Shown piece by piece: positions 1 through 64,000 of a stretch of 64,000 nucleotides of DNA. The DNA is from Yersinia massiliensis (GTDB lineage: Bacteria > Pseudomonadota > Gammaproteobacteria > Enterobacterales > Enterobacteriaceae), in the NCBI RefSeq assembly GCF_003048255.1, contig NZ_CP028487.1, forward strand, positions 1,860,001 to 1,924,000, in the 5' to 3' direction. The translations under genes were made by a program, and so were the position numbers. The notes under the pieces are model-generated. The model saw only the letters and a list, made by a program, of their open reading frames with translations. It was not told the DNA's origin and ran no database searches. How positions within the stretch are numbered: the stretch's first letter is position 1; each line of letters begins with the position of its first letter.

Positions 1-2
1 GA

Positions 3-1067
3 CATTCAGCAGGGATGTTATTGACGGAGCAGGGAAAATCTATTTTACCGCGAGCGATTCAGATACTTGATGAACTCCAGCAAGTCCCACCATTGATAGA
101 TGATACAGGCTCCGATTTTTCTGAACCGCTCTGGCTGTATAACGTTATGCGGTTGAAGATTTTTCTGGCCTTGTATCAGCTGCATTCCACCCGCAACGTC
201 GCCAATTCGTTAGATATCACCTCATCTGCTGTCAGTGCAGCGATAAAAACCATGGAGCAAGGTTGTGGGGCCGTACTGTTTCGTCGAACAGCACAAGGCA
301 TGATGCCGACCAAAATGAGCAGAAAAATAGCCCCATCGATAAGCCGCGCATTAAACGAAATACGCCGTATTCCAGAAGAAATTGCGGCGATGAAAGGCAT
401 CGTCACCGGAACCGTGCATGTTGGTGCGCTGCCGTTGAGCCGTGCGGGGCTGTTACCCAAAGCGATAATTAACGCGATTAATGCCCATGAGACGATAAAA
501 GTCGCTACCGATGAAAGTGCATTCGATAGACTCGTGAGTGAGTTACGCGGGGGAAATATCGATCTGATTATTGGCGCATTACGTCATGACTCGAGTGTTG
601 ATGACCTCGATAAAATCAAACTCTTTACCGAAGAGCTGATTCTGCTCACTCGTCCAGCCCATTTCCTGACGGGCCGAGATTTAATGGCGGCAGATTTTGA
701 CAATATTAAATGGGTATTACCGCGAGAGAATGCACCGTCGAGGCATTCGTTAATCAAGGCATTTCGCCGTCTTGGCATGGATGCGCCGCAACCTGTGGTG
801 GAAACCGGTGACCCTACGGTGGTGAGGGAGTTGCTGCTGAGGTCTGATATGGTGGCGGTTGTGTCATCTCACCAATTGGAATATGAAATATCGATTGGGG
901 TGCTAACGCCATTACGAATTCATCTGAATGAAACTCATCGCGACATTGGCATCATGAGCCGCAAAGGTGCGCTGCATTCCCCCGCAACACGCGCATTCAT
1001 TCGTAGCTTGAAAGAAATTATCCCAGGTGGCCCATCTGGAGCGCTTGAATCGCCCTTTTATTTGTAG
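3..1067 (+). CDS. LysR-family regulator with tandem HTH (5' end outside window)
   Basis: The reading frame is open to the left edge, so the protein starts outside the window. The first visible residues (GMLLTEQGKSILPRA) look like the end of one LysR winged-helix domain and its linker helix. About 35 residues later a second complete LysR-type HTH follows (VANSLDITSSAVSAAIKTME, then LFRRTAQGM). After that comes a normal substrate-binding domain (VHVGALPLSR, then a block with IDLIIGAL). The protein therefore appears to carry two DNA-binding domains in tandem, a variant of the LysR family. The ligand and target genes are unknown. No neighbouring enzyme inside the window suggests its regulon. Confidence 0.8.
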   Translation, partial: HSAGMLLTEQGKSILPRAIQILDELQQVPPLIDDTGSDFSEPLWLYNVMRLKIFLALYQLHSTRNVANSLDITSSAVSAAIKTMEQGCGAVLFRRTAQGMMPTKMSRKIAPSISRALNEIRRIPEEIAAMKGIVTGTVHVGALPLSRAGLLPKAIINAINAHETIKVATDESAFDRLVSELRGGNIDLIIGALRHDSSVDDLDKIKLFTEELILLTRPAHFLTGRDLMAADFDNIKWVLPRENAPSRHSLIKAFRRLGMDAPQPVVETGDPTVVRELLLRSDMVAVVSSHQLEYEISIGVLTPLRIHLNETHRDIGIMSRKGALHSPATRAFIRSLKEIIPGGPSGALESPFYL

Positions 1068-1133
1068 CAATACTATTTTAATGCGGGTATACAACATCTA
1101 TGAAAGGTATATGCCTAATATTTAGGGAGAATC

Positions 1134-1874
1134 ATGATTACTTTAGGTGCGCATCTATTATCAACAAGGACAGGATACACGCATCACGGTATCTATGTGG
1201 GTGGTGGTAAGGTTGTTCATTATGCAGGACTTGCAAATGGCCTATCAAAAGGTGCTATTTGCGAAACTGCAATCGAAGATTTCAACCAAAATAGGGACGA
1301 AATTATAGTCATAAAACACATCGATGAAGATGTGAGATTTTCACCAACAGCCATTGTGAAAAGGGCAAAAGATCGATTAGGTGAGAATGAATATAATTTG
1401 ATATTTAATAATTGCGAGCATTTTGCAACGTGGTGCGTGACCGGGAAAGCCGAGAGTCAGCAGGTAAAAAAGAAAATACTCTATACGGTGAAAATATCTA
1501 GTGCTGGTTACAATACATACCATGCATATAAAACTGCACAGGCCATAAGTGACCCTCTGCTACGTGCTGCTGCATCAATGACTAAGGGGCAGTTAACACG
1601 AAATACGGTGATGAGCGCTGCCAGCAACTCCGCGTTTAGTCACCTTACCGCTGCTGCCAGTGGCCCTTCTATTACCCGTGGTATAGCCGCAACGGCTAGT
1701 GGTGTGGGTATGACTACTGCTGCTGTATCGAGTAGCGTTGCGGGTTCAAGCGCGATAGCGGGTATCGTTGGTTCTTCAACTGTTGCCGCAGCAGCGCCAG
1801 TTGTCCTAGCTGTGAGTGGCGTGGCTCTAGCTGGGTACGGGGCGATAAAACTCTGGGAATGGATAACAGATTAA
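1134..1874 (+). CDS. LRAT-domain (NlpC/P60-like) protein with hydrophobic Ala/Gly-rich tail
   Basis: The first ~110 residues match the lecithin-retinol acyltransferase (LRAT) fold: a histidine motif (THHGIYVGGGKVVHYAG) followed by NCEHFATWC, which supplies the catalytic cysteine. LRAT-like enzymes act on acyl-ester or amide bonds through a Cys-His thioester chemistry. Residues ~140-240 are Ala/Ser/Gly-rich and hydrophobic, and could form one or more membrane-inserting helices. There is no signal peptide. A good ribosome site (GGGAGAA) sits 3 bases before the ATG. The gene stands alone and its AT-rich, sparse flanks suggest acquisition. A phospholipid acyltransferase/phospholipase or an effector-like function is possible, but the substrate cannot be told from sequence. 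Confidence 0.75.
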   Translation: MITLGAHLLSTRTGYTHHGIYVGGGKVVHYAGLANGLSKGAICETAIEDFNQNRDEIIVIKHIDEDVRFSPTAIVKRAKDRLGENEYNLIFNNCEHFATWCVTGKAESQQVKKKILYTVKISSAGYNTYHAYKTAQAISDPLLRAAASMTKGQLTRNTVMSAASNSAFSHLTAAASGPSITRGIAATASGVGMTTAAVSSSVAGSSAIAGIVGSSTVAAAAPVVLAVSGVALAGYGAIKLWEWITD

Positions 1875-2114
1875 AAGTCGCTGTGCTTGGTGCGCTTGCA
1901 TTTTTTTCGTCTTGATTCAGATGATTTTGAACGTAGTCATGTTTATGGGACTTTCACCATTGTTGTTTGAATAATTGAGGCGAGAAAGGAAAAACTGCTA
2001 TCCAGATCGTAGCAGCCTATTTTTGGATGAATATGACTTGTCACTGCTACCTAGTACAGCCTCAAAAATTATAGGTATAATCTCGTAAATTACTTAATTG
2101 GTTTAGAAACGAAA

Positions 2115-2654
2115 ATGACAAAACTTACCTTACAAGAGCAGATGTTAAAAGCTGGGCTAGTGACCAGCAAAAAGATCGCTAAAGTCCAAAGAACGGCTAA
2201 AAAATCACGCGTTCAGGCCCGTGAGGCAAGAGAAGCCGTAGAAGAAAATAAAAAGACTCAACTTGAACGTGATAAGCAGATAAGTGAGCAACAAAACAAA
2301 GCGGCTTTATCCAAAGAGCATAAAGCTCAGGTGAAGCAACTGATTGAAATGAACAAAATCGTCATTTTAAAAGGCAATATTGATTTTAACTTCACCGATA
2401 ATAATTTAATTAAAAAAGTCGTCGTGGATAAGCCTACTCAAGCGCAATTGATTAATGGTCGTCTTGCCATTGCTCGTTTAACTATTGATAACAGTGGAGA
2501 GAGTGAATACGCAATCATCCCTGCAAGCGTGGCCGATAAAATTGCCCAGCGAGATGCGAGCAGTATTGTCTTAAATAGTGCGCTTAGTCAGGAAGAGCAA
2601 GATGAAGAAGATCCGTACGCTGATTTTAAAGTGCCCGATGATTTAATGTGGTAA
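2115..2654 (+). CDS. yaiL: DUF2058 protein YaiL
   Basis: This 179-aa protein begins with a charged helix (LTLQEQMLKAGLVTSKK). A Lys/Arg/Glu/Gln-rich coiled-coil segment follows over residues ~20-75. A C-terminal domain contains IDFNFTDNNLIKKVVVD and ends in an acidic tail (EEQDEEDPYADFKVP). This layout and length match DUF2058/YaiL, a soluble protein of unknown biochemical role, often described as nucleic-acid associated. It converges with the pseudouridine synthase gene, leaving only 9 bases between the two stops. The ribosome site is weak. Confidence 0.9.
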   Translation: MTKLTLQEQMLKAGLVTSKKIAKVQRTAKKSRVQAREAREAVEENKKTQLERDKQISEQQNKAALSKEHKAQVKQLIEMNKIVILKGNIDFNFTDNNLIKKVVVDKPTQAQLINGRLAIARLTIDNSGESEYAIIPASVADKIAQRDASSIVLNSALSQEEQDEEDPYADFKVPDDLMW

Positions 2655-2663
2655 TGAGCGCGC

Positions 2664-3362
2664 TTAGAACGGACTAGCATGGCGGGCGTTGATCCGCTCT
2701 TCGCTGATGGGATGAACAAAATGCAACTCACTGGCGTGCAACATCAGCCGCGGAACCTGTTCAGTTCCTGATATCAAGCGGCCGCCATACAGGTCGCAGC
2801 CCAAAATAGGGTGGCCCAACTGCTGGCAGTGGATGCGTAGCTGGTGGGTTCGCCCAGTCTCAGGGGTTAGCTGTACCCGCGTTAACGGTAATAACGTCCT
2901 GTCTTCCAATTCTTGATAAATACGTTCAATGACCCGATAGTGGGAGCGAGCGGGCTTACCGTGAATTGCGCAAATCGACATCAAAGGGAACAACGCCGGG
3001 TCTTTAGCAATCGCAGCGTCTATCACCCCTTCGTTATCGTCCAAATGTCCGCAAAGTAGTGCACTGTACTTCTTGATCACCGTGCGTTGACTGAACTGTT
3101 GGCAGAGAGCAGCATTAATCGCCTTATTGCGGGCAATGGTCATTAGTCCGGAAGTACCAAAATCAAGGCGGTGGACGAGGGTACAACCGGGGAATATCTG
3201 CACAAGCCGATGATGCACTGAATCGAGATTTTGCGGGTTTTTCCCTGAGAGGCTGAGCAGTCCAGCGGGTTTATTGATAAGAACCAGATGATCATCCTGA
3301 TAGAGCGTCTCTATTTGCTCATGGCACGGCGGGGCGATAAAAGTATCGAAAATCTTAGACAT
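2664..3362 (-). CDS. RluA-family RNA pseudouridine synthase
   Basis: A 232-aa enzyme of the RluA/RsuA superfamily that isomerises uridine to pseudouridine in rRNA or tRNA. The catalytic motif HRLDFGTSG (aspartate at about residue 67) is present. So are the N-terminal INKPAGLLS strand and the C-terminal TGRTHQLRIHCQQLGHPILG motif that binds RNA. There is no S4 domain, as in RluA and TruC. Overall it resembles RluA (219 aa in E. coli), but the HRLDFGTSG variant and modest similarity suggest a paralogue, so the target uridine is left open. It is encoded alone and converges with yaiL. Confidence 0.9.
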   Translation of the reverse strand: MSKIFDTFIAPPCHEQIETLYQDDHLVLINKPAGLLSLSGKNPQNLDSVHHRLVQIFPGCTLVHRLDFGTSGLMTIARNKAINAALCQQFSQRTVIKKYSALLCGHLDDNEGVIDAAIAKDPALFPLMSICAIHGKPARSHYRVIERIYQELEDRTLLPLTRVQLTPETGRTHQLRIHCQQLGHPILGCDLYGGRLISGTEQVPRLMLHASELHFVHPISEERINARHASPF

Positions 3363-3952
3363 CAGACTGCTCGGATGGAGATTGGCAGCGGATAATAACG
3401 AATTTTAAGCCAACTGGCGAATCTGGCTGTTTGTCCAATAAAGTGACTGATAGCAATCTGCCAACGTATAACCGCAGTGACATTTTATCGTGATGCTTTG
3501 TGAATTATTCTGGGGAGAGGTGAGCGAAAGATGACAAAACAATCAGGATATTAGAATGCCCCCGATGTTTGGAATGACCGATACCCGTTAGGCCTGATAA
3601 GTCTGTTGCCAGCCGAAGCTGCCCGAGGCCATTGTGGAACTGGCAGCTTAGTGCCAAGAGCGGACTTTTAGTATTCAATTAAATTGTCATGCCGTAGCCA
3701 ATTTGTGTCGATCACTTCAAAGCTACATATAGTTCGTCCTGAACGTGTCCCATAGCCGTTTAAGGACTGTCAAATTAAGTGGGGGACGAGGTTTGGCAAT
3801 ATGTGTTCCATCAAACGTTTTAGCACCAAACCATGATCAGTCCTCAGAAAAATGCACAGTAAGGGAATCCAGATTAATAGCCATTTTGCCTGAATCTAAC
3901 AGGCGATGTAAGCAGGCAATCACAAGTAAACCATTGTTCCCGAACATTATGA
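3363..3952. other. Gene-poor 590-bp gap
   Basis: No convincing gene. A plus-strand open frame starting at 3745 runs into the antisense of the acetyltransferase and has no family resemblance. The gap contains one member of the dispersed intergenic repeat (about 3601-3668). The stretch 3690-3950 looks like worn-down sequence, possibly remnant mobile DNA, but no element can be identified. Confidence 0.4.
3601..3668. repeat. Dispersed intergenic repeat, copy 1
   Basis: Contains gaagctgcccgaggc, then ggaactggcag and gtgccaagagcggac. The same succession of words, in the same order, recurs at 7049-7122 (copy 4), and parts of it recur at several other intergenic sites in the first 20 kb. Confidence 0.5.
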
Positions 3953-4456
3953 TTAACGGATTGCTGATAACTCGGGCTCCAGCAAAAGACTCATATCAAA
4001 ACCAGTTATCCGAAAACCAAACTCTTTATATAATTTTAAAGCCCTTTGGTTGTCCGGTGATACTCTTAGCTCCACCTCATACGCACCCTGACTAGTCAAC
4101 TCATTCAGGAACGCACGGATAAAATCCCTGCCCATACCCTTACCCTGAAATTCTGGGATAAGTATTATATCTGATAAAAAAGCTGAGTTATCTTCCAAGC
4201 TGAACCACAGATATCCCGCAGCCTGGCCGTCATGTTCATAAGTTCTAAAGTGGTTATTTGGAGTATTGATACCCGCTGGCAAAGCTGTTTTAAATGATTT
4301 CGACGTCTCTACTTGGGCTTTTTTACGGCTGTACCGATGATTTGTGATCAGGTCTTCAACATAGTCATTTAAAGAGAGGTCCGCCCAGAGGTCAAACTCG
4401 TCGCAACGCATGGGCCTATAAATTGACTTAAGGATTTTTGATTGTTTTGTTTTCAA
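3953..4456 (-). CDS. GNAT family N-acetyltransferase
   Basis: This 167-aa protein has the GNAT acetyl-CoA binding motif (IPEFQGKGMGRDFI, the Q-x-x-G-x-G pyrophosphate loop), preceded by the beta-strand block SDIILIPEF. The C-terminal NQRALKLYKEFGF motif is also typical of the family. It would transfer an acetyl group from acetyl-CoA to an amine; the substrate cannot be predicted. An in-frame ATG at 4411 (MRCDEF) is an alternative start that trims a basic leader. The gene is monocistronic and flanked by repeat-bearing gaps. Confidence 0.88.
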   Translation of the reverse strand: MKTKQSKILKSIYRPMRCDEFDLWADLSLNDYVEDLITNHRYSRKKAQVETSKSFKTALPAGINTPNNHFRTYEHDGQAAGYLWFSLEDNSAFLSDIILIPEFQGKGMGRDFIRAFLNELTSQGAYEVELRVSPDNQRALKLYKEFGFRITGFDMSLLLEPELSAIR

Positions 4457-4580
4457 TCTACTGTCTCACTCTTAATAATAACGCATACTCAGCACTTCTC
4501 TACCGACTTAGCCATCGATCCACTATGAAAAACTGTATCTTATAGCTTTGCCAACTTAACGTAATCTTGCTGACGCCGAA

Positions 4581-4604
4581 GTCTGCTCCTCGCTCTGAGC
4601 AGAC
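4581..4604. repeat. Dispersed intergenic repeat, copy 2 (perfect hairpin)
   Basis: Perfect 8-bp inverted repeat gtctgctc / gagcagac around the loop ctcgctct. It is preceded about 30 bases upstream by ttgccaactt, a word that also precedes copy 3. This is the cleanest hairpin of the family in the window. Confidence 0.65.
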
Positions 4605-4716
4605 ATTACTGAGTCCGCACAGCATTGACTAAAAGGGAACGGGTCAGAGTATCTTTATTGCGCAGCTAAATGCACAACTATAATTAAAACGGTTGTTCTT
4701 TTAAATGGATGAAATT

Positions 4717-5235
4717 ATGAGTTCACTCAACATGCATTTCAACATTCTAGCCGGCTACAACGCCTGGGCGAATGAACGGTTATATTCCAGCGTTGGAAAG
4801 ATTGGAGAAGATGCTTACCGTAAAAACTGCGGCGCTTTTTTTGGGTCTATCGAGGCGACGCTGAATCACATGCTAGTGACGGACAGGATATGGAGACATC
4901 GTTTAAACGCATTACCTGAAACAGGGTATCGGCTGGACCAGATACTGTTCAACAGTGATTTTCCCAGTCTGGAAATGGCGCGAAGAGAAGAAGATAAAAA
5001 GATCGTTGGTTTTATCATGGGATTATCAGAAACCGATTTAGCTGGCATAGTCTCCTACCGGCGGGCTTCAACACCAGAACTTAAGCAGCAGGTAATCTGG
5101 TCTGCTCTGGCTCACTGGTTTAATCATCAAACCCATCACAGAGGGCAGGTCCATGCAATGTTGACCCGCGTATCCGGGGAGGCACCCGAACTGGACTTGC
5201 TGATATATCAAAGGCAGCTAAACGATAAATATTAG
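4717..5235 (+). CDS. DinB-family (DfsB-type four-helix) protein
   Basis: About 172 aa with the DinB-like four-helix metal-binding fold: an early NAWANERLY helix, a central NHMLVTDRIWRH histidine motif and the C-terminal HWFNHQTHHRGQVHAML motif. Together these provide the three-histidine metal site of the family. Members are damage-inducible proteins or metal-dependent thiol transferases; the substrate here is unknown. I chose the ATG at 4717 over an in-frame ATG at 4705 because it starts right at the conserved region and has a GGATGAAA ribosome site. No SOS box is evident upstream. Confidence 0.88.
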   Translation: MSSLNMHFNILAGYNAWANERLYSSVGKIGEDAYRKNCGAFFGSIEATLNHMLVTDRIWRHRLNALPETGYRLDQILFNSDFPSLEMARREEDKKIVGFIMGLSETDLAGIVSYRRASTPELKQQVIWSALAHWFNHQTHHRGQVHAMLTRVSGEAPELDLLIYQRQLNDKY

Positions 5236-5560
5236 CTTGGCGATTGACCTGCTCCCTGCCGATCAGTATACCGTGATGGTAGTATTGTTTTGCCAACTTC
5301 CGCTCTTCGCTCACAGCAGACCTTCATCTCCAAAATCTTGTCCGCCTCGTTCCAAAAACGGATGTTATGGATGGCTCAATTTAGATAAGTTCACCCGCTC
5401 GTATATCGATCCCTATATTCAATTTTACTTGCTCCACTCAGTGAATTTTTATCGTTCGCGAAAGTTTTGTTTTCATGAAACTTACATATTTCGGTGCAGA
5501 CCGAAGTATCAGACTTTCGTTGGTAATAAACTCATTGGAAATTAACAAAGGAGCTGATCA
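5236..5560. other. 325-bp gap with one repeat copy
   Basis: No gene is supported. An open frame across the gap has no family resemblance and no good ribosome site. The gap holds repeat copy 3 (5291-5324) and, at its right end, the upstream region of the monooxygenase operon with a strong ribosome site (AAAGGAGCTGATCA before the ATG at 5561). Confidence 0.5.
5291..5324. repeat. Dispersed intergenic repeat, copy 3
   Basis: tgccaacttccgctcttcgc continuing into tcacagcagacc. It shares the ctcttcgctca core and the flanking tgccaactt with copy 2; the stem is imperfect. Confidence 0.5.
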
Positions 5561-5884
5561 ATGATTGCAGTTATTTTCGAGGCAGAAGCATTACCCGAAG
5601 CGCAGGAGCGATATTTTCAGCTTGCTTCTGAGCTCAAGCCACTATTGTTAGACACCCCGGGATTTATTTCTATTGAGCGATTCCAGAGTCTGAGTACCCC
5701 GGGGAAATTGCTTTCTTTGTCATGGTGGGAGGATGAGAGCTCTGTGGCTGGATGGAAGCAGAATGTTATGCATCTGGCTGCACAGAAAGAAGGTAAACAG
5801 TCGATTTTTTCTTTTTACAGAATCCGTGTTGCAAGCGTATTTCGCGACTACTCTTCTGATAAGGAAGCACATCATCATGTTTAA
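5561..5884 (+). CDS. Antibiotic biosynthesis monooxygenase (ABM) domain protein
   Basis: A 107-aa single-domain protein of the ABM/dimeric alpha-beta barrel family: a short first strand (MIAVIFEAEA), a helix with ELKPLLLDTPGFISIERFQS, and the typical SLSWWEDESSVAGWKQN motif where a tryptophan-rich strand packs the active site. ABM proteins include cofactor-free quinol monooxygenases, heme-degrading IsdG types and small-molecule binders. Nothing here fixes the activity. It is the first gene of an apparent three-gene operon, and its stop overlaps the next start by 8 bases. Confidence 0.85.
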   Translation: MIAVIFEAEALPEAQERYFQLASELKPLLLDTPGFISIERFQSLSTPGKLLSLSWWEDESSVAGWKQNVMHLAAQKEGKQSIFSFYRIRVASVFRDYSSDKEAHHHV

Positions 5885-6269
5885 TATTCACGTCATTCTC
5901 AGTAATACCCCAGGGGCGCTTGGATCACTTGGCAGCGTGTTGGGCAAAAACGGCGTCGGTCTTGAAGGAGGCGGTGTATTTTCAACATCCGAAACAGCAC
6001 ATGCGAATTTTCTGGTTCAGGACGGCGAAAAAGCCCGCAAGGTTCTCACTGAGGCTGGTTTTGACGTCCATAAAGTGTGCCGCCCAGTGATAAGAAAGTT
6101 ACCTCAGGAACGTCCGGGAGAGTTGGGGGAGATAGCTGAAACAATTGCCAGGAATGGTATCAACATTCTGGTACAGTACAGCGACCACAGTAACCGACTC
6201 ATTCTGCTGACGGATGATGATACTCATGCAGCTGAAGTGACGCGAAAATGGGCATTACCCTCTGAATGA
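5877..6269 (+). CDS. ACT-domain protein
   Basis: About 130 aa. It contains two ACT-like halves: NIHVILSNTPGALGSLGSVL with a glycine-rich loop (GLEGGGVF), and a second block RPGELGEIAETIARNGINI. ACT domains bind amino acids or other small ligands and give allosteric control. The ATG at 5877 is chosen because it begins the first ACT strand. It overlaps the end of the monooxygenase gene, and its own stop overlaps the next start (ATGA), so translational coupling is likely. A ligand-sensing partner for the ArsR-type repressor downstream is a reasonable inference, not shown. Confidence 0.8.
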   Translation: MFNIHVILSNTPGALGSLGSVLGKNGVGLEGGGVFSTSETAHANFLVQDGEKARKVLTEAGFDVHKVCRPVIRKLPQERPGELGEIAETIARNGINILVQYSDHSNRLILLTDDDTHAAEVTRKWALPSE

Positions 6270-6976
6270 ACTTTCTGAAAACCGAATATGACAGTGAGTC
6301 GGATGACTCTCTCGAAAAATCGATGTCTTTGATTGCTTCTGCCATAGCTGATCCGTCAAGGGTCAGTATTCTGTGTGCCCTGATGGATGGACGCGCGTGG
6401 ACAGCAACTGAACTCAGTGCGGTGGCAGACATTGCCCCATCCACGACCAGCGGGCACCTTTCCCGACTTCTGAACAACGGGCTGGTTGTGTGCCTGACTC
6501 AGGGACGCCACCGCTATTACAGCCTCGCAGGTCATCATATTGCCGCATTGCTGGAAAATCTGATGGGGGTTTCCATGCATACCTTCAAATCCCCTACGAC
6601 CCGAACGCCGACACATTTACGATTCGCTCGCACTTGTTATGACCATCTGGCAGGAGAACTTGCTGTCAGTATTTACGAGTTTATGTTGCAGGAACGATGG
6701 CTTGAGGCTGGGGGCAGTGCACTGACGCAAGCCGGAAAATCCCATTTTCAGCGCATCGGTGTAGTTCTTAACCCGCGACCACGACGCAAATCCTGTTGTG
6801 CCTGCCTCGACTGGAGCGAAAGACGTTTCCATCTGGGGGGAGAAGCAGGCTCAGCGCTGATGACGTTTTTTTTACAAAAAGAATGGATAACCTGCACACA
6901 GGGATATCGCGAAGTGAACCTAACCTCGAGTGGCATAATTGCCATATATCGCCTGTTCGATTTGAATATGGGCTGA
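6266..6976 (+). CDS. ArsR-family winged-helix regulator with C-terminal extension
   Basis: 236 aa. Residues ~20-100 form an ArsR-type winged helix (IADPSRVSILCALMDG, then TATELSAVADIAPSTTSGHL as recognition region, then GRHRYYSLAG as the wing). The ~130-residue C-terminal part is unusual for ArsR, which is normally ~100 aa. It carries a cysteine cluster (RRKSCCACLDWSERRFHLGG) that could bind metal or sense redox state. It starts on the ATGA overlap with the ACT gene, as third gene of the operon, and probably autoregulates it. The inducer is unknown. Confidence 0.85.
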   Translation: MNFLKTEYDSESDDSLEKSMSLIASAIADPSRVSILCALMDGRAWTATELSAVADIAPSTTSGHLSRLLNNGLVVCLTQGRHRYYSLAGHHIAALLENLMGVSMHTFKSPTTRTPTHLRFARTCYDHLAGELAVSIYEFMLQERWLEAGGSALTQAGKSHFQRIGVVLNPRPRRKSCCACLDWSERRFHLGGEAGSALMTFFLQKEWITCTQGYREVNLTSSGIIAIYRLFDLNMG

Positions 6977-7048
6977 ACTCAGATGTTTTAGCATTAATTT
7001 TTTAGAATTTCAGTGAGGCCTAATGCTCCCTGTATACCTGATGGCAAT

Positions 7049-7122
7049 AAGTCCGCTCCACGCACTAAGCTGCCTGAGGCATTTGCGGAACGGGCAGTTT
7101 CGTGCCAGAAACAGACATCATC
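7049..7122. repeat. Dispersed intergenic repeat, copy 4
   Basis: Starts with aagtccgctccacgcac, continues with gctgcctgaggc and gaacgggcag, and ends with gtgccagaaacagacatc. It shares the word order of copy 1 and fills most of the 166-bp gap between the ArsR gene and the acetyltransferase. Confidence 0.5.
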
Positions 7123-7142
7123 GGACCACGAAACAGGGCCTT

Positions 7143-7769
7143 TTAGTCATGTAATGCGTCTATATTACTGGACATTATTGCAGTAAGGTTCTGAGTAATC
7201 TTTTCTATGGGCCAATCCCACCACGCCAGTTTTTCTAGCGTTGCTATCGTTTCATCAGTAAATCGTTTCTTAATCACTTTGGCAGGATTGCCACCAACAA
7301 CCGCATATGCAGGTACATCAGAAGTCACCACCGCACGTGAAGAGATTATCGCCCCATTACCGATCTTTACGCCGGGCATAATCAGCGCTTTATACCCGAT
7401 CCACACATCATTGCCGATTATAGTATCGCCTTTGTAGGGCAAATCACCGGCTTGGGGCATGGACTTTTCCCATCCATTCCCGAAAATATAAAACGGGAAA
7501 GTAGAGAAGCCAGAAAGTTTATGGTTTGCCCCGTTCATAATGAACTGGACGCCTCTTGCGATGGCGCAAAACTTACCGATAATCAGCTTGTCACCAATAA
7601 AAGGGAAATGATAGAGAACGTTGCGCTCGAAGTTTTCTGAGTCCTCTGGGTCGTCGTAATAAGTAAAATCACCCACTATGATGTTTGGATTTGTCACCGT
7701 ATTTTTGACAAAACAAACCTGAGGAAATCCCTTCATTGGATGTTTATTGGATGGATCGGGTCCGTACAT
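7143..7769 (-). CDS. Vat-family streptogramin A / xenobiotic acetyltransferase
   Basis: A 208-aa left-handed beta-helix (hexapeptide) acetyltransferase. The Vat family hallmarks are present: [16 protein letters not shown], the catalytic histidine in [16 protein letters not shown], the FGNGWEK segment, then [20 protein letters not shown] and the final [14 protein letters not shown]. Vat enzymes acetylate the hydroxyl of streptogramin A antibiotics and make them inactive. A closely related Vat(F) is known from Yersinia enterocolitica. The protein matches Vat(D)-type enzymes over nearly its whole length. It is a single gene reading toward the ArsR gene, and resistance is inferred from the family only. 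Confidence 0.85.
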
Positions 7770-7843
7770 ACTCCCTCCCGCTATGAAGGATGCTAATTTT
7801 TGAAGGCTAACACATCGTAATGTCAGTAGCCCTGTCCATTACT

Positions 7844-9367
7844 CTATTTCTTTAGGCCCAATTTGACTGCCAGTCGATGAAGATTACCCGGATCTAATTC
7901 AAGCTTTCTTGCCGCCTTAGCCCACACCTGATCACAGTCTACATAGACCTGTTGGATATAATCGTATTGAAATTTACGCGTCGCCTCGCTGAGATTCATC
8001 GCTGGTGTTGCTACCAAAGTTTTGATTGGTTCTGCATGAACAGCGCTCTCATTTTCAAACTGGAAATGTTGCGAAAGCAAAATAACTTTACCGTTGCGTG
8101 ATTCGGCCTGCGCGATGATAACGGCACGATATATGGCATGTTCAAGCTCGCGCACATTTCCCGGCCAACTGGCGGCTTGCAGCATAGCGCGGCAGTCAGA
8201 ACTCAGCGCAATGCTTATCAGACTGAATTTGACCCGACACTTTTCACAGAAATAGCCAGCCAGCAGCACAATATCCTCCCGACGCTCATTCAGCGACGGG
8301 ACGAACAACGGGAAGACACTAAGGCGATGATAAAGATCAGCCCTGAATTTGCCATCGGTCACCGCTTTACGCATATCAAGGTTGGTTGCGGCGATAATGC
8401 GCACATCAACGGTAAGCGGCTTATCTTCCCCCACCCGCTGCAGATCGCCATACTGCAACACACGTAAAAGCTTGGCCTGCAGCGAAAGCGGCAATTCTCC
8501 GATCTCGTCAAGAAACAGCGTTCCTTTATCCGCCAACTCGAATTTTCCTCGCCGATCGTGAATGGCGCCGGTGAACGCACCTTTGACATGGCCAAACAGC
8601 TCGCTTTCCGCCACGCTTTCCGGCAGGGCTGCACAGTTCAGATAAATCAGCGGTCGCGCTGAGCGATGCGATTGTCGGTGAATAGCCAGAGCGATAAGCT
8701 CTTTACCAGTGCCTGTTTCCCCCATTATCAAGACGCTGAGATCGCAGGGCGCAACAACACCAATCTCTTTTTTGAGGTGCGCTAACGCTGCTGAATCACC
8801 AATAATTTCAACCTCTTCATTCTCTTCCGGTCGGCGAGGTGACGGTATAAAAGATGAGGCTGGTTTCTCTAAACGCTCCATCAGCAAGGCATTATTCAAT
8901 GCACCCGCAGTCAGGCTCGCCAGCACCCGTAATTCTTCATCACTGTACTCATCGAACTGAGTGGCATTCATGCCATCCAGCGTCAGAGCGCCGATCAGCG
9001 TTTGCCCGACAAAAAGGGGGATGCCGACGCAGGCGTGAACGTGCAAATCGCCTTGATCGGGAATCAATCCATCATAGGGATCCGGTAAATCGCTGTCGGC
9101 AGGAAAGCGCACCACATCGCCAGCGCGCGCGATGGCTTCAAGCCGTGGATGAACATCAAGATTGAATCGACGTCCCATCACATCCGGCGCCAAGCCAGCG
9201 GTGGCCAGTGGCCGAAATTGCAGATTTTCGTAGCGTAACAGTGCGGTGGCGTCACAGTTTAGCGCGCTGTGGATGCTGTTAATCATCCGCATAAAACGAT
9301 CGCGTCCGTTCACACCATTCTGAATATCGACGGCCAGTGCCGCCAGCGTTTCAACAGAAAGAGCCAT
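7844..9367 (-). CDS. norR: NorR, NO-responsive sigma-54 activator
   Basis: This 507-aa bacterial enhancer-binding protein has an N-terminal GAF domain (~20-170) that senses nitric oxide through a non-haem iron. The central AAA+ domain (~190-420) carries Walker A (GETGTGKE), GAFTGA (the sigma-54 contact loop) and the Walker B region ([12 protein letters not shown]). A Fis-type HTH closes the protein ([20 protein letters not shown]). It is divergent from norVW across a 373-bp region with GT-N7-AC sites, the NorR target signature. On NO binding it drives sigma-54 transcription of norVW. Length and domain order match E. coli NorR (504 aa). Confidence 0.97.
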
Positions 9368-9388
9368 ATTGTCACCCGCACATGAATT

Positions 9389-9619
9389 GTCTTAATGACA
9401 AAGGTAGGCATTGTGTTTAACACAATAGAGAATTTTCCGCTAGAGGCAAATCAACGCGTTAACAAATGGCACGGAATATGCCAAATCTGGTTAGATAATT
9501 TTGCGAAGGAATATGACGATGCCAGATAGATTCAAGCAAGCCAATGCTAACTTATCTCTTGATAGTCAAAAAAACAATGACGCTGTCAAAAATACATTAT
9601 ACCTAATAGTCATAATGAC
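9389..9619 (+). promoter_or_regulatory. Candidate NorR enhancer sites (GT-N7-AC)
   Basis: Three GT-N7-AC elements lie between norR and norV: GTCTTAATGAC at 9389-9399, GTCAAAAAAAC at 9565-9575 and the palindrome GTCATAATGAC at 9609-9619. The NorR consensus core is known to be GT-N7-AC with three sites upstream of norV. The two nearest norV (9565, 9609) fit enhancer positions. The first lies close to the norR start and may serve autoregulation. Confidence 0.6.
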
Positions 9620-9674
9620 AATTTCATTTTATCAATTTTAATGAAAAACCTTTGTAATCAATTGATTGAAAAGT

Positions 9675-9690
9675 TGGCATGCCATTTGTA
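9675..9690 (+). promoter_or_regulatory. Candidate sigma-54 promoter for norVW
   Basis: TGGCATGCCATTTGTA resembles the -24/-12 consensus TGGCAC-N5-TTGCA, with the invariant GG at 9676-9677 and the -12 element at 9686-9690 (TTGTA, one mismatch). It predicts transcription starting near 9701, about 40 bases before the norV ATG. A second sigma-54-like match, TGGCACGGAATATGCC near 9475, is farther away and less likely to serve norV. Confidence 0.6.
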
Positions 9691-9740
9691 TTAAACCTAG
9701 CATGAGCATTATTTTTTTAATTCTTTTCTGAGGTATAAGA

Positions 9741-11183
9741 ATGGCTATTTTAGTAAAAAACAATATTCATTGGGTTGGCCAACGTGATTGGGAAGTGCGT
9801 GACTTCCACGGCACCGAATACAAAACACTGCGTGGCAGCAGTTACAATAGCTATCTCATTCGTGAAGAGAAAAATGTCCTGATCGACACCGTTGATCATA
9901 AATTCAGCCGCGAGTTTGTGCAGAACTTGCGTAGCGAAATAAACCTGGCCGATATCGATTACATCATTATTAACCACGCGGAAGAAGACCATGCAGGCGC
10001 ACTGACTGAGCTGATGTCCTACATCCCGGACACACCAATTTACTGTACCGCTAACGCCATCGATTCCATCACCGGCCACCATCATCACCCTGAGTGGAAC
10101 TTCAACGTGGTGAAAACCGGTGACAGTTTGGACATTGGTAATGGGAAACAACTGATCTTCGTTGAAACCCCAATGCTGCACTGGCCGGACAGTATGATGA
10201 CCTATATGACTGGCGATGCCGTGCTGTTCAGTAACGATGCTTTCGGTCAGCACTATTGCGATGAACGCCTGTTCAATGATGAAGTAGATCAAACCGAGTT
10301 GTTCGAACAATGCCAGCGCTACTACGCCAACATTCTGACTCCGTTCAGCCGTCTGGTAACACCGAAAATCACTGAGATCCTCGGTTTCAACCTGCCGGTG
10401 GATATGATTGCCACCTCACACGGTGTGGTATGGCGTGATAACCCGACTCAGATTGTCGAAATGTATCTGAAATGGGCGGCAGACTATCAGGAAGACCGCA
10501 TCACTATTTTCTACGACACCATGTCAAACAACACCCGGATGATGGCAGACGCCATTGGCCAGGGGATTAACGAAGTTGACCCAAGTGTGGCGGTAAAAAT
10601 CTTTAACGTCGCCCGTAGTGACAAAAATGACATTCTGACTAACGTCTTCCGTTCTAAAGGCGTACTGGTCGGCACATCCACCATGAACAACGTGATGATG
10701 CCAAAAATTGCCGGTCTGGTTGAAGAGATGACCGGCATGCGTTTCCGTAATAAACGTGCCAGCGCATTTGGTTCTCACGGCTGGAGCGGCGGTGCGGTAG
10801 ACCGCCTTTCTACCCGCTTGCAGGATGCTGGTTTTGAAATGTCGCTGAGCCTGAAAGCTAAATGGCGCCCAGATCTCGATGCGTTGGAAATCTGTCGTCA
10901 GCATGGCCGTGAAATCGCACGCCAGTGGGCGTTGACGCCATTGGTTTCAGCGACTGCCACCGCACCACTGACAGCAAATGTTGAAGAAATGAAAACCTGT
11001 GTGGACTTAGGCCCATCTATGCAATGCAGCGTTTGCCAGTGGATTTATGATCCGCAAACCGGTGAACCAATGCAGGAAGTTGCACCTGGCACCCCTTGGA
11101 GTGAAGTACCAGAAACCTTCCTATGTCCGGAATGCTCTCTCGGTAAAGACGTGTTTGACGTACTGGCAACGGAGGCAAAATGA
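9741..11183 (+). CDS. norV: Flavorubredoxin, anaerobic nitric oxide reductase
   Basis: 480 aa. It reduces NO to N2O under anaerobic conditions. The N-terminal metallo-beta-lactamase-like domain (1-250) holds the diiron site ([11 protein letters not shown]; later HCs in the SHGVVWR segment). The flavodoxin domain (~255-400) binds FMN ([16 protein letters not shown]). A C-terminal rubredoxin domain has paired cysteines ([10 protein letters not shown] and [10 protein letters not shown]) for the FeS4 centre. Electrons come from NorW, whose start overlaps this stop by 4 bases. It is expressed from the sigma-54 promoter under NorR. Length matches E. coli NorV (479 aa). Confidence 0.97.
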
Positions 11184-12316
11184 GCCACGGTATTGTCATT
11201 ATCGGTTCTGGTTTTGCGGCCCGCCAACTGGTAAAAAATATCCGTAAACATGACGCACAGGTTCCTGTGCGTATGATTGCCGCCGATAGCATGGATGAAT
11301 ACAACAAGCCCGAACTCAGCCATGTTATTAGCCTGAATCAGCGTGCAGACGACCTCACTCGTCAGCGTGCTGGGATGTTTGCCGAGCAGTTCAATTTAAA
11401 GCTCAATGCCAATAGCTGGGTGTCGGATATTGATACTCGCGAGCGCTTGGTTAAATGTGGCAACCAGCAATGGCAGTACGACAAACTGGTTCTGGCAACC
11501 GGATCAAGTGCACTGCTGCCTCCGATTCCTGGAAAAGAACTGATGCTGACGCTCAACAGCCAGCAAGAGTATCAGACCTGTGAATCGTCGCTGCGTGACG
11601 CCCACCGAGTGATGATTTTAGGTGGTGGCTTGATTGGTACTGAGCTTGCGATGGATTTTTGCCGCGCGGGTAAACAGGTCATTTTGGTCGATAACGCTTC
11701 CAGCCTGCTTGCTTCGCTGATGCCTGTAGAAGTCAGCAGCCGCCTTCAGCATCGCCTGAATCAAATGGGTGTCGAGTTGCTGTTTAATCAACATCTTGAA
11801 TCACTGTCTAAAACGCCTCAGGGCATTAATGCCGCGCTTAGTCATGGGCGAGTAGTTGGTGTTGATGCAGTTGTCGCGGCTATCGGCCTGCGTCCTAATA
11901 TTGGGCTTGCACAACACGCCGGGCTTGAGGTGAATCGCGGTATTCAGGTCAATCGCCAGTTGCAAACCTCAGACGCAAATATTTATGCGCTAGGGGACTG
12001 TGCTGAAATTGACGGTAAAGTGCTGCCGTTCCTGCAACCTATTCAGTTTAGCGCCATGACGCTGGCTAAAAATCTGTTGGGTGCAACCGATGACATTGTG
12101 CTTCCCGCCATGTTGGTGAAAGTGAAAACACCTGAGCTGCCATTGCATCTCGCGGGTGAAACCCAGCGCGGTGATTTGAGCTGGCAAATCTTTGCCGAAC
12201 CGCAGGGGTTGATTGCCAAAGGGTATGATGAGGCGCAGCAGTTGAGGGCATTCATTGTCAGTGAAGCGCATATGAAACTGGCATTTGGATTGTTGCGGGA
12301 GTTGCAGCTCTTCTGA
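11180..12316 (+). CDS. norW: NADH:flavorubredoxin reductase
   Basis: A 378-aa FAD-dependent reductase that passes electrons from NADH to the rubredoxin domain of NorV. The N-terminal FAD dinucleotide fold ([17 protein letters not shown]), the central NADH fold ([20 protein letters not shown]) and the C-terminal FAD motif ([17 protein letters not shown]) are all intact. It is translationally coupled to norV through an ATGA overlap. Length is equal to E. coli NorW (377 aa). Its last bases abut the remnant of a DUF1971 gene. Confidence 0.96.
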
Positions 12317-12318
12317 GT

Positions 12319-12504
12319 CATCACAATACGAAAGCTGGTGTTTACGGCCGCCTGTCTGTCATGCAAGGTGCGGTTAAGTATTTTGGCTTCTCTGATGCTG
12401 AAAGTACGACAGCAAATCTGGAACTGGTTATTGAGGCGGGTCACTTTGGTATCAGCCCTCCGGAAAAATGGCATCGAATCGGCGTGGCTGCTGTACCACA
12501 ATGA
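12319..12504 (+). pseudogene. Truncated DUF1971-like gene remnant
   Basis: Directly after the norW stop, the frame starting at 12319 reads without interruption to a TGA at 12502. It encodes a 61-residue block (HHNTKAGVYGRLSVMQGAVK onward, then GHFGISPPEKWHRI) that matches the middle of DUF1971 proteins (YeaR-like and the TehB N-terminal domain, a small cupin). The family's first ~25 residues are missing and the C-terminal part ends early. There is no start codon with a ribosome site. This is best read as a decayed fragment left after a deletion or recombination next to norW. Confidence 0.75.
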
Positions 12505-12642
12505 ATCTGTTTGACGCTCACCCTATTTATTAATGGAATGAGATGCTAGCGACATCAGTTCAGCGTAAGTTTCCCTGCAATCCGAGCCATTCACTTTTAG
12601 AGGTCACCCGAGATACTAATGATGTATGTGTGAGGCTAACTT

Positions 12643-12662
12643 CCGCTTTTGGCTCGAAGCGG
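12643..12662. repeat. Dispersed intergenic repeat, copy 5
   Basis: ccgctt/aagcgg inverted repeat around ttggctcg. This is the 'tccgcttttggctcgaagcgg' form of the family, standing in the gap after the DUF1971 remnant. Confidence 0.5.
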
Positions 12663-12727
12663 GCCTTCAGCTCAGCCGGATAGTTCGCTTTATATCAGAA
12701 GCGGAATTTGATAAGAGCCGTAGAAGG

Positions 12728-13168
12728 TTAAACACCACGTTGCTTCTCTAATCGAATATAAGCACCATTTAATTGTGTCTTATTACCCCAGCCGAGTTGC
12801 ATGTAGAATTTGGCCGCACGACTGTTTTTATCTGTTTCCAGCCAGGCAACTTTGTGTTGTTTGAACAACTCCTGTTCCGCAATCTTTGTAAGCCTGCGAC
12901 CGATGCCTCTGCCTTCATATGCAGGAAGAACAAAAAGACCAAAAAGAGAGCCTTTCTCCCTTAAAATCATCGAAAAACCCACCACTTCATCATCATCTGT
13001 TGCAACCCATGCGCAAAGATTCTCTTCGATCATATTGCACACGGTAGTTTCGCTGATGCCCATCACCAGCATCTCTTCACGGCTCAGATGATTTTCGGTG
13101 ACTGATGTTCTGACAGTAAAAATACTTTCAACATCAGATGCTTGAGCTGGTCTTATATTGATAGTCAT
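12728..13168 (-). CDS. GNAT family N-acetyltransferase
   Basis: This 146-aa GNAT enzyme has the acetyl-CoA loop in LPAYEGRGIGRRLTKIAEQE, the preceding strand SLFGLFVLPAY and the C-terminal motif NSRAAKFYMQLGW. The N-terminal INIRPAQASDVESIFTVR is a standard family opening. The substrate is unknown. It is unrelated in sequence to the GNAT at 3953-4456 beyond the shared fold. It is a single gene on the minus strand, between the DUF1971 remnant and a short gap with another repeat copy. Confidence 0.88.
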   Translation of the reverse strand: MTINIRPAQASDVESIFTVRTSVTENHLSREEMLVMGISETTVCNMIEENLCAWVATDDDEVVGFSMILREKGSLFGLFVLPAYEGRGIGRRLTKIAEQELFKQHKVAWLETDKNSRAAKFYMQLGWGNKTQLNGAYIRLEKQRGV

Positions 13169-13268
13169 AAGTCTTAATCCATTTATGACAAAGATAAATT
13201 ATGAGAGTGATGTAATCATATCCTTTACAGAATGATTGAGTTTTGAGCTAAATCACTACTGCACATCA

Positions 13269-13291
13269 TGTCCGCTCTGTGCCAGAAACGA
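13269..13291. repeat. Dispersed intergenic repeat, copy 6 (fragment)
   Basis: tgtccgctctgtgccagaaa: a fused short form joining the tccgctc and gtgccaga words of the family. Confidence 0.4.
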
Positions 13292-13374
13292 AGGCTCAGT
13301 CAGATTTCAGGCCTGTTCTCTGTTCCAGATTAACTATCTTGCCTGAAAAATTGAGCTGTTGATTATTATGAGCA

Positions 13375-13827
13375 TCAGACTGGCAGGGCACGATCTTTTA
13401 CGACTGTTTTCATAACTAGCGTTGAGGTAAGCCGCTGCACTCCCACCAAACCTGAGAGTTTTTCATCATACAGTTGCTGAAAAGCCGGTAGGTCACGCGT
13501 GATAACGTGAAGCAGATAATCCGGATCACCAAATAGTCGCTGCGCCTGAATGATTTGCGGTATATCTTTTACTGCTGCCTCAAAGGCACTTACCGCTTGG
13601 CGATCTCCCTCACGCAGGGTCACGAAGACAATGGCTGAAAAGTTCAGCCCGAATCTGGCAGGATCAAGATACGCCCTATAGCCGCTGATAACGCCATCCT
13701 GCTCCAAGGACCTGACCCGCCGCTGGCAAGAGGACAGGCTGATCCCTACTCGTTCTGCTAGGTCGGTAAGCGAAAGGCGCCCGTCTTGCTGAAGCTCTGC
13801 AAGAATATTGCAATCTATCTTGTCCAT
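13375..13827 (-). CDS. Lrp/AsnC-family transcriptional regulator
   Basis: 150 aa. The N-terminal HTH (MDKIDCNILAELQQDGRLSL, then LAERVGISLSSCQRRVRSLE) is followed by the RAM/AsnC ligand domain (~65-150), which begins GYRAYLDPARFGLNFSAIVF. Such proteins sense amino acids and form octamers. The gene is divergent from a LysE-family exporter 179 bases away. In this common pairing the regulator controls the amino-acid exporter, probably as an activator when the amino acid accumulates. Which amino acid is involved cannot be told. Confidence 0.93.
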   Translation of the reverse strand: MDKIDCNILAELQQDGRLSLTDLAERVGISLSSCQRRVRSLEQDGVISGYRAYLDPARFGLNFSAIVFVTLREGDRQAVSAFEAAVKDIPQIIQAQRLFGDPDYLLHVITRDLPAFQQLYDEKLSGLVGVQRLTSTLVMKTVVKDRALPV

Positions 13828-14006
13828 TCTTTAAAGTCTCCCGCCAAATATTCAAATCATGCTGTAAATGAGAGCACATCCCGCCATCAAAGAGATATTC
13901 TCTATTTAGATTTAACCACATCTGTTAAATAAAGGTCTCAATAAATGCAGGTTTCAGACGCAAATGAATGGCCGGCCAGAAATGGGTTCACTGAGGAGAA
14001 TATCGT

Positions 14007-14621
14007 ATGTCAGTGAGTATGTTCGCTGCATTTTGGGCTGTGTCCGTACTTTTCGTTATTACTCCCGGCGCTGACTGGGCTTACGCCATTTCTGCCGGTA
14101 TCCGAGGACGTCGTGTGATGCCGGCGGTTGCTGGTATGCTTGGCGGTCACCTGATCGCAACGCTCATCGTGGCCACCGGCATCGGCTCGATTATTGCAGG
14201 TGCACCGGGTGTATTGTCCGCGCTGACTGTTGCTGGCGCTGGCTATCTTCTCTGGCTCGGTATCGGTATGCTGAGCCATCCGTCAGCACCGGTGGCGGAT
14301 CAAGGTGAGGATGCTGGGTCACCGCTGAAATGGGCGCTTAAAGGCTTCTGCATCAGCGGGCTTAACCCAAAGGTATTTCTGCTGTTTTTAGCCCTGCTAC
14401 CTCAGTTCACAGACGTCCATGCAGCTTGGCCGCTTCCGATGCAGATGACCGCGCTGGGACTGGTTCATGTAGTCAGCTGCGCTGTAGTCTATTTGCTCGT
14501 AGGGTACGGCTCCGGCACCATGCTCCGAACGCGCCCACGCGCAGCGCAGAATGTCAGCCAGATTTCCGGCGGTCTGATGATAATCATTGCGGTCTTGCTA
14601 CTGGCTGAGTGGTTTTTCTAA
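14007..14621 (+). CDS. LysE/RhtB-family amino-acid exporter
   Basis: 204 aa with about six membrane segments: FAAFWAVSVLFVITPGADWAY opens the family signature (the P-G-A-D/P loop after helix 1). Later come GLNPKVFLLFLALLPQF (the second conserved GxNPK loop) and a hydrophobic final helix. RhtB-type proteins export amino acids such as threonine, homoserine or leucine by proton antiport in the inner membrane. It has a good ribosome site (GAGGAGAATATC). Its stop codon is embedded in a perfect 11-bp inverted repeat that also faces the convergent MFS gene. Confidence 0.92.
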   Translation: MSVSMFAAFWAVSVLFVITPGADWAYAISAGIRGRRVMPAVAGMLGGHLIATLIVATGIGSIIAGAPGVLSALTVAGAGYLLWLGIGMLSHPSAPVADQGEDAGSPLKWALKGFCISGLNPKVFLLFLALLPQFTDVHAAWPLPMQMTALGLVHVVSCAVVYLLVGYGSGTMLRTRPRAAQNVSQISGGLMIIIAVLLLAEWFF

Positions 14622-14650
14622 CGTCCTCTCCGTGCCAACAGAGGACGTTA
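14619..14650. terminator. Bidirectional hairpin between lysE-like and MFS genes
   Basis: TAACGTCCTCT (14619-14629) pairs perfectly with AGAGGACGTTA (14640-14650), an 11-bp stem with a 10-base loop that includes the exporter stop codon. No strong U-tract follows on either strand, but the convergent position suggests transcription termination for both genes. Confidence 0.55.
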
Positions 14651-14652
14651 TG

Positions 14653-15861
14653 CTAATCAATGATGAAGGGGTCAGGCTGGATAGTACGTTTAGCCAGTTT
14701 CTTTTGCAGAATGATAACGATAATTGGGAACCCTGATGCGGAAATTGCACACACCGCCAGCAACATGTTCACATTTTGTGGTGCCATACCATGATCAGGT
14801 AATAAAAAAGCAGACAGGAAAAATGCGACGGTTGTTATCAGATACATTATTGATGTCTGTAATGAAGAAAATCCAGCTCGTTGACTATCATCAGGAAACT
14901 GTATCGAAACCGCTGAAGATGAAACCAGACGACTGTAAGATGCACCGAGAAATAAAGTCATAAATAGCGCCGCATGCTGATAGCCCAGCATTGGTATTAG
15001 CAAACTCAATATAAAAACGATGGTTGAACCTGTCGCCAAAATCAAAGCAGAAACACGGGAGGTTAACATGCCTGTCATTTTTGTAGACAGGTAACCTGTA
15101 ATCCCCCCGACGAAGAACAGCCAGGGCAACAGGTCTTGCGAAGCGCCCAACTGCTGTGTCATTAATGGCACTAGAATAGGAATGACCAGCATTGGACTAA
15201 ACTGTGCAAGCGCATTACTGGAGGCAAACAGTAAAGTATCCACATTGAGAGACTGTGCGCGCAGCGTGTCGAAAGAGACTGAGTCTTGGGGTATGACGGA
15301 TACAATCAGTGGTAATGCCAACACACAAAGTGTACTTATTAGCCACAAAGCGACATGCCAACCATAATTTGTACACAAAAATAATATAGTGGGCATTCCA
15401 ATAATGCTTACCATCGAAAATGACGCAATCACCGTCGCCAACATTTTTCCACGCAAGTTAGCCGGTGTGTTGTTTATCAATATACTTATCCCCACACCCA
15501 TTGTTGTCCCTCCAACCAACCCTGCACAGAATCGTAGTGCAAGCAGTAGACTAAAATTGGAGGTGAATGTAGTCGAAAGTGTCAGCAGGCCTAATAGGGC
15601 CATATTTACGATTAAAAAACGTTTCTTATTAAAACGACCAATCCAGTAAAAGGCGATAACGCCCGAAAGAACTGCACCTGATGTGTACATACCGGACGCA
15701 TAGCCTGAGAATGATACGGGAACTGCGAAATCTGCTGCCATAAAAGCAAAAACAGGCGTTAACGCCATGTATTCCAGCGCATTAGTGAACTGGATAAAAG
15801 CCATTACAATGGCTATCCGCATGAGGGCTTTATGATTAAACGGTTGTGTGATCAGTGGCAT
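14653..15861 (-). CDS. Major facilitator superfamily transporter
   Basis: 402 aa with about 12 hydrophobic segments typical of MFS drug/sugar exporters. The opening helix contains IAIVMAFIQFTNALEYMALT, and an acidic residue-bearing helix 1 with FAFMAADFAVPVSF fits the arabinose-efflux-like (DHA1/AraJ-type) subfamily. The loop 2-3 region (IGRFNKKRFLI) is consistent. The substrate is unknown. It is divergent from a LysR regulator across 99 bases, so that regulator probably controls it. It lies in the inner membrane and uses the proton gradient by family inference. Confidence 0.9.
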   Translation of the reverse strand: MPLITQPFNHKALMRIAIVMAFIQFTNALEYMALTPVFAFMAADFAVPVSFSGYASGMYTSGAVLSGVIAFYWIGRFNKKRFLIVNMALLGLLTLSTTFTSNFSLLLALRFCAGLVGGTTMGVGISILINNTPANLRGKMLATVIASFSMVSIIGMPTILFLCTNYGWHVALWLISTLCVLALPLIVSVIPQDSVSFDTLRAQSLNVDTLLFASSNALAQFSPMLVIPILVPLMTQQLGASQDLLPWLFFVGGITGYLSTKMTGMLTSRVSALILATGSTIVFILSLLIPMLGYQHAALFMTLFLGASYSRLVSSSAVSIQFPDDSQRAGFSSLQTSIMYLITTVAFFLSAFLLPDHGMAPQNVNMLLAVCAISASGFPIIVIILQKKLAKRTIQPDPFIID

Positions 15862-15960
15862 AGCAAGAACCTGTGGATGAAATTTATTCTAGCTTAACCG
15901 ATATCAAGAGTGTGCATTATATGGTAGAAATGGTATTCATTATTATCAAATATGGGATAA

Positions 15961-16881
15961 TTGATGCGTCCGGCGCTTGATTTTAATACCCTGAAAGTGT
16001 TCATTGCTGTGGTTGAAAGTGAAAGTTTTGTTGGGGCATCGAAAGTCCTTGAAATGCCGACATCAAATGTGAGTCGTTGTATTTCTCAGTTAGAAGAAAA
16101 ACTGAATCTTCAGCTCATTGAGCGCAGCACCCGACATATGAAACTCACCCAGGCGGGGCAACTACTCTATACCCGAGCAAAGCCATTGCTGGAAGCGCTT
16201 GAGCAAACTGAGACAGAATTAACGTTGCGGCAAATGCAACTTAAGGGCCCATTACGGATCTGTATTCCCAATGAAATAGGTCCTGCATTGCTAGGCTCTG
16301 TTGTTGCCGATTTCGCCTGTCAGTACCCGGATCTGGAGATCAGCTGTGTCACAAATTTGTCAGGCCTCGAATCCCTACGAGATGATTTGGATTTAGCTAT
16401 CATTATTACCCGTGGTCAGATGGATGACAGTGACTACATAGCCCGTCATCTGGTGACTATCCCATGCACTATTGTTGCAGCTCCCTCCTTGATTCAGCGT
16501 TATGGCACGCCTTCTCACATACAGCAATTTGAAGAATTACCCTGTATTACAACGGTAAGTGCTCTGAAAGGTGCTCCCTGGCAGTTTGTCACTAAAAAGG
16601 GAGGATTCGAGACAATTAAAGTTAAAGGGCATTATCGGGTAAACAGCGGAGAGATGGCAGGACGAGCTGCGCTAGCAGGTGTCGGTTTTGCAATTCTATC
16701 AAAACAAGCCTGCCAACCTTACATTAAGGATGGACGATTAACCGAGATTGAGTTTGAACAGTCGGCAGCCCCATTGCAATTGTTCGCACTTTATTCAGAT
16801 CGGCGTTACTTGCCCGCTAAAACAAGAGCGCTCATTGATTTTATGCTCCAGAAATTGAGCAATATATCCTTAGCAACATAA
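15961..16881 (+). CDS. LysR-family transcriptional regulator
   Basis: 306 aa with the N-terminal winged HTH (DFNTLKVFIAVVESESFVGA, then ASKVLEMPTSNVSRCISQLE, LIERSTRHMKLTQAG). The co-inducer-binding domain of periplasmic-binding-protein type follows (residues ~95-300). It belongs to the short-linker CrgA/DsdC-like group, with RSTRHMKLT typical of the YafC/CrgA subfamily. The divergent MFS gene 99 bases away is the obvious target, and the shared promoter region is AT-rich. The inducer is not deducible. Confidence 0.92.
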   Translation: MMRPALDFNTLKVFIAVVESESFVGASKVLEMPTSNVSRCISQLEEKLNLQLIERSTRHMKLTQAGQLLYTRAKPLLEALEQTETELTLRQMQLKGPLRICIPNEIGPALLGSVVADFACQYPDLEISCVTNLSGLESLRDDLDLAIIITRGQMDDSDYIARHLVTIPCTIVAAPSLIQRYGTPSHIQQFEELPCITTVSALKGAPWQFVTKKGGFETIKVKGHYRVNSGEMAGRAALAGVGFAILSKQACQPYIKDGRLTEIEFEQSAAPLQLFALYSDRRYLPAKTRALIDFMLQKLSNISLAT

Positions 16882-16940
16882 GGTGGTATTGATACGCCAC
16901 AGAAAATCCAATTAGCACCTGAATCACTACTTAACACAGA

Positions 16941-16995
16941 ATGTCTGCTCTTCGCTCAAATCTGCCCGTCAGCTTCGTGCCAGAGACGGACATTT
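16941..16995. repeat. Dispersed intergenic repeat, copy 7
   Basis: atgtctgctcttcgctcaaa followed by tctgcccgtcag and cttcgtgccagagacggacat. This is the longest and most complete copy: it joins the ctcttcgctc core (as in copies 2, 3 and 9) to the gtgccaga end (as in copies 1, 4 and 6). Confidence 0.6.
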
Positions 16996-17184
16996 CACAC
17001 TTCTGCTTATGTAGCCAAAATCGGTATGCAACTACACTCTATAGAATTTATATCAATAGTTTCGATAAAATGAAGGTTAATTGGAGTTTCATTCGGTTAC
17101 ATAGACCCACCGTTCAATTAATGATGGACTCAGAAATTATCACTGTTAGGGTTCATGTAAATAATACAGGTAAGGGAATATCAG

Positions 17185-17745
17185 ATGCCATCTCTATACA
17201 CATTCAATGACCTGCTCGGGCTGCTTGTTTTTTCAAGGAAATATCACTTTCTCCACAATGATCTGGACTGCCTGATCATTGCCTGGGCTGAAGATCAAAT
17301 CATCGAAGGAAATGATTCGGAGACTCTTTTAATTCTCGCTTCACTGGGGCTTGATAAGCAACCTGAACGGACCGAGGTTGAATTATATATGTCACGGTAC
17401 ATGGCAGAGCAGCGGATAGATCTGCCACCGCTGAAAACAGCAGCATTGGTCTGGATCAAGCTATTTATGAGTCAACTTTCCCAGTGCGCGTCCATCCATG
17501 ATGCAGAACAGAAAATGTATTTTCTGGTGTGTCATTGGCTTGAACCTGACGTAAAGATTTTCGCGGCGGTGGTCGATACCCTGAAATCGCTTTACTGGCA
17601 TCTCTTTGATGAATGGGAGGGACCTGGCACAAGCGAAGCAGTAAGGATGGAGGAGTCAGAATTCTTTGAGCTGATTAATCGTGCGATGCTGCCCTATTCC
17701 CGTAAAATTGAGAACCCAGATTGGCTGGATCTGCTTGTTCGGTAA
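17185..17745 (+). CDS. Hypothetical protein, unrecognised
   Basis: A 186-aa soluble, acidic, Leu/Trp-rich protein of predicted all-helical character. It opens with LYTFNDLLGLLVFSRKYHFL and ends with SRKIENPDWLDLLVR. There is no signal peptide, membrane segment or catalytic motif that I recognise. A clear ribosome site (AAGGGAATATCAG) supports the ATG at 17185. It stands alone between a repeat-bearing gap and a 354-bp gap with another repeat copy, so it is probably part of the accessory mosaic. An immunity or stress role cannot be excluded, but nothing in the sequence supports one. Confidence 0.7.
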   Translation: MPSLYTFNDLLGLLVFSRKYHFLHNDLDCLIIAWAEDQIIEGNDSETLLILASLGLDKQPERTEVELYMSRYMAEQRIDLPPLKTAALVWIKLFMSQLSQCASIHDAEQKMYFLVCHWLEPDVKIFAAVVDTLKSLYWHLFDEWEGPGTSEAVRMEESEFFELINRAMLPYSRKIENPDWLDLLVR

Positions 17746-18099
17746 TTTTTACCAGCATCCTGAAAGGCGCCTTTTCTGTGCGCATAATTCCATCTAATTT
17801 GAATTCCTTTTCGCATTCTACTTGAGTATATCCAGCAAAAAAATCATCGTTCACCCTAGGAACCTAGACATAAAAGTTAACCTAACTGAATAGCCACTAC
17901 GTGCCAAGAGCGCAAACTGGAGTGCCATAGGCCCTCTAAAAATTGATGGTTCGTTTGCAGGGATACTTACAGCTGTACTGGCTCAAGTCGGCTCTCGACC
18001 AAGCTATACCGGGGCGATTCAGCTCAGAATCTGGATGAAATAAAGGATCCAGATGCGGATCCAATACCATTTTGACTTTTTATGTAGCAGGTGAAATGG
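17746..18099. other. 354-bp gap, repeat fragment only
   Basis: No gene. It contains repeat copy 8 (17899-17925, gtgccaagagcgcaaac) and otherwise AT-rich non-coding sequence. No promoter could be assigned. Confidence 0.4.
17899..17925. repeat. Dispersed intergenic repeat, copy 8 (fragment)
   Basis: cgtgccaagagcgcaaac resembles the end of copy 1 (gtgccaagagcggac). Confidence 0.4.
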
Positions 18100-18981
18100 T
18101 CAGTTCCAGTATTCATATTTCGCCGTGATTACGGCGCTATGTTTGTCCACATACTGTTTACCTGTCCGATCAGTTGGGGTGATTGTGATATCCATATTGG
18201 CGCGTGTGCACTCTCCATGTGAGTTCCACTCCTCGCAGGTGGTCAGATTTTTTTCGATGGTGAAATATGTCTGGGTCTTGCTCAGGGTCAACTCACGGCC
18301 CTCGTTATCATAGCCATACTCTTCTATGGTTGAGGGTGATTGGGTTTTGATCAGGCGATGATTGCCATCATAACTATATACAGTCGTATTATTATCTATC
18401 GCCATACTTCCTTTGCTTGCCGCACTTGCCAGTAATCCTGATGAATTGAAAACGTAGTCTATTGTGCCCACTGTAGTTTTGTCTTTATCTCCTGGTTTTG
18501 TGGCCGCGATAATCGAACGATTAACTGCACGGCTGATAATTCCTTTATCATTAAGCAGGTAAATTCCCTCAAGAGTCTGCCGATATGCCTGCGTGGTCTT
18601 CTGACTGTTGTTATCGGCTATGACCCCGTTTGCATCCAGATGGATGAGCCAGCCAAACTCCGTTCTATTCAGCTGAATTTCATTGGTAGCCGTGAAAACT
18701 GTTTTCGGGCCTGTTGAGGTTTTGACCTCTTTCATACGGCCGCCAATTAACTCACCGCATTGACTGAAGTTGCTTTGAACCGATGTGCGGAGATACCCAT
18801 CAGGGCTATCAATAGTGATTTCAACCGATTTGGGGATTTCTGTTCTTGTCTGCTGGCTCAGGAGGATGAAGTTATTCAGTTTGTTTTTAGCAAAGGTTTC
18901 CGCTGTGCATTGTGCTGCATAAGTCTGGAATGTGCAGAGGGATAAGAGAGTAATTAACAGTTTTTTATTATTGAATGACAT
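18100..18981 (-). CDS. Secreted YnfC-like protein
   Basis: 293 aa with an N-terminal signal peptide (KKLLITLLSLCTFQTYAAQC, cleavage after AYAA-type). No lipobox is evident, so it is probably periplasmic. The mature part has repeats of a YD-type pattern (VYSYDGNHRLIKTQ, YGYDNEGRELTLSK) and the cysteine pair TTCEEWNSHGECTRA. This pattern (VEYRYDDQGYPL-like strands, then a CEYD-type cysteine segment) is shared with the YnfC/UPF0257 family of E. coli, though YnfC is a lipoprotein and shorter. The function is unknown. The ribosome site AGGACAACAAATA supports the start. It is encoded alone. Confidence 0.7.
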   Translation of the reverse strand: MSFNNKKLLITLLSLCTFQTYAAQCTAETFAKNKLNNFILLSQQTRTEIPKSVEITIDSPDGYLRTSVQSNFSQCGELIGGRMKEVKTSTGPKTVFTATNEIQLNRTEFGWLIHLDANGVIADNNSQKTTQAYRQTLEGIYLLNDKGIISRAVNRSIIAATKPGDKDKTTVGTIDYVFNSSGLLASAASKGSMAIDNNTTVYSYDGNHRLIKTQSPSTIEEYGYDNEGRELTLSKTQTYFTIEKNLTTCEEWNSHGECTRANMDITITPTDRTGKQYVDKHSAVITAKYEYWN

Positions 18982-19120
18982 TATTTGTTGTCCTCATGAA
19001 CCGATCAGTTATCCAGATTTGGTTAAGTTGGCGAAGTTTTGTTTCATTGACTGCTTGTCTGGTTTGACTCACTTGTCAATCAGTGGCTTCACTGTAATCT
19101 GGCTACATGCTTTGTACAAT

Positions 19121-19149
19121 AAGGTCCGCTCTTCGCTCATTGCAGACAG
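19121..19149. repeat. Dispersed intergenic repeat, copy 9
   Basis: aaggtccgctcttcgctcat followed by tgcagacagg: the ctcttcgctca core with an imperfect stem, as in copy 3. Confidence 0.5.
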
Positions 19150-19203
19150 GGATTACCTGCGGGCTGGTTATTGCCAGAGCGAACATATTCAACCCTCTGA
19201 ATA

Positions 19204-19533
19204 TCAGTGGACTATCGGTTGATAACCTTGCCATTCTGGTTGGTCTTGATGTCCTGAAGCACAGAGCGTCAGGTGAACAAAGCGTTCCCGCAACTTTTCG
19301 AGCAGTAGACAATCATCAACGTCCTTCAGGTTATCCTCATGCTGTTGATCCAAGCCACAGAGTAACGTTGCCAAGGCTTTTTTCTTCGCTTGCCGCGTAT
19401 CTTCCGCAACAAAAAGGTGGAATTCATGCAATTCAGCTAACGTATCAGGGCGGTATCCACTAACGTTAACAAAAAACAACCGCGGCACAACCTGATGTGG
19501 TTCAACGGATAACGTGACTGAATAACCAGCCAC
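19204..19533 (-). pseudogene. 5'-truncated DUF1543 gene remnant
   Basis: About 105 residues match the C-terminal half of DUF1543 proteins: GYSVTLSVEP, then RLFFVNVSGYRPDTLAELHE, later LKDVDDCLLLEKL. The normal family length is ~170 aa and its N-terminal half (the GGNAPGANIELHD-type region) is absent. Upstream in the same frame a stop codon follows within four codons, and no good ribosome site is present. The fragment is therefore a remnant, probably left by a recombination that also removed the other half, in the region just before the tRNA-Asn gene. Confidence 0.75.
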
Positions 19534-19550
19534 CAGACAGCATTATCTTG

Positions 19551-19925
19551 ATGGATCGCTGGTATCCGTCGGATGCCGTGTTTCGCCGGATGGTTCTATT
19601 TGCAGAGATTTTACAGCTTAACATTGAGCGAAACGTGCGAGCACCAGACCTGCATGTCGGGGTGGTTACTGCGCCTGATATATCTTGGGCGAGGGCAGCG
19701 GCCCGACCGCGAGGACTAAGTAGTACCGTGATTCATAAGCTGGAAGAGCACGTCGCTTGTACCAAGGCGTTTGAGCGAGAAATAGCAAATCACGACTGGG
19801 TTTTATGCCGTAATGAAGGAACTATCGAAGCGGCAACGATGCAGGTGATTGCTGAGATCTACAGAGTGCTGGGATGCCCCATAGGCATTGGCTTTGCGGG
19901 AAGAGTTTCCGCTGCATACCCATAA
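19551..19925 (+). CDS. Hypothetical 124-aa protein or gene fragment
   Basis: The open frame MDRWYPSDAVFRRM onward ends in CPIGIGFAGRVSAAYP. The composition looks protein-like rather than random. I recognise no family, there is no clear ribosome site before the ATG, and it stands between a truncated gene and the tRNA-Asn. It could be a fragment of an integrated element. Treat it as doubtful. Confidence 0.35.
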   Translation: MDRWYPSDAVFRRMVLFAEILQLNIERNVRAPDLHVGVVTAPDISWARAAARPRGLSSTVIHKLEEHVACTKAFEREIANHDWVLCRNEGTIEAATMQVIAEIYRVLGCPIGIGFAGRVSAAYP

Positions 19926-20018
19926 TAATAAGCACCAAGTTAGGATAGACAGCACTGTAGGCAGATTACTGGATTGGGCCGAGGAGACTGTGCTTGTGGG
20001 ATCGCCGTAATGCAAAAC

Positions 20019-20045
20019 GCCCGCTTAAGTTTCCTTGAGCGGGCG
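20019..20045 (-). terminator. Terminator of the tRNA-Asn gene
   Basis: cgcccgct (20019-20026) pairs with agcgggcg (20038-20045). Read on the minus strand, the stem is followed by TTTTGC, a short U-tract, just downstream of the tRNA. Confidence 0.7.
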
Positions 20046-20054
20046 TCTTTAATT

Positions 20055-20130
20055 TGGCTCCTCTGACTGGACTCGAACCAGTGACATACGGATTAACAGT
20101 CCGCCGTTCTACCGACTGAACTACAGAGGA
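20055..20130 (-). tRNA. tRNA-Asn (anticodon GUU)
   Basis: On the minus strand a 76-base cloverleaf reads TCCTCTGTAGTTCAGTCGG at the 5' end. The anticodon loop is CTGTTAATC (GTT anticodon), the T-arm is GGTTCGAGTCC and the gene-encoded 3' end is GCCA. The acceptor stem TCCTCTG/CAGAGGA pairs fully. asn tRNA genes are the known attachment sites of the Yersinia high-pathogenicity island, and the 3' end (the usual crossover) faces the accessory region at lower coordinates. E. coli also has a tRNA-Asn next to mtfA. Confidence 0.97.
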
Positions 20131-20273
20131 ATCGTGTGAACGGGGCGCATGATATCTAGCATGCCCGATCCTGTCAACGCTAAATTAGTACATTTGAATT
20201 GAATGCTCAGCATATGAGCAGTCGGCGGTCATCGTTGCTTATTATTTTCCCAGCGTTACTGTTTTCCACAGCA

Positions 20274-21044
20274 TTACTGTTTTTCCCAGCGTTTTAGTCG
20301 AGCCAGTGGGTCTTGGCGATAGAAAGCGCAGAAGTGTTGATACACAGTGGGGAAACGGCCTTCTAATAATTCAGGCGCACTGAAAAAATATTCAGATAAC
20401 ACAGCAAAACATTCGGCTGGGTCACTGGCGGCATAGGCATCCATACTGGCAGCCTCAATACCGACCATATCGATTTCATCTTGAATATTATCCATGGCCT
20501 GATGCAGGTCATACTCCCACGAGGCAACATCACGCATCGCAATAGGGGGAACACCGTTTGAGTTGCCACCATTACGCATATCCAATTTATGAGCGGCTTC
20601 GTGAATAACCAAATTAAAACCTGATAAATCAAATGAATCTTGAATATCTTGCCAATTAAGAACAATCGGCCCTTGTTCCCAGCTTTGGCCAGATTGCACT
20701 GTTTGACCTGAATGCACTAAACCGAGATCGTCTTGCCATTCATCCTCTACCACGAAAGGTGAGGGGTAAATAAGCACCTCATGAAAACCATCTAGCCATT
20801 TGGCACCGAGTTCCATCACTGGGAGCGCAAAAAGCAGCGTCAGGCGAGCTTGCATCAATGGCGTGAGTACCAAACCCTGTAACGGTACCAGCCGTTTTTG
20901 TTGCAGCAGTTGGCTCGCCACAGAAACCAGACGCGCTTGTTCTTGCTCATTCAGAGGCGCTAGCAAGGGGATATCTAGGGCTTCACGCCACTGTGCGAGT
21001 GTCTCCGCTTGCGGTTGATTTGCTTTCCACAGCCACTTAATCAT
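20274..21044 (-). CDS. mtfA: MtfA, Mlc titration factor / zinc peptidase
   Basis: About 256 aa from the ATG at 21044 ([10 protein letters not shown]). The upstream in-frame extension is not conserved, so the internal start is chosen. The zinc-peptidase motif is HEAAHKLD, in [17 protein letters not shown], with a downstream glutamate in [18 protein letters not shown]. The order follows E. coli MtfA/YeeI, which binds the glucose repressor Mlc and relieves ptsG repression. It is cytoplasmic. The neighbouring tRNA-Asn is also its neighbour in E. coli, which supports orthology. Confidence 0.95.
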
Positions 21045-21387
21045 CAGGTTGCTCACAAAGTGATAATTCGAACGTCTAAAGCAGGGAGGTGTTGTTGTAA
21101 ACATGCCGCAAAAGGGGCCATGTTCGCAACCATTTCATTGAGAGATTCATGAGTGGTTGAAAAGGCCACCTCGAAAACACCCGAGGAGAGATTCTGTTAG
21201 AGGGAAAACCCCCGTACACTGACATTATTCAAGCACTTATAGAAAAAAAATTCAGCGATCCTTATCACACTAAGTCTTCGTGCTCTTATTAGGCATTCAG
21301 GTCAATACAGAGTTTCATTTAGGCAATGTCGGGATCGTATTACATGCTCTGGTCAGTCAATTTTTAGAGGGGGGAGGGCCAATCAGG

Positions 21388-21480
21388 TTACTGACCTTTT
21401 TTCTTACCGAAAATCTTCATCAAAGCACCAATGGCGCAGCCAATGACCACGCCTAAAATAACCCATTCAGTAAATGACAT
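21388..21480 (-). CDS. 30-aa small membrane protein
   Basis: A short open frame beginning MSFTEWVILGVVIGCAIGAL and ending in the basic tail MKIFGKKKGQ encodes one hydrophobic helix with a positively charged C-terminus, the usual look of bacterial small membrane proteins. A ribosome site (AAAAGGTATGATT) precedes the ATG at 21480 with correct spacing. It sits in the 600-bp gap between mtfA and the phytase gene. I do not recognise the family. Confidence 0.65.
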   Translation of the reverse strand: MSFTEWVILGVVIGCAIGALMKIFGKKKGQ

Positions 21481-21647
21481 AATCATACCTTTTCATTTGT
21501 TTTGCCTGATTATATGAATTATTCCCTATTTGTCCATGTCGGGGCCGCGGTATATCTGTTGCTTACCATCGTTCAACATTGTGAGGACACCAATCGTCGA
21601 CCATACTCGTTGTGGCATAAATATTCGTAGTTTTAATAAGGATATAA

Positions 21648-22976
21648 ATGATGGCAAGAGCAATAAAGAATCTGCGATTAATGGCCTTGTTGTTGATGCT
21701 CGGTAGTTTTGCAAGTCATGCCGCGCCGATTGTTTCCCCTCCAACAGGCTACACCTTGGAACGAGTCGTTATTTTGAGTCGCCATGGTGTGCGTTCTCCG
21801 ACCAAACAAACACAGTTAATGAATGATGTCACCCCCGATAAATGGCCGCAGTGGCCGGTTCAAGCTGGGTACTTAACACCCAGAGGGGCGCAATTAGTGG
21901 CCTTAATGGGCGCGTTTTATGGCGACTACTTCCGCCACCGAGGCTTAATCCCAATGGGTTGCCCACCTAGTGGGGCCATATATGCTCAGGCTGATGTCGA
22001 TCAGCGTACCCGATTAACCGGGGAAGCGTTCTTAGAGGGTATTGCGCCAGATTGTGGCCTGAAAATGCACTACCAGGCTGATTTGAAAAGGATTGACCCA
22101 CTGTTTCACCCCGTTGATGCCGGCGTGTGTAAGTTAGATGACGTGCAAACTCATCAGGCCATTGAAGCGCGATTAGGGGGGCCATTGAGTGAGCTGAGTC
22201 AGCGCTATGCCAAGCCGTTTGCTCAGATGGGTGAGATCTTAAACTTCGCTGGGTCACCTTATTGTAAATTACTGCAACAGCAGGGAAAAACCTGTGATTT
22301 TGCGACATTTGCAGCGAATAAAGTTGAGGTGAACCAAGCGGGGACTAAAGTTTCACTCAGTGGACCGTTGGCATTATCTTCGACGTTAGGTGAAATCTTT
22401 TTATTACAAAACTCGCAAGGTATGTCGGATGTCGCTTGGCACAGGTTAACGGGTGAAGAAAATTGGCGTTCCTTGTTGTCACTGCATAATGCGCAGTTTG
22501 ATTTGATGGCCAAAACACCTTATATCGCTCGCCACAAGGGAACACCGCTGTTACAGCAAATTGACACCGCACTGGTGCTAGAGCGTAAGGGGCAAGGGCA
22601 AACATTACCGTTATCTGAACAAACTAAAATCCTTTTCCTTGGGGGCCATGATACCAATATCGCTAATATTGGCGGTATGCTCGGGGCTGACTGGCAACTT
22701 CCTCAGCAACCTGATAATACCCCACCGGGTGGCGGACTTGTTTTTGAGCTGTGGCAAGACCCAATGAATCATCAGCGCTATGTGGCGGTCAAAATGTTTT
22801 ATCAAACAATGGATCAGTTGCGAAATAGCGAAAAGCTGGATTTAAATAATAACCCAGCGGGCGTCGTGCCCATTGAGATAGACGGTTGCGAGAACATTGG
22901 TGTTAATAAGCTTTGTCAACTGGCCACTTTCCAAAATAAAGTGGCAAAAGCGATTGAACCTGCATGTCATATTTAA
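21648..22976 (+). CDS. appA: Histidine acid phosphatase / phytase (AppA)
   Basis: 442 aa, with a signal peptide (RLMALLLMLGSFASHAA) for export to the periplasm. The active-site motif RHGVRSPTKQTQ gives the nucleophilic histidine, and HDTN in FLGGHDTNIANIGG gives the catalytic proton donor. Cysteines are paired as in AppA phytases. The protein closely follows the well-studied Yersinia intermedia phytase (TYTLERVVILSRHGVR-like start, GLVFELWQ, end EPACHI). It removes phosphate groups from phytate at acidic pH. Starts at 21648 or 21651 are both possible. It is monocistronic, with hairpins downstream. Confidence 0.95.
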   Translation: MMARAIKNLRLMALLLMLGSFASHAAPIVSPPTGYTLERVVILSRHGVRSPTKQTQLMNDVTPDKWPQWPVQAGYLTPRGAQLVALMGAFYGDYFRHRGLIPMGCPPSGAIYAQADVDQRTRLTGEAFLEGIAPDCGLKMHYQADLKRIDPLFHPVDAGVCKLDDVQTHQAIEARLGGPLSELSQRYAKPFAQMGEILNFAGSPYCKLLQQQGKTCDFATFAANKVEVNQAGTKVSLSGPLALSSTLGEIFLLQNSQGMSDVAWHRLTGEENWRSLLSLHNAQFDLMAKTPYIARHKGTPLLQQIDTALVLERKGQGQTLPLSEQTKILFLGGHDTNIANIGGMLGADWQLPQQPDNTPPGGGLVFELWQDPMNHQRYVAVKMFYQTMDQLRNSEKLDLNNNPAGVVPIEIDGCENIGVNKLCQLATFQNKVAKAIEPACHI

Positions 22977-22982
22977 ATGGCG

Positions 22983-23014
22983 CTATCCGACTGGTATTAA
23001 GACTAGTCGGATAG
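22983..23014. terminator. Hairpin after phytase gene
   Basis: CTATCCGACT (22983-22992) pairs with AGTCGGATAG (23005-23014), a 10-bp perfect stem 6 bases after the appA stop. No U-tract follows. Confidence 0.5.
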
Positions 23015-23081
23015 TGATATCTTAATGTTGGTACAGGATTGCTATATTTTCTAAAAAATATTGTGGATATAAAGCGCAAGG

Positions 23082-23115
23082 CCGGAGCAACTTAACTTCT
23101 CAAAAGTTGCTCCGG
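23082..23115. terminator. Strong 12-bp hairpin between appA and a small gene
   Basis: CCGGAGCAACTT (23082-23093) and AAGTTGCTCCGG (23104-23115) form a perfect 12-bp stem with a 10-base loop. It lies between convergent genes and probably stops transcription in both directions, though neither side has a clear U-tract. Confidence 0.5.
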
Positions 23116-23203
23116 AGAGTTAGCGGTTAACGAATATGCTCTGTGCGGATAAATCTAACTTGAAATAGTACTGATATTAACAGCGTGACGCTATTTAGGA
23201 TAA

Positions 23204-23404
23204 TTATCCCAGTCGAACTAAATCAAAAGGAACATAACGCTCGCCGGTATGTTGCAGTTCCACAACAGGCTCACGCTCAGCCTGTACTGGGGCCAACCCT
23301 TCAGCATGAATCGCTTTTGCGACATCAATCTCCCCTGTTTGCGCGACCATAACACGTTTGCCTGGGATGATTGGGTTTCTATTTCTGTCATAGACCTTAA
23401 CCAT
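23204..23404 (-). CDS. Hypothetical 66-aa protein
   Basis: A small basic-to-neutral protein starting MVKVYDRNRNPIIPGKRVMV. The ribosome site TTGGAGGTTAGT immediately upstream selects the ATG at 23404 rather than an earlier one. The predicted fold is mostly beta (repeated VMVAQTGE, ERYVPFDLVRLG), resembling a small SH3-like or KOW-like barrel. This is an impression, not a match. There is no signal peptide. The family is unknown to me. Confidence 0.65.
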   Translation of the reverse strand: MVKVYDRNRNPIIPGKRVMVAQTGEIDVAKAIHAEGLAPVQAEREPVVELQHTGERYVPFDLVRLG

Positions 23405-23725
23405 ACTAACCTCCAATATTCATTTGAGTTGATTTGTATTTTCTAGGCAAATGAAAATAAGCTGATATTTAAGTCAACATAAGCATGAGCAAGGTTGTCA
23501 TATATTGGTGCCGATAAGGGGAATACAGCCATTCAATCTACAATATTGCAACGCCTTTCTATCCGACGCGAAAAATTATATTTATTTTTTATCGGGGATC
23601 AAGCCATGAACCCATTTTTTTTGGAAAAATTTCGATGCGATTAATACCGCGTTATCACTATGTTTTATATGGAATCCGCACAACTGCAGATTCCATAATA
23701 GAAGAAGTCACTGGAAAGGAATGAG
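23405..23725. other. 321-bp AT-rich gap
   Basis: Promoter side of the 66-aa gene and downstream side of the Kdo hydroxylase gene. I see no further gene. A word GCCGATAA at 23510-23517 resembles a sigma-28 -10 box, but its -35 is poor. Confidence 0.4.
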
Positions 23726-24634
23726 CTATATCAGTGTCTTCTGCGTCAGAGATTCGAGTATCTTTAACGGGGATTGCTGCGGATTTTTCATCCCATTGAC
23801 TGGCAATAAGAAAGTTTGCTCCAGCATATATTGTCCCCCCATGGCGGCATGAGGTGTTTGATCTGAAAAACAGATCCAACTGCTGCCTGATGGGAAATCA
23901 ATCGCTTCCTGTCGGCCATTTTGTTGGTAATCCAGATCCGATTTCATTTTATCGTGTAGCTGAAGCATCAGGTGGTCGTAATGGCTACGGCGGCGTTTCG
24001 TAATGCCCACTTTATGTTGCAACCAACTGCTGACGGGTGAATAACGATCCAATTGAGGCAAGTAACGGCTCGCAAGCTGTGTGAAGTCTTCCCCCACTCG
24101 CCAGGAACGAGGCTCACCTTGCGGGGTGATATTGGAAAAGATGCGAATAATGCGTTCGCCGTAATTAGGGCGAGAAGGGAAAGCATCAACATGTAAGCGA
24201 CTATCATCTTTACGCCAAGATGTTTTATCACGCCAAGCCGTCACTGGGTGTAAGCGCAGACTATTCGTGGGGCTTTGCAGGACGGAGGTGTACTCGGGCA
24301 GCAATTGATTAACTAGGCTAAGACAATGTTGGTAATAACGTTCAAGTAACTGGCGAACTAACGCAACTTTATTTTCGTCGGTCACCCCAGTAAGTACGCC
24401 TTCTAGAGGTTTAAGGCTGATATTTTTACGCTTAGCATCAACAAGTGCAGGGTTTAACAATTGTTTTTCCTGGTCACTCAATTCGAAAGCAAGATGGGGT
24501 AAAAATAAGACTTTACCTTGCTCCAATGCCTCAACGGCGCTGAAGTATTCTGTACCTTGTTGATCCCAACGGTTATTGGGAAGCGTCAGAATCAATGAAT
24601 CTGACGCCTGATTTAAATTATCATTACTCATCAA
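23726..24634 (-). CDS. kdoO: Kdo hydroxylase (KdoO-type, Fe(II)/2-oxoglutarate dependent)
   Basis: This 302-aa protein matches the Kdo 3-hydroxylase family, which hydroxylates the inner Kdo sugar of lipopolysaccharide to the Ko form in Yersinia, Burkholderia and Legionella. Candidate iron ligands are HVD in SRLHVDAFPSRPNYGER and the histidine in ICFSDQTPHAAMGGQYM. The arginine-rich segment GITKRRRSHYDH is typical. It is cytoplasmic or membrane-associated and acts on lipid A-Kdo2. It is the upstream neighbour of an Lrp-type regulator on the same strand, 80 bases apart. The assignment is by family pattern. Confidence 0.88.
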   Translation of the reverse strand: MMSNDNLNQASDSLILTLPNNRWDQQGTEYFSAVEALEQGKVLFLPHLAFELSDQEKQLLNPALVDAKRKNISLKPLEGVLTGVTDENKVALVRQLLERYYQHCLSLVNQLLPEYTSVLQSPTNSLRLHPVTAWRDKTSWRKDDSRLHVDAFPSRPNYGERIIRIFSNITPQGEPRSWRVGEDFTQLASRYLPQLDRYSPVSSWLQHKVGITKRRRSHYDHLMLQLHDKMKSDLDYQQNGRQEAIDFPSGSSWICFSDQTPHAAMGGQYMLEQTFLLPVNGMKNPQQSPLKILESLTQKTLI

Positions 24635-24714
24635 TTATCCGCTGTGAAATATTCATTCAGTGATTGGAATCATAACGCTTTATGCTAGTTAAAGTGAGGT
24701 TTGTGACACAATTT

Positions 24715-25173
24715 TCAGAATTTAGAGCCTTTCACTGAGGGGATTAATGGCGGTAACCGTCTCAGGACAGGGGACGATTTTACAATTGATGTTTGAATTT
24801 CAGCATGTTGTGACCAACGATCTGTGATGACATCCAATTGATCTATCGATTGAATGTGCAACCGGCTGATGAAACAATCGTCACCGGCCACTTTGTCGCA
24901 TTCAACACATTCTGGTGTTTCTTGAATATTTTGTTGGGCCACTTGTCGCATGCCAACAAAGGGCTTAACACGAACAATTGCTTGCAGGGCATAACCGAAT
25001 GCGCGTTGGTCCAAGTCCAAAGTGTAGCTGCGGATTATTTTACGTTCTTCAAAGCGCCGCAGACGTTCTGATGTGCTGGGGGAGGAGAGGTTGACCTGTT
25101 GGGACAAATCTTTTAATGAGATCCGAGCGTTCTCAGCCAAAATAGTAATCAATTGCTCGTCAATCTTATCCAT
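24715..25173 (-). CDS. Lrp/AsnC-family transcriptional regulator
   Basis: A 152-aa protein with an N-terminal AsnC HTH (MDKIDEQLITILAENARISL, LSQQVNLSSPSTSERLRRFE) and a C-terminal ligand domain beginning YTLDLDQRAFGYALQAIV. It differs clearly from the Lrp protein at 13375. Cysteines in ETPECVECDKVAGDDCFI are typical of the BkdR/YbaO-like group. It is transcribed toward kdoO, so it could control that gene or a gene elsewhere. The effector is unknown. Confidence 0.92.
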   Translation of the reverse strand: MDKIDEQLITILAENARISLKDLSQQVNLSSPSTSERLRRFEERKIIRSYTLDLDQRAFGYALQAIVRVKPFVGMRQVAQQNIQETPECVECDKVAGDDCFISRLHIQSIDQLDVITDRWSQHAEIQTSIVKSSPVLRRLPPLIPSVKGSKF

Positions 25174-25336
25174 ATTTTACGCTGGCCTCTTATTATTAGG
25201 TACATTTGCGTGATTATAGGCGATTTTTTAATGTATTACTTATCTACGCCTAATAAATCGAATGTATCTTAAAAAATAAAAGGCCAATCTGTGTTGGCCG
25301 GTTTAACGCCTAATGGACAAGCGTGTGTATCAGTGC

Positions 25337-25870
25337 TTAACGTCCTAGTGCTGATGTGCTAGCTAATGTAGCCATAGTGCTATGATCATTGGACTGATTG
25401 GACTTTTTTTGCAAATAGGCCAAGTCATAAACATCATAAAAATCGATTTCACCTTTATTGCTAATAATATGTTTGAAACGCAGCTTAAATTCATCACTGA
25501 TATTTTTATTATTTAATATTTCTTCAATTGCTTGCGCTGACAAGGCACGACTAAAGAACCACTCTCCGTTGTAACAAACGCGTAAATCAAGTACACCAAT
25601 ATCCTCAAACCTAAATATGGGTTTGATTTCCATCATAAGAATTGCTGACATCAGCACAAAGAATATGGTAAAAGCGATCATGTATCCGGTGCCGAAGTAG
25701 GGTGTTAAGTACATCAAAATTAAGACGAAAAAATAGGAAATTAACATTGCCAAGCAAAGGTAAGGGTGCTTGTACACAAAATCGCTATTAAATTTTAATC
25801 GACCATCTCTCTTTTCTTTTTGATTTATTCTTGCAATATCATCGATTAATATCTTTTTAATGATGTCCAT
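25337..25870 (-). CDS. ylaC: Inner-membrane protein YlaC
   Basis: 177 aa. A conserved N-terminal segment (IDDIARINQKEKRDGRLKFN) leads to two close membrane helices (CLAMLISYFFVLILMYL, IAFTIFFVLMSAILMM) and then the family signature FEDIGVLDLRVCYNGEWFF. The cytoplasmic C-terminal region has GEIDFYDVYDLAYLQKK. This is the YlaC layout of E. coli (156 aa), here ~20 residues longer. The function is unknown. It is monocistronic. Confidence 0.9.
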   Translation of the reverse strand: MDIIKKILIDDIARINQKEKRDGRLKFNSDFVYKHPYLCLAMLISYFFVLILMYLTPYFGTGYMIAFTIFFVLMSAILMMEIKPIFRFEDIGVLDLRVCYNGEWFFSRALSAQAIEEILNNKNISDEFKLRFKHIISNKGEIDFYDVYDLAYLQKKSNQSNDHSTMATLASTSALGR

Positions 25871-26108
25871 AATTGTAACCTTGTGATTTATTACTCATAG
25901 AATTAAACCATGCTCCGTATTATAGGTTAACATGAAATATTCATTATAAAGTATAGCAGTTGACCTATTTTGACCGCTAAACTGTTATAGGTGAGAGAGC
26001 GCGAATAGAGATATATATTATTTATTTATCAGGTGAAAGCAACTACTTAACTGTTGAATTCACCTGATGGTTGACGTCCAATGCGGACGAAAATCGTCAC
26101 AAATAACG

Positions 26109-27119
26109 CTAAGCGGTCAGGATGATTTTGCCAATATGCGAACTACTTTCCATCAATTCATGCGCTTTTGAGGCCTCCGCCAATGGGTATAACTGGAAGA
26201 TTTGCGGCTTTATTTTACCCTCGCTTAGCAAAGGCCAAACCTGTTGTTCCAATTCTTTGGCGATCAGTGCTTTTTCTGCCACGCTGCGTGAGCGTAATGT
26301 CGAACCGGTATGTGTTAGGCGTTTTAGCAGCATTAACATTAAGTTAAGCTCTTTGACGATGCCGTTTTGCGTCCCAACTTGAATAATACGCCCATTCATG
26401 GCGGCTGCTTCGTAGTTACGTGCAACATAATCACCAGCGATGAGATCAACAATGATATCAACCCCCTTACCTGATGTGGCCCGCTTGGTTTCTTCAACAA
26501 AGTCTTGAGTACGGTAGTTAATGGCGATATCTGCGCCCAATGCGAGGCAAGCCTGTTGTTTTTCTTCTGATCCGACGGTGACGATCACCGTTTTTGCCCC
26601 AAATGCTTTGCTGAGCATAATTGCCGTCGTTCCTATACCGGATGTTCCACCGTGAATTAAGACAGTTTCACCCGCAGTAAAGCGGCCGCGTTGGAAGAGG
26701 TTAGTCCATACAGTAAAGAACGTTTCGGGTAACGCCGCTGCTTCGATATCCGTTAGCCCATCGGGAATCGGCAAGGAATTAGTCTCGTGTATCACGCAGT
26801 ATTGGGCATAACCCCCACCCGCAATCAATCCGCACACTTTGTCCCCAATTTTGAAACGTGTCACATCTGCGGCAATCGCAATAACTTCACCTGCAACCTC
26901 TAATCCTGGAATATCAGATGCTCCGGGAGGCGGCGCATAATGACCCCTACGTTGTAACACGTCTGGGCGGTTAACACCTGCAGCTGATACTTTAACTAGT
27001 ATTTCACCCGCAGCAGGCATAGGAATAGGCCGTTTTACAGGAACTAACACTTCTGGCCCACCGGACTGTGAGATTTCAATCGCCAGCATGTTTTCCGGAA
27101 GTTGAGTTAATAATTTCAT
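26109..27119 (-). CDS. NAD(P)H:quinone oxidoreductase (PIG3-type MDR)
   Basis: A 336-aa zinc-independent medium-chain dehydrogenase. The GroES-like N-terminal domain contains VNRPDVLQRRGHYAPPPGAS, the PIG3/quinone oxidoreductase signature. The Rossmann NADPH motif is HGGTSGIGTTAIMLSKAFGA. It probably reduces ortho-quinones or enones with NADPH in the cytoplasm. It is transcribed toward ylaC but with its own promoter region, downstream of and in the same direction as lacZ. A hairpin terminator for lacZ separates them. Confidence 0.9.
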   Translation of the reverse strand: MKLLTQLPENMLAIEISQSGGPEVLVPVKRPIPMPAAGEILVKVSAAGVNRPDVLQRRGHYAPPPGASDIPGLEVAGEVIAIAADVTRFKIGDKVCGLIAGGGYAQYCVIHETNSLPIPDGLTDIEAAALPETFFTVWTNLFQRGRFTAGETVLIHGGTSGIGTTAIMLSKAFGAKTVIVTVGSEEKQQACLALGADIAINYRTQDFVEETKRATSGKGVDIIVDLIAGDYVARNYEAAAMNGRIIQVGTQNGIVKELNLMLMLLKRLTHTGSTLRSRSVAEKALIAKELEQQVWPLLSEGKIKPQIFQLYPLAEASKAHELMESSSHIGKIILTA

Positions 27120-27475
27120 ATAAGTCCTCTGTTGCGTGAAGGTGCAAGATCAGATGCAATGTCAGTAGTGAGATGACTATCTTATTCCCGTTATAGTCAT
27201 CATTCATCATTAGAATGTGCTTAAGTCATGGCTCAATTGCCAGTGTGTTGCAAAGTAGAAGGCAAAAAAAACGCCCAATAGGGTGGGCGCATAAAAAGGA
27301 GTCGATCATGTAAGGACAGACTTGCATGGTGACAAAGAAGGCAGGGCAAATATTAAGACTAAGAGATGTTTGAACGCCATGATTGTATGAGTGTTACGCC
27401 TATGCCGATATAGGTATTAATCTGAAATTAAGAGCGGCCTAAAGAAGAAAAAGCGCCGCTCGTTTCACGGTTAAT
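27120..27475. other. 356-bp gap after lacZ, no lacY
   Basis: No gene. This is the position where lacY would follow lacZ in an E. coli-type operon, and no permease fragment is seen here. The gap holds the lacZ terminator (27263-27290) and the promoter of the oxidoreductase. Confidence 0.6.
27263..27290 (-). terminator. lacZ terminator
   Basis: Read on the minus strand: CGCCCACCCTATTGGGCG followed by TTTTTTTT, a 6-bp GC-rich stem with an uninterrupted 8-base U-tract. It is about 190 bases after the lacZ stop and is a strong intrinsic terminator. Confidence 0.8.
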
Positions 27476-30634
<3,159 letters not shown>

Positions 30635-30676
30635 TTAGTCTGCGGATGTATTCTTGTTTTTGCTCGCAATAACCAT

Positions 30677-30697
30677 AAATGTTATGCGCTCACAATT
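30677..30697 (-). promoter_or_regulatory. lac-type operator
   Basis: Read on the minus strand the site is AATTGTGAGCGCATAACATT plus one T. The E. coli lacO1 sequence is AATTGTGAGCGGATAACAAT plus one T, so only three positions differ. It stands 55 bases before the lacZ start. The first half-site is the ideal AATTGTGAGC, which implies a LacI of the E. coli specificity. Confidence 0.9.
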
Positions 30698-30707
30698 TAA
30701 TGCCACC

Positions 30708-30736
30708 AAGATGAATTCAACGACAGATAAAGTAAA
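30708..30736 (-). promoter_or_regulatory. Candidate lacZ promoter
   Basis: On the minus strand TTTACT (30731-30736) and CATCTT (30708-30713) are separated by 17 bases. The -35 hexamer resembles the TTTACA of the E. coli lac promoter, and the operator follows immediately, as there. I see no clear CRP palindrome upstream, unlike in E. coli. Confidence 0.45.
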
Positions 30737-30770
30737 TAGTCGTGGGTTAAATAGTCGAGAATGATCGCAA

Positions 30771-31811
30771 TTAATCATTTTTAGGGGTAAATGGAGCGGT
30801 GGTCTGGCGTATTGTTAGCTTGGTTGCTAATAACAAGGTTTCAGAAGGGGGCTCAATAGTATGATGCAACTTCACTATCAGGCGGGAAACGCTTTCTTCA
30901 CCCAATAATTTGAAGTTTTGCCGCACCGTCGTCAGTGGCGGCTGGAAATAGGCACTGTCTGCAGTGTCATCGTAACCGACCACAGAAACCTGCTCCGGTA
31001 CATCGACATCATGCTCATGGAGTGCTCGCAACACACCAAGCGCCATTTGATCGTTAGCAACTAAAATGGCGCTAAATGGAATTTGGCTGCTCAAGAGCTT
31101 CTGCGTGGCCTGATAACCACTACGCGCATCCCATTCACCATAATAAACGGCCTGAGGCGTGAGTGAGGCACTGCTCAGCGCCTGTTGCCAGCCCTGGTAG
31201 CGTAATTGAGCCGAAATGGCGTCTTTCGGCCCACAAATCAAGGCAATTTGCTGGTGGCCTAATGAAAGTAAATGCTCTGCCCCCTGAATGGCCCCCACTT
31301 TTGGGTCAAACAACACACTGAAAGCCGCAGATTGTGGGTCAACATCCAGAAACAACACGGGTGTGCCAGCACATTGCTGGACGACTTTCTGGCTACGGGT
31401 TGGTTTCAACGGAACATTCACTAAAATGCCATCAACGCGCTGTGCAAGGAGCTCATTTATCGCTTGCTGGCAGGCAAGGTCACTGTGGTCATCTACCATT
31501 GCAATGACAATCGAATACCCCAACTCACGTGCTTTGCCTTTTATGGCGGCTGCAATTTGCGAAGGTGCATGTAAAGAGAGGTCGGTGGTGGCCAGCCCGA
31601 GCGTCAGACTGTGTTTACCGGCTAACTGCTGTGCAACCCGATTAGGGACATAGTTTAGATCCGCCATCGCTTGTTCAACTTTAGTGCGGGTTTTTGGCGA
31701 AACATGAGCCGCCTGATTTAAAACGCGCGATACGGTTTGATACGAAACCCCCGCTTGGTGGGCGACATCATCCAAAGTGACAGATTTCGGTTTCATCTCT
31801 TGTTCTCGCAT
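30771..31811 (-). CDS. lacI: LacI-type lactose repressor
   Basis: A 346-aa LacI-family regulator. The HTH and hinge region read VTLDDVAHQAGVSYQTVSRV and NYVPNRVAQQLAGKHSLTLG; the recognition residues YQT are those of E. coli LacI, matching the nearly identical operator downstream. The periplasmic-binding-protein-like core binds allolactose or galactosides. An internal ATG at 31796 (MKPKSVTLDDV) is the more likely start by comparison with LacI, although neither start has a good ribosome site. It lies 148 bases upstream of lacZ on the same strand, as in the classical operon. Confidence 0.93.
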   Translation of the reverse strand: MREQEMKPKSVTLDDVAHQAGVSYQTVSRVLNQAAHVSPKTRTKVEQAMADLNYVPNRVAQQLAGKHSLTLGLATTDLSLHAPSQIAAAIKGKARELGYSIVIAMVDDHSDLACQQAINELLAQRVDGILVNVPLKPTRSQKVVQQCAGTPVLFLDVDPQSAAFSVLFDPKVGAIQGAEHLLSLGHQQIALICGPKDAISAQLRYQGWQQALSSASLTPQAVYYGEWDARSGYQATQKLLSSQIPFSAILVANDQMALGVLRALHEHDVDVPEQVSVVGYDDTADSAYFQPPLTTVRQNFKLLGEESVSRLIVKLHHTIEPPSETLLLATKLTIRQTTAPFTPKND

Positions 31812-32287
31812 CTCGTTCGGATAGGTGATTGCTTATTCTAGCAAAACTATAAGGTAAACTTTTAGTCCCGGCGGTTAAACGTGAGAATAAGCAGGCGCAT
31901 TTAGCGAATTTTATTATTATTTTTCTGAATATTTCCGATTGGATAGATGTAAGAAGAAAATAATGTGGTGATTATTTCGTGTAATAACGCGCATCCAGCG
32001 CCTAATAAGTGGCTTTTTTGGCTTTATTTTAGCCAAGCGAACAAGAATCTTTAGTTTACGCGCTAAAAAGAGTTGCTATTAAAAGCCGGTCATGAGTTAA
32101 TGCGTCTCGGCCTGTGGTACAGACCTATTTATGCACGACATCTTGAGTAAAGTGGTTCATATTTAAAGCGTTATCGTTGATAGCTCTTCACTGACGAATT
32201 TCCTTCATAGTGCCTCCATAAGTAACGACTGATAACCGGCTATAACACGCCCATGGTGGCAAAAATTTTTTAATAAAGGAAATAAAC
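31812..32287. other. 476-bp upstream region of the cold-shock gene
   Basis: No coding sequence. Cold-shock genes of this class have long, structured 5' untranslated leaders that control mRNA stability, and this gap could hold one. I cannot place the promoter or a cold box with confidence. Confidence 0.4.
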
Positions 32288-32500
32288 ATGTCTAACATGA
32301 TGAAAGGTCAAGTAAAGTGGTTCAACGAGTCTAAAGGCTTCGGTTTCATCACTCCAGCTGATGGCAGCAAAGACGTGTTCGTTCACTTCTCTGCTATCCA
32401 AGATCAAGGCTTCAAGACCCTGGCTGAAGGCCAGAACGTACAGTTCTCTATCGAGAACGGTGCTAAAGGTCCGTCTGCAGCAAACGTAACTGCAATCTAA
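32288..32500 (+). CDS. Cold-shock protein, CspA family
   Basis: 70 aa with both RNA-binding motifs of the cold-shock domain: KGFGFI (RNP1) and DVFVHF (RNP2). The sequence [20 protein letters not shown] is of the CspC/CspE/CspA type. It binds single-stranded RNA and DNA and prevents mRNA secondary structure. The ribosome site AAAGGAAATAAAC is strong. It ends at a GC-rich terminator. Which Csp paralogue it is cannot be decided, since Yersinia genomes carry several. Confidence 0.95.
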
Positions 32501-32523
32501 TTGGCCTTTGGCTGATTACAAAA

Positions 32524-32546
32524 AACCCGCTAAGGCGGGTTTTTTT
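32524..32546 (+). terminator. Terminator of the csp gene
   Basis: AACCCGC-TAAG-GCGGGTT followed by a run of seven T (AACCCGC at 32524-32530): a classical intrinsic terminator. Confidence 0.9.
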
Positions 32547-32833
32547 ACGTCCTAACGCAGCATAAAACCACCTATATCCCTCAATAGCGGCCTGACTGAC
32601 GAGATATCACTATCTTTGCTGACTGGGTGGCCCATTTAATCGTGGCATGCACATCCCTCATTTTGTTCGCGCAAATAAATTCGTTAAAAGCATACTGTTA
32701 TCGGTACGTAAGCCTTATCATTCTCATCTAATTTCGGACTATACCCTTTATACTTGAAGGTGCAGTGTGTTGGCTGCAACTCTCATTAGTTAGCGTATAC
32801 ACTAATAGCATTGATTAAATTGAAGGTAACATC

Positions 32834-33025
32834 ATGAAAGTGAACGATCGGGTGACGGTAAAGACTGATGGCGGCCCACGACGTGAAGGGGTTGTTTTAG
32901 AGGTTGAGCAGTTTAGTGAAGGTGTCATGTACCTGGTTTCACTGGAAGATTACCCAGCAGGCGTTTGGTTCTTCAATGAAATTGATAGCCATGATGGGAC
33001 GTTTGTGGAACCACTTCACAAATAG
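32834..33025 (+). CDS. dsrB: DsrB-like protein
   Basis: 63 aa starting [20 protein letters not shown]. It matches E. coli DsrB nearly residue for residue in the first half ([20 protein letters not shown], then GVWFFNE). DsrB is a small soluble protein of unknown role; its E. coli gene lies near the flagellar gene cluster, as here at a distance. A bidirectional terminator separates it from the convergent chemoreceptor gene. The ribosome site GAAGGTAACATC supports the start. Confidence 0.92.
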
Positions 33026-33070
33026 TTTTTGGCGTACTCTGCCAGCCCAATGCCATGAATATCGCAATAA

Positions 33071-33107
33071 AAAACCGGAGGATGGTGAATACCTTGCCTC
33101 CGGTTTT
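33071..33107. terminator. Bidirectional terminator
   Basis: AAAACCGGAGG (33071-33081) pairs with CCTCCGGTTTT (33097-33107). Read from either side the stem ends in a T-rich tract, as expected between the convergent dsrB and chemoreceptor genes. Confidence 0.8.
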
Positions 33108-33173
33108 GCTATTTGGTGTTATCCGTCCTTGGCTTACTTTGCACAGCTTGACGAGATTTTAGCGGTCAGCCTC

Positions 33174-34913
33174 TTAGAATGTTTCCCAATTCAGCGAGTC
33201 ATCACCGGATTTCTTGTTTACAGAAGCTTGATTTTGGCTCATGGACGTTGGTGTTGCAGTTTTAAGTCGAGGGGCAGCGCTGCGGCCATTTAATTGAAAT
33301 ACGGCCACTGCTTGTGTCAGGACTTCAGCTTGTTGCTCAAGAGAAGCGGCAGCGGCAGAAGCCTCTTGAACCAAAGAGGCGTTTTGCTGCGTCACATTGT
33401 CCATTTCTGAAACGGCTTGCGCTACTTGGCTGATACCTCTGCTTTGTTCATCGGAAGCAGAGGCTATCTCACCCATGATATCGGTGACATGAGTGACAGC
33501 AGTGACAATTTCACTCATCGCTTTACCCGCATCGGATACTAAGATTGAGCCATCGCCAATCAAATCAACAGAGGCTTCAATCAATGATTCGATCTCTTTT
33601 GCGGCATCGGCGCTGCGCTGGGCCAGATTTCGGACTTCACTGGCGACCACGGCAAAACCGCGGCCTTGTTCACCTGCACGAGCAGCTTCAACCGCCGCGT
33701 TGAGTGCCAGAATATTGGTTTGGAAAGCAATGCTATTAATGACATTGGTAATTTCCGCAATTCTCATCGAACTGAGCGATATTTTGTCCATCGTAGTAAC
33801 AACATCATCAACGATATCGCCACCTTGAGCGGCTTTAGCAGAGGCGTTAGCGGCCAGTTGGCTGGCATGATGAGCATTCTCGGCATTTTGTTTTACGGTT
33901 GCGGTGAGTTGCTCCATGCTGGCGGCAGTCTGCTCAAGAGAGGCAGCTTGCTGCTCTGTACGGGCAGAAAGGTCAGTGTTGCCCAATGCGATTTCACTGG
34001 AGCCTTGGTAAATAGAGTCGGCACTACTGCGAACGGCCTCTACTGTGGTGGAAAGAGAATCCTGCATTTGCTGAATATTATTGCCTAACACGCCTATCTC
34101 ATTACGACCGAAGGCGATAGGTGTTTGTGTCAAGTCACCTTGAGCAATACGCTGTATGCGTTCTACCAGCCAATTAATTGGCTTAATGATGACTTTGCTG
34201 ATCACTAAAAAAGCGATCAATGTCAGTAAAATCGCTAAGATAAAGGCTCCCCCCATCAATAAGTAACCGAGGCGGGCTTCTTGCTGTGCGGTGAGATTAA
34301 TTTGGGTGGCTTGTTCTGTCCGGTATTTAAGCGCTTTTAGTAAGGGTTCATTGTAAGCCGTATCCAATGGGCTCAGTTTTTCTGCTTCCAAGGAAATAAC
34401 TTCCTCAAAATGTCCCTCTTTGGTTGCATCTAACATGGGTTTCATCCCAGTGTCGCGATACTCCTCATAGGCTTTTTTCAGTGGTCCATCGAGTGCCGTG
34501 TCGGTGGCAGATTTCACCGGGCGGTTAGAGTAAAGATTGAACATCTGCTGCGACTGCGCCATCCAATTTTCAGCATTTTTTAGACCTTGCTGGTAGCCCT
34601 GCGCATCACCAATTCGCGCTGATGAGGCCGCCTGAATTAAAATAAGCCGCGCTGTGCGCAAGTAATTTGAGCTATTGGAAAGGCCCAAACGGATATCCAG
34701 CTCTTGTGTTGCTTCTGCCAGTGATTGGTTGCTTTGTTTTAAAAAGTATCCGGATGTACCAATTGCCGCTGCAAATAACAGCAGTATCCCCGCCAAAATG
34801 GCGATAAACAAAGAGACCAGACGCATATTGTTAACAAACAATACTTTCGTACTTTGAGTCTGTTCTGTTGTCATATTTCGGTTCAATGGCTGATGCGTAC
34901 TTCCACGTTTCAT
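33174..34913 (-). CDS. Methyl-accepting chemotaxis protein with NWETF tail
   Basis: About 579 aa from the ATG at 34913. A first membrane helix ([20 protein letters not shown]) is followed by a periplasmic ligand domain of ~150 residues, a second helix ([20 protein letters not shown]), a HAMP domain ([19 protein letters not shown]) and the signalling domain with the CheA/CheW-contact hairpin ([20 protein letters not shown]). It ends in NWETF, the pentapeptide that docks CheR and CheB for methylation. I chose 34913 because GGAA precedes it; an earlier TTG at 34964 and a later ATG at 34874 are in frame. A sigma-28-type promoter lies just upstream. The ligand is unknown. Confidence 0.93.
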
Positions 34914-34988
34914 TATCGGTTCCGTTTCTATAGTCGCTCGAGGAAAGGTTCTTACCTGCTTCAAAAAATCCCAACTATCCTTTAGAAC

Positions 34989-35015
34989 CTATCGGCAACG
35001 GCCCTAAAATCGTTA
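34989..35015 (-). promoter_or_regulatory. Sigma-28 (FliA) promoter for the chemoreceptor
   Basis: On the minus strand TAACGATT (35008-35015), 11-base spacer, then GCCGATAG (34989-34996). The consensus is TAAAGTTT-N11-GCCGATAA, so the match is 6/8 and 7/8 with exact spacing. Transcription would begin near 34981, about 70 bases before the chosen start. Confidence 0.7.
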
Positions 35016-35264
35016 GGGCTATAAATGAGACCGTGATCGCAATTTGGATTAAAGATTTCGTGGATTTCTGTATTTGAGTCAATAACTTGATGACATGTCT
35101 CGTCATTCACAATAGGCCACGGGGTAGCCGCGATAATGAAGGTGGGAGTACAAGCCTTTTTTCATAAAGTCAACGTGGTAGGAAGAGAATAACCCCTAGC
35201 GTAAAGATGGAAATTGATACTCGATATTACGAGTATTAATGACGCTATTTCATTCGCTAGAATT

Positions 35265-35281
35265 GGTTTAGAGTTTGTTTA
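35265..35281 (+). promoter_or_regulatory. PhoP box upstream of mgtC
   Basis: GGTTTA-GAGTT-TGTTTA exactly fits the PhoP direct-repeat consensus (T/G)GTTTA-N5-(T/G)GTTTA. TATAAT words occur at 35286-35291 and 35316-35321, so the exact -10 is uncertain. mgtC and mgtB are classical PhoP/PhoQ targets, induced at low magnesium. Confidence 0.75.
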
Positions 35282-35347
35282 GGAATATAATCTTTACTTA
35301 ATTATCATCGGCAACTATAATCTTGAAAAAATTAAGTGGAGAAACTA

Positions 35348-35389
35348 ATGGATACGCAAAGTAGTAGTCAAATAAGCAAGGCAAGCTAA
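35348..35389 (+). CDS. Candidate 13-aa leader peptide upstream of mgtC
   Basis: ATG followed by DTQSSSQISKAS and a stop, with a ribosome site AGTGGAGAAACTA. It is the first short ORF after the PhoP box. A role as a regulatory leader peptide is only an inference. Confidence 0.35.
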   Translation: MDTQSSSQISKAS

Positions 35390-35464
35390 CCAATCTCCCT
35401 ATTGATTTGTTGCTTGCCGAAAAATGGCGGGCAGCACCCTCTCTGTATTTCCTGAGCTGTGCAT

Positions 35465-35516
35465 ACCCAATAATGTTTTAACTCGATGATAAATCATCGA
35501 GGGTATTAGTTTGGGT
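35465..35516 (+). promoter_or_regulatory. Structured mgtC leader RNA, alternative stems
   Basis: A perfect 9-bp inverted repeat CTCGATGAT/ATCATCGAG (35482-35490, 35493-35501) sits inside a longer one, ACCCAA (35465-35470) with TTGGGT (35511-35516). ATACCC (35463-35468) can instead pair with GGGTAT (35501-35506), so two outer stems exclude each other. This is the form expected of a leader that switches between structures. The regulatory role is inferred from the known magnesium/proline/ATP-sensing leaders of mgtA and mgtCBR in Salmonella. Confidence 0.6.
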
Positions 35517-35523
35517 TATTATT

Positions 35524-35583
35524 ATGGTATTTAACAACCACGCATTATTTCCTCCAGGCGCATTCTGGTTTTTAGCTGAGTAA
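35524..35583 (+). CDS. Candidate 19-aa leader peptide with Pro-Pro
   Basis: ATG-initiated short ORF reading MVFNNHALFPPGAFWFLAE, directly after the switching stem and before a second hairpin (ATGTGCT/AGCACAT at 35616-35633). In Salmonella the mgtA and mgtCBR leaders contain proline-bearing ORFs whose slow translation sets the downstream RNA fold. The Pro-Pro pair here would suit that. The ribosome site is weak (TTGGGTTATT), so translation is unproven. Confidence 0.4.
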   Translation: MVFNNHALFPPGAFWFLAE

Positions 35584-35669
35584 TACGCTACGTATTTCGC
35601 TCGGCACAATTACCTATGTGCTAAATAGCACATGATTATTCTACCAATGATTAAATCATGGAGAGAATC

Positions 35670-36368
35670 ATGGCATTAACTCCTTTTGTCATAAATTTAT
35701 TATTAGCGATGTGCCTTGGTGCGTTAATTGGTGCTGAAAGACAATGGCGTCAACGCATGGCGGGCTTACGTACTAATGCATTAGTTGCCACGGGCGCAGC
35801 GGTATTTATTCTTAGTTCCTATGCGACTTCGCCTGACAGCCCTGGTCGTATTGCTGCACAAGTTGTTTCAGGAATCGGCTTCCTTGGCGCAGGTGTTATT
35901 ATGCGTGAAGGTATGAATATTCGAGGTTTGAATACAGCCGCGACACTGTGGTGTTCGGCGGGGATTGGCGTGCTCTGCGGTTTGGGACTGTATTGGAATG
36001 CAGTGGTGGCGACGGCGGTGATTCTATGCGCCAATATATTATTACGCGAAGCCGCGCAACGGATTAACTTACAACCTCAGCAACAAGCAGTGGATTTACA
36101 AGTACGTTACCGGATTCAGGTAACTTGCGGCGCTGAAGAGGAAATACTGGTCCGCACCCTTATTTTGCAAGCATTAAATGGTGTGGCATTACGTCTACAA
36201 TCACTGTGTAGTGCAGATATCGCTAAGCCTGGGCAGTTAGAAGTCTGCGCTGAAATAATTGCAACACCTGCAGAACAAAAAGAAATTGAAGGTATTGTTT
36301 GCCGCGTGAGTTTAGAACGCAGTGTCAGTTCTATTCATTGGCGTATTGCATCCGAATTACCTGTTTAA
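35670..36368 (+). CDS. mgtC: MgtC family protein
   Basis: About 232 aa from the ATG at 35670, chosen for its GGAGAGAATC ribosome site. Four or five N-terminal membrane helices carry the MgtC signature (GALIGAERQWRQRMAGLRTN, then VSGIGFLGAGVIM). A soluble ACT-like C-terminal domain (~150-232) follows. MgtC modulates the F1Fo ATP synthase and phosphate uptake under low magnesium and in macrophages. It is the first gene of the mgtC-mgtB unit, under a PhoP box and a structured leader. Confidence 0.95.
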   Translation: MALTPFVINLLLAMCLGALIGAERQWRQRMAGLRTNALVATGAAVFILSSYATSPDSPGRIAAQVVSGIGFLGAGVIMREGMNIRGLNTAATLWCSAGIGVLCGLGLYWNAVVATAVILCANILLREAAQRINLQPQQQAVDLQVRYRIQVTCGAEEEILVRTLILQALNGVALRLQSLCSADIAKPGQLEVCAEIIATPAEQKEIEGIVCRVSLERSVSSIHWRIASELPV

Positions 36369-36405
36369 TTATTAGCGCTACCCCTTGTGGGAGTAAGGAG
36401 TTGTT

Positions 36406-36444
36406 ATGGAAGAGCACCCCAGAGTTAATATCATTAGCTGCTAA
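36406..36444 (+). CDS. Candidate 12-aa ORF between mgtC and mgtB
   Basis: ATG reading EEHPRVNIISC then TAA, with an excellent ribosome site (TAAGGAGTTGTT). It sits where Salmonella encodes other small mgt peptides but has no similarity to MgtR, which is a hydrophobic 30-mer. It could be a leader for mgtB. Confidence 0.4.
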   Translation: MEEHPRVNIISC

Positions 36445-36547
36445 TTAAATATAAAGTTGGCAGCGCAATAAATAATAGTTCAGCACAAATACTTCTCAAT
36501 ATTCGAGTAGGGTAGCCCTGTGCGTTTAGAATTAAAAGAGATGCGTT

Positions 36548-39244
36548 ATGACCAAATTTAAAAAGACAGGTACAGCCAAAAGCAATAATAAACCTTTTGC
36601 TATTGCGCTAGAGGCTAAGAATAGCTTGGATCAAACATTATCTAAGTTAAATGCGAACCTAAATGGCCTGACAGAGGAAGATGCCAAAGAGCGGTTGGAA
36701 TTATATGGGATCAACCAAGTTGCCCATGAGAAAGCGCCTCCAGCATTAACCCAACTATTGAGTGCATTTAATAACCCCTTTATTTTTGTACTGATGATTT
36801 TGGCCATAATCAGTTTCTTCACTGATTATTGGTTGCCATTACAAAGTGGCGAAGAAACCGATCTGGTTGGTGTCATCATTATTGTCACGATGGTTCTGAT
36901 CAGTGGGCTATTACGTTTCTGGCAAGAGTTTCGCACCAATAAAGCCGCGGAAGCACTAAAGTCCATGGTTCGTACCACGGCAACTGTATTACGCCGTAGC
37001 AGCCACAGTGCTCAGCCGGCTAAACAGGAAATCGCCATAAAGCAGTTAGTCCCAGGCGATATCATTCTGCTCTCTGCTGGGGATATGATCCCAGCCGATT
37101 TACGGCTAATAAAGTCCAGAGATCTGTTTATTAGCCAAGCTATTCTGACTGGCGAAGCCATACCCATTGAAAAGTACGATGCGATGGGAAATGTCAGCTC
37201 AAAATCAGTTGATGCAGATGGCAGTAGTGAGAGTGAACTGCTTGAGTTGTCCAATATCTGTTTGATGGGCACCAACGTGGCAAGCGGCACGGCAGTCGCG
37301 GTAGTAGTTGCGACTGGCGGGCATACTTACTTTGGATCACTGGCCAAATCGATTGTTGGAAGCCGTGCCCAAACAGCTTTTGATCGTGGTGTTAATAGCG
37401 TTAGTTGGTTATTGATCCGCTTTATGCTGGTCATGGTCCCCATCGTATTGCTGATTAATGGCTTTACAAAAGGGGATTGGAGCGAGGCAGCACTATTTGC
37501 ATTGGCTGTTGCAGTGGGATTAACCCCTGAAATGTTGCCGATGATCGTCAGCTCTAACTTGGCTAAAGGCGCGATTGCGATGTCGCGGCGTAAAGTTGTG
37601 GTCAAACGACTGAATGCCATTCAGAACTTTGGTGCGATGGATGTCTTGTGTACGGATAAAACAGGCACATTGACGCAAGACCGGATTATTCTGGAACACC
37701 ATTTAGATGCTAATGGCAGTAATGATCAAAAAGTATTGCAACTGGCTTGGTTAAACAGTTATCACCAAAGCGGTATGCGCAATCTCATGGATCAGGCGGT
37801 TATCAAATTTAGCCGAGGCAAACCTGAGATAGACGCATTGCGTGGCTTTAATAAAGTGGATGAGTTGCCCTTTGATTTCGTTCGTCGCCGCTTATCGATT
37901 GTGGTAAAAGATGAGCAGCAAAATCAGCGTTTGATCTGTAAAGGTGCCGTGGAAGAGATGCTTAGCATCTGTACTCAAGTCCGTGAGGGGAATGAAATAT
38001 TTCCGTTGGATGAGACTCGGCGTGCACAATTATTGGCGTTAGCGACACAGTATAACGAAGACGGTTTTCGTGTCTTACTGTTGGCAACGCGAGAGTTAGG
38101 TACGCAGGTCAGCGAATTGCCGCTGAATATTGCGGATGAACGTGATCTGGTTGTTCAAGGGTTGCTGACGTTCCTCGATCCACCGAAAGAAAGTGCCGAA
38201 GCGGCGATTACCGCATTGCGTGAAAATGGTGTCGCGGTCAAAGTGTTGACGGGTGATAACCCGATTATTACCGCGAAAATCTGCCGTGATGTGGGATTAG
38301 AACCCGGTGAGCCGCTGAGTGGGCGTGAAATTGAAGGCATGGATGATGAAACACTGGCGCGAGAAGTTGAACTGCGCACCGTGTTTACCAAACTGACACC
38401 TTTACAAAAATCGCGCGTGCTCAAAATGCTGCAAAGCAATGGGCACACCGTGGGGTTCTTGGGCGATGGCATCAATGATGCGCCAGCATTGCGCGATGCG
38501 GATGTGGGGATCTCGGTTGATACCGGCACCGATATCGCCAAAGAATCGGCAGATATCATTCTGCTAGAAAAGAATCTGATGGTGCTCGAAGAGGGCGTGA
38601 TCATTGGGCGTGAAACCTTCGGTAATATCATCAAATACCTGAATATGACGGCCAGTTCTAATTTCGGTAATGTGTTCTCGGTTCTCGTTGCCAGCGCATT
38701 CATTCCATTCCTGCCGATGTTAGCTATCCACCTCCTGTTACAAAACCTGATGTATGACATTTCCCAGCTTTCATTACCGTGGGACAAAATGGACAAAGAG
38801 TTTTTACGTAAACCACGTAAGTGGGATGCTAAAAATATTGGCCGCTTTATGATTTGGATTGGGCCAACATCATCCATTTTTGATATCACTACTTTTGCGC
38901 TGATGTGGTTTGTTTTTGCCGCGAACAGTGTCGAACATCAGGCTTTGTTCCAGTCTGGCTGGTTTATTGAAGGGCTGTTATCGCAGACGTTGGTTGTCCA
39001 TATGTTGCGTACACAAAAGATTCCGTTTATTCAAAGCACCGCTGCATTGCCTGTGTTGCTGACGACAGGGCTCATCATGGCAATCGGTATCTACATACCG
39101 TTCTCACCACTGGGTGCATTGGTTGGTTTAGTACCACTCCCGTGGGAGTATTTCCCATGGTTAGCAGGGACACTGATCAGCTACTGCGTCGTGGCACAAC
39201 TGATGAAGCAATTCTATATCCGTCGTTTTGGCAAGTGGTTCTGA
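36548..39244 (+). CDS. mgtB: Magnesium-importing P-type ATPase MgtB/MgtA
   Basis: 898 aa, type IIIB P-type ATPase. The phosphorylation motif is CTDKTGTLTQDR. The actuator motif occurs as the TGEAIPIEKYD variant usual in MgtA/MgtB. The hinge has GDGINDAPALRDADVGI. About ten membrane helices are present, with PEMLPMIVSSNLAKGA in helix 4. It imports Mg2+ into the cytoplasm at low external magnesium. It is encoded 179 bases after mgtC on the same strand, as in the Salmonella mgtCB locus; the gap carries a short ORF. mgtB is preferred by position. Confidence 0.95.
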   Translation: MTKFKKTGTAKSNNKPFAIALEAKNSLDQTLSKLNANLNGLTEEDAKERLELYGINQVAHEKAPPALTQLLSAFNNPFIFVLMILAIISFFTDYWLPLQSGEETDLVGVIIIVTMVLISGLLRFWQEFRTNKAAEALKSMVRTTATVLRRSSHSAQPAKQEIAIKQLVPGDIILLSAGDMIPADLRLIKSRDLFISQAILTGEAIPIEKYDAMGNVSSKSVDADGSSESELLELSNICLMGTNVASGTAVAVVVATGGHTYFGSLAKSIVGSRAQTAFDRGVNSVSWLLIRFMLVMVPIVLLINGFTKGDWSEAALFALAVAVGLTPEMLPMIVSSNLAKGAIAMSRRKVVVKRLNAIQNFGAMDVLCTDKTGTLTQDRIILEHHLDANGSNDQKVLQLAWLNSYHQSGMRNLMDQAVIKFSRGKPEIDALRGFNKVDELPFDFVRRRLSIVVKDEQQNQRLICKGAVEEMLSICTQVREGNEIFPLDETRRAQLLALATQYNEDGFRVLLLATRELGTQVSELPLNIADERDLVVQGLLTFLDPPKESAEAAITALRENGVAVKVLTGDNPIITAKICRDVGLEPGEPLSGREIEGMDDETLAREVELRTVFTKLTPLQKSRVLKMLQSNGHTVGFLGDGINDAPALRDADVGISVDTGTDIAKESADIILLEKNLMVLEEGVIIGRETFGNIIKYLNMTASSNFGNVFSVLVASAFIPFLPMLAIHLLLQNLMYDISQLSLPWDKMDKEFLRKPRKWDAKNIGRFMIWIGPTSSIFDITTFALMWFVFAANSVEHQALFQSGWFIEGLLSQTLVVHMLRTQKIPFIQSTAALPVLLTTGLIMAIGIYIPFSPLGALVGLVPLPWEYFPWLAGTLISYCVVAQLMKQFYIRRFGKWF

Positions 39245-39328
39245 TGGTTTGATGAATACGTAATATGAGTCGATAAAAAAATCCGGGGCCGATTGGCCTC
39301 GGATTGATGATGGCTTAAATACCTATCG

Positions 39329-40363
39329 CTATTCGTGACTGACGCGAATGACTAATTTGCCAAAGTTTTCACCTTCAAGTAGACCAATAAAAGCTTGCGG
39401 TGCATTCTCTAATCCATCAACCAAATCTTCGCGGAATTTGATCTTTCCCTGATCAACCCATTGCGTCATCTGCTGCAAAAAATCATCGAAGAGGTGGCCA
39501 TAATCATCGAAAATGATAAAACCTTGCATCCTAATGCGCTTGCGCAGAATGATACTTTGCAACAACGGCAAACGATCGGGGCCATCGGGTAACTCCGTGT
39601 CGTTATAGCGAGCAATCAAGCCACAAACCGGGATACGTGCTCGTGGGTTCAGCAATGGCAACACCGCGTCAAATACCGCACCACCCACATTCTCGTAATA
39701 AATATCAATGCCTTCAGCACACGCATTTTCCAACTGTTGTGCAAAATCGGTAGCTCGATGATCAATACAGGCATCGAAACCTAACTCTTCGACCACATAG
39801 CGGCATTTTTCAGCCCCTCCAGCGATCCCAACGACTTTGCAGCCTTTCAATTTGCCGATTTGTCCCACGACAGACCCGACGGCTCCACTGGCGGCGGCGA
39901 CCACCAACGTTTCCCCCGCTTTTGGTTGCCCAATGTCCAATAGCCCCATATAGGCAGTGAAGCCGGGCATCCCTAGAACCCCTAACGCGCGTGAAGGGTG
40001 AGAAAGTTGCGGCCCTAAATTACGGATATCTGAGCCATCGGATATCGCATAGTCTTGCCAACCGCTTCGTGCCAGCACCCAATCACCCACCTGAAAATCA
40101 GGATGATTTGATGCCTCAACACGTGACACGGCACCGCCGACCATCACATCGCCAATCTGAACTGGGGCAGCATAGGAGGGTGCGTCGCTCATCCTGCCAC
40201 GCATATAGGGATCAAGAGACAAATAACGAGTACGAAGTAATACCTCGCCCGCCATCGGTTGCGCAATAGGTTGAATATCTAAGGTGAAGTTCTCGTGGGT
40301 TGGCGTGCCGTGAGGACGTGAAGCCAACAGAATACGGCGATTATTCATTTTATCTTGAGGCAT
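39329..40363 (-). CDS. NADP-dependent oxidoreductase, CurA-like
   Basis: A 344-aa medium-chain reductase of the leukotriene B4 dehydrogenase/CurA (YncB) type. Its signatures are YLSLDPYMRGRMSDAPSYA and the NADPH loop AASGAVGSVVGQIGKLKG. E. coli CurA reduces curcumin in two NADPH steps. This protein has the same length and layout, so a role in reducing alpha,beta-unsaturated ketones is likely. It is cytoplasmic, transcribed alone on the minus strand, and converges with mgtB. Confidence 0.9.
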   Translation of the reverse strand: MPQDKMNNRRILLASRPHGTPTHENFTLDIQPIAQPMAGEVLLRTRYLSLDPYMRGRMSDAPSYAAPVQIGDVMVGGAVSRVEASNHPDFQVGDWVLARSGWQDYAISDGSDIRNLGPQLSHPSRALGVLGMPGFTAYMGLLDIGQPKAGETLVVAAASGAVGSVVGQIGKLKGCKVVGIAGGAEKCRYVVEELGFDACIDHRATDFAQQLENACAEGIDIYYENVGGAVFDAVLPLLNPRARIPVCGLIARYNDTELPDGPDRLPLLQSIILRKRIRMQGFIIFDDYGHLFDDFLQQMTQWVDQGKIKFREDLVDGLENAPQAFIGLLEGENFGKLVIRVSHE

Positions 40364-40535
40364 CAGATTCCCTTACTGTGAGAGAGCAAAATAGGGGCGC
40401 TAAATAAGTGATTGGAGAAAAGGATAGTTGAACTTCTTAAACTGATATCAGCTAATAGTGCGGTAATGGCGAGATAAAATGGTGCTGTCATTGAGGCAAG
40501 GTAATGCCGCGATGTTGAAAGGATGCAGAGGTGAA

Positions 40536-40955
40536 TTAAAGTGGGACGATCAAGACGTCCACTGCGCTGGTGTTAATCAATCGAGACGCAGAACACGTGA
40601 ATTTATTTATCAGTTTGGCGCTGTGGTTACCACAGATAACTAAATCAATATGTTGTTGTTGGCAACGGTAAGCCAAGCTCTCGGCAAATTCACCGTGGAT
40701 CACGGTTTTACTTCCAATAGGGTAATTGGCATTAATGGCTAGCTCTTCCATAAATAACTGCGCTTCTTCCTGTAACACAGACCGTAAGTCACCGAGCATG
40801 GGTGCAGCATAGCTACTGTACATTTCTGGTTCGGTAGTGAGCGTAATTAAAGAAATATTACCTTGATAGGGGCGGACAATAGAAACCGCTTTATTCACTA
40901 ATTTTTGGCTATCAGGTGACAACGCGACGGCAACTAATACATTTCGGTATCCCAT
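40536..40955 (-). CDS. uspC: Universal stress protein (UspC)
   Basis: About 139 aa of the UspA family. It starts MGYRNVLVAVALSPDSQ (the ATG at 40955 is preferred to 40970) and ends with SRLINTSAVDVLIVPL, the usual final strand. The family ATP loop (G-x2-G-x9-GS) is not evident, placing it in the non-ATP-binding UspA/C/D group. E. coli uspC sits next to flhDC exactly as here, which supports the name. UspC is linked to stress resistance and motility. Confidence 0.88.
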   Translation of the reverse strand: MGYRNVLVAVALSPDSQKLVNKAVSIVRPYQGNISLITLTTEPEMYSSYAAPMLGDLRSVLQEEAQLFMEELAINANYPIGSKTVIHGEFAESLAYRCQQQHIDLVICGNHSAKLINKFTCSASRLINTSAVDVLIVPL

Positions 40956-41629
40956 TTTTTGAATTCTCATTAGCTGTGCTACAGATTAAAGATTAGGGGA
41001 TCGCACCTTTTAGAAATGGGAGGTTAATCACAATTGCCCGTTACTGACAAAAATACCTTTTATTGCATTGGTTTAAATAATGGACGGGGAGATAAAACAG
41101 ATATGAAACTTATGTTTTAAACATTATTTATTAAAATATCTTACATTTTGTTCACAAACCCCTTGCAAAAATGCGGATATGAACCAAAGTTGAAAATGTG
41201 CTTGATGAAAATGTATCCGGTTACGTAAAAGCGAAACATGTAGTTACCTTTGCTGCCTTTATCAAGACGAGATATCGGACTTCTTAACGCCAATATCGCA
41301 ATTGGTTAATAAATGTTCGGAGAATGATTTTGTCAGCAAGCGCATAAATATTCGTTAAAACAAAATAGTTTCTGAGGTTACTAATAGTCTTACCGAGTAA
41401 TCTCGGGCGTTTTCAGCGCGTGATGCTAATAATTTCGGGTTATGACAGATTTATGTTCTGCTATTTTGCTTTAGGAATGCATTTGTTCGAATTGATCTAA
41501 AAACACTGAGAATTGGGCCTATATCCTTACTTTTTTAGCTCTTTTCTGACTTCTGGCTATTTTTTGATCATTGCGACGGTCAAAAAATGAACAATTTAAA
41601 TGCAAGGTAGCAGCTTTTTATTTTATTTT

Positions 41630-41645
41630 TGTGACCTCTGTCACA
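41630..41645 (+). promoter_or_regulatory. CRP site of flhDC
   Basis: TGTGACCTCTGTCACA is a perfect TGTGA-N6-TCACA palindrome. With a -10 TAATGA at 41684-41689 (preceded by TG), transcription would start near 41697 and the CRP centre would be near -60, a class I activator position. flhDC is catabolite-controlled in E. coli. Confidence 0.85.
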
Positions 41646-41702
41646 TTACATTTAAAATGAATCACTAGTCACATTGTATGTGCTAATGATTCGGGAGTAG
41701 AG

Positions 41703-41731
41703 TTGGGCCTCTTTAGGAATATTCCTATTAT
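41703..41731 (+). promoter_or_regulatory. RcsAB-like box and alternative promoter of flhDC
   Basis: TAGGAATATTCCTA (41714-41727) is a perfect palindrome matching the RcsAB consensus TAAGAATATTCCTA. RcsB represses flhDC in enterics through such a site just downstream of the start. The same region also fits a sigma-70 pair TTGGGC/TATTAT with 17-base spacing (41703-41708, 41726-41731), so the exact start is undecided. Confidence 0.7.
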
Positions 41732-41975
41732 TTTGTAAAAAAAGTTTCATGGCGTGAGGGCATTATCAGAGCAGCGCAAAGTTCAGCTGCCAAACCGACG
41801 ACATGCTGTTTCAGACCCAAAGCGTATTTTTTTGCAACTTAGCACCAGTAGATTTCAATTACTTTTAGTTTTATGGGTTTTAATTAACTGTATAACGGGA
41901 AGGATCCCAGGTCTTGGGTGAAGAATACTATCATCCAACTTATGTGTTAAAACATAATCTGTCGGGATGTATAAA

Positions 41976-42326
41976 ATGAGTACGTCTGAATTACTCAAAC
42001 ATATTTATGATATTAATTTGTCATATTTGCTCTTAGCGCAGCGATTAATTAACGATGAGAAAGCCTCAGCTATGTTTCGCTTAGGTATTACTGACGCGAT
42101 GGCGGATGCATTATCGCAGTTAACATTACCGCAAATGGTTAAATTGGCTGAAACTAACCAATTGGTTTGTCATTTCCGTTTTGGTGATCACAACACTATT
42201 CATCATCTGACGAAAGAATCTCGTGTGGATGACTTGCAGCAAATCCACACCGGAATTCTATTGTCTAGCCACTTACTCCACGAACTATCGTCAAAAGACG
42301 GTAGCGTGCCCAAGAAAAGAGCATGA
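41976..42326 (+). CDS. flhD: FlhD, flagellar master regulator subunit
   Basis: About 116 aa from the ATG at 41976 ([20 protein letters not shown]). An in-frame ATG at 41967 would add three residues, but the ribosome site GGGATGTATAAA favours the inner one. The small helical protein forms FlhD4C2 with FlhC to activate class 2 flagellar promoters. The disulphide-type cysteine of E. coli (Cys65) has its counterpart in NQLVCHFRF. FlhC starts four bases after its stop. Confidence 0.96.
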
Positions 42327-42329
42327 CAG

Positions 42330-42911
42330 ATGGTTGAGAAAAGTATTGTCCAAGAAGCCAAAGATATTCATTTGGCAATGGAGTTAATCACTTTGGGTGC
42401 GCGTTTACAGATGCTTGAAAGCGAAACGCAACTTAGTCGGGGCCGCCTAATTAAGCTTTACAAAGAGCTGAGAGGCAGTCCGCCACCGAAAGGCATGCTC
42501 CCATTTTCAACTGATTGGTTTATGACTTGGGAACAAAATATTCACTCATCGATGTTTTATAACGCGTACAGCTTCTTGCTAAAAAGCGGGCAATGCACCG
42601 GTGTTGAAGCTGTCATTAAGGCCTATCGCCTTTACCTCGAACAGTGCCCTGATCAGGCGGGGATCCCGCCGCTACTGGCGTTAACCCGTGCTTGGACACT
42701 AGTTCGATTCGTTGACAGTGGCATGTTGCAGCTTTCGGGTTGCAATTGCTGTGGTGGCGCTTTTATCACCCATGCACACCAGCCACGAAACAGTTTTGTT
42801 TGCAGTCTCTGCCAACCACCTTCCCGCGCAGTAAAAAAACGTAAACTTTCTCCGCAACCTGCCGATATAACTTCACAACTGCTGGATGAGCAGGTTAGAC
42901 GCGCCGTTTGA
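42330..42911 (+). CDS. flhC: FlhC, flagellar master regulator subunit
   Basis: 193 aa. The zinc ribbon has four cysteines, CNCC in [15 protein letters not shown] and CSLC in [13 protein letters not shown]. The DNA-contacting N-terminal helices start with [20 protein letters not shown]. With FlhD it binds class 2 promoters (flhB, flgB, flgA, fliA and others). The ribosome site of flhC overlaps the flhD end (spacing 3). The last codons of flhC contain the sigma-28 promoter of motA. Confidence 0.97.
42842..42868 (+). promoter_or_regulatory. Sigma-28 promoter of motABcheAW, inside flhC
   Basis: TAAACTTT (42842-42849), 11-base spacer, GCCGATAT (42861-42868): 7/8 in each box with exact spacing. 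It lies inside the flhC coding end and would give a leader of about 175 bases before motA. Confidence 0.85.
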
Positions 42912-43048
42912 GTTTTTTTGATTTGCCTGAATTTTTGGTTACAGCAGCGATATGGATATCGTTCCTGTAGCCAGTTAATGGCAACTCATTGCCCTCAAAG
43001 GGTGCAAACACCTCACCTTCCGCCCACACACTTTGCTAAGGATGTCGC

Positions 43049-43936
43049 GTGTTAGTTATTTTGGGTTATCTCGTGGTCTTGGGTGCGGTTTTCGGTGGCT
43101 ACATCATTGTTGGTGGTCACCTTGGCGCACTTTATCAGCCAGCTGAGTTTTTAATTATCGGCGGGGCAGGTATTGGCGCATTTATTGTGGGCAACAATGG
43201 TAAAGCAATTAAAGCCACAATGAAGGCAATGCCAAAATTGATGCGCCGCTCTAAATATAACAAAGTCCTGTATATGGATTTAATGGCGCTGCTGTATCGC
43301 CTATTAGCGAAATCCCGTCAGCAGGGAATGTTGTCACTGGAGCGGGATATAGAAAATCCACTTGAAAGTGAAATTTTCTCTAATTATCCAAGAATTTTGG
43401 CCGATAAGTTATTAGTCGAATTTATTACTGACTATTTGCGATTAATTGTCAGCGGAAATATGAATGCTTTTGAAATCGAAGCCTTGATGGATGAAGAGAT
43501 AGAAACCCACGAACAAGAATGCGAAGTGCCAGCGGGTAGCTTGGCGATGGTGGGGGATTCACTTCCGGCCTTCGGTATTGTTGCCGCAGTCATGGGGGTG
43601 GTACATGCCTTGGCCTCTGCAGACCGGCCAGCCGCAGAACTTGGGGCGTTAATAGCCCATGCGATGGTGGGGACGTTTTTGGGTATTTTGCTGGCCTACG
43701 GCTTTATTTCACCTTTGGCGACCTTATTGCGTCAACAGAGTGCGGAAACCACCAAAATGATGCAGTGCATCAAGGTAACGCTGCTTTCCAGTCTGAACGG
43801 ATATGCGCCGCAAATTGCCGTTGAATTTGGTCGTAAAACACTCTACACCACGGAACGTCCATCGTTCATTGAGTTAGAAGAGCATGTGCGCAGAGTGAAA
43901 GCGCCAGCGCCGCAAGCGACAGAAGAGGACGCATGA
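43049..43936 (+). CDS. motA: MotA, flagellar stator
   Basis: 295 aa with four membrane helices ([20 protein letters not shown] first, then a pair at ~145-215). Between helices 2 and 3 is the cytoplasmic loop with the FliG-contacting charged residues. The conserved [16 protein letters not shown] forms the helix 3 lining of the proton path. GTG is the start codon, as in E. coli motA, with the ribosome site AAGGATGTCGC. It overlaps motB by 4 bases (ATGA). Confidence 0.97.
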
Positions 43937-45183
43937 AGCATCAGAACCATCCCGTTATTCTGGTCAAAAAGCGTAAGGCCAAACATGGTGGTGGTCATCA
44001 TGGCGGGTCATGGAAAATCGCTTACGCTGACTTTATGACAGCGATGATGGCCTTCTTTCTGGTGATGTGGTTGCTCTCCGTTTCCAGCCCGCAAGAGCTG
44101 ACACAAATTGCAGAATACTTTCGCACGCCATTGAAAGTTGCGCTGACCAGCGGCGATAAAAGCAGTTCCAGTACTAGCCCCATTCCGGGTGGGGGCGATG
44201 ACCCAACCCAACAAGTCGGTGAAGTACGCAAACACATTGATTCTGAAGAGCGCCGCAAAGAGGAATATCGCCTTAATAAGCTGCGGGAAAAGTTGGATCA
44301 ACTCATCGAGTCTGATCCTCGACTGAGAGCATTACGGCCACATCTGTTGATTAACATGATGGAAGAGGGGCTGAGAATACAGATTATCGATAGCCAAAAT
44401 AGGCCGATGTTCAAGATGGGGAGCGCACAGGTTGAGCCCTATATGCGCGATATTTTACGTGCCATAGCGCCGATCCTAAATGACATCCCAAACAAAATCA
44501 GTTTGTCCGGTCATACCGATGACCTGCCTTATGCCAGCGGTGAACGCGGGTACAGTAACTGGGAGTTATCCGCTGATCGCGCCAATGCTTCACGGCGTGA
44601 GTTGCTGGCGGGGGGGTTGGATGAAGGCAAGGTATTACGTGTGGTCGGCATGGCTTCGACGATGCGCCTCAAGGAACAAGCATCGGATGATCCGGTTAAC
44701 CGCCGCATCAGTATCTTAGTGCTGAACAAGCAGACTCAACACGATATTGAGCATGAGAATTTGGATAACAAAGCGCTGGATATCGAGAAAGCAGAAAGTT
44801 TGAAGCAGGTTGAAACCAGTGGCGTTGTACCCGTCGCACCGGCAGCCGCTGCAGCGCCAGCGGCAAAATTGACGGGGCAACCGGCCGCAGCAGGTTCGGC
44901 AGTGGCGGGGGCAAGTGTGGCACCGCCATCAGCGGCGACAACATCTGCTACGACAGGGCTTGCAACGACAACACCTGATGTACCTGTGAATGCACCGGCT
45001 GCGCCAACGGCATCACCAACAGCGTCAGCATCGTCAACGGCAGTCTTGCCAACGACGACACCACAAACACAACAATCGAGTACGGGGAACATTGCCCCAG
45101 TGGCTACTGGACCAACGACTGCGTTGCCAGCAGCACCTGCAAGTAATGTACCGGTCTCTCCGACAAGCCGCGACGCACAGTAG
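43933..45183 (+). CDS. motB: MotB, stator with extended C-terminal tail
   Basis: 416 aa. The single membrane helix carries the proton-binding aspartate ([20 protein letters not shown], Asp33). The OmpA-like peptidoglycan-binding domain follows ([18 protein letters not shown] to [10 protein letters not shown]). Unusually, about 120 more residues follow, rich in Ala, Pro, Thr and Ser ([13 protein letters not shown] and similar), so the protein is well over the ~310 aa of E. coli MotB. The tail is low complexity and probably extends in the periplasm. It anchors stators to the cell wall. Confidence 0.96.
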
Positions 45184-45193
45184 AGGTGACACC

Positions 45194-47275
45194 GTGAGCA
45201 TGGATATTACCGCGTTTTATCAGACGTTTTTTGATGAAGCAGATGAACTACTGGCGGATATGGAACAGCATTTGCTTTTGCTGGATCCATTGGCACCAGA
45301 CAATGAACAACTCAATGCCATTTTCCGCGCGGCTCATTCCATCAAAGGTGGGGCAGCGACGTTTGGCTTTACGGTATTGCAAGAGACAACCCATCTGTTG
45401 GAAAACCTGTTGGACGGTGCCCGCCGCGACGAAATGCGTCTGAGCACTGATATCATCAACCTGTTTTTGGAAACGAAAGATATTATGCAGGAACAGTTGG
45501 ACGCCTATAAAACCTCGCAGGAACCCAATGCGGAAAGCTTTGAGTATATTTGCCACGCCTTGCGCCAGTTGGCACTTGAAGCATTAGACCAACCGGCCAC
45601 CGCGAATACGCCTTTAGCGACATCCAGCAGTGAAAGTGCCGCTGTTGTGGAAACCAAGGCTAGTGGTAAATCGCCAGCTTTAGTTCAGGGCGGTATGCGC
45701 ATCCGCTTATCGGGCTTAAAAGAGCAAGAAATCCCATTGATGCTCGAAGAGCTGGGCAATCTCGGGGAAGTTCAAGATCCGCATCAAACGATAGATAGCC
45801 TTGAAGCCACCTTAATTACTTCCGTCAATGAAGATGATATCAGCGCTGTACTCTGTTTTGTCTTGGAACCTGAGCAGATCAGTTTTGTGCAGGCCGAGTC
45901 ATTAGCAGCGACTGATGATGTTGTTGAGGTGGATGTTGCTGAAGTCGGTGTTATAGAAGCTGATGTACCTCAAGCCGCCGTCGCACCGATGGCCGAAATC
46001 AAAGCTACACCGAAGGTTGCTGGTGCAGTTACCGCACCGGCCAGCTCTGAACACGTGAAGCCGAAAGCGAAAGCTAGTGAATCTACCAGCATTCGCGTCG
46101 CAGTTGAAAAGGTCGATCAGCTGATTAATTTGGTGGGTGAACTGGTTATTACTCAATCCATGCTTGCACAGCGATCCAGCATCCTCGACCCCGTGATTAA
46201 CGGTGATTTGCTCAATAGCATGGGGCAGTTGGAACGTAACGCGCGGGACTTGCAAGAGTCGGTCATGTCTATCCGCATGATGCCGATGGAGTATGTCTTC
46301 AGCCGTTTCCCGCGCTTGGTTCGTGACTTGGCCAGCAAACTGAATAAGCAGGTTGAACTGACGTTACTGGGCAGCTCGACCGAACTGGATAAAAGCCTGA
46401 TCGAGCGCATTATCGATCCATTAACGCACTTGGTGCGTAACAGTCTCGATCACGGCATTGAAGATGCGCAAACCCGTGTTGCGGCAGGGAAACAACCGGT
46501 TGGTAATCTGACACTGTCAGCGGAACATCAGGGCGGCAATATTTGCATCGAAGTGCTCGATGATGGCGCGGGTCTGAATCGGCAGAAAATCTTGGCGAAA
46601 GCGCAGTCGCAAGGAATGGCCGTTAACGAACACATGAGCGATGAAGATGTCGGGATGCTGATTTTTGCACCGGGTTTCTCCACCGCTGAGCAAGTGACGG
46701 ATGTTTCTGGCCGTGGCGTTGGCATGGACGTGGTGAAGCGAAATATTCAGGAAATGGGCGGCCATGTGCAAGTCAGTTTCCAGGCGGGTAAAGGGACATC
46801 GATCCGTATTTTGCTGCCATTGACGCTGGCTATCCTTGATGGCATGTCTGTCAAAGTCAGTGATGAAGTCTTTATTTTGCCGCTCAATGCGGTGATGGAG
46901 TCACTGCAACCGTTGGCAGAAGATTTGCACCCGCTGGCGGGCGGAGAACGTGTGTTACAAGTGCGCGGTGAGTATCTACCGTTGGTAGAACTGTATCGGG
47001 TATTTGATGTTGAAAATGCGAAAACCGAAGCCACTCAAGGCATTGTTGTGATTCTGCAAAGTGCTGGCCGTCGTTATGCGCTGTTGGTCGACCAACTGAT
47101 TGGCCAGCATCAAGTGGTGGTGAAAAATCTAGAAAGTAACTATCGCAAGGTGCCCGGCATTTCAGCCGCGACCATTTTGGGTGATGGTAGTGTCGCGTTA
47201 ATTGTTGATGTATCTGCTTTGCAGGCCCTAAATCGGGAAAAGCGTGTGACGGTTGAAAGTACTGTCGCCGCATAG
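45194..47275 (+). CDS. cheA: CheA, chemotaxis histidine kinase
   Basis: This 693-aa protein starts at GTG 45194, by homology with E. coli MSMDISDF. The P1 phosphotransfer domain has His48 in NAIFRAAHSIKGGAATFGF. P2 binds CheY/CheB (~160-230), and a dimerisation helix follows. The kinase domain has the N box (HLVRNSLDHGIE), G1 (VLDDGAGLN) and F/G2 (FAPGFSTAEQVTDVSGRGVG). The C-terminal P5 domain is CheW-like. It phosphorylates CheY and CheB in response to chemoreceptors. The RBS GAGGTGACACC overlaps the end of motB. Confidence 0.97.
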   Translation: MSMDITAFYQTFFDEADELLADMEQHLLLLDPLAPDNEQLNAIFRAAHSIKGGAATFGFTVLQETTHLLENLLDGARRDEMRLSTDIINLFLETKDIMQEQLDAYKTSQEPNAESFEYICHALRQLALEALDQPATANTPLATSSSESAAVVETKASGKSPALVQGGMRIRLSGLKEQEIPLMLEELGNLGEVQDPHQTIDSLEATLITSVNEDDISAVLCFVLEPEQISFVQAESLAATDDVVEVDVAEVGVIEADVPQAAVAPMAEIKATPKVAGAVTAPASSEHVKPKAKASESTSIRVAVEKVDQLINLVGELVITQSMLAQRSSILDPVINGDLLNSMGQLERNARDLQESVMSIRMMPMEYVFSRFPRLVRDLASKLNKQVELTLLGSSTELDKSLIERIIDPLTHLVRNSLDHGIEDAQTRVAAGKQPVGNLTLSAEHQGGNICIEVLDDGAGLNRQKILAKAQSQGMAVNEHMSDEDVGMLIFAPGFSTAEQVTDVSGRGVGMDVVKRNIQEMGGHVQVSFQAGKGTSIRILLPLTLAILDGMSVKVSDEVFILPLNAVMESLQPLAEDLHPLAGGERVLQVRGEYLPLVELYRVFDVENAKTEATQGIVVILQSAGRRYALLVDQLIGQHQVVVKNLESNYRKVPGISAATILGDGSVALIVDVSALQALNREKRVTVESTVAA

Positions 47276-47395
47276 CGGATGTCCCAATAGGACGCCTGTA
47301 TTAAATCCATATGAAAACAGGTGCAGGGCTGTGAAGGATGTTTCCGGCCCTGAAAAAAAACATAAATTCAACCTACTGATTGAAGGGTAAAAAAC

Positions 47396-47893
47396 ATGGC
47401 AGGACTAGCAACCGTCACGAAGCTGGCTGGCGAAACGGTAGGACAAGAGTTCCTGATTTTTACGCTGGGCGATGAAGAGTACGGCATTGATATTCTGAAA
47501 GTGCAAGAGATTCGAGGTTACGATCAGGTGACTCGTATTGCTAACACGCCTGCATTTATCAAGGGTGTGACTAACTTACGTGGTGTGATTGTGCCGATTA
47601 TTGACCTGCGGGTTAAATTTGCGCAGAAGGGCGTAAGTTATAACGAAAATACCGTGGTGATCGTGTTGAATCTGGATCATCGCGTCGTGGGTATTGTGGT
47701 TGATGGCGTGTCAGATGTGTTGTCATTGACCAATGAGCAAATCCGCCCAGCGCCTGAGTTTGCGGTGACGTTAGCGACGGAGTATCTCACTGGGTTAGGC
47801 TCTTTGGGTGAGAGAATGCTGATTTTGGTTGATATTGAGAAGTTGTTGAGTAGTGAAGAGATGTCGTTGATTGATGCGGTGGCGAAGGGATAA
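47396..47893 (+). CDS. cheW: CheW, chemotaxis coupling protein
   Basis: 165 aa, almost the exact length of E. coli CheW. It is a two-lobed SH3-like beta barrel ([20 protein letters not shown], then the receptor-contact segment [16 protein letters not shown]). It bridges CheA to chemoreceptors in the arrays. It ends the motABcheAW operon and is followed directly by the repeat-rich insertion. Confidence 0.97.
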
Positions 47894-47907
47894 GGTTTTG
47901 GCTTAGC

Positions 47908-48350
47908 GATCGGTTCGGTTGTTATCACTTCAGTGCTCACTTTGGCTCTGATGCCTCAACCGCCAATGGGGTCAGAAGCGCGTGACCCCATTGGAGCCCC
48001 CGCGCTTGCGCACGTATCGCTTGTTTGCTTCGCAGGTGGCTCCGATTGTTTTGTTTGGTGATCGGTTCGGTTGACATGAGATCGGCGCTCACTTTGGCTC
48101 TGATGCCTCAACCGCCAATGGGGTCACAAGCGCGTGACCCCATTGGAGCCCCCGCGCTTGCGCACGGATTGCTTGACTGCTTTGCTGGGGGGGGTTGGGC
48201 TGGTGATCGGTTCGGTTGACATGAGATTGGCGATCACCTTGGCTCTGATGCCTCAACCGCCAATGGGGTCACAAGCGCGTGACCCCCTTGGAGCCCCCGC
48301 GCTTGCGCACGTATCGCTTGCCTGCTTCGCAGGTTCCCTCACTTATCGTT
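47908..48350 (+). repeat. Three tandem copies of a ~150-bp unit
   Basis: Copies begin at 47908, 48060 and 48205 with gatcggttcggttg. All contain tttggctctgatgcctcaac followed by cgccaatggggtca, then agcgcgtgacccc and ggagcccccgcgcttgcgca. Copies 1 and 2 are 152 and 145 bases long. They differ mainly at their last 30-40 bases. Confidence 0.9.
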
Positions 48351-48380
48351 TCGGCTGACGGACCGCCGTGATTCGCTCCT

Positions 48381-48584
48381 GCTCAAGCACGGCTTGCTCG
48401 GCATCCATGCCTCGCGTCCTACCTTCACTCTTCATTCGGCAGCTCAAATGTGCTTTAAACTTCAAGGTCAAAATCATGGCCTATGGCCTTTGACGTTGAG
48501 CGCAATCAGGAATATTGCCGACGAGGATAGAGGGTAGAGTGAGCGGGCAGGACGCCCGCGAAAAGCGCGCTTGAGCATGGATGC
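48381..48584. repeat. Imperfect long inverted repeat
   Basis: GCTCAAGC (48381-48388) and GCATCCATGC (48401-48410) have inverted partners GCTTGAGC (48569-48576) and GCATGGATGC (48575-48584). Further partial matches lie between them (cgcgtcct versus aggacgcccgcg, and ggtcaaaat versus tttgacgtt). The block folds back around a centre near 48480. Confidence 0.6.
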
Positions 48585-48727
48585 GAATTGCGCTGGCTCG
48601 TTAGCCGAAAGACGTAGGAGGTTTACCCGCAGGGCAATATTTCGCGCAAAGGCGCGGGTGTTGGGCCGCCGCCCTGCGGCCCGACTCGGTTGAGGCTACA
48701 AGGGTAAAGTAGCCACAGAACGCCTAT

Positions 48728-48803
48728 CAACCGAAACCAGATCCAGTCCTCAACCGAAACCAAATCCAGTCCTCAACCGAAAACCAGCTCCAATCCCCAA
48801 CCG
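48728..48803 (+). repeat. 23-bp minisatellite, three copies
   Basis: Units at 48728, 48751 and 48774 start with CAACCGAAACCA and end in TCCAGTCCT-like sequence; a final CAACCG stands at 48798. The start word CAACCGAAC is the reverse complement of the gttcggttg that opens each large repeat copy, so the whole block is bounded by inverted repeats. Confidence 0.8.
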
Positions 48804-48831
48804 TGCGAAAAAAATAATCCCCCCTCTCCAG

Positions 48832-48858
48832 TAAAGTTCCCCCCCTTAATGCCGATAA
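48832..48858 (+). promoter_or_regulatory. Sigma-28 promoter of the chemoreceptor-cheRBYZ operon
   Basis: TAAAGTTC (48832-48839), 11-base spacer, GCCGATAA (48851-48858): 7/8 and 8/8 with exact spacing. It would transcribe both chemoreceptor genes and cheRBYZ. Confidence 0.92.
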
Positions 48859-48939
48859 CACCTTTAATTAGGCGTCTTGTGATTTGACGTACCCGTATTT
48901 TGACATACCTATGTTTTGACGTACTTATGAAGGGACAAC

Positions 48940-50613
48940 ATGTTTAAGCGTATGAAAGTGGTCACCAGCCTGCTGCTGGTGTTAGTGCTATTTGGTGCCT
49001 TACAGCTGGTTTCCAGCGGGCTTTTCTTCAACTCCCTGAAAAATGACAAAGAAAACTTCGAAGTTTTGCAAGTTATCCGTCAGCAACAATCAGTGTTGAA
49101 CGAGAGCTGGGTAAATCTGCTGCAAACACGTAATACACTGAACCGCGCCGGCATCCGCTACATGATGGATGTTAACCACACCGGCAGTGGTCCAACGGTC
49201 AATGATCTGTTGGCTTCCGCAAAAGGGACTCTGGGTGTGGCAGCCGACCGTTTTAAAAATTATGAGCAAATTCCGCAAGATAGCCAACAAAGTGCAGAGT
49301 CGGCGAAAAAATTAAAACAAACCTATGACCAATATTTTGGTGCGTTGACTGAGCTTATCCAATTGATGGAAGCCGGCAAAATCAATGAATTCTTTGATCA
49401 GCCAACCTCTAGCTTCCAAAATGCGTTCGAGCAAGATTACAACACCTACCTGACACAGAATGACCGTTTGTATGCCTCCGCAGTGGAAGATAGCAACCAG
49501 TCCTTCAGTTTTGCGATGGGCGTGATTGTGACCGTGCTGATTGCGGTGCTGGCTGTCATTATCATTGTGTGGCTGGGTATGCAGCACATCTTGATTAACC
49601 CACTGAAACATCTGATTGAGCACATTAAACACATCGCTAACGGAGATTTAACTCAGACCATTGAGGTGCATAGCCGCAATGAAATGGGCACCTTGGCCGC
49701 AAGTTTGAAACACATGCAAACTGAGTTGGCGACGACCGTCAATGATGTCCGTTTAGGGGCTGATGCCATCTACAGCGGCGCTTCTGAAATTGCTGCGGGT
49801 AACAACGATCTGTCTGCCCGTACTGAAGAACAAGCGGCATCGCTGGAAGAAACTGCCGCTAGCATGGAGCAGTTAACGGCGACCGTGAAACAGAATGCGG
49901 AAAATGCCCGTCAGGCTAGTCAATTGGCATTGAGTGCCTCAGAAACTGCGCAAAAAGGCGGAAAAGTCGTCGCGAACGTGGTGCAAACCATGCATGAGAT
50001 CGCCGGTAGTTCGCAGAAAATTGCTGACATTACCAGCGTCATCGACGGCATTGCCTTCCAAACCAATATTCTGGCATTGAATGCTGCCGTTGAAGCTGCC
50101 CGTGCGGGTGAGCAAGGTCGCGGTTTTGCCGTGGTCGCTGGTGAAGTGCGTAACTTGGCACAACGCAGTGCTCAAGCGGCAAAAGAAATTAAAGGCTTAA
50201 TCGAAGACTCCGTTAGCCGTGTCGATATGGGTTCAGTACTGGTCGAAAGCGCCGGTGAAACCATGGGCGATATCGTTAATGCGGTCACTCGCGTCACCGA
50301 CATCATGGGCGAAATCGCTTCCGCCTCGGATGAACAAAGTCGCGGTATTGATCAAGTGGGTCAGGCGGTCACCGAAATGGACCGCGTAACACAACAAAAC
50401 GCCTCTTTGGTGGAAGAGTCAGCCTCTGCCGCCGCCGCACTGGAAGAGCAAGCCAGTATGCTAACCCAATCCATGTCGGTATTTGTTCTCCGTATGGACA
50501 GTGCAAGTAACACCAAAAATGTCAAAAAAACCAAGCAACCGACGCAGGAATTGAGCGGCTCTGCGAAAAAAACACTGGGAAGTGACCTGCAAGATAACTG
50601 GGAAACTTTCTAG
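48940..50613 (+). CDS. Methyl-accepting chemotaxis protein, NWETF tail
   Basis: A 557-aa chemoreceptor of the Tsr/Tar type. The N-terminal helix ([20 protein letters not shown]) and a four-helix periplasmic domain (~35-190) contain the Tar/Tsr-like [14 protein letters not shown] segment. A second helix ([20 protein letters not shown]) leads to a HAMP domain and a signalling hairpin ([20 protein letters not shown]). It ends in NWETF for CheR/CheB docking. Serine or aspartate is a likely ligand because of the ligand-domain similarity, but the choice is open. It heads the second chemotaxis operon. Confidence 0.94.
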
Positions 50614-50696
50614 ATAAAACCCTACAACCCTTCATCGCTGAAATGGGCTGGGTGTTACCTGCCAACTCAATGATGCTGGGTAGATAAAATAAATAA

Positions 50697-50716
50697 AGCC
50701 GGCCAACGAGCCGGCT
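50697..50716 (+). terminator. GC hairpin between the two chemoreceptor genes
   Basis: AGCCGGC (50697-50703) pairs with GCCGGCT (50710-50716). There is no U-tract, and the next gene starts 15 bases later. It may attenuate transcription or stabilise mRNA, lowering expression of the second receptor and cheRBYZ relative to the first. The effect is an inference. Confidence 0.45.
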
Positions 50717-50730
50717 GAGAAGAGGTTACG

Positions 50731-52368
50731 ATGTTTAGCCGAATCCGGATTTCTACCAGCTTTTTCCTGTTATTGATCTTAATTTGCACGATCCAGTTAA
50801 TTTCGAGTGGTCTGTCATTCACGGCTTTTCGCTCAGACTACCAAAACTTAAATCGTGTGGATCTCAGTAGTCAGCAACGGGATGCTTTAAGCCTCAGTTG
50901 GGTATCCTTACTTCAAGCGCGTAATACCTTAAACCGAGCGGGGACTCGCTCGGCTCTCAAAGTTCCTCAGGAGCAAGTTAATGCATTAATGGGCAATGCC
51001 CGTAGCTCATTGCAGAAAGCTGATCTTTATTTCAATCAATTTTTGGCTGTGCCACGGCTGGATGAAAGCGAAACCGGCGGTGAATTGCTGGAAGCGACCA
51101 AAAACAGTTATCAGAATCTACGCGTCTCGCTACGGCAGTTAATCGATTTTCTGGAAGCCGGTAATTTACAAGCGTTTATGGACCAGCCAACACAGAAAAC
51201 ACAAGATTTATTCGAAGCGGATTTCTTGCAGTACTTGCAATACGCCAATGAAGTGATTGCAGAGGCAGGTACGGGGAATCAGCAGGCTTATCATCTCTCT
51301 ATGTGGATATTTGGTGGCGCAATTCTGATGGTGATCGCGATGGCGATTTCGTCCCTCATCTGGCTGCGGACCATGTTTGTTAACCCCCTGAAGATCATGC
51401 GCTCTCACTTTGACCGCATCGCGCAGGGAGATTTATCGGGTCAGATTGATGTATCTGGCCGTAATGAAATTAGTCAGATGTTTGCCAGTTTACGCACCAT
51501 GCAGCACTCACTTATCACCACGGTGAGTCATGTTCGTGACGGTACGCAATCCATGTTGACGGGCATTCAAGAAATTTCTGCTGGCAACAATGATTTGTCG
51601 GCGAGAACTGAACAGCAAGCCGCTTCATTGGAACAAACGGCAGCCAGTATGGAGCAACTGACCGCGACGGTGAAACAGAACGCGGATAACGCACGTCAAG
51701 CCACGCAACTGGCGCAAAATGCTTCAGGCACTGCGGCAAAAGGGGGCGAGTTAGCGGGCAGTGTTGTCACCACCATGCATGCTATCGAAACCAGTTCGAA
51801 GAAGATTGGTGCCATCATCAGTGTGATAGATGGTATTGCCTTCCAGACCAACATACTGGCATTAAATGCCGCGGTTGAAGCGGCGCGAGCGGGTGAGCAG
51901 GGGCGCGGGTTTGCCGTGGTCGCCGGTGAAGTCCGCAATTTAGCCCAGCGCAGTGCGCAAGCAGCAAAAGAAATCAAAGTGTTGATCGAGGAATCGGTCA
52001 GCCGTGTGAGCCAGGGGTCCACTCTGGTCGAAAATGCGGGGACTACCATGGAAGAGATCGTTCGCTCAGTGACTCGGGTTACCGACATTATGGGTGAAAT
52101 CGCTTCCGCTTCGGATGAACAGAGCCGAGGAATTGAGCAGGTTTCACTCGCGGTAACACAAATGGATCAGGTCACTCAGCAAAACGCCGCATTAGTGGAA
52201 GAGGCTGCGGCTGCGGCTAACGCATTGGAAGAGCAGGCAAGTCTGCTCTCCCATGCAGTGTCTGTTTTTCGTTTGGAGCAGGATAGCGACGACGGGGAGG
52301 GGCACGCAGCAGTGAGCAGTGGTAAGCAACCAGTTGTGAAGGAAATCCCAGATTGTCAAACGGCGTAA
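50731..52368 (+). CDS. Methyl-accepting chemotaxis protein without NWETF
   Basis: 545 aa with the same architecture as its neighbour: N-terminal helix [20 protein letters not shown], a periplasmic domain with [15 protein letters not shown], second helix [22 protein letters not shown], and signalling domain ([20 protein letters not shown]). It ends in IPDCQTA rather than NWETF, so it depends on the other receptors in the array for methylation, as E. coli Tap and Trg do. The position between the first receptor and cheR matches E. coli tap. The signalling halves are close paralogues. Confidence 0.93.
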
Positions 52369-52396
52369 CGAAGACGGTATTGTGGGGTGAAACTGG

Positions 52397-53257
52397 ATGA
52401 AACCTTCACCCCAAGAATCTGGATCGATTTTGACCCAGATGATTCAGCGGCTCCCGCTGTCGGATGTCCACTTCCGGCGCATTTGCCAACTTATTTATCA
52501 ACGGGCCGGTATTGTACTGGCCGATCACAAACGAGAAATGGTCTATAACCGCTTAGTTAGGCGGTTGAGATTGCTGGATATTAACGACTTTGGTCAATAT
52601 TTGGCATTGCTAGAAAGTGATCCGAACAGTGCAGAGTGGCAGGCGTTTGTTAATGCGCTGACCACTAACCTGACGGCCTTTTTCCGTGAGGCGCACCATT
52701 TTCCGATTCTGGCTGAACATGCACGCCAGCGGTCGGGAACTTATTCGGTCTGGAGCACGGCGGCATCGACGGGTGAAGAACCTTATTCTATTGCCATGAC
52801 ATTAAGTGATGCACTAGGAAATCGTTCGGGCGCTTGCCAAGTCATTGCCAGTGACATCGATACGCAAGTTTTAGACAAAGCAGTGAGCGGCGTCTATCGG
52901 CAAGATGAGTTGCGTTCATTGTCGGCGCAACAGATGCAACGCTACTTCTTGCGTGGCACTGGCCCGCATCAGGGCATGGTGCGGGTACGGCCAGATCTGG
53001 CCAATATGATCCAGTTCCAGCAGCTCAATCTGTTGGCACCGGATTGGGCCTTGCCAGGCCAGTTTGATGCGATATTTTGTCGTAACGTGATGATTTATTT
53101 TGATAAAGAAACGCAGGAGCGCATTCTGCGTCGCTTTGTCCCTTTGCTAAAACCCGGCGGCCTGATGTTTGCAGGTCACTCGGAGAATTTCAGCCAAATT
53201 AGTCGGGAATTCTATTTGCGCGGGCAGACCGTTTATGGGCTGACCAAGGAGAGGTGA
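52397..53257 (+). CDS. cheR: CheR, chemoreceptor methyltransferase
   Basis: 286 aa. It transfers methyl groups from S-adenosylmethionine to receptor glutamates. The N-terminal helical domain ([20 protein letters not shown]) and the catalytic domain ([18 protein letters not shown] [20 protein letters not shown], then [18 protein letters not shown]) are complete. The beta-subdomain that binds NWETF lies at ~150-200. Its stop overlaps the cheB start. Confidence 0.97.
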
Positions 53258-54306
53258 TGAGTAAAATCAGAGTATTGTGCGTTGATGATTCTGCATTGAT
53301 GCGTCAGTTGATGACAGAGATTATTAACAGTCACCCAGATATGGAAATGGTTGCTGCTGCACCCGATCCTTTGGTCGCCCGCGATTTGATCAAAAAATTC
53401 AATCCACAGGTTTTGACGCTCGACGTTGAAATGCCCCGTATGGATGGGTTGGATTTCCTTGAGAAATTGATGCGCTTGCGGCCAATGCCGGTGGTGATGG
53501 TTTCATCATTAACCGGTAAAAATTCCGAGATAACCATGCGAGCGCTGGAATTGGGGGCCATCGATTTTGTCACCAAACCGCAATTGGGGATCAGAGAGGG
53601 GATGCTGGCATACAGCGAGTTGATCGCGGAGAAAATCCGCACCGCTGCGAAAGCCCGCTTACCACAGCGAGGCCCAGAACACGCGCCAGTGATGCTCACG
53701 CATACCCCGCTGCTCAGTAGCGAAAAATTAATCGCTATCGGGGCTTCGACTGGGGGAACCGAAGCCATTCGTACCGTGTTGCAGCCATTGCCGCCGACCA
53801 GCCCAGCACTGCTGATTACTCAGCATATGCCACCGGGTTTTACCCGTTCATTTGCTGAGCGGCTCAATAAGTTATGCCAGATTACGGTGAAAGAAGCAGA
53901 AGACGGTGAGCGGGTATTGCCCGGACACGCCTATATTGCACCCGGTGATCGGCACATGGAATTGGCACGTAGTGGGGCAAACTATCAAGTGCGCATCCAT
54001 GACGGGCCTGCTGTGAATCGCCATCGTCCCTCGGTCGATGTGCTATTTCGATCCGTGGCGCAGTATGCGGGGCGAAATGCAGTTGGCGTGATCCTGACGG
54101 GTATGGGGAATGACGGTGCCGCCGGTTTATTGGAAATGCATCGGGCAGGGGCTTATACCATCGCACAAAACGAAGCCAGTTGTGTGGTCTTCGGCATGCC
54201 GCGTGAGGCCATCGGCATGGGCGGTGTCAATGAAATACTGGATTTGAACCAAATAAGCCAGCGTATGTTGGCGCAGATTAGTAGTGGTCAAGCCCTACGT
54301 ATATAA
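53257..54306 (+). CDS. cheB: CheB, chemoreceptor methylesterase
   Basis: 349 aa from the ATG at 53257, which overlaps the cheR stop (TGATG). The receiver domain has Asp56 in [15 protein letters not shown]. The esterase domain has the catalytic Ser in [12 protein letters not shown], the His in TQHMPPGFT and the Asp in GMGNDGAAG. It removes methyl groups from receptors after phosphorylation by CheA, and deamidates glutamines. Confidence 0.97.
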
Positions 54307-54358
54307 AGCGACTTTGGGCATTCATTTTCTTCCGATGAAAATCGGGTGTAGATATTAA

Positions 54359-54784
<426 letters not shown>

Positions 54785-54793
54785 GGAGGCGGA

Positions 54794-55438
54794 ATGAATA
54801 ACCATCAAATGCCTGCATCAGATGCGGCATCAGCCAGTGATATTATTAGCCGTATCGGTAGCCTCACACGGATGCTACGCGACAGTTTACGTGAATTAGG
54901 TCTGGATCAAGCCATTGCTCAGGCGGCGGAAGCGATCCCTGACGCTCGTGATCGTTTGGACTACGTGGTCCATATGACGGCGCAAGCCGCGGAAAGAGCG
55001 TTGAACTGCGTGGAAGCGGCGCAACCCCGCCAGAATGAACTCGAGTCATCAGCGAAAGCGCTTAAAGTTCGTTGGGATGAATGGTTTGCTAACCCAATCG
55101 AGCTTTCTGATGCACGATCTTTGGTCACGGATACCCGTGATTATCTGGATGTCGTGCCACAACATACCGCTTTTACCAACGCGCAATTGTTGGAAATCAT
55201 GATGGCGCAGGATTTCCAAGACCTCACCGGTCAGGTCATTAAGCGCATGATGGATGTGGTGCAAGAGATTGAGAAACAACTGCTGATGGTGCTGATGGAA
55301 AATATTCCCGATATGCCGTCAAAACCGCAGAAATCCACTGATAGCCTACTCAATGGGCCGCAAATGGATAAAAACGGTGCCGGTGTCATTGCCAGCCAAG
55401 ATCAAGTTGACGATCTGTTGGACAGCTTAGGTTTCTAA
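54794..55438 (+). CDS. cheZ: CheZ, CheY-P phosphatase
   Basis: 214 aa, as in E. coli. It is a long helical hairpin with the catalytic glutamine in [20 protein letters not shown], and a C-terminal CheY-binding peptide ([13 protein letters not shown]) that is the hallmark of CheZ. It dephosphorylates CheY-P. It starts 9 bases after cheY and closes the operon at a strong terminator. Confidence 0.97.
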
Positions 55439-55458
55439 GTCGACTAAAGATGATAGAG

Positions 55459-55500
55459 GCATACAGATGAGAGGAGACTCTCATCTGTATGCTTTCTTAT
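55459..55500 (+). terminator. Terminator of the chemoreceptor-cheRBYZ operon
   Basis: GCATACAGATGAGAG pairs perfectly with CTCTCATCTGTATGC (15-bp stem, loop GAGA, 55459-55492), followed by TTTCTTAT. A very strong intrinsic terminator. Confidence 0.92.
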
Positions 55501-55721
55501 CCCATCAACCTTCCGCCAACGTTCTCACACCACCACAACCTGCTATTGAACGCGGTTGGATATCGCTCATCCACGAAATAACCCACTAATTACAGCGTTG
55601 TTCCATCCATAGGCTTATGGAATGTTTGGCATCCTAAGCTTCAATTTTTGTCTCTTATCCATTTCCCTGATACGGAACGCTCACAGAACAGGACCCATTA
55701 TGCTGAATAGGAATAGTGGCG

Positions 55722-56870
55722 GTGTCTGAAGATAGCGATCTGGAAAAAAGCGAGGAACCCACAGCCCACAAGCTGGAGAAGGCTCGCGAAAAAGGCCAGA
55801 TCCCGCGCTCGCGCGAACTGACCTCGATGCTAATGCTCGGGGCCGGTTTGGCGATCCTGTGGGTTTCAGGGGAATCCATGGCGCGACAACTGGCTGCCAT
55901 GATTGCGCAAGGCCTGCATTTTGATCACGGCGTGGTCACGAATGACAAACAGATGTTGCGGCAAATTGGCATGTTGCTGCGTCAAACGTTAATCGCACTG
56001 CTACCGATATTTGCCGGTCTGGTGATAGTGGCCATTTCGGTGCCGATGCTGTTGGGGGGCGTGCTGTTTAGCGGCGAATCAATCAAGTTTGACCTGAAAC
56101 GCATGAGTCTTATTTCAGGCTTAAAACGGATGTTTTCCAGCCAAGCGTTGGCTGAGTTACTCAAAGCGATTTTGAAGGCAACGTTGGTGGGTTGGGTAAC
56201 CGGTATTTTCCTCTGGCACAACTGGCCAGACATCATGCGATTGATGGCGGCGCCACCGGTGGCGGCATTAGGGGATGCCCTGCACCTGATTATTCTCTGC
56301 GGGTTGGTGGTGGTACTTGGCCTGACGCCGATGGTTGGCTTTGACGTGTTTTACCAAATCACCAGCAATATCAAAAAATTGCGTATGACTAAGCAAGAGA
56401 TACGTGATGAGTTTAAAGATCAAGAAGGTGACCCTCATGTGAAAGGGCGCATTCGCCAACAACAACGGGCGATGGCCCGTCGGCGCATGATGGCGGATGT
56501 TCCTAAAGCCGATGTGATTGTCACCAACCCGACGCATTACGCCGTGGCGCTGCAATATAACGAGGCAAAAATGAGTGCGCCGAAAGTGTTGGCGAAAGGG
56601 GCGGGTGCAGTGGCATTGCGTATTCGTGAGTTAGGTGCAGAAAACCGTATTCCTTTATTAGAAGCGCCACCGTTGGCGAGGGCATTATTCCGCCACAGCG
56701 AAGTTGGTCAACATATTCCCGCCACCCTTTATGCCGCGGTCGCAGAAGTGCTTGCTTGGGTCTATCAACTGAAACGTTGGAAGCGAGAAGGTGGGCTAAT
56801 CCCGAAAAAACCTGAACATCTGCCAGTGCCGGAAGCACTGGATTTTGCAACAGAGAGTGAGACTGACTAA
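55722..56870 (+). CDS. flhB: FlhB, flagellar export switch protein
   Basis: 382 aa from GTG 55722 (MSEDSDLEKSEEPTAHKLEK); an alternative GTG at 55716 adds two residues but is only three bases after the AGGA ribosome site. Four membrane helices lie at ~30-210, and the cytoplasmic domain has the autocleavage motif in VTNPTHYAVALQY (NPTH). It is part of the type III export gate and, with FliK, switches substrates from hook to filament. Its stop overlaps flhA (TAATG). Confidence 0.97.
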   Translation: MSEDSDLEKSEEPTAHKLEKAREKGQIPRSRELTSMLMLGAGLAILWVSGESMARQLAAMIAQGLHFDHGVVTNDKQMLRQIGMLLRQTLIALLPIFAGLVIVAISVPMLLGGVLFSGESIKFDLKRMSLISGLKRMFSSQALAELLKAILKATLVGWVTGIFLWHNWPDIMRLMAAPPVAALGDALHLIILCGLVVVLGLTPMVGFDVFYQITSNIKKLRMTKQEIRDEFKDQEGDPHVKGRIRQQQRAMARRRMMADVPKADVIVTNPTHYAVALQYNEAKMSAPKVLAKGAGAVALRIRELGAENRIPLLEAPPLARALFRHSEVGQHIPATLYAAVAEVLAWVYQLKRWKREGGLIPKKPEHLPVPEALDFATESETD

Positions 56871-58948
56871 TGGCAAATTTGGCCGCCCTGCTTCGTTTAC
56901 CGAGCAATTTTAAAGATACGCAGTGGCAAATCCTTGCGGGCCCGATACTGATCTTGCTGATCTTATCGATGATGGTATTGCCGCTGCCTCCCTTCGTGCT
57001 TGATTTGCTGTTTACCTTCAACATTGCGCTGTCCATCATGGTATTGCTGGTGGCGATGTTTACCCAGCGCACCCTGGATTTTGCGGCATTCCCGACCATT
57101 TTGCTGTTCTCAACCTTACTCCGTTTATCCCTGAACGTGGCCTCGACGCGTATCATTTTGATGGATGGTCATACCGGGGCTGGCGCAGCAGGGCGTGTGG
57201 TTGAGGCCTTTGGTCACTTCTTGGTTGGCGGTAATTTTGCTATCGGTATTGTCGTTTTCATCATCTTGGTCATCATCAACTTTATGGTTATCACCAAAGG
57301 GGCGGGGCGTATTGCCGAAGTGGGCGCACGCTTTGTTCTTGATGGGATGCCCGGCAAACAGATGGCAATCGATGCAGACTTAAATGCTGGGTTGATTGGT
57401 GAAGATGAAGCGAAGAAGCGCCGCTCTGATGTGACGCAAGAGGCTGATTTCTACGGTTCGATGGACGGGGCCAGTAAATTTGTGCGCGGGGATGCGATTG
57501 CGGGCTTAATGATCATGGTCATTAACGTGGTCGGTGGCCTATTGGTGGGGGTGCTTCAGCACAACATGGCCGTGGGACACGCCGCAGAAACCTATACGTT
57601 ATTGACCATCGGTGATGGTCTGGTGGCGCAAATTCCGGCGTTGGTTATCTCAACCGCCGCCGGTGTTATCGTTACTCGCGTGAGTACCGATCAGGACGTT
57701 GGCCAGCAAATGGTCACCCAGCTATTCAATAACCCACGGGTGATGGTATTAAGTGCCAGCGTATTGGGTTTACTGGGCTTAGTCCCTGGGATGCCAAACT
57801 TTGTCTTCCTGCTGTTCACCGCGGCATTGCTGGCATTAGCTTGGCGGCTGCGTGGTAATCAAGAAAAACCTGCCGCGACGGCAGACTCGCCAGTGGTACA
57901 GGATCAGCAACAAGCGACGGAAGCCACTTGGTCAGATGTTCAGTTGGAAGACCCATTGGGGATGGAAGTAGGCTATCGCCTGATCCCGATGGTGGATTTC
58001 CAGCAAAATGGCGAACTCTTGGGCCGTATCCGCAGTATTCGTAAAAAGTTTGCCCAAGAGATGGGGTATCTGCCACCGGTGGTGCATATCCGCGATAATT
58101 TAGAATTGCCGCCAGCCAGCTACCGGATATTAATGAAAGGGGTGGAAATTGGCAGTGGCGAAGCCCATCCTGGCCGTTGGCTGGCGATAAACCCAGGCAA
58201 TGCGGTAGGGACGTTACCGGGTGAGGCTACCCATGATCCCGCTTTCGGTTTGGCGGCGGTATGGATCGAAAGTGCCTTACGCGAACAAGCGCAAATTCAA
58301 GGCTTTACGGTGGTGGAAGCCAGTACAGTGGTGGCAACACACCTGAATCATTTGATTAGCCAATATGCCAGCGAATTGTTTGGCCGTCAGGAAACGCAGC
58401 AATTGCTGGATCGCGTCGCACAAGATATGCCGAAATTGACGGAAGATTTTATTCCCGGTGTCGTGACACTCACCACGTTGCACAAAGTGCTGCAAAATCT
58501 GCTGATGGAGCGAGTGTCCATTCGCGATATGCGCACCATTATTGAGACATTGGCAGAGCATGCGCCAAATCAAACAGACCCTTACGAATTAACGGCTGTG
58601 GTTCGTGTGGCCTTAGGCCGTTCTATCGCGCAGCAGTGGTTCCCTGGGACTGGCGAAATTCAGGTTATTGGCTTGGATGCGGCATTAGAGCGTTTGTTAT
58701 TACAAGCGCTGCAAGGTGGCAGCGGTTTAGAACCGGGTTTGGCTGATCGATTGCTCGAACAATCTAAACAAGCACTGCAACGCCAAGAAATGCTGGGTGC
58801 GCCGCCGGTGCTGTTGGTGAACCACGCACTGCGTGCATTATTGGCCCGTTTCCTTCGCCGTAGCCTGCCGCAAATGGTGGTGCTGTCTAATCTGGAAATT
58901 GGCGATAATCGCCAAATTCGTATGACGTCAACCATAGGAGCGGCTTAA
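56870..58948 (+). CDS. flhA: FlhA, flagellar export gate
   Basis: This 692-aa protein has eight membrane helices in the first ~310 residues (ILLILSMMVLPLPPFVLDLL first), then the large cytoplasmic domain that binds chaperone-substrate complexes and forms the nonameric ring. The conserved loop with RIAEVGARFVLDGMPGKQMA is present (FHIPEP domain). It starts within the flhB stop and its own stop overlaps flhE (TAATG), so flhBAE is one translationally coupled unit. Confidence 0.98.
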   Translation: MANLAALLRLPSNFKDTQWQILAGPILILLILSMMVLPLPPFVLDLLFTFNIALSIMVLLVAMFTQRTLDFAAFPTILLFSTLLRLSLNVASTRIILMDGHTGAGAAGRVVEAFGHFLVGGNFAIGIVVFIILVIINFMVITKGAGRIAEVGARFVLDGMPGKQMAIDADLNAGLIGEDEAKKRRSDVTQEADFYGSMDGASKFVRGDAIAGLMIMVINVVGGLLVGVLQHNMAVGHAAETYTLLTIGDGLVAQIPALVISTAAGVIVTRVSTDQDVGQQMVTQLFNNPRVMVLSASVLGLLGLVPGMPNFVFLLFTAALLALAWRLRGNQEKPAATADSPVVQDQQQATEATWSDVQLEDPLGMEVGYRLIPMVDFQQNGELLGRIRSIRKKFAQEMGYLPPVVHIRDNLELPPASYRILMKGVEIGSGEAHPGRWLAINPGNAVGTLPGEATHDPAFGLAAVWIESALREQAQIQGFTVVEASTVVATHLNHLISQYASELFGRQETQQLLDRVAQDMPKLTEDFIPGVVTLTTLHKVLQNLLMERVSIRDMRTIIETLAEHAPNQTDPYELTAVVRVALGRSIAQQWFPGTGEIQVIGLDAALERLLLQALQGGSGLEPGLADRLLEQSKQALQRQEMLGAPPVLLVNHALRALLARFLRRSLPQMVVLSNLEIGDNRQIRMTSTIGAA

Positions 58949-59370
58949 TGCTAATTCGCCTCTCGCGCATTATCGTCGGCGGAGTATTGACGGTTTGCTT
59001 ATTACCCCTCAATGCCGCGGCTTCAGGAACATGGGTGGCAGATGATATCGGTGTCACACAAAGTTCGCGCGGTGTGGCGACCTCGGCTAAACCGCTACAC
59101 TCACCCGTGGCGCTGGCTCAAGAGAATGCGCGTATCGTCTCGGTGGGCTGGCGCTACCAATTGATGTCAGCAGCGCCAGATGGCTTGCAGGTTAAATTAT
59201 GCACCCCAACCCGTTGTATGCCACTAGAGGGGGGGAGTGGGCAAAGCCGAGGGCTTGCCGGTGAACCCGCGGCGACGCAACTGACTTTTGTCTACTTTAT
59301 CGCGGGCAAAGGTCGGGTTAACCCGCCGCTGCAAGTGATCAGTAATCAAGTATTGGTTAATTATCGATAA
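58948..59370 (+). CDS. flhE: FlhE, flagellar periplasmic protein
   Basis: 140 aa with a signal peptide (IVGGVLTVCLLPLNAAASG). The mature beta-rich domain contains GTWVADDIGVTQSSRG, a cysteine pair in LCTPTRCMPLEGG and the C-terminal FVYFIAGKGRVNPPLQV. FlhE is a periplasmic protein that limits proton leakage through the flagellar export gate. It overlaps flhA by one base. The end of the gene overlaps a small minus-strand gene by about 10 bases. Confidence 0.94.
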   Translation: MLIRLSRIIVGGVLTVCLLPLNAAASGTWVADDIGVTQSSRGVATSAKPLHSPVALAQENARIVSVGWRYQLMSAAPDGLQVKLCTPTRCMPLEGGSGQSRGLAGEPAATQLTFVYFIAGKGRVNPPLQVISNQVLVNYR

Positions 59371-59519
59371 AACCATAATGGGTGAAAACAAGTCATACAA
59401 TAGTTGTAGGGATAATGATCCCATCCCATTTCAGCGGCTCGTACGGTCTGCGTCATGGACAGTGCCAGTGCGCCACCGACCAATAATCCCCACAACAGAG
59501 TCATTCTTCGGTTTTTCAT
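59361..59519 (-). CDS. Small secreted protein, 52 aa
   Basis: MKNRRMTLLWGLLVGGALAL followed by SMTQTVRAAE is a standard signal peptide with a predicted cut after VRA. The mature part is only ~25 residues (EMGWDHYPYNYCMTCFHPLW plus three), aromatic and with a CMTC cysteine pair that could bind metal or haem. A ribosome site (GGAGAAAACCGAG) precedes the ATG at 59519. It is convergent with flhE and overlaps its end slightly. I do not recognise the family. Confidence 0.6.
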   Translation of the reverse strand: MKNRRMTLLWGLLVGGALALSMTQTVRAAEMGWDHYPYNYCMTCFHPLWFYR

Positions 59520-59749
59520 CTCGGTTTTCTCCGTCTGGATACTGAGCACAGTTGCTCAGTCACAGCATCGTAACGCGCTGTCCATCAAGAGAAAAAACTC
59601 ATTTTTGAGACGAGGGGGAGTTAACGTGATAAAGGCGTGTAGCGAAAGAGGCGGTTTAGCCGACACAGAGACTGATCCCGCGATGCGGCAATCAATCTCT
59701 GCGAGCAATAAATCTATTTTATAAATCAAAATTTTACGGCAGGGACACA

Positions 59750-60193
59750 TTAAACGCCGATTTTACGACCCAGTAGACTGGCGCCTTTCGCTTGGCCATC
59801 AGGGCCATACAATGACTGGCCGTGACGCGTATTAAGCACAGCTAACGCCTGCGTATTATGTTCAATGTGTTGTTGTAGCAATAACCCGTTGTGCAGATTG
59901 CTGTACTGTAGACCTTCCGCTAACTGCAACATACGCTGCCATTTTGCTGCCAGCGCGGGATGGCGATGGTAGGGCGCATGTGCCTTAACGTCAGCTTCAG
60001 CGGTGAGACGGGTTTTATCCAGATAAGCGAGTGTGGCTAAGATTGAACTTTTTTGTTCGGTCACCCCTTGCAGCACGATACCCTGAATCCGACCGGCGCA
60101 CAGTAATTGTTGCTCTTGCGCGACAACAGTCGTCAGTGATTCTAGCAGTTCTAATTGCTGGTCTAGGTTTACCTGTAATCTTTCCACCACCAC
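59750..60193 (-). CDS. flgN: FlgN, export chaperone for FlgK/FlgL
   Basis: A 147-aa helical chaperone. The coiled-coil start (MVVERLQVNLDQQLELLESL) and the C-terminal SLYGPDGQAKGASLLGRKIG are typical of FlgN. It binds hook-filament junction proteins FlgK and FlgL and delivers them to the export gate. It is last of the flgAMN unit on the minus strand, 33 bases after flgM. Confidence 0.93.
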   Translation of the reverse strand: MVVERLQVNLDQQLELLESLTTVVAQEQQLLCAGRIQGIVLQGVTEQKSSILATLAYLDKTRLTAEADVKAHAPYHRHPALAAKWQRMLQLAEGLQYSNLHNGLLLQQHIEHNTQALAVLNTRHGQSLYGPDGQAKGASLLGRKIGV

Positions 60194-60226
60194 GTATCCT
60201 TTTACGATTAAGACGGTTTTTGACGA

Positions 60227-60526
60227 CTAACTATTCTTAAGGTCATCGGCGACATTTTTCAGCAGAGCATCAGCAATTTTACCGGTATCCATGGTCAATT
60301 GGCCGGTGCGGATGGCCTCTTTCAATGTTTCTACACGTTCAACATTGATATCCTGACCCGCCGGTTGCATCAGTTTTGCCTGCGCATCACTCAATTTAAC
60401 CTCTGTACCACTCACTGCTGTTTTTGTCTGGGCAGAAGGCTTACGCGTTTGCTGCGCAATGTCACTGATTTCCCGTGCTTGCACTTTAGTTGCCGGTGAT
60501 AGCGGTTGAGTGCGTTCAATACTCAT
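60227..60526 (-). CDS. flgM: FlgM, anti-sigma-28 factor
   Basis: 99 aa, largely disordered at the N-terminus ([20 protein letters not shown]) with a helical C-terminal half that binds FliA ([20 protein letters not shown], then [20 protein letters not shown]). It holds sigma-28 inactive until it is exported after hook completion. It has its own sigma-28 promoter 170 bases upstream. Confidence 0.96.
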
Positions 60527-60862
60527 TTTATGTTGCTCCCTTTCGAGCGGGATTGGCGTTTATTGGCCCGCGAAACTTTTATTTCTCATCCATTATTTTC
60601 AGCCATTATCTTTCAGCGAAAAATAGCGGGATTATCACGGTTTACGGTGCCTGTAATAGGGTCTGGCATAGCCGTAAATAGCTGCATACTAGGGTTATCG
60701 GCAAAGGTTAAAAAAACTTTAATCACGATAACTAAACAGGTTCACATAGAGCGTCGTCAACGTGCGGTTAACCTCAGCAAGTTTACCTGAGTCAATGATT
60801 CAGGTGACTATACGCGGCAAAAACAACGCCGCAAACAAGGCTACGAGTTTTAATTCGAACCG
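60527..60862. other. 336-bp gap between flgM and flgA
   Basis: No gene. It holds the sigma-28 promoter of flgM (60695-60721). The rest is AT-rich leader sequence; no terminator for flgA is clear. Confidence 0.6.
60695..60721 (-). promoter_or_regulatory. Sigma-28 promoter of flgMN
   Basis: On the minus strand TAAAGTTT (60714-60721), 11-base spacer, GCCGATAA (60695-60702): perfect in both boxes and spacing. It predicts a ~160-base leader before flgM and makes flgM a class 3 as well as class 2 gene. Confidence 0.95.
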
Positions 60863-61543
60863 TCATAACATAATACGAATAGTGCCATCCTCGCCCACCA
60901 CGCCACTCACGATCTGGCCTGATGGCATGCGCACGCGAACATTATCTTTAATGGCCGCATTATTCATCGCCTTACCATTGCTGTTAACGTTGAAGCCATC
61001 GCCTTGCGCAAGCACCTGCACGTCTTGTCCTGATTTGATGATCCATAAACGGCGCAGCATATTACGGGTGATGGGTTGCCCCGCATTAACATGGCGCAAG
61101 CTCACCGCGCCTTGTGCAAACTGCGGCTCCAGCAAGGCACCGGGTGGCAAGGTATCTAATCGGCCTTGTTTCATCTCAATATCTTGCGGGGTAATTTTTG
61201 CCCCCGCCGCCAATGGACGGCTCGCCACCGCATAGCGCCCACTGACTTGCACTTGTGTTTGGATAAAGCGCCTCACGCCATCGCAACGGACCGACAGACT
61301 GATATTGCCCCATGGGCGAGCATTGGTCGGCAACGTGATGTCAGGCATTTCACACTGTGGCCATTGGCTCTGCGGCGTTTTGATGATGACTTTCACCTGG
61401 CTATCTTTGTCAGGGTATTGTTGCTGGAAGAACTGATTGACCTGCACAGATAGGTCAGCCGCCATCGCGATGTGTGCGAATGCCGGACTCACCAGCAGTA
61501 GCCCCCACATGAATGTTTTGGCGTACTTACTTGTTATCACCAT
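60863..61543 (-). CDS. flgA: FlgA, P-ring assembly chaperone
   Basis: About 226 aa from the ATG at 61543, chosen because GGGGAAGAAAGTG precedes it; an earlier ATG at 61567 lacks a good site. A signal peptide (FMWGLLLVSPAFAHIAMAAD) directs it to the periplasm. The SAF domain (~95-225) has GAKITPQDIEMKQGRLDTLP and PITRNMLRRLWIIKSGQDVQ. It assists FlgI in P-ring formation. It is divergent from flgB. Confidence 0.95.
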   Translation of the reverse strand: MVITSKYAKTFMWGLLLVSPAFAHIAMAADLSVQVNQFFQQQYPDKDSQVKVIIKTPQSQWPQCEMPDITLPTNARPWGNISLSVRCDGVRRFIQTQVQVSGRYAVASRPLAAGAKITPQDIEMKQGRLDTLPPGALLEPQFAQGAVSLRHVNAGQPITRNMLRRLWIIKSGQDVQVLAQGDGFNVNSNGKAMNNAAIKDNVRVRMPSGQIVSGVVGEDGTIRIML

Positions 61544-61651
61544 CACTTTCTTCCCCGCCATTGCCATCGAGTCAAATCACGCTCTGCTTTTTTCCACGCA
61601 ATCGTTCTTTTGATCGCTAGTGTACCCGTACCTTCATCAGGTTAAGGGGAT

Positions 61652-61659
61652 AAATAGCG
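61652..61659 (+). promoter_or_regulatory. FlhDC half-site between flgA and flgB
   Basis: AAATAGCG fits the FlhDC half-site and lies between the divergent class 2 genes flgA and flgB. A full paired site cannot be defined by eye. Confidence 0.35.
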
Positions 61660-61744
61660 ACGCATTTTGCTCTTATTCTGGCGATAGGCTTCTCTGTACG
61701 GCGTTTATGCTGTCGACTCCAAATTTTAACCTTGCGGGGGGACT

Positions 61745-62158
61745 ATGCTCGACAAACTGGACGGTGCTCTACGTTTTCAACAAGAGGCGCTGAACTTGCG
61801 CGCTCAACGGCAGGAGATCCTGTCGTCCAACATTGCGAACGCGGATACACCCGGCTTTCAGGCACGTGATATCGATTTCTCCAGCCAACTGAAAAAGGTG
61901 ATGGAGCAAGGACGTGTTAGCGGAACAGGGGTGTCGCTCAGTTTAACGTCAGCCCGTCATATCCCAGCAAGTACGGTCCAACCGCCCGACTTGGATCTGC
62001 TATTCCGTGTGCCGGATCAACCATCAATGGATGGCAACACCGTCGATATGGACCGCGAACGTACTAATTTTGCCGATAACAGCCTGAAATATCAGACTGA
62101 TTTGACTGTCATTAGCAGCCAAATCAAAGGGATGTTGTCAGTGTTACAACAAGGATAA
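61745..62158 (+). CDS. flgB: FlgB, proximal rod protein
   Basis: 137 aa. The N-terminal rod/hook motif is [20 protein letters not shown] and the C-terminal heptad helix is [20 protein letters not shown]. FlgB is the first rod subunit above the export apparatus. It heads flgBCDE on the plus strand, divergent from flgA. FlgC follows after 5 bases. Confidence 0.97.
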
Positions 62159-62163
62159 GACGG

Positions 62164-62568
62164 ATGTCTTTACTGAATATTTTTGATATTGCCGGTTCAG
62201 CATTATCCGCGCAATCGCAACGATTGAACGTTAGCGCTAGCAACATGGCAAACGCCGACAGCGTGACTGGCCCAGATGGTCAGCCTTACCGCGCTAAGCA
62301 AGTGGTGTTTCAGGTCGCCGCGCAACCGGGGCAAGAAACCGGTGGTGTGCGTGTGGCGCAAGTCATCGATGACCCCGCACCGGATCGTTTGGTGTTTCAA
62401 CCCGGTAACCCATTGGCCGATGCCAAGGGGTATGTGCGTATGCCAAACGTGGATGTGACGGGCGAGATGGTCAACACCATTTCCGCTTCTCGCAGCTATC
62501 AGGCCAACGTTGAAGTCCTGAATACCACCAAATCTCTGATGCTAAAGACGCTGACACTGGGTCAATAA
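62164..62568 (+). CDS. flgC: FlgC, proximal rod protein
   Basis: 134 aa, a rod subunit with [20 protein letters not shown] and the C-terminal rod motif [20 protein letters not shown]. It assembles on FlgB. It is five bases after flgB, with the start codon in AAGACGGATG. Confidence 0.97.
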
Positions 62569-62583
62569 CAGGAGCCCACATAG

Positions 62584-63276
62584 ATGGCCATTACCAATTC
62601 TTTGACCGATAGCGATTACGGTGTGAACAGTGCCAACGGTGCTAATGCCAACTCGCCGAGTGGCAGCACCAGTCAGGATCTGCAAAACAGTTTCCTTACG
62701 CTGTTGGTGGCACAGTTAAAAAATCAGGACCCGACCAACCCAATGCAAAACAACGAGTTGACGACGCAGCTTGCGCAGATCAACACCGTCAGTGGCATTG
62801 AAAAGTTGAATACCACTCTGGGCTCTATTTCCGGCCAAATTGACAATAGTCAGTCCTTGCAGGCCAGCAGCCTGATTGGTCATGGCGTCATGATCCCTGG
62901 CAACACCATTTTAACGGGGAGTAAAGATGACGTGGTGACCACGACGCCATTTGGTGTCGAGCTGGATCGTGCGGCCGACAAAGTGACGGCGACCATCAGC
63001 GACAAAAATGGTCAGGTGGTTCGTACCATCGAGATCGGCAAGCTAACAGCGGGTGTCCATGCCTTTACTTGGGATGGCTCATTGGATGCCGGTGGTAATG
63101 CACCCGATGGTGCCTACACCGTGGCGATTACCGCCAGCAATGGGAATGAATCACTGGTGACGACACCCCTGAGTTATGCCGTGGTCAATGGCGTCACTCG
63201 TGGTAGTGACGGTGCCAAGTTAGACCTCGGTATGGCAGGCACCATCACCATGGATAAAGTCCGGCAGATTCTGTAA
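62584..63276 (+). CDS. flgD: FlgD, hook cap protein
   Basis: 230 aa. The N-terminal FlgD motif (FLTLLVAQLKNQDPTNPMQN) and the C-terminal FlgD Tudor-like and Ig-like domains (HAFTWDGSLDAGGNAPDGAY) are complete. It forms the temporary cap that lets hook subunits polymerise, and is replaced by FlgK. It lies 15 bases after flgC. Confidence 0.97.
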   Translation: MAITNSLTDSDYGVNSANGANANSPSGSTSQDLQNSFLTLLVAQLKNQDPTNPMQNNELTTQLAQINTVSGIEKLNTTLGSISGQIDNSQSLQASSLIGHGVMIPGNTILTGSKDDVVTTTPFGVELDRAADKVTATISDKNGQVVRTIEIGKLTAGVHAFTWDGSLDAGGNAPDGAYTVAITASNGNESLVTTPLSYAVVNGVTRGSDGAKLDLGMAGTITMDKVRQIL

Positions 63277-63423
63277 GTCAGTGATTCATCTTTAGTAGCA
63301 GTATAACCAACACGATGGTGAGACAAGGATTTGTACCGACTTACCCTCAATTTTAAAAGCAGCATTTGATATGTCATCAATGCTCAAGGTCTTTAACGGA
63401 CCCCAAATCTAACGGAGAAGAAA

Positions 63424-64000
63424 ATGGGCTTTTCTCAAGCAGTCAGCGGTTTGAACGCAGCATCCAGTAACTTGGATGTGATCGGTAACAATATCGCCAA
63501 CTCGGCAACGGCAGGTTTTAAAGCCGGCTCAGTTTCTTTTGCCGATATGTTTGCCGGTTCTCAGACGGGGATGGGCGTAAAAGTGGCGGGGATCACCCAA
63601 GACTTTAACGACGGTACTGCCACTACCACTAACCGTCGTTTGGATTTGGCCATCAGCCAAAACGGTTTCTTCCGGATGCAAGACAGCAGCGGTGGTGTGT
63701 TCTTTGCGCGTAACGGCCAGTTCAAGCTGGATGCAAATCGCAACATCATCAACATGCAAGGTCTGAGCCTGACGGGCTACCCAGCCACCGGTACACCGCC
63801 AACGATCCAACAGGGGGCGAACCCGATTCCGCTGTCTATCCCGCAGGACATGATCCCAGCGAAAGCGACGACTTCCGGTAATATGGTGGCGAACTTGACG
63901 TCAACCCACGATATTGTGCCAACCACGCCAGCATTTGATCCCGATAAGCCGGATACCTATAGCTTTGTGAACAACATGACCACCTACGATACCTTGGGTA
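63424..64000 (+). CDS. flgE: FlgE, hook protein (3' end outside window)
   Basis: About 192 residues are visible, starting MGFSQAVSGLNAASSNLDVI with the rod/hook N-terminal motif NNIANSATAGFKAGSVSFAD. The frame is open to the window end, where the D1/D2 domains of the hook subunit would continue. The ribosome site ACGGAGAAGAAA is good. The 147-bp gap from flgD has no terminator, so flgE is co-transcribed. Confidence 0.96.
   Translation, partial: MGFSQAVSGLNAASSNLDVIGNNIANSATAGFKAGSVSFADMFAGSQTGMGVKVAGITQDFNDGTATTTNRRLDLAISQNGFFRMQDSSGGVFFARNGQFKLDANRNIINMQGLSLTGYPATGTPPTIQQGANPIPLSIPQDMIPAKATTSGNMVANLTSTHDIVPTTPAFDPDKPDTYSFVNNMTTYDTLG

What the first reader, a model, noticed from the sequence alone, without database searches (positions are those of the whole stretch)
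35265..35669. Multi-element leader of mgtC: PhoP box, short ORFs and mutually exclusive stems
Seen: an exact PhoP direct repeat, three short ORFs (13 aa, a 21-aa one whose stop falls in the left arm of the central hairpin, and a 19-aa one with Pro-Pro), a perfect 9-bp hairpin inside a longer stem, an alternative outer pairing (ATACCC/GGGTAT versus ACCCAA/TTGGGT), and another hairpin just before the ribosome site. In Salmonella the mgtCBR and mgtA leaders use such ORFs to sense ATP, proline or magnesium. The ORFs here do not resemble the Salmonella ones I know, so this may be a lineage-specific version of the same control.
Basis: partly seen in the sequence, partly recalled or inferred. Interest (0 to 1): 0.8.

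Follow-up and report, generated by a model that had tools for sequence, protein, structure and literature searches.

The report
Yersinia mgtC leader with two attenuators
The stretch before mgtC is the Yersinia version of a known regulatory RNA, first worked out in Salmonella, in which two tiny genes and competing RNA folds decide how much of a magnesium-uptake operon is made.

Summary
Real features, known system. The region is the Yersinia form of the Salmonella mgtCBR leader. The 13-aa ORF (35348-35389) is mgtM and the 19-aa ORF (35524-35583) is mgtP. Both are conserved in 25 of 25 Yersinia genomes and recognisable in other genera. The main switches are A:B (35380-35386/35412-35418) versus B:C (35408-35418/35426-35436), and stem C (35575-35580/35600-35605) at the end of mgtP. 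The 21-aa frame is not an ORF: it runs from 10 to 51 codons across Yersinia. The central hairpin is real and covaries. The ATACCC/GGGTAT pairing is not conserved, and ACCCAA/TTGGGT is not better than chance. Published figure legends already list Yersinia mgtP and mgtQ. One side result may be new: 38 of 94 such leaders, in 19 genera, have no mgtC behind them, and 37 of the 38 are followed by an mgtB-type Mg2+ ATPase.

The parts
35265..35281 (+). PhoP box, direct repeat GGTTTA-N5-TGTTTA, ending 34 nt before the -10 hexamer
35293..35321 (+). promoter: -35 TTTACT (35293-35298), 17-nt spacer, -10 TATAAT (35316-35321); transcription start expected near 35328 (inferred)
   Evidence: Salmonella mgtC has TTTACG-16-TATAAT
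35348..35389 (+). mgtM short ORF, 13 aa MDTQSSSQISKAS, ATG start, GGAG site upstream
   Evidence: 25 of 25 Yersinia loci
35380..35386 (+). arm A (GGCAAGC), end of mgtM; pairs with arm B
35408..35418 (+). arm B (35412-35418 with A; 35408-35418 with C)
35482..35501 (+). central hairpin between the two attenuators, supported by covariation within Yersinia
35524..35583 (+). mgtP short ORF, 19 aa MVFNNHALFPPGAFWFLAE, Pro at codons 10-11
   Evidence: 25 of 25 Yersinia loci have the ATG and Phe-Pro-Pro
35575..35605 (+). stem C: 35575-35580 with 35600-35605, left arm inside the last codons of mgtP; inner extension 35582-35587/35591-35596
35604..35621 (+). alternative pairing 35604-35608/35617-35621, exclusive with stem C and with the next hairpin
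   Evidence: pairs in 24-25 of 25, too little variation to test; fold
35616..35633 (+). hairpin before the ribosome site
35635..35671 (+). imperfect hairpin that takes in the mgtC ribosome site (stem D-like)
35670..36368 (+). mgtC
   Evidence: NF011912 330 bits, over its cut-off of 255
36406..36444 (+). mgtQ-like ORF, 12 aa MEEHPRVNIISC, between mgtC and mgtB
36548..39244 (+). mgtB, Mg2+ P-type ATPase
   Evidence: NF011702 1755 bits, over its cut-off of 975

Best explanation
This is the Yersinia orthologue of the mgtM-mgtP tandem-attenuator leader of the mgtCBR operon. PhoP starts transcription at low Mg2+ (inferred from the box). A ribosome translating the 13-codon mgtM reaches arm A at its stop codon. 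Whether it keeps pace with RNA polymerase decides between A:B and B:C, which in Salmonella sets whether transcription goes on and responds to ATP. A second ribosome translates mgtP. Slow passage over Pro-Pro-Gly (low charged tRNA-Pro or low EF-P) leaves it over the left arm of stem C, so the downstream pairing changes and more transcript reaches mgtC-mgtB. Shown here by sequence comparison: homology, conserved ORFs, and compensatory changes in A:B, B:C, stem C and the central hairpin. Inferred from Salmonella: ATP and proline sensing, the direction of control, and Rho. The central hairpin is a conserved Yersinia element of unproven role, most simply a spacer or insulator that sets mgtP apart from the first attenuator.
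For: RF02887 (Salmonella mgtC leader) matches end to end at 35357-35445, below its cut-off in the window (26.7 bits against 48, E 0.0055-0.013) and at the same place in the three other Yersinia of that sample (28.3-35.9 bits). Both ORFs are kept in 25 of 25 Yersinia. In 66 of 69 distinct leaders all three 7-nt arms pair fully both ways, and in 14 of 16 leaders tested 0 of 200 shuffles score as high. Threefold changes keep both pairings: GGTAAGC/GCTTACC/GGTGGGC, GGCAAAC/GTTTGCC/GGCAGGC, GGCAGGC/GCCTGCC/GGCAGGC. Covariation: A:B 6 two-sided cells, B:C 15, neither reached in 500 shuffles; stem C 6 cells, 0 of 500. In a 392-genome family sample, 55 of the 57 best MgtC orthologues have this leader directly upstream. 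A published figure legend lists Yersinia enterocolitica mgtP.
Against: RF02887 does not reach its cut-off in any of the four Yersinia of the sample. Within Yersinia A:B and B:C hardly vary, so the support there is cross-genus. On weaker measures the controls do reach the observed values: pairs with two-sided changes in 15 and 23 of 500 shuffles, pair types in 92 and 217 of 500 (A:B and B:C), and for stem C both of these in 490 of 500. No expression, ribosome or probing data were available. My folds of the 3' part leave the mgtC ribosome site paired in both states, which does not reproduce the published Salmonella picture in which stem E frees it. The mgtM start is ATG in Yersinia but TTG in the other rows, so the set point may differ.
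Confidence: 0.88

Rival explanations
1. A lineage-specific leader with three functional ORFs and its own switch around the central hairpin.
For: The central hairpin is conserved in Yersinia with covariation, and the window has two exclusive closing pairings, of which ACCCAA/TTGGGT is the better predicted one (-17.6 against -11.6 kcal/mol).
Against: Two of the three ORFs are plain mgtM and mgtP. The third varies from 10 to 51 codons and shows no ribosome site. The outer pairing is broken in many Yersinia and the alternative one is at chance level (5 of 69 leaders at or below 10 of 200 shuffles, 3.5 expected).
Confidence: 0.05
2. The leader acts mainly at translation of mgtC: the ribosome-site hairpin is opened or closed by ribosomes on mgtP, and premature termination plays little part.
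For: The ribosome site and AUG of mgtC lie in a predicted stem, and mgtP overlaps stem C. Lee and Groisman mention a possible translational effect too (passage).
Against: In Salmonella transcript levels of the coding region change (passages). The first attenuator, far from mgtC, is the best conserved part, which translation of mgtC alone does not need.
Confidence: 0.12
3. An mgtA-type Mg2+-sensing leader (MgtL-like) or another riboswitch.
For: Same physiology: a PhoP-box Mg2+ transporter operon with a long leader.
Against: The Rfam scan of the window found only cspA and tRNA over cut-off, and only mgtC_leader and a chance enod40 match at E up to 1 in this region. The ORFs are of mgtM and mgtP type.
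Confidence: 0.02

Closest known systems
Salmonella mgtCBR leader (mgtM-mgtP tandem attenuators; Rfam RF02887 covers the mgtM part)
   Same: Promoter of the same form, mgtM ending in arm A, arms A/B/C, mgtP with Pro at codon 10 onward overlapping stem C, ribosome-site hairpin, then mgtC, mgtQ-like ORF and mgtB.
   Different: mgtM starts with ATG (TTG in the rows from other genera); mgtP has Pro-Pro-Gly and not Pro-Pro-Pro; the leader is longer (about 342 nt from the inferred start, against 296); the PhoP box is direct and nearer the -10; RF02887 score below cut-off.
mgtQ, translation-aborting ORF between mgtC and mgtB
   Same: Position after mgtC, AAGGAG site, acidic residues near the start, His-Pro at codons 4-5 (Salmonella mgtQ: Pro at codon 4, acidic residues at 2 and 5).
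   Different: 12 codons in the window against 8 in Salmonella; residues differ. Yersinia pestis and Y. enterocolitica copies are already listed in the figure legend of PMC8092293.
Y. pestis mgtC promoter (PhoP box in a Yersinia-specific place)
   Same: Zwir et al. (PMC3335776, passages) state that its PhoP box has a location/orientation not identified in Salmonella; the window's box is direct and 34 nt before the -10, against reverse and 48 nt in Salmonella.
   Different: I did not compare the Y. pestis sequence itself.

Membership tests
mgtCBR-type leader | Lies directly upstream of mgtC | tested here: met
   mgtC at 35670, NF011912 over cut-off
mgtCBR-type leader | PhoP-dependent promoter with a long leader | tested here: inconclusive
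   PhoP box and promoter hexamers conserved; PhoP dependence not measured
mgtCBR-type leader | mgtM ORF with conserved adenines just before arm A | tested here: met
   ORF in 25 of 25 Yersinia; CAAATAA before arm A invariant in 25 of 25
mgtCBR-type leader | Two exclusive stems at the end of mgtM | tested here: met
   A:B and B:C, covariation across genera
mgtCBR-type leader | Short ORF with consecutive Pro codons, last codons in stem C | tested here: met
   mgtP Phe-Pro-Pro 25 of 25; stem C
mgtCBR-type leader | Stem E frees the mgtC ribosome site | tested here: inconclusive
   An alternative pairing exists, but the predicted fold keeps the ribosome site paired
mgtCBR-type leader | Response to ATP and proline; Rho-dependent termination | not testable with these tools
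   Needs experiments; known for Salmonella from passages of PMC3641672 and a review
Rfam RF02887 mgtC_leader | Score over the gathering cut-off (48 bits) | tested here: not met
   26.7 bits over the full model; so not a member by Rfam's own rule, though homologous by the other tests

The most novel reading that the evidence does not exclude
The mgtM-mgtP leader is a control module of the Mg2+ ATPase and not of the virulence gene mgtC. In 19 of 41 leader-bearing genera at least one leader stands without mgtC behind it, almost always in front of an mgtB-type gene (37 of 38 cases), in 12 of 38 with an mgtQ-like ORF still in place. That means mgtC was lost repeatedly while the ATP- and proline-sensing RNA was kept. 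In Yersinia a further conserved hairpin between the attenuators may gate mgtP initiation as a third element.
Probability: 0.55. Interest if true: 0.45.

Novelty: new member of a known kind. Interest (0 to 1): 0.28.

Why it matters
It makes it very likely that Yersinia uses the same two-ORF RNA circuit as Salmonella ahead of mgtC. The wider survey shows the circuit in 41 of 154 sampled genera, often without mgtC. So work on what it senses need not be tied to virulence and can be done in harmless relatives.

Tried and rejected
Rejected: the 21-aa ORF; the outer ATACC/GGTAT stem; the ACCCAA/TTGGGT stem as a tested switch. The latter remains the better predicted closing stem in the window itself, -17.6 against -11.6 kcal/mol, and CCGAAT/ATTCGG or similar recurs near the mgtP ribosome site in some genera, but only 5 of 69 leaders fall at or below 10 of 200 shuffles where 3.5 are expected. 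Rejected: reading TATAAT at 35286-35291 next to the PhoP box as the promoter; the hexamers at 35293 and 35316 are the conserved ones (75 of 78 rows have a TTTA-type -35 and, 16-17 nt on, a -10 with at least 4 of 6 matches to TATAAT; L118, L141 and L155 have none). The enod40 Rfam match (E 0.2-0.46) was taken as chance.

Dropped or corrected rows: searches used loci in mixed orientation and were replaced. The mgtM start of L114 was picked wrongly by the script (GTG) and set by hand to the TTG. L153 repeats a Yersinia genome (G016) and was left out. L022 was left out of the stem C count because of an insert in that stretch. Rows include near-identical copies from the same genera, and searches also the same genome twice (for example L120 and L127). 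The start-codon count is 26 ATG in Yersinia rows (plus the repeat L153) against 51 TTG by script and one more (L114) by hand; the script only looked for starts followed by GGA and preceded by a ribosome site. Identical leaders were counted once (69 left).

Literature: searches. Seen as passages only: PMC3641672, PMC8092293, PMC6908480, PMC7858274, PMC3335776, PMC5299641; the others were seen as search listings. The Nature 2012 paper on mgtM and the 2015 paper on the Rho-antagonising element are not held; their content is known here from recall and from the passages named. I found no paper in those six searches on mgtM-mgtP leaders without mgtC, but only open-licence papers are held and none of the searches was aimed at that point by those words.

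Full report
What is there. The window lies in a 5.16-Mb genome whose mgtC is closest to Yersinia: the nearest named record is Y. proxima at 96% protein identity, and the 24 further genomes of the same genus that were searched carry it at 85-99%. The species itself is not named. mgtC starts at 35670 and mgtB at 36548. Upstream there is an exact PhoP direct repeat at 35265-35281, the only one in the window, where shuffles give a mean of 0.07. The conserved promoter hexamers are TTTACT at 35293-35298 and TATAAT at 35316-35321 with 17 nt between them. In Salmonella, Zwir et al. (PMC3335776, passages) give TTTACG-16-TATAAT for mgtC and a reverse PhoP box 48 nt before the -10. They also note that the Y. 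pestis mgtC promoter has a PhoP box in a place or orientation not identified in Salmonella. The window's box is direct and 34 nt before the -10. The inferred start is near 35328, so the leader is about 342 nt.

The short ORFs. I took the leaders of all 25 genomes that the genus search returned. The 13-codon ORF at 35348-35389 is present in 25 of 25, always from ATG, always 13 aa, with MDTQSSSQISKAS identical in 19 of 25. Its stop codon is TAA or TGA at the same place. The ORF at 35524-35583 is present in 25 of 25 with ATG and Phe9-Pro10-Pro11; residue 12 is Gly in 24 of 25, and the length is 16, 18 or 19 aa. Its ATG lies at the edge of arm C of the B:C hairpin. It is not a conserved ORF.

Homology to the Salmonella leader. 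Rfam RF02887 (mgtC_leader) matches the window over its whole length but below its cut-off: 26.7 bits against 48, E 0.0055-0.013. In a 295-genome family sample 17 genomes pass the cut-off; the three other Yersinia in it score 28.3 to 35.9 bits at the same place. In other genera the same two ORFs stand in the same order. The mgtM-type ORF starts with TTG in all non-Yersinia rows examined (L114 by hand) and often ends in KAS. The second ORF has LFPPG or LFPPP. In the leader with the best RF02887 score (131.7 bits, L127), the second ORF is 16 aa with Pro at 10-12. Lee and Groisman describe mgtP as 17 codons with Pro codons at 10-12 (PMC3641672, passages), and Park et al. give UUG as the mgtM start in Salmonella (PMC6908480, passages). 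So the two ORFs are mgtM and mgtP. The figure legend of PMC3641672 already lists Y. enterocolitica mgtP.

First attenuator. Arm A (35380-35386, the end of mgtM) pairs with arm B (35412-35418). Arm B, extended to 35408-35418, also pairs with arm C (35426-35436). In the window A:B folds at -21.2 and B:C at -18.6 kcal/mol (35376-35440). Across 69 distinct leaders, all three 7-nt arms pair fully both ways in 66 (G-U counted as a pair; the exceptions are L040, L119 and L155). In the 16 of 69 leaders tested against 200 dinucleotide shuffles each, 14 were never matched, and L040 and L119 were matched 6 and 5 times. Several lineages changed all three arms together so that both pairings stay: GGTAAGC/GCTTACC/GGTGGGC (L034, L038, L116, L143), GGCAAAC/GTTTGCC/GGCAGGC (L138, L140), GGCAGGC/GCCTGCC/GGCAGGC (L118). 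On an alignment of 35 leaders (A2), A:B has 96.3% of cells paired and 6 cells changed on both sides, and B:C has 93.0% and 15; neither count of two-sided cells was reached in 500 shuffles. Weaker measures are less clear: the number of pairs with two-sided changes is reached in 15 and 23 of 500 shuffles, and the number of pair types in 92 and 217. Within Yersinia the helices hardly vary. The 35 leaders were chosen by me from those held.

Middle part. The hairpin at 35482-35490/35493-35501 is conserved in Yersinia: 7 pairs counted, 96.6% of cells paired, 4 pairs changed on both sides (0 of 500 shuffles). The alternative ACCCAA/TTGGGT keeps only CCC/GGG in 20-25 of 25. In a test of pairing to the mgtP ribosome-site region, 16 of 200 shuffles reach the window's score, and 5 of 69 leaders are at or below 10 of 200, about what chance gives. 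I therefore do not claim this switch. Six Yersinia leaders carry an insert, roughly 85-130 nt judged from leader lengths, between ACCC and the hairpin (L005, L006, L008, L010, L017, L021).

Second attenuator. The last codons of mgtP form the left arm of stem C, 35575-35580/35600-35605, with 97.9% of cells paired and a G-C/U-A exchange in 6 cells (24 sequences, L022 left out, 0 of 500 shuffles). Only one of its six pairs has a two-sided change, which 490 of 500 shuffles also reach. After it come a hairpin at 35616-35633 and an imperfect hairpin at 35635-35671 that takes in the mgtC ribosome site. The right arm of C can pair instead at 35604-35608/35617-35621. In my folds the ribosome site stays paired in both states, so the published stem E was not reproduced. 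The whole leader (35328-35672) folds at -100 kcal/mol against -75.7 for shuffles (z -5.0).

Mechanism. The most likely working is that of Salmonella: mgtM couples the leader to ATP, mgtP to charged tRNA-Pro and EF-P, and both act on transcription into mgtC-mgtB (PMC3641672 and PMC5299641, passages; Rho involvement from a review passage). The anatomy is shown here; the sensing and its direction are inferred. Two differences could shift the set point: the ATG start of mgtM in Yersinia, and Pro-Pro-Gly in place of Pro-Pro-Pro in mgtP.

Wider distribution. I built a covariance model from the 35 leaders (R1) and searched 392 genomes of the family: 94 hits at E up to 0.001 in 92 genomes, 41 of 154 genera. 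Leaders from a number of these genomes trained the model and so match by construction. The MgtC protein search over the same 392 genomes gives 57 close orthologues (E at most 2.5e-78), of which 55 have the leader directly upstream; G364 and G393 do not, and the G393 match begins near a contig end. Conversely, 56 hits are followed by mgtC at 188-426 nt, one of them the broken mgtC of G127, and 38 hits in 19 genera are not followed by an MgtC match within 1.5 kb. I fetched all 38: none shows MgtC by tblastn at E 1e-5, 37 have an mgtB-type ATPase downstream (59-79% identity in the first matched piece; 182-683 nt after the mgtP start where both were found), 30 have a recognisable mgtP, 12 an mgtQ-like ORF. 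The exception is L197, a second copy in G175. Two of these ATPases were put through NCBIfam and match the Mg2+ ATPase families best (N-terminal pieces). I also searched 16 chosen leader-bearing genomes for MgtC anywhere: nine have no match at E 1e-5, one has only a distant paralogue (41%), two have a more distant MgtC elsewhere (52-54%), G127 has a broken copy, and three controls have it beside the leader. In the wider sample some other genomes with mgtC-less leaders also have a more distant MgtC elsewhere (for example G149 and G055), so absence from this operon is not always absence from the genome. In one genus (g119) both states occur. The E-values of R1 are rough and the weakest hits (below about 36 bits) rest mainly on their position before mgtB.

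Verdict. A real and well-conserved leader, but of a known kind and already listed for Yersinia in print. The surprise value is low. The persistence of the leader without mgtC is the one observation that I did not find in the six literature searches I ran.

Noticed in passing
loci L187-L224 (fetched): 38 mgtM-type leaders in 19 genera have no mgtC behind them; 37 of the 38 are followed by an mgtB-type ATPase, 30 have mgtP and 12 an mgtQ-like ORF.
   Followed up: partly
window 36406-36444: mgtQ-like 12-aa ORF MEEHPRVNIISC with an AAGGAG site between mgtC and mgtB; mgtQ is already listed for Y. pestis and Y. enterocolitica (figure legend). The script found it in 23 of 25 Yersinia; in L022 and L023 it was seen by eye.
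   Followed up: partly
L012, L015, L022 (leader stretches): A short repeated element with ATACCC...GGGTA-type ends has inserted into the leader of some Yersinia, in L012 and L015 in the left part of the stem that holds the mgtC ribosome site. The L012 copy, used as query, has 43-67 matches in each of 8 Yersinia genomes.
   Followed up: partly
L005, L006, L008, L010, L017, L021: Another insert (121 nt in L006, 124 nt in L017 by the ends I chose) sits at one shared place between the first attenuator and the central hairpin, while mgtM, mgtP and the A/B/C arms stay intact.
   Followed up: no
window 35348-35350: mgtM starts with ATG in every Yersinia row but with TTG in all non-Yersinia rows examined (L114 by hand), which may raise its translation in Yersinia.
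   Followed up: no
window 32106-32548: A cspA thermoregulator RNA (RF01766, 250 bits) lies a few kb upstream.
   Followed up: no
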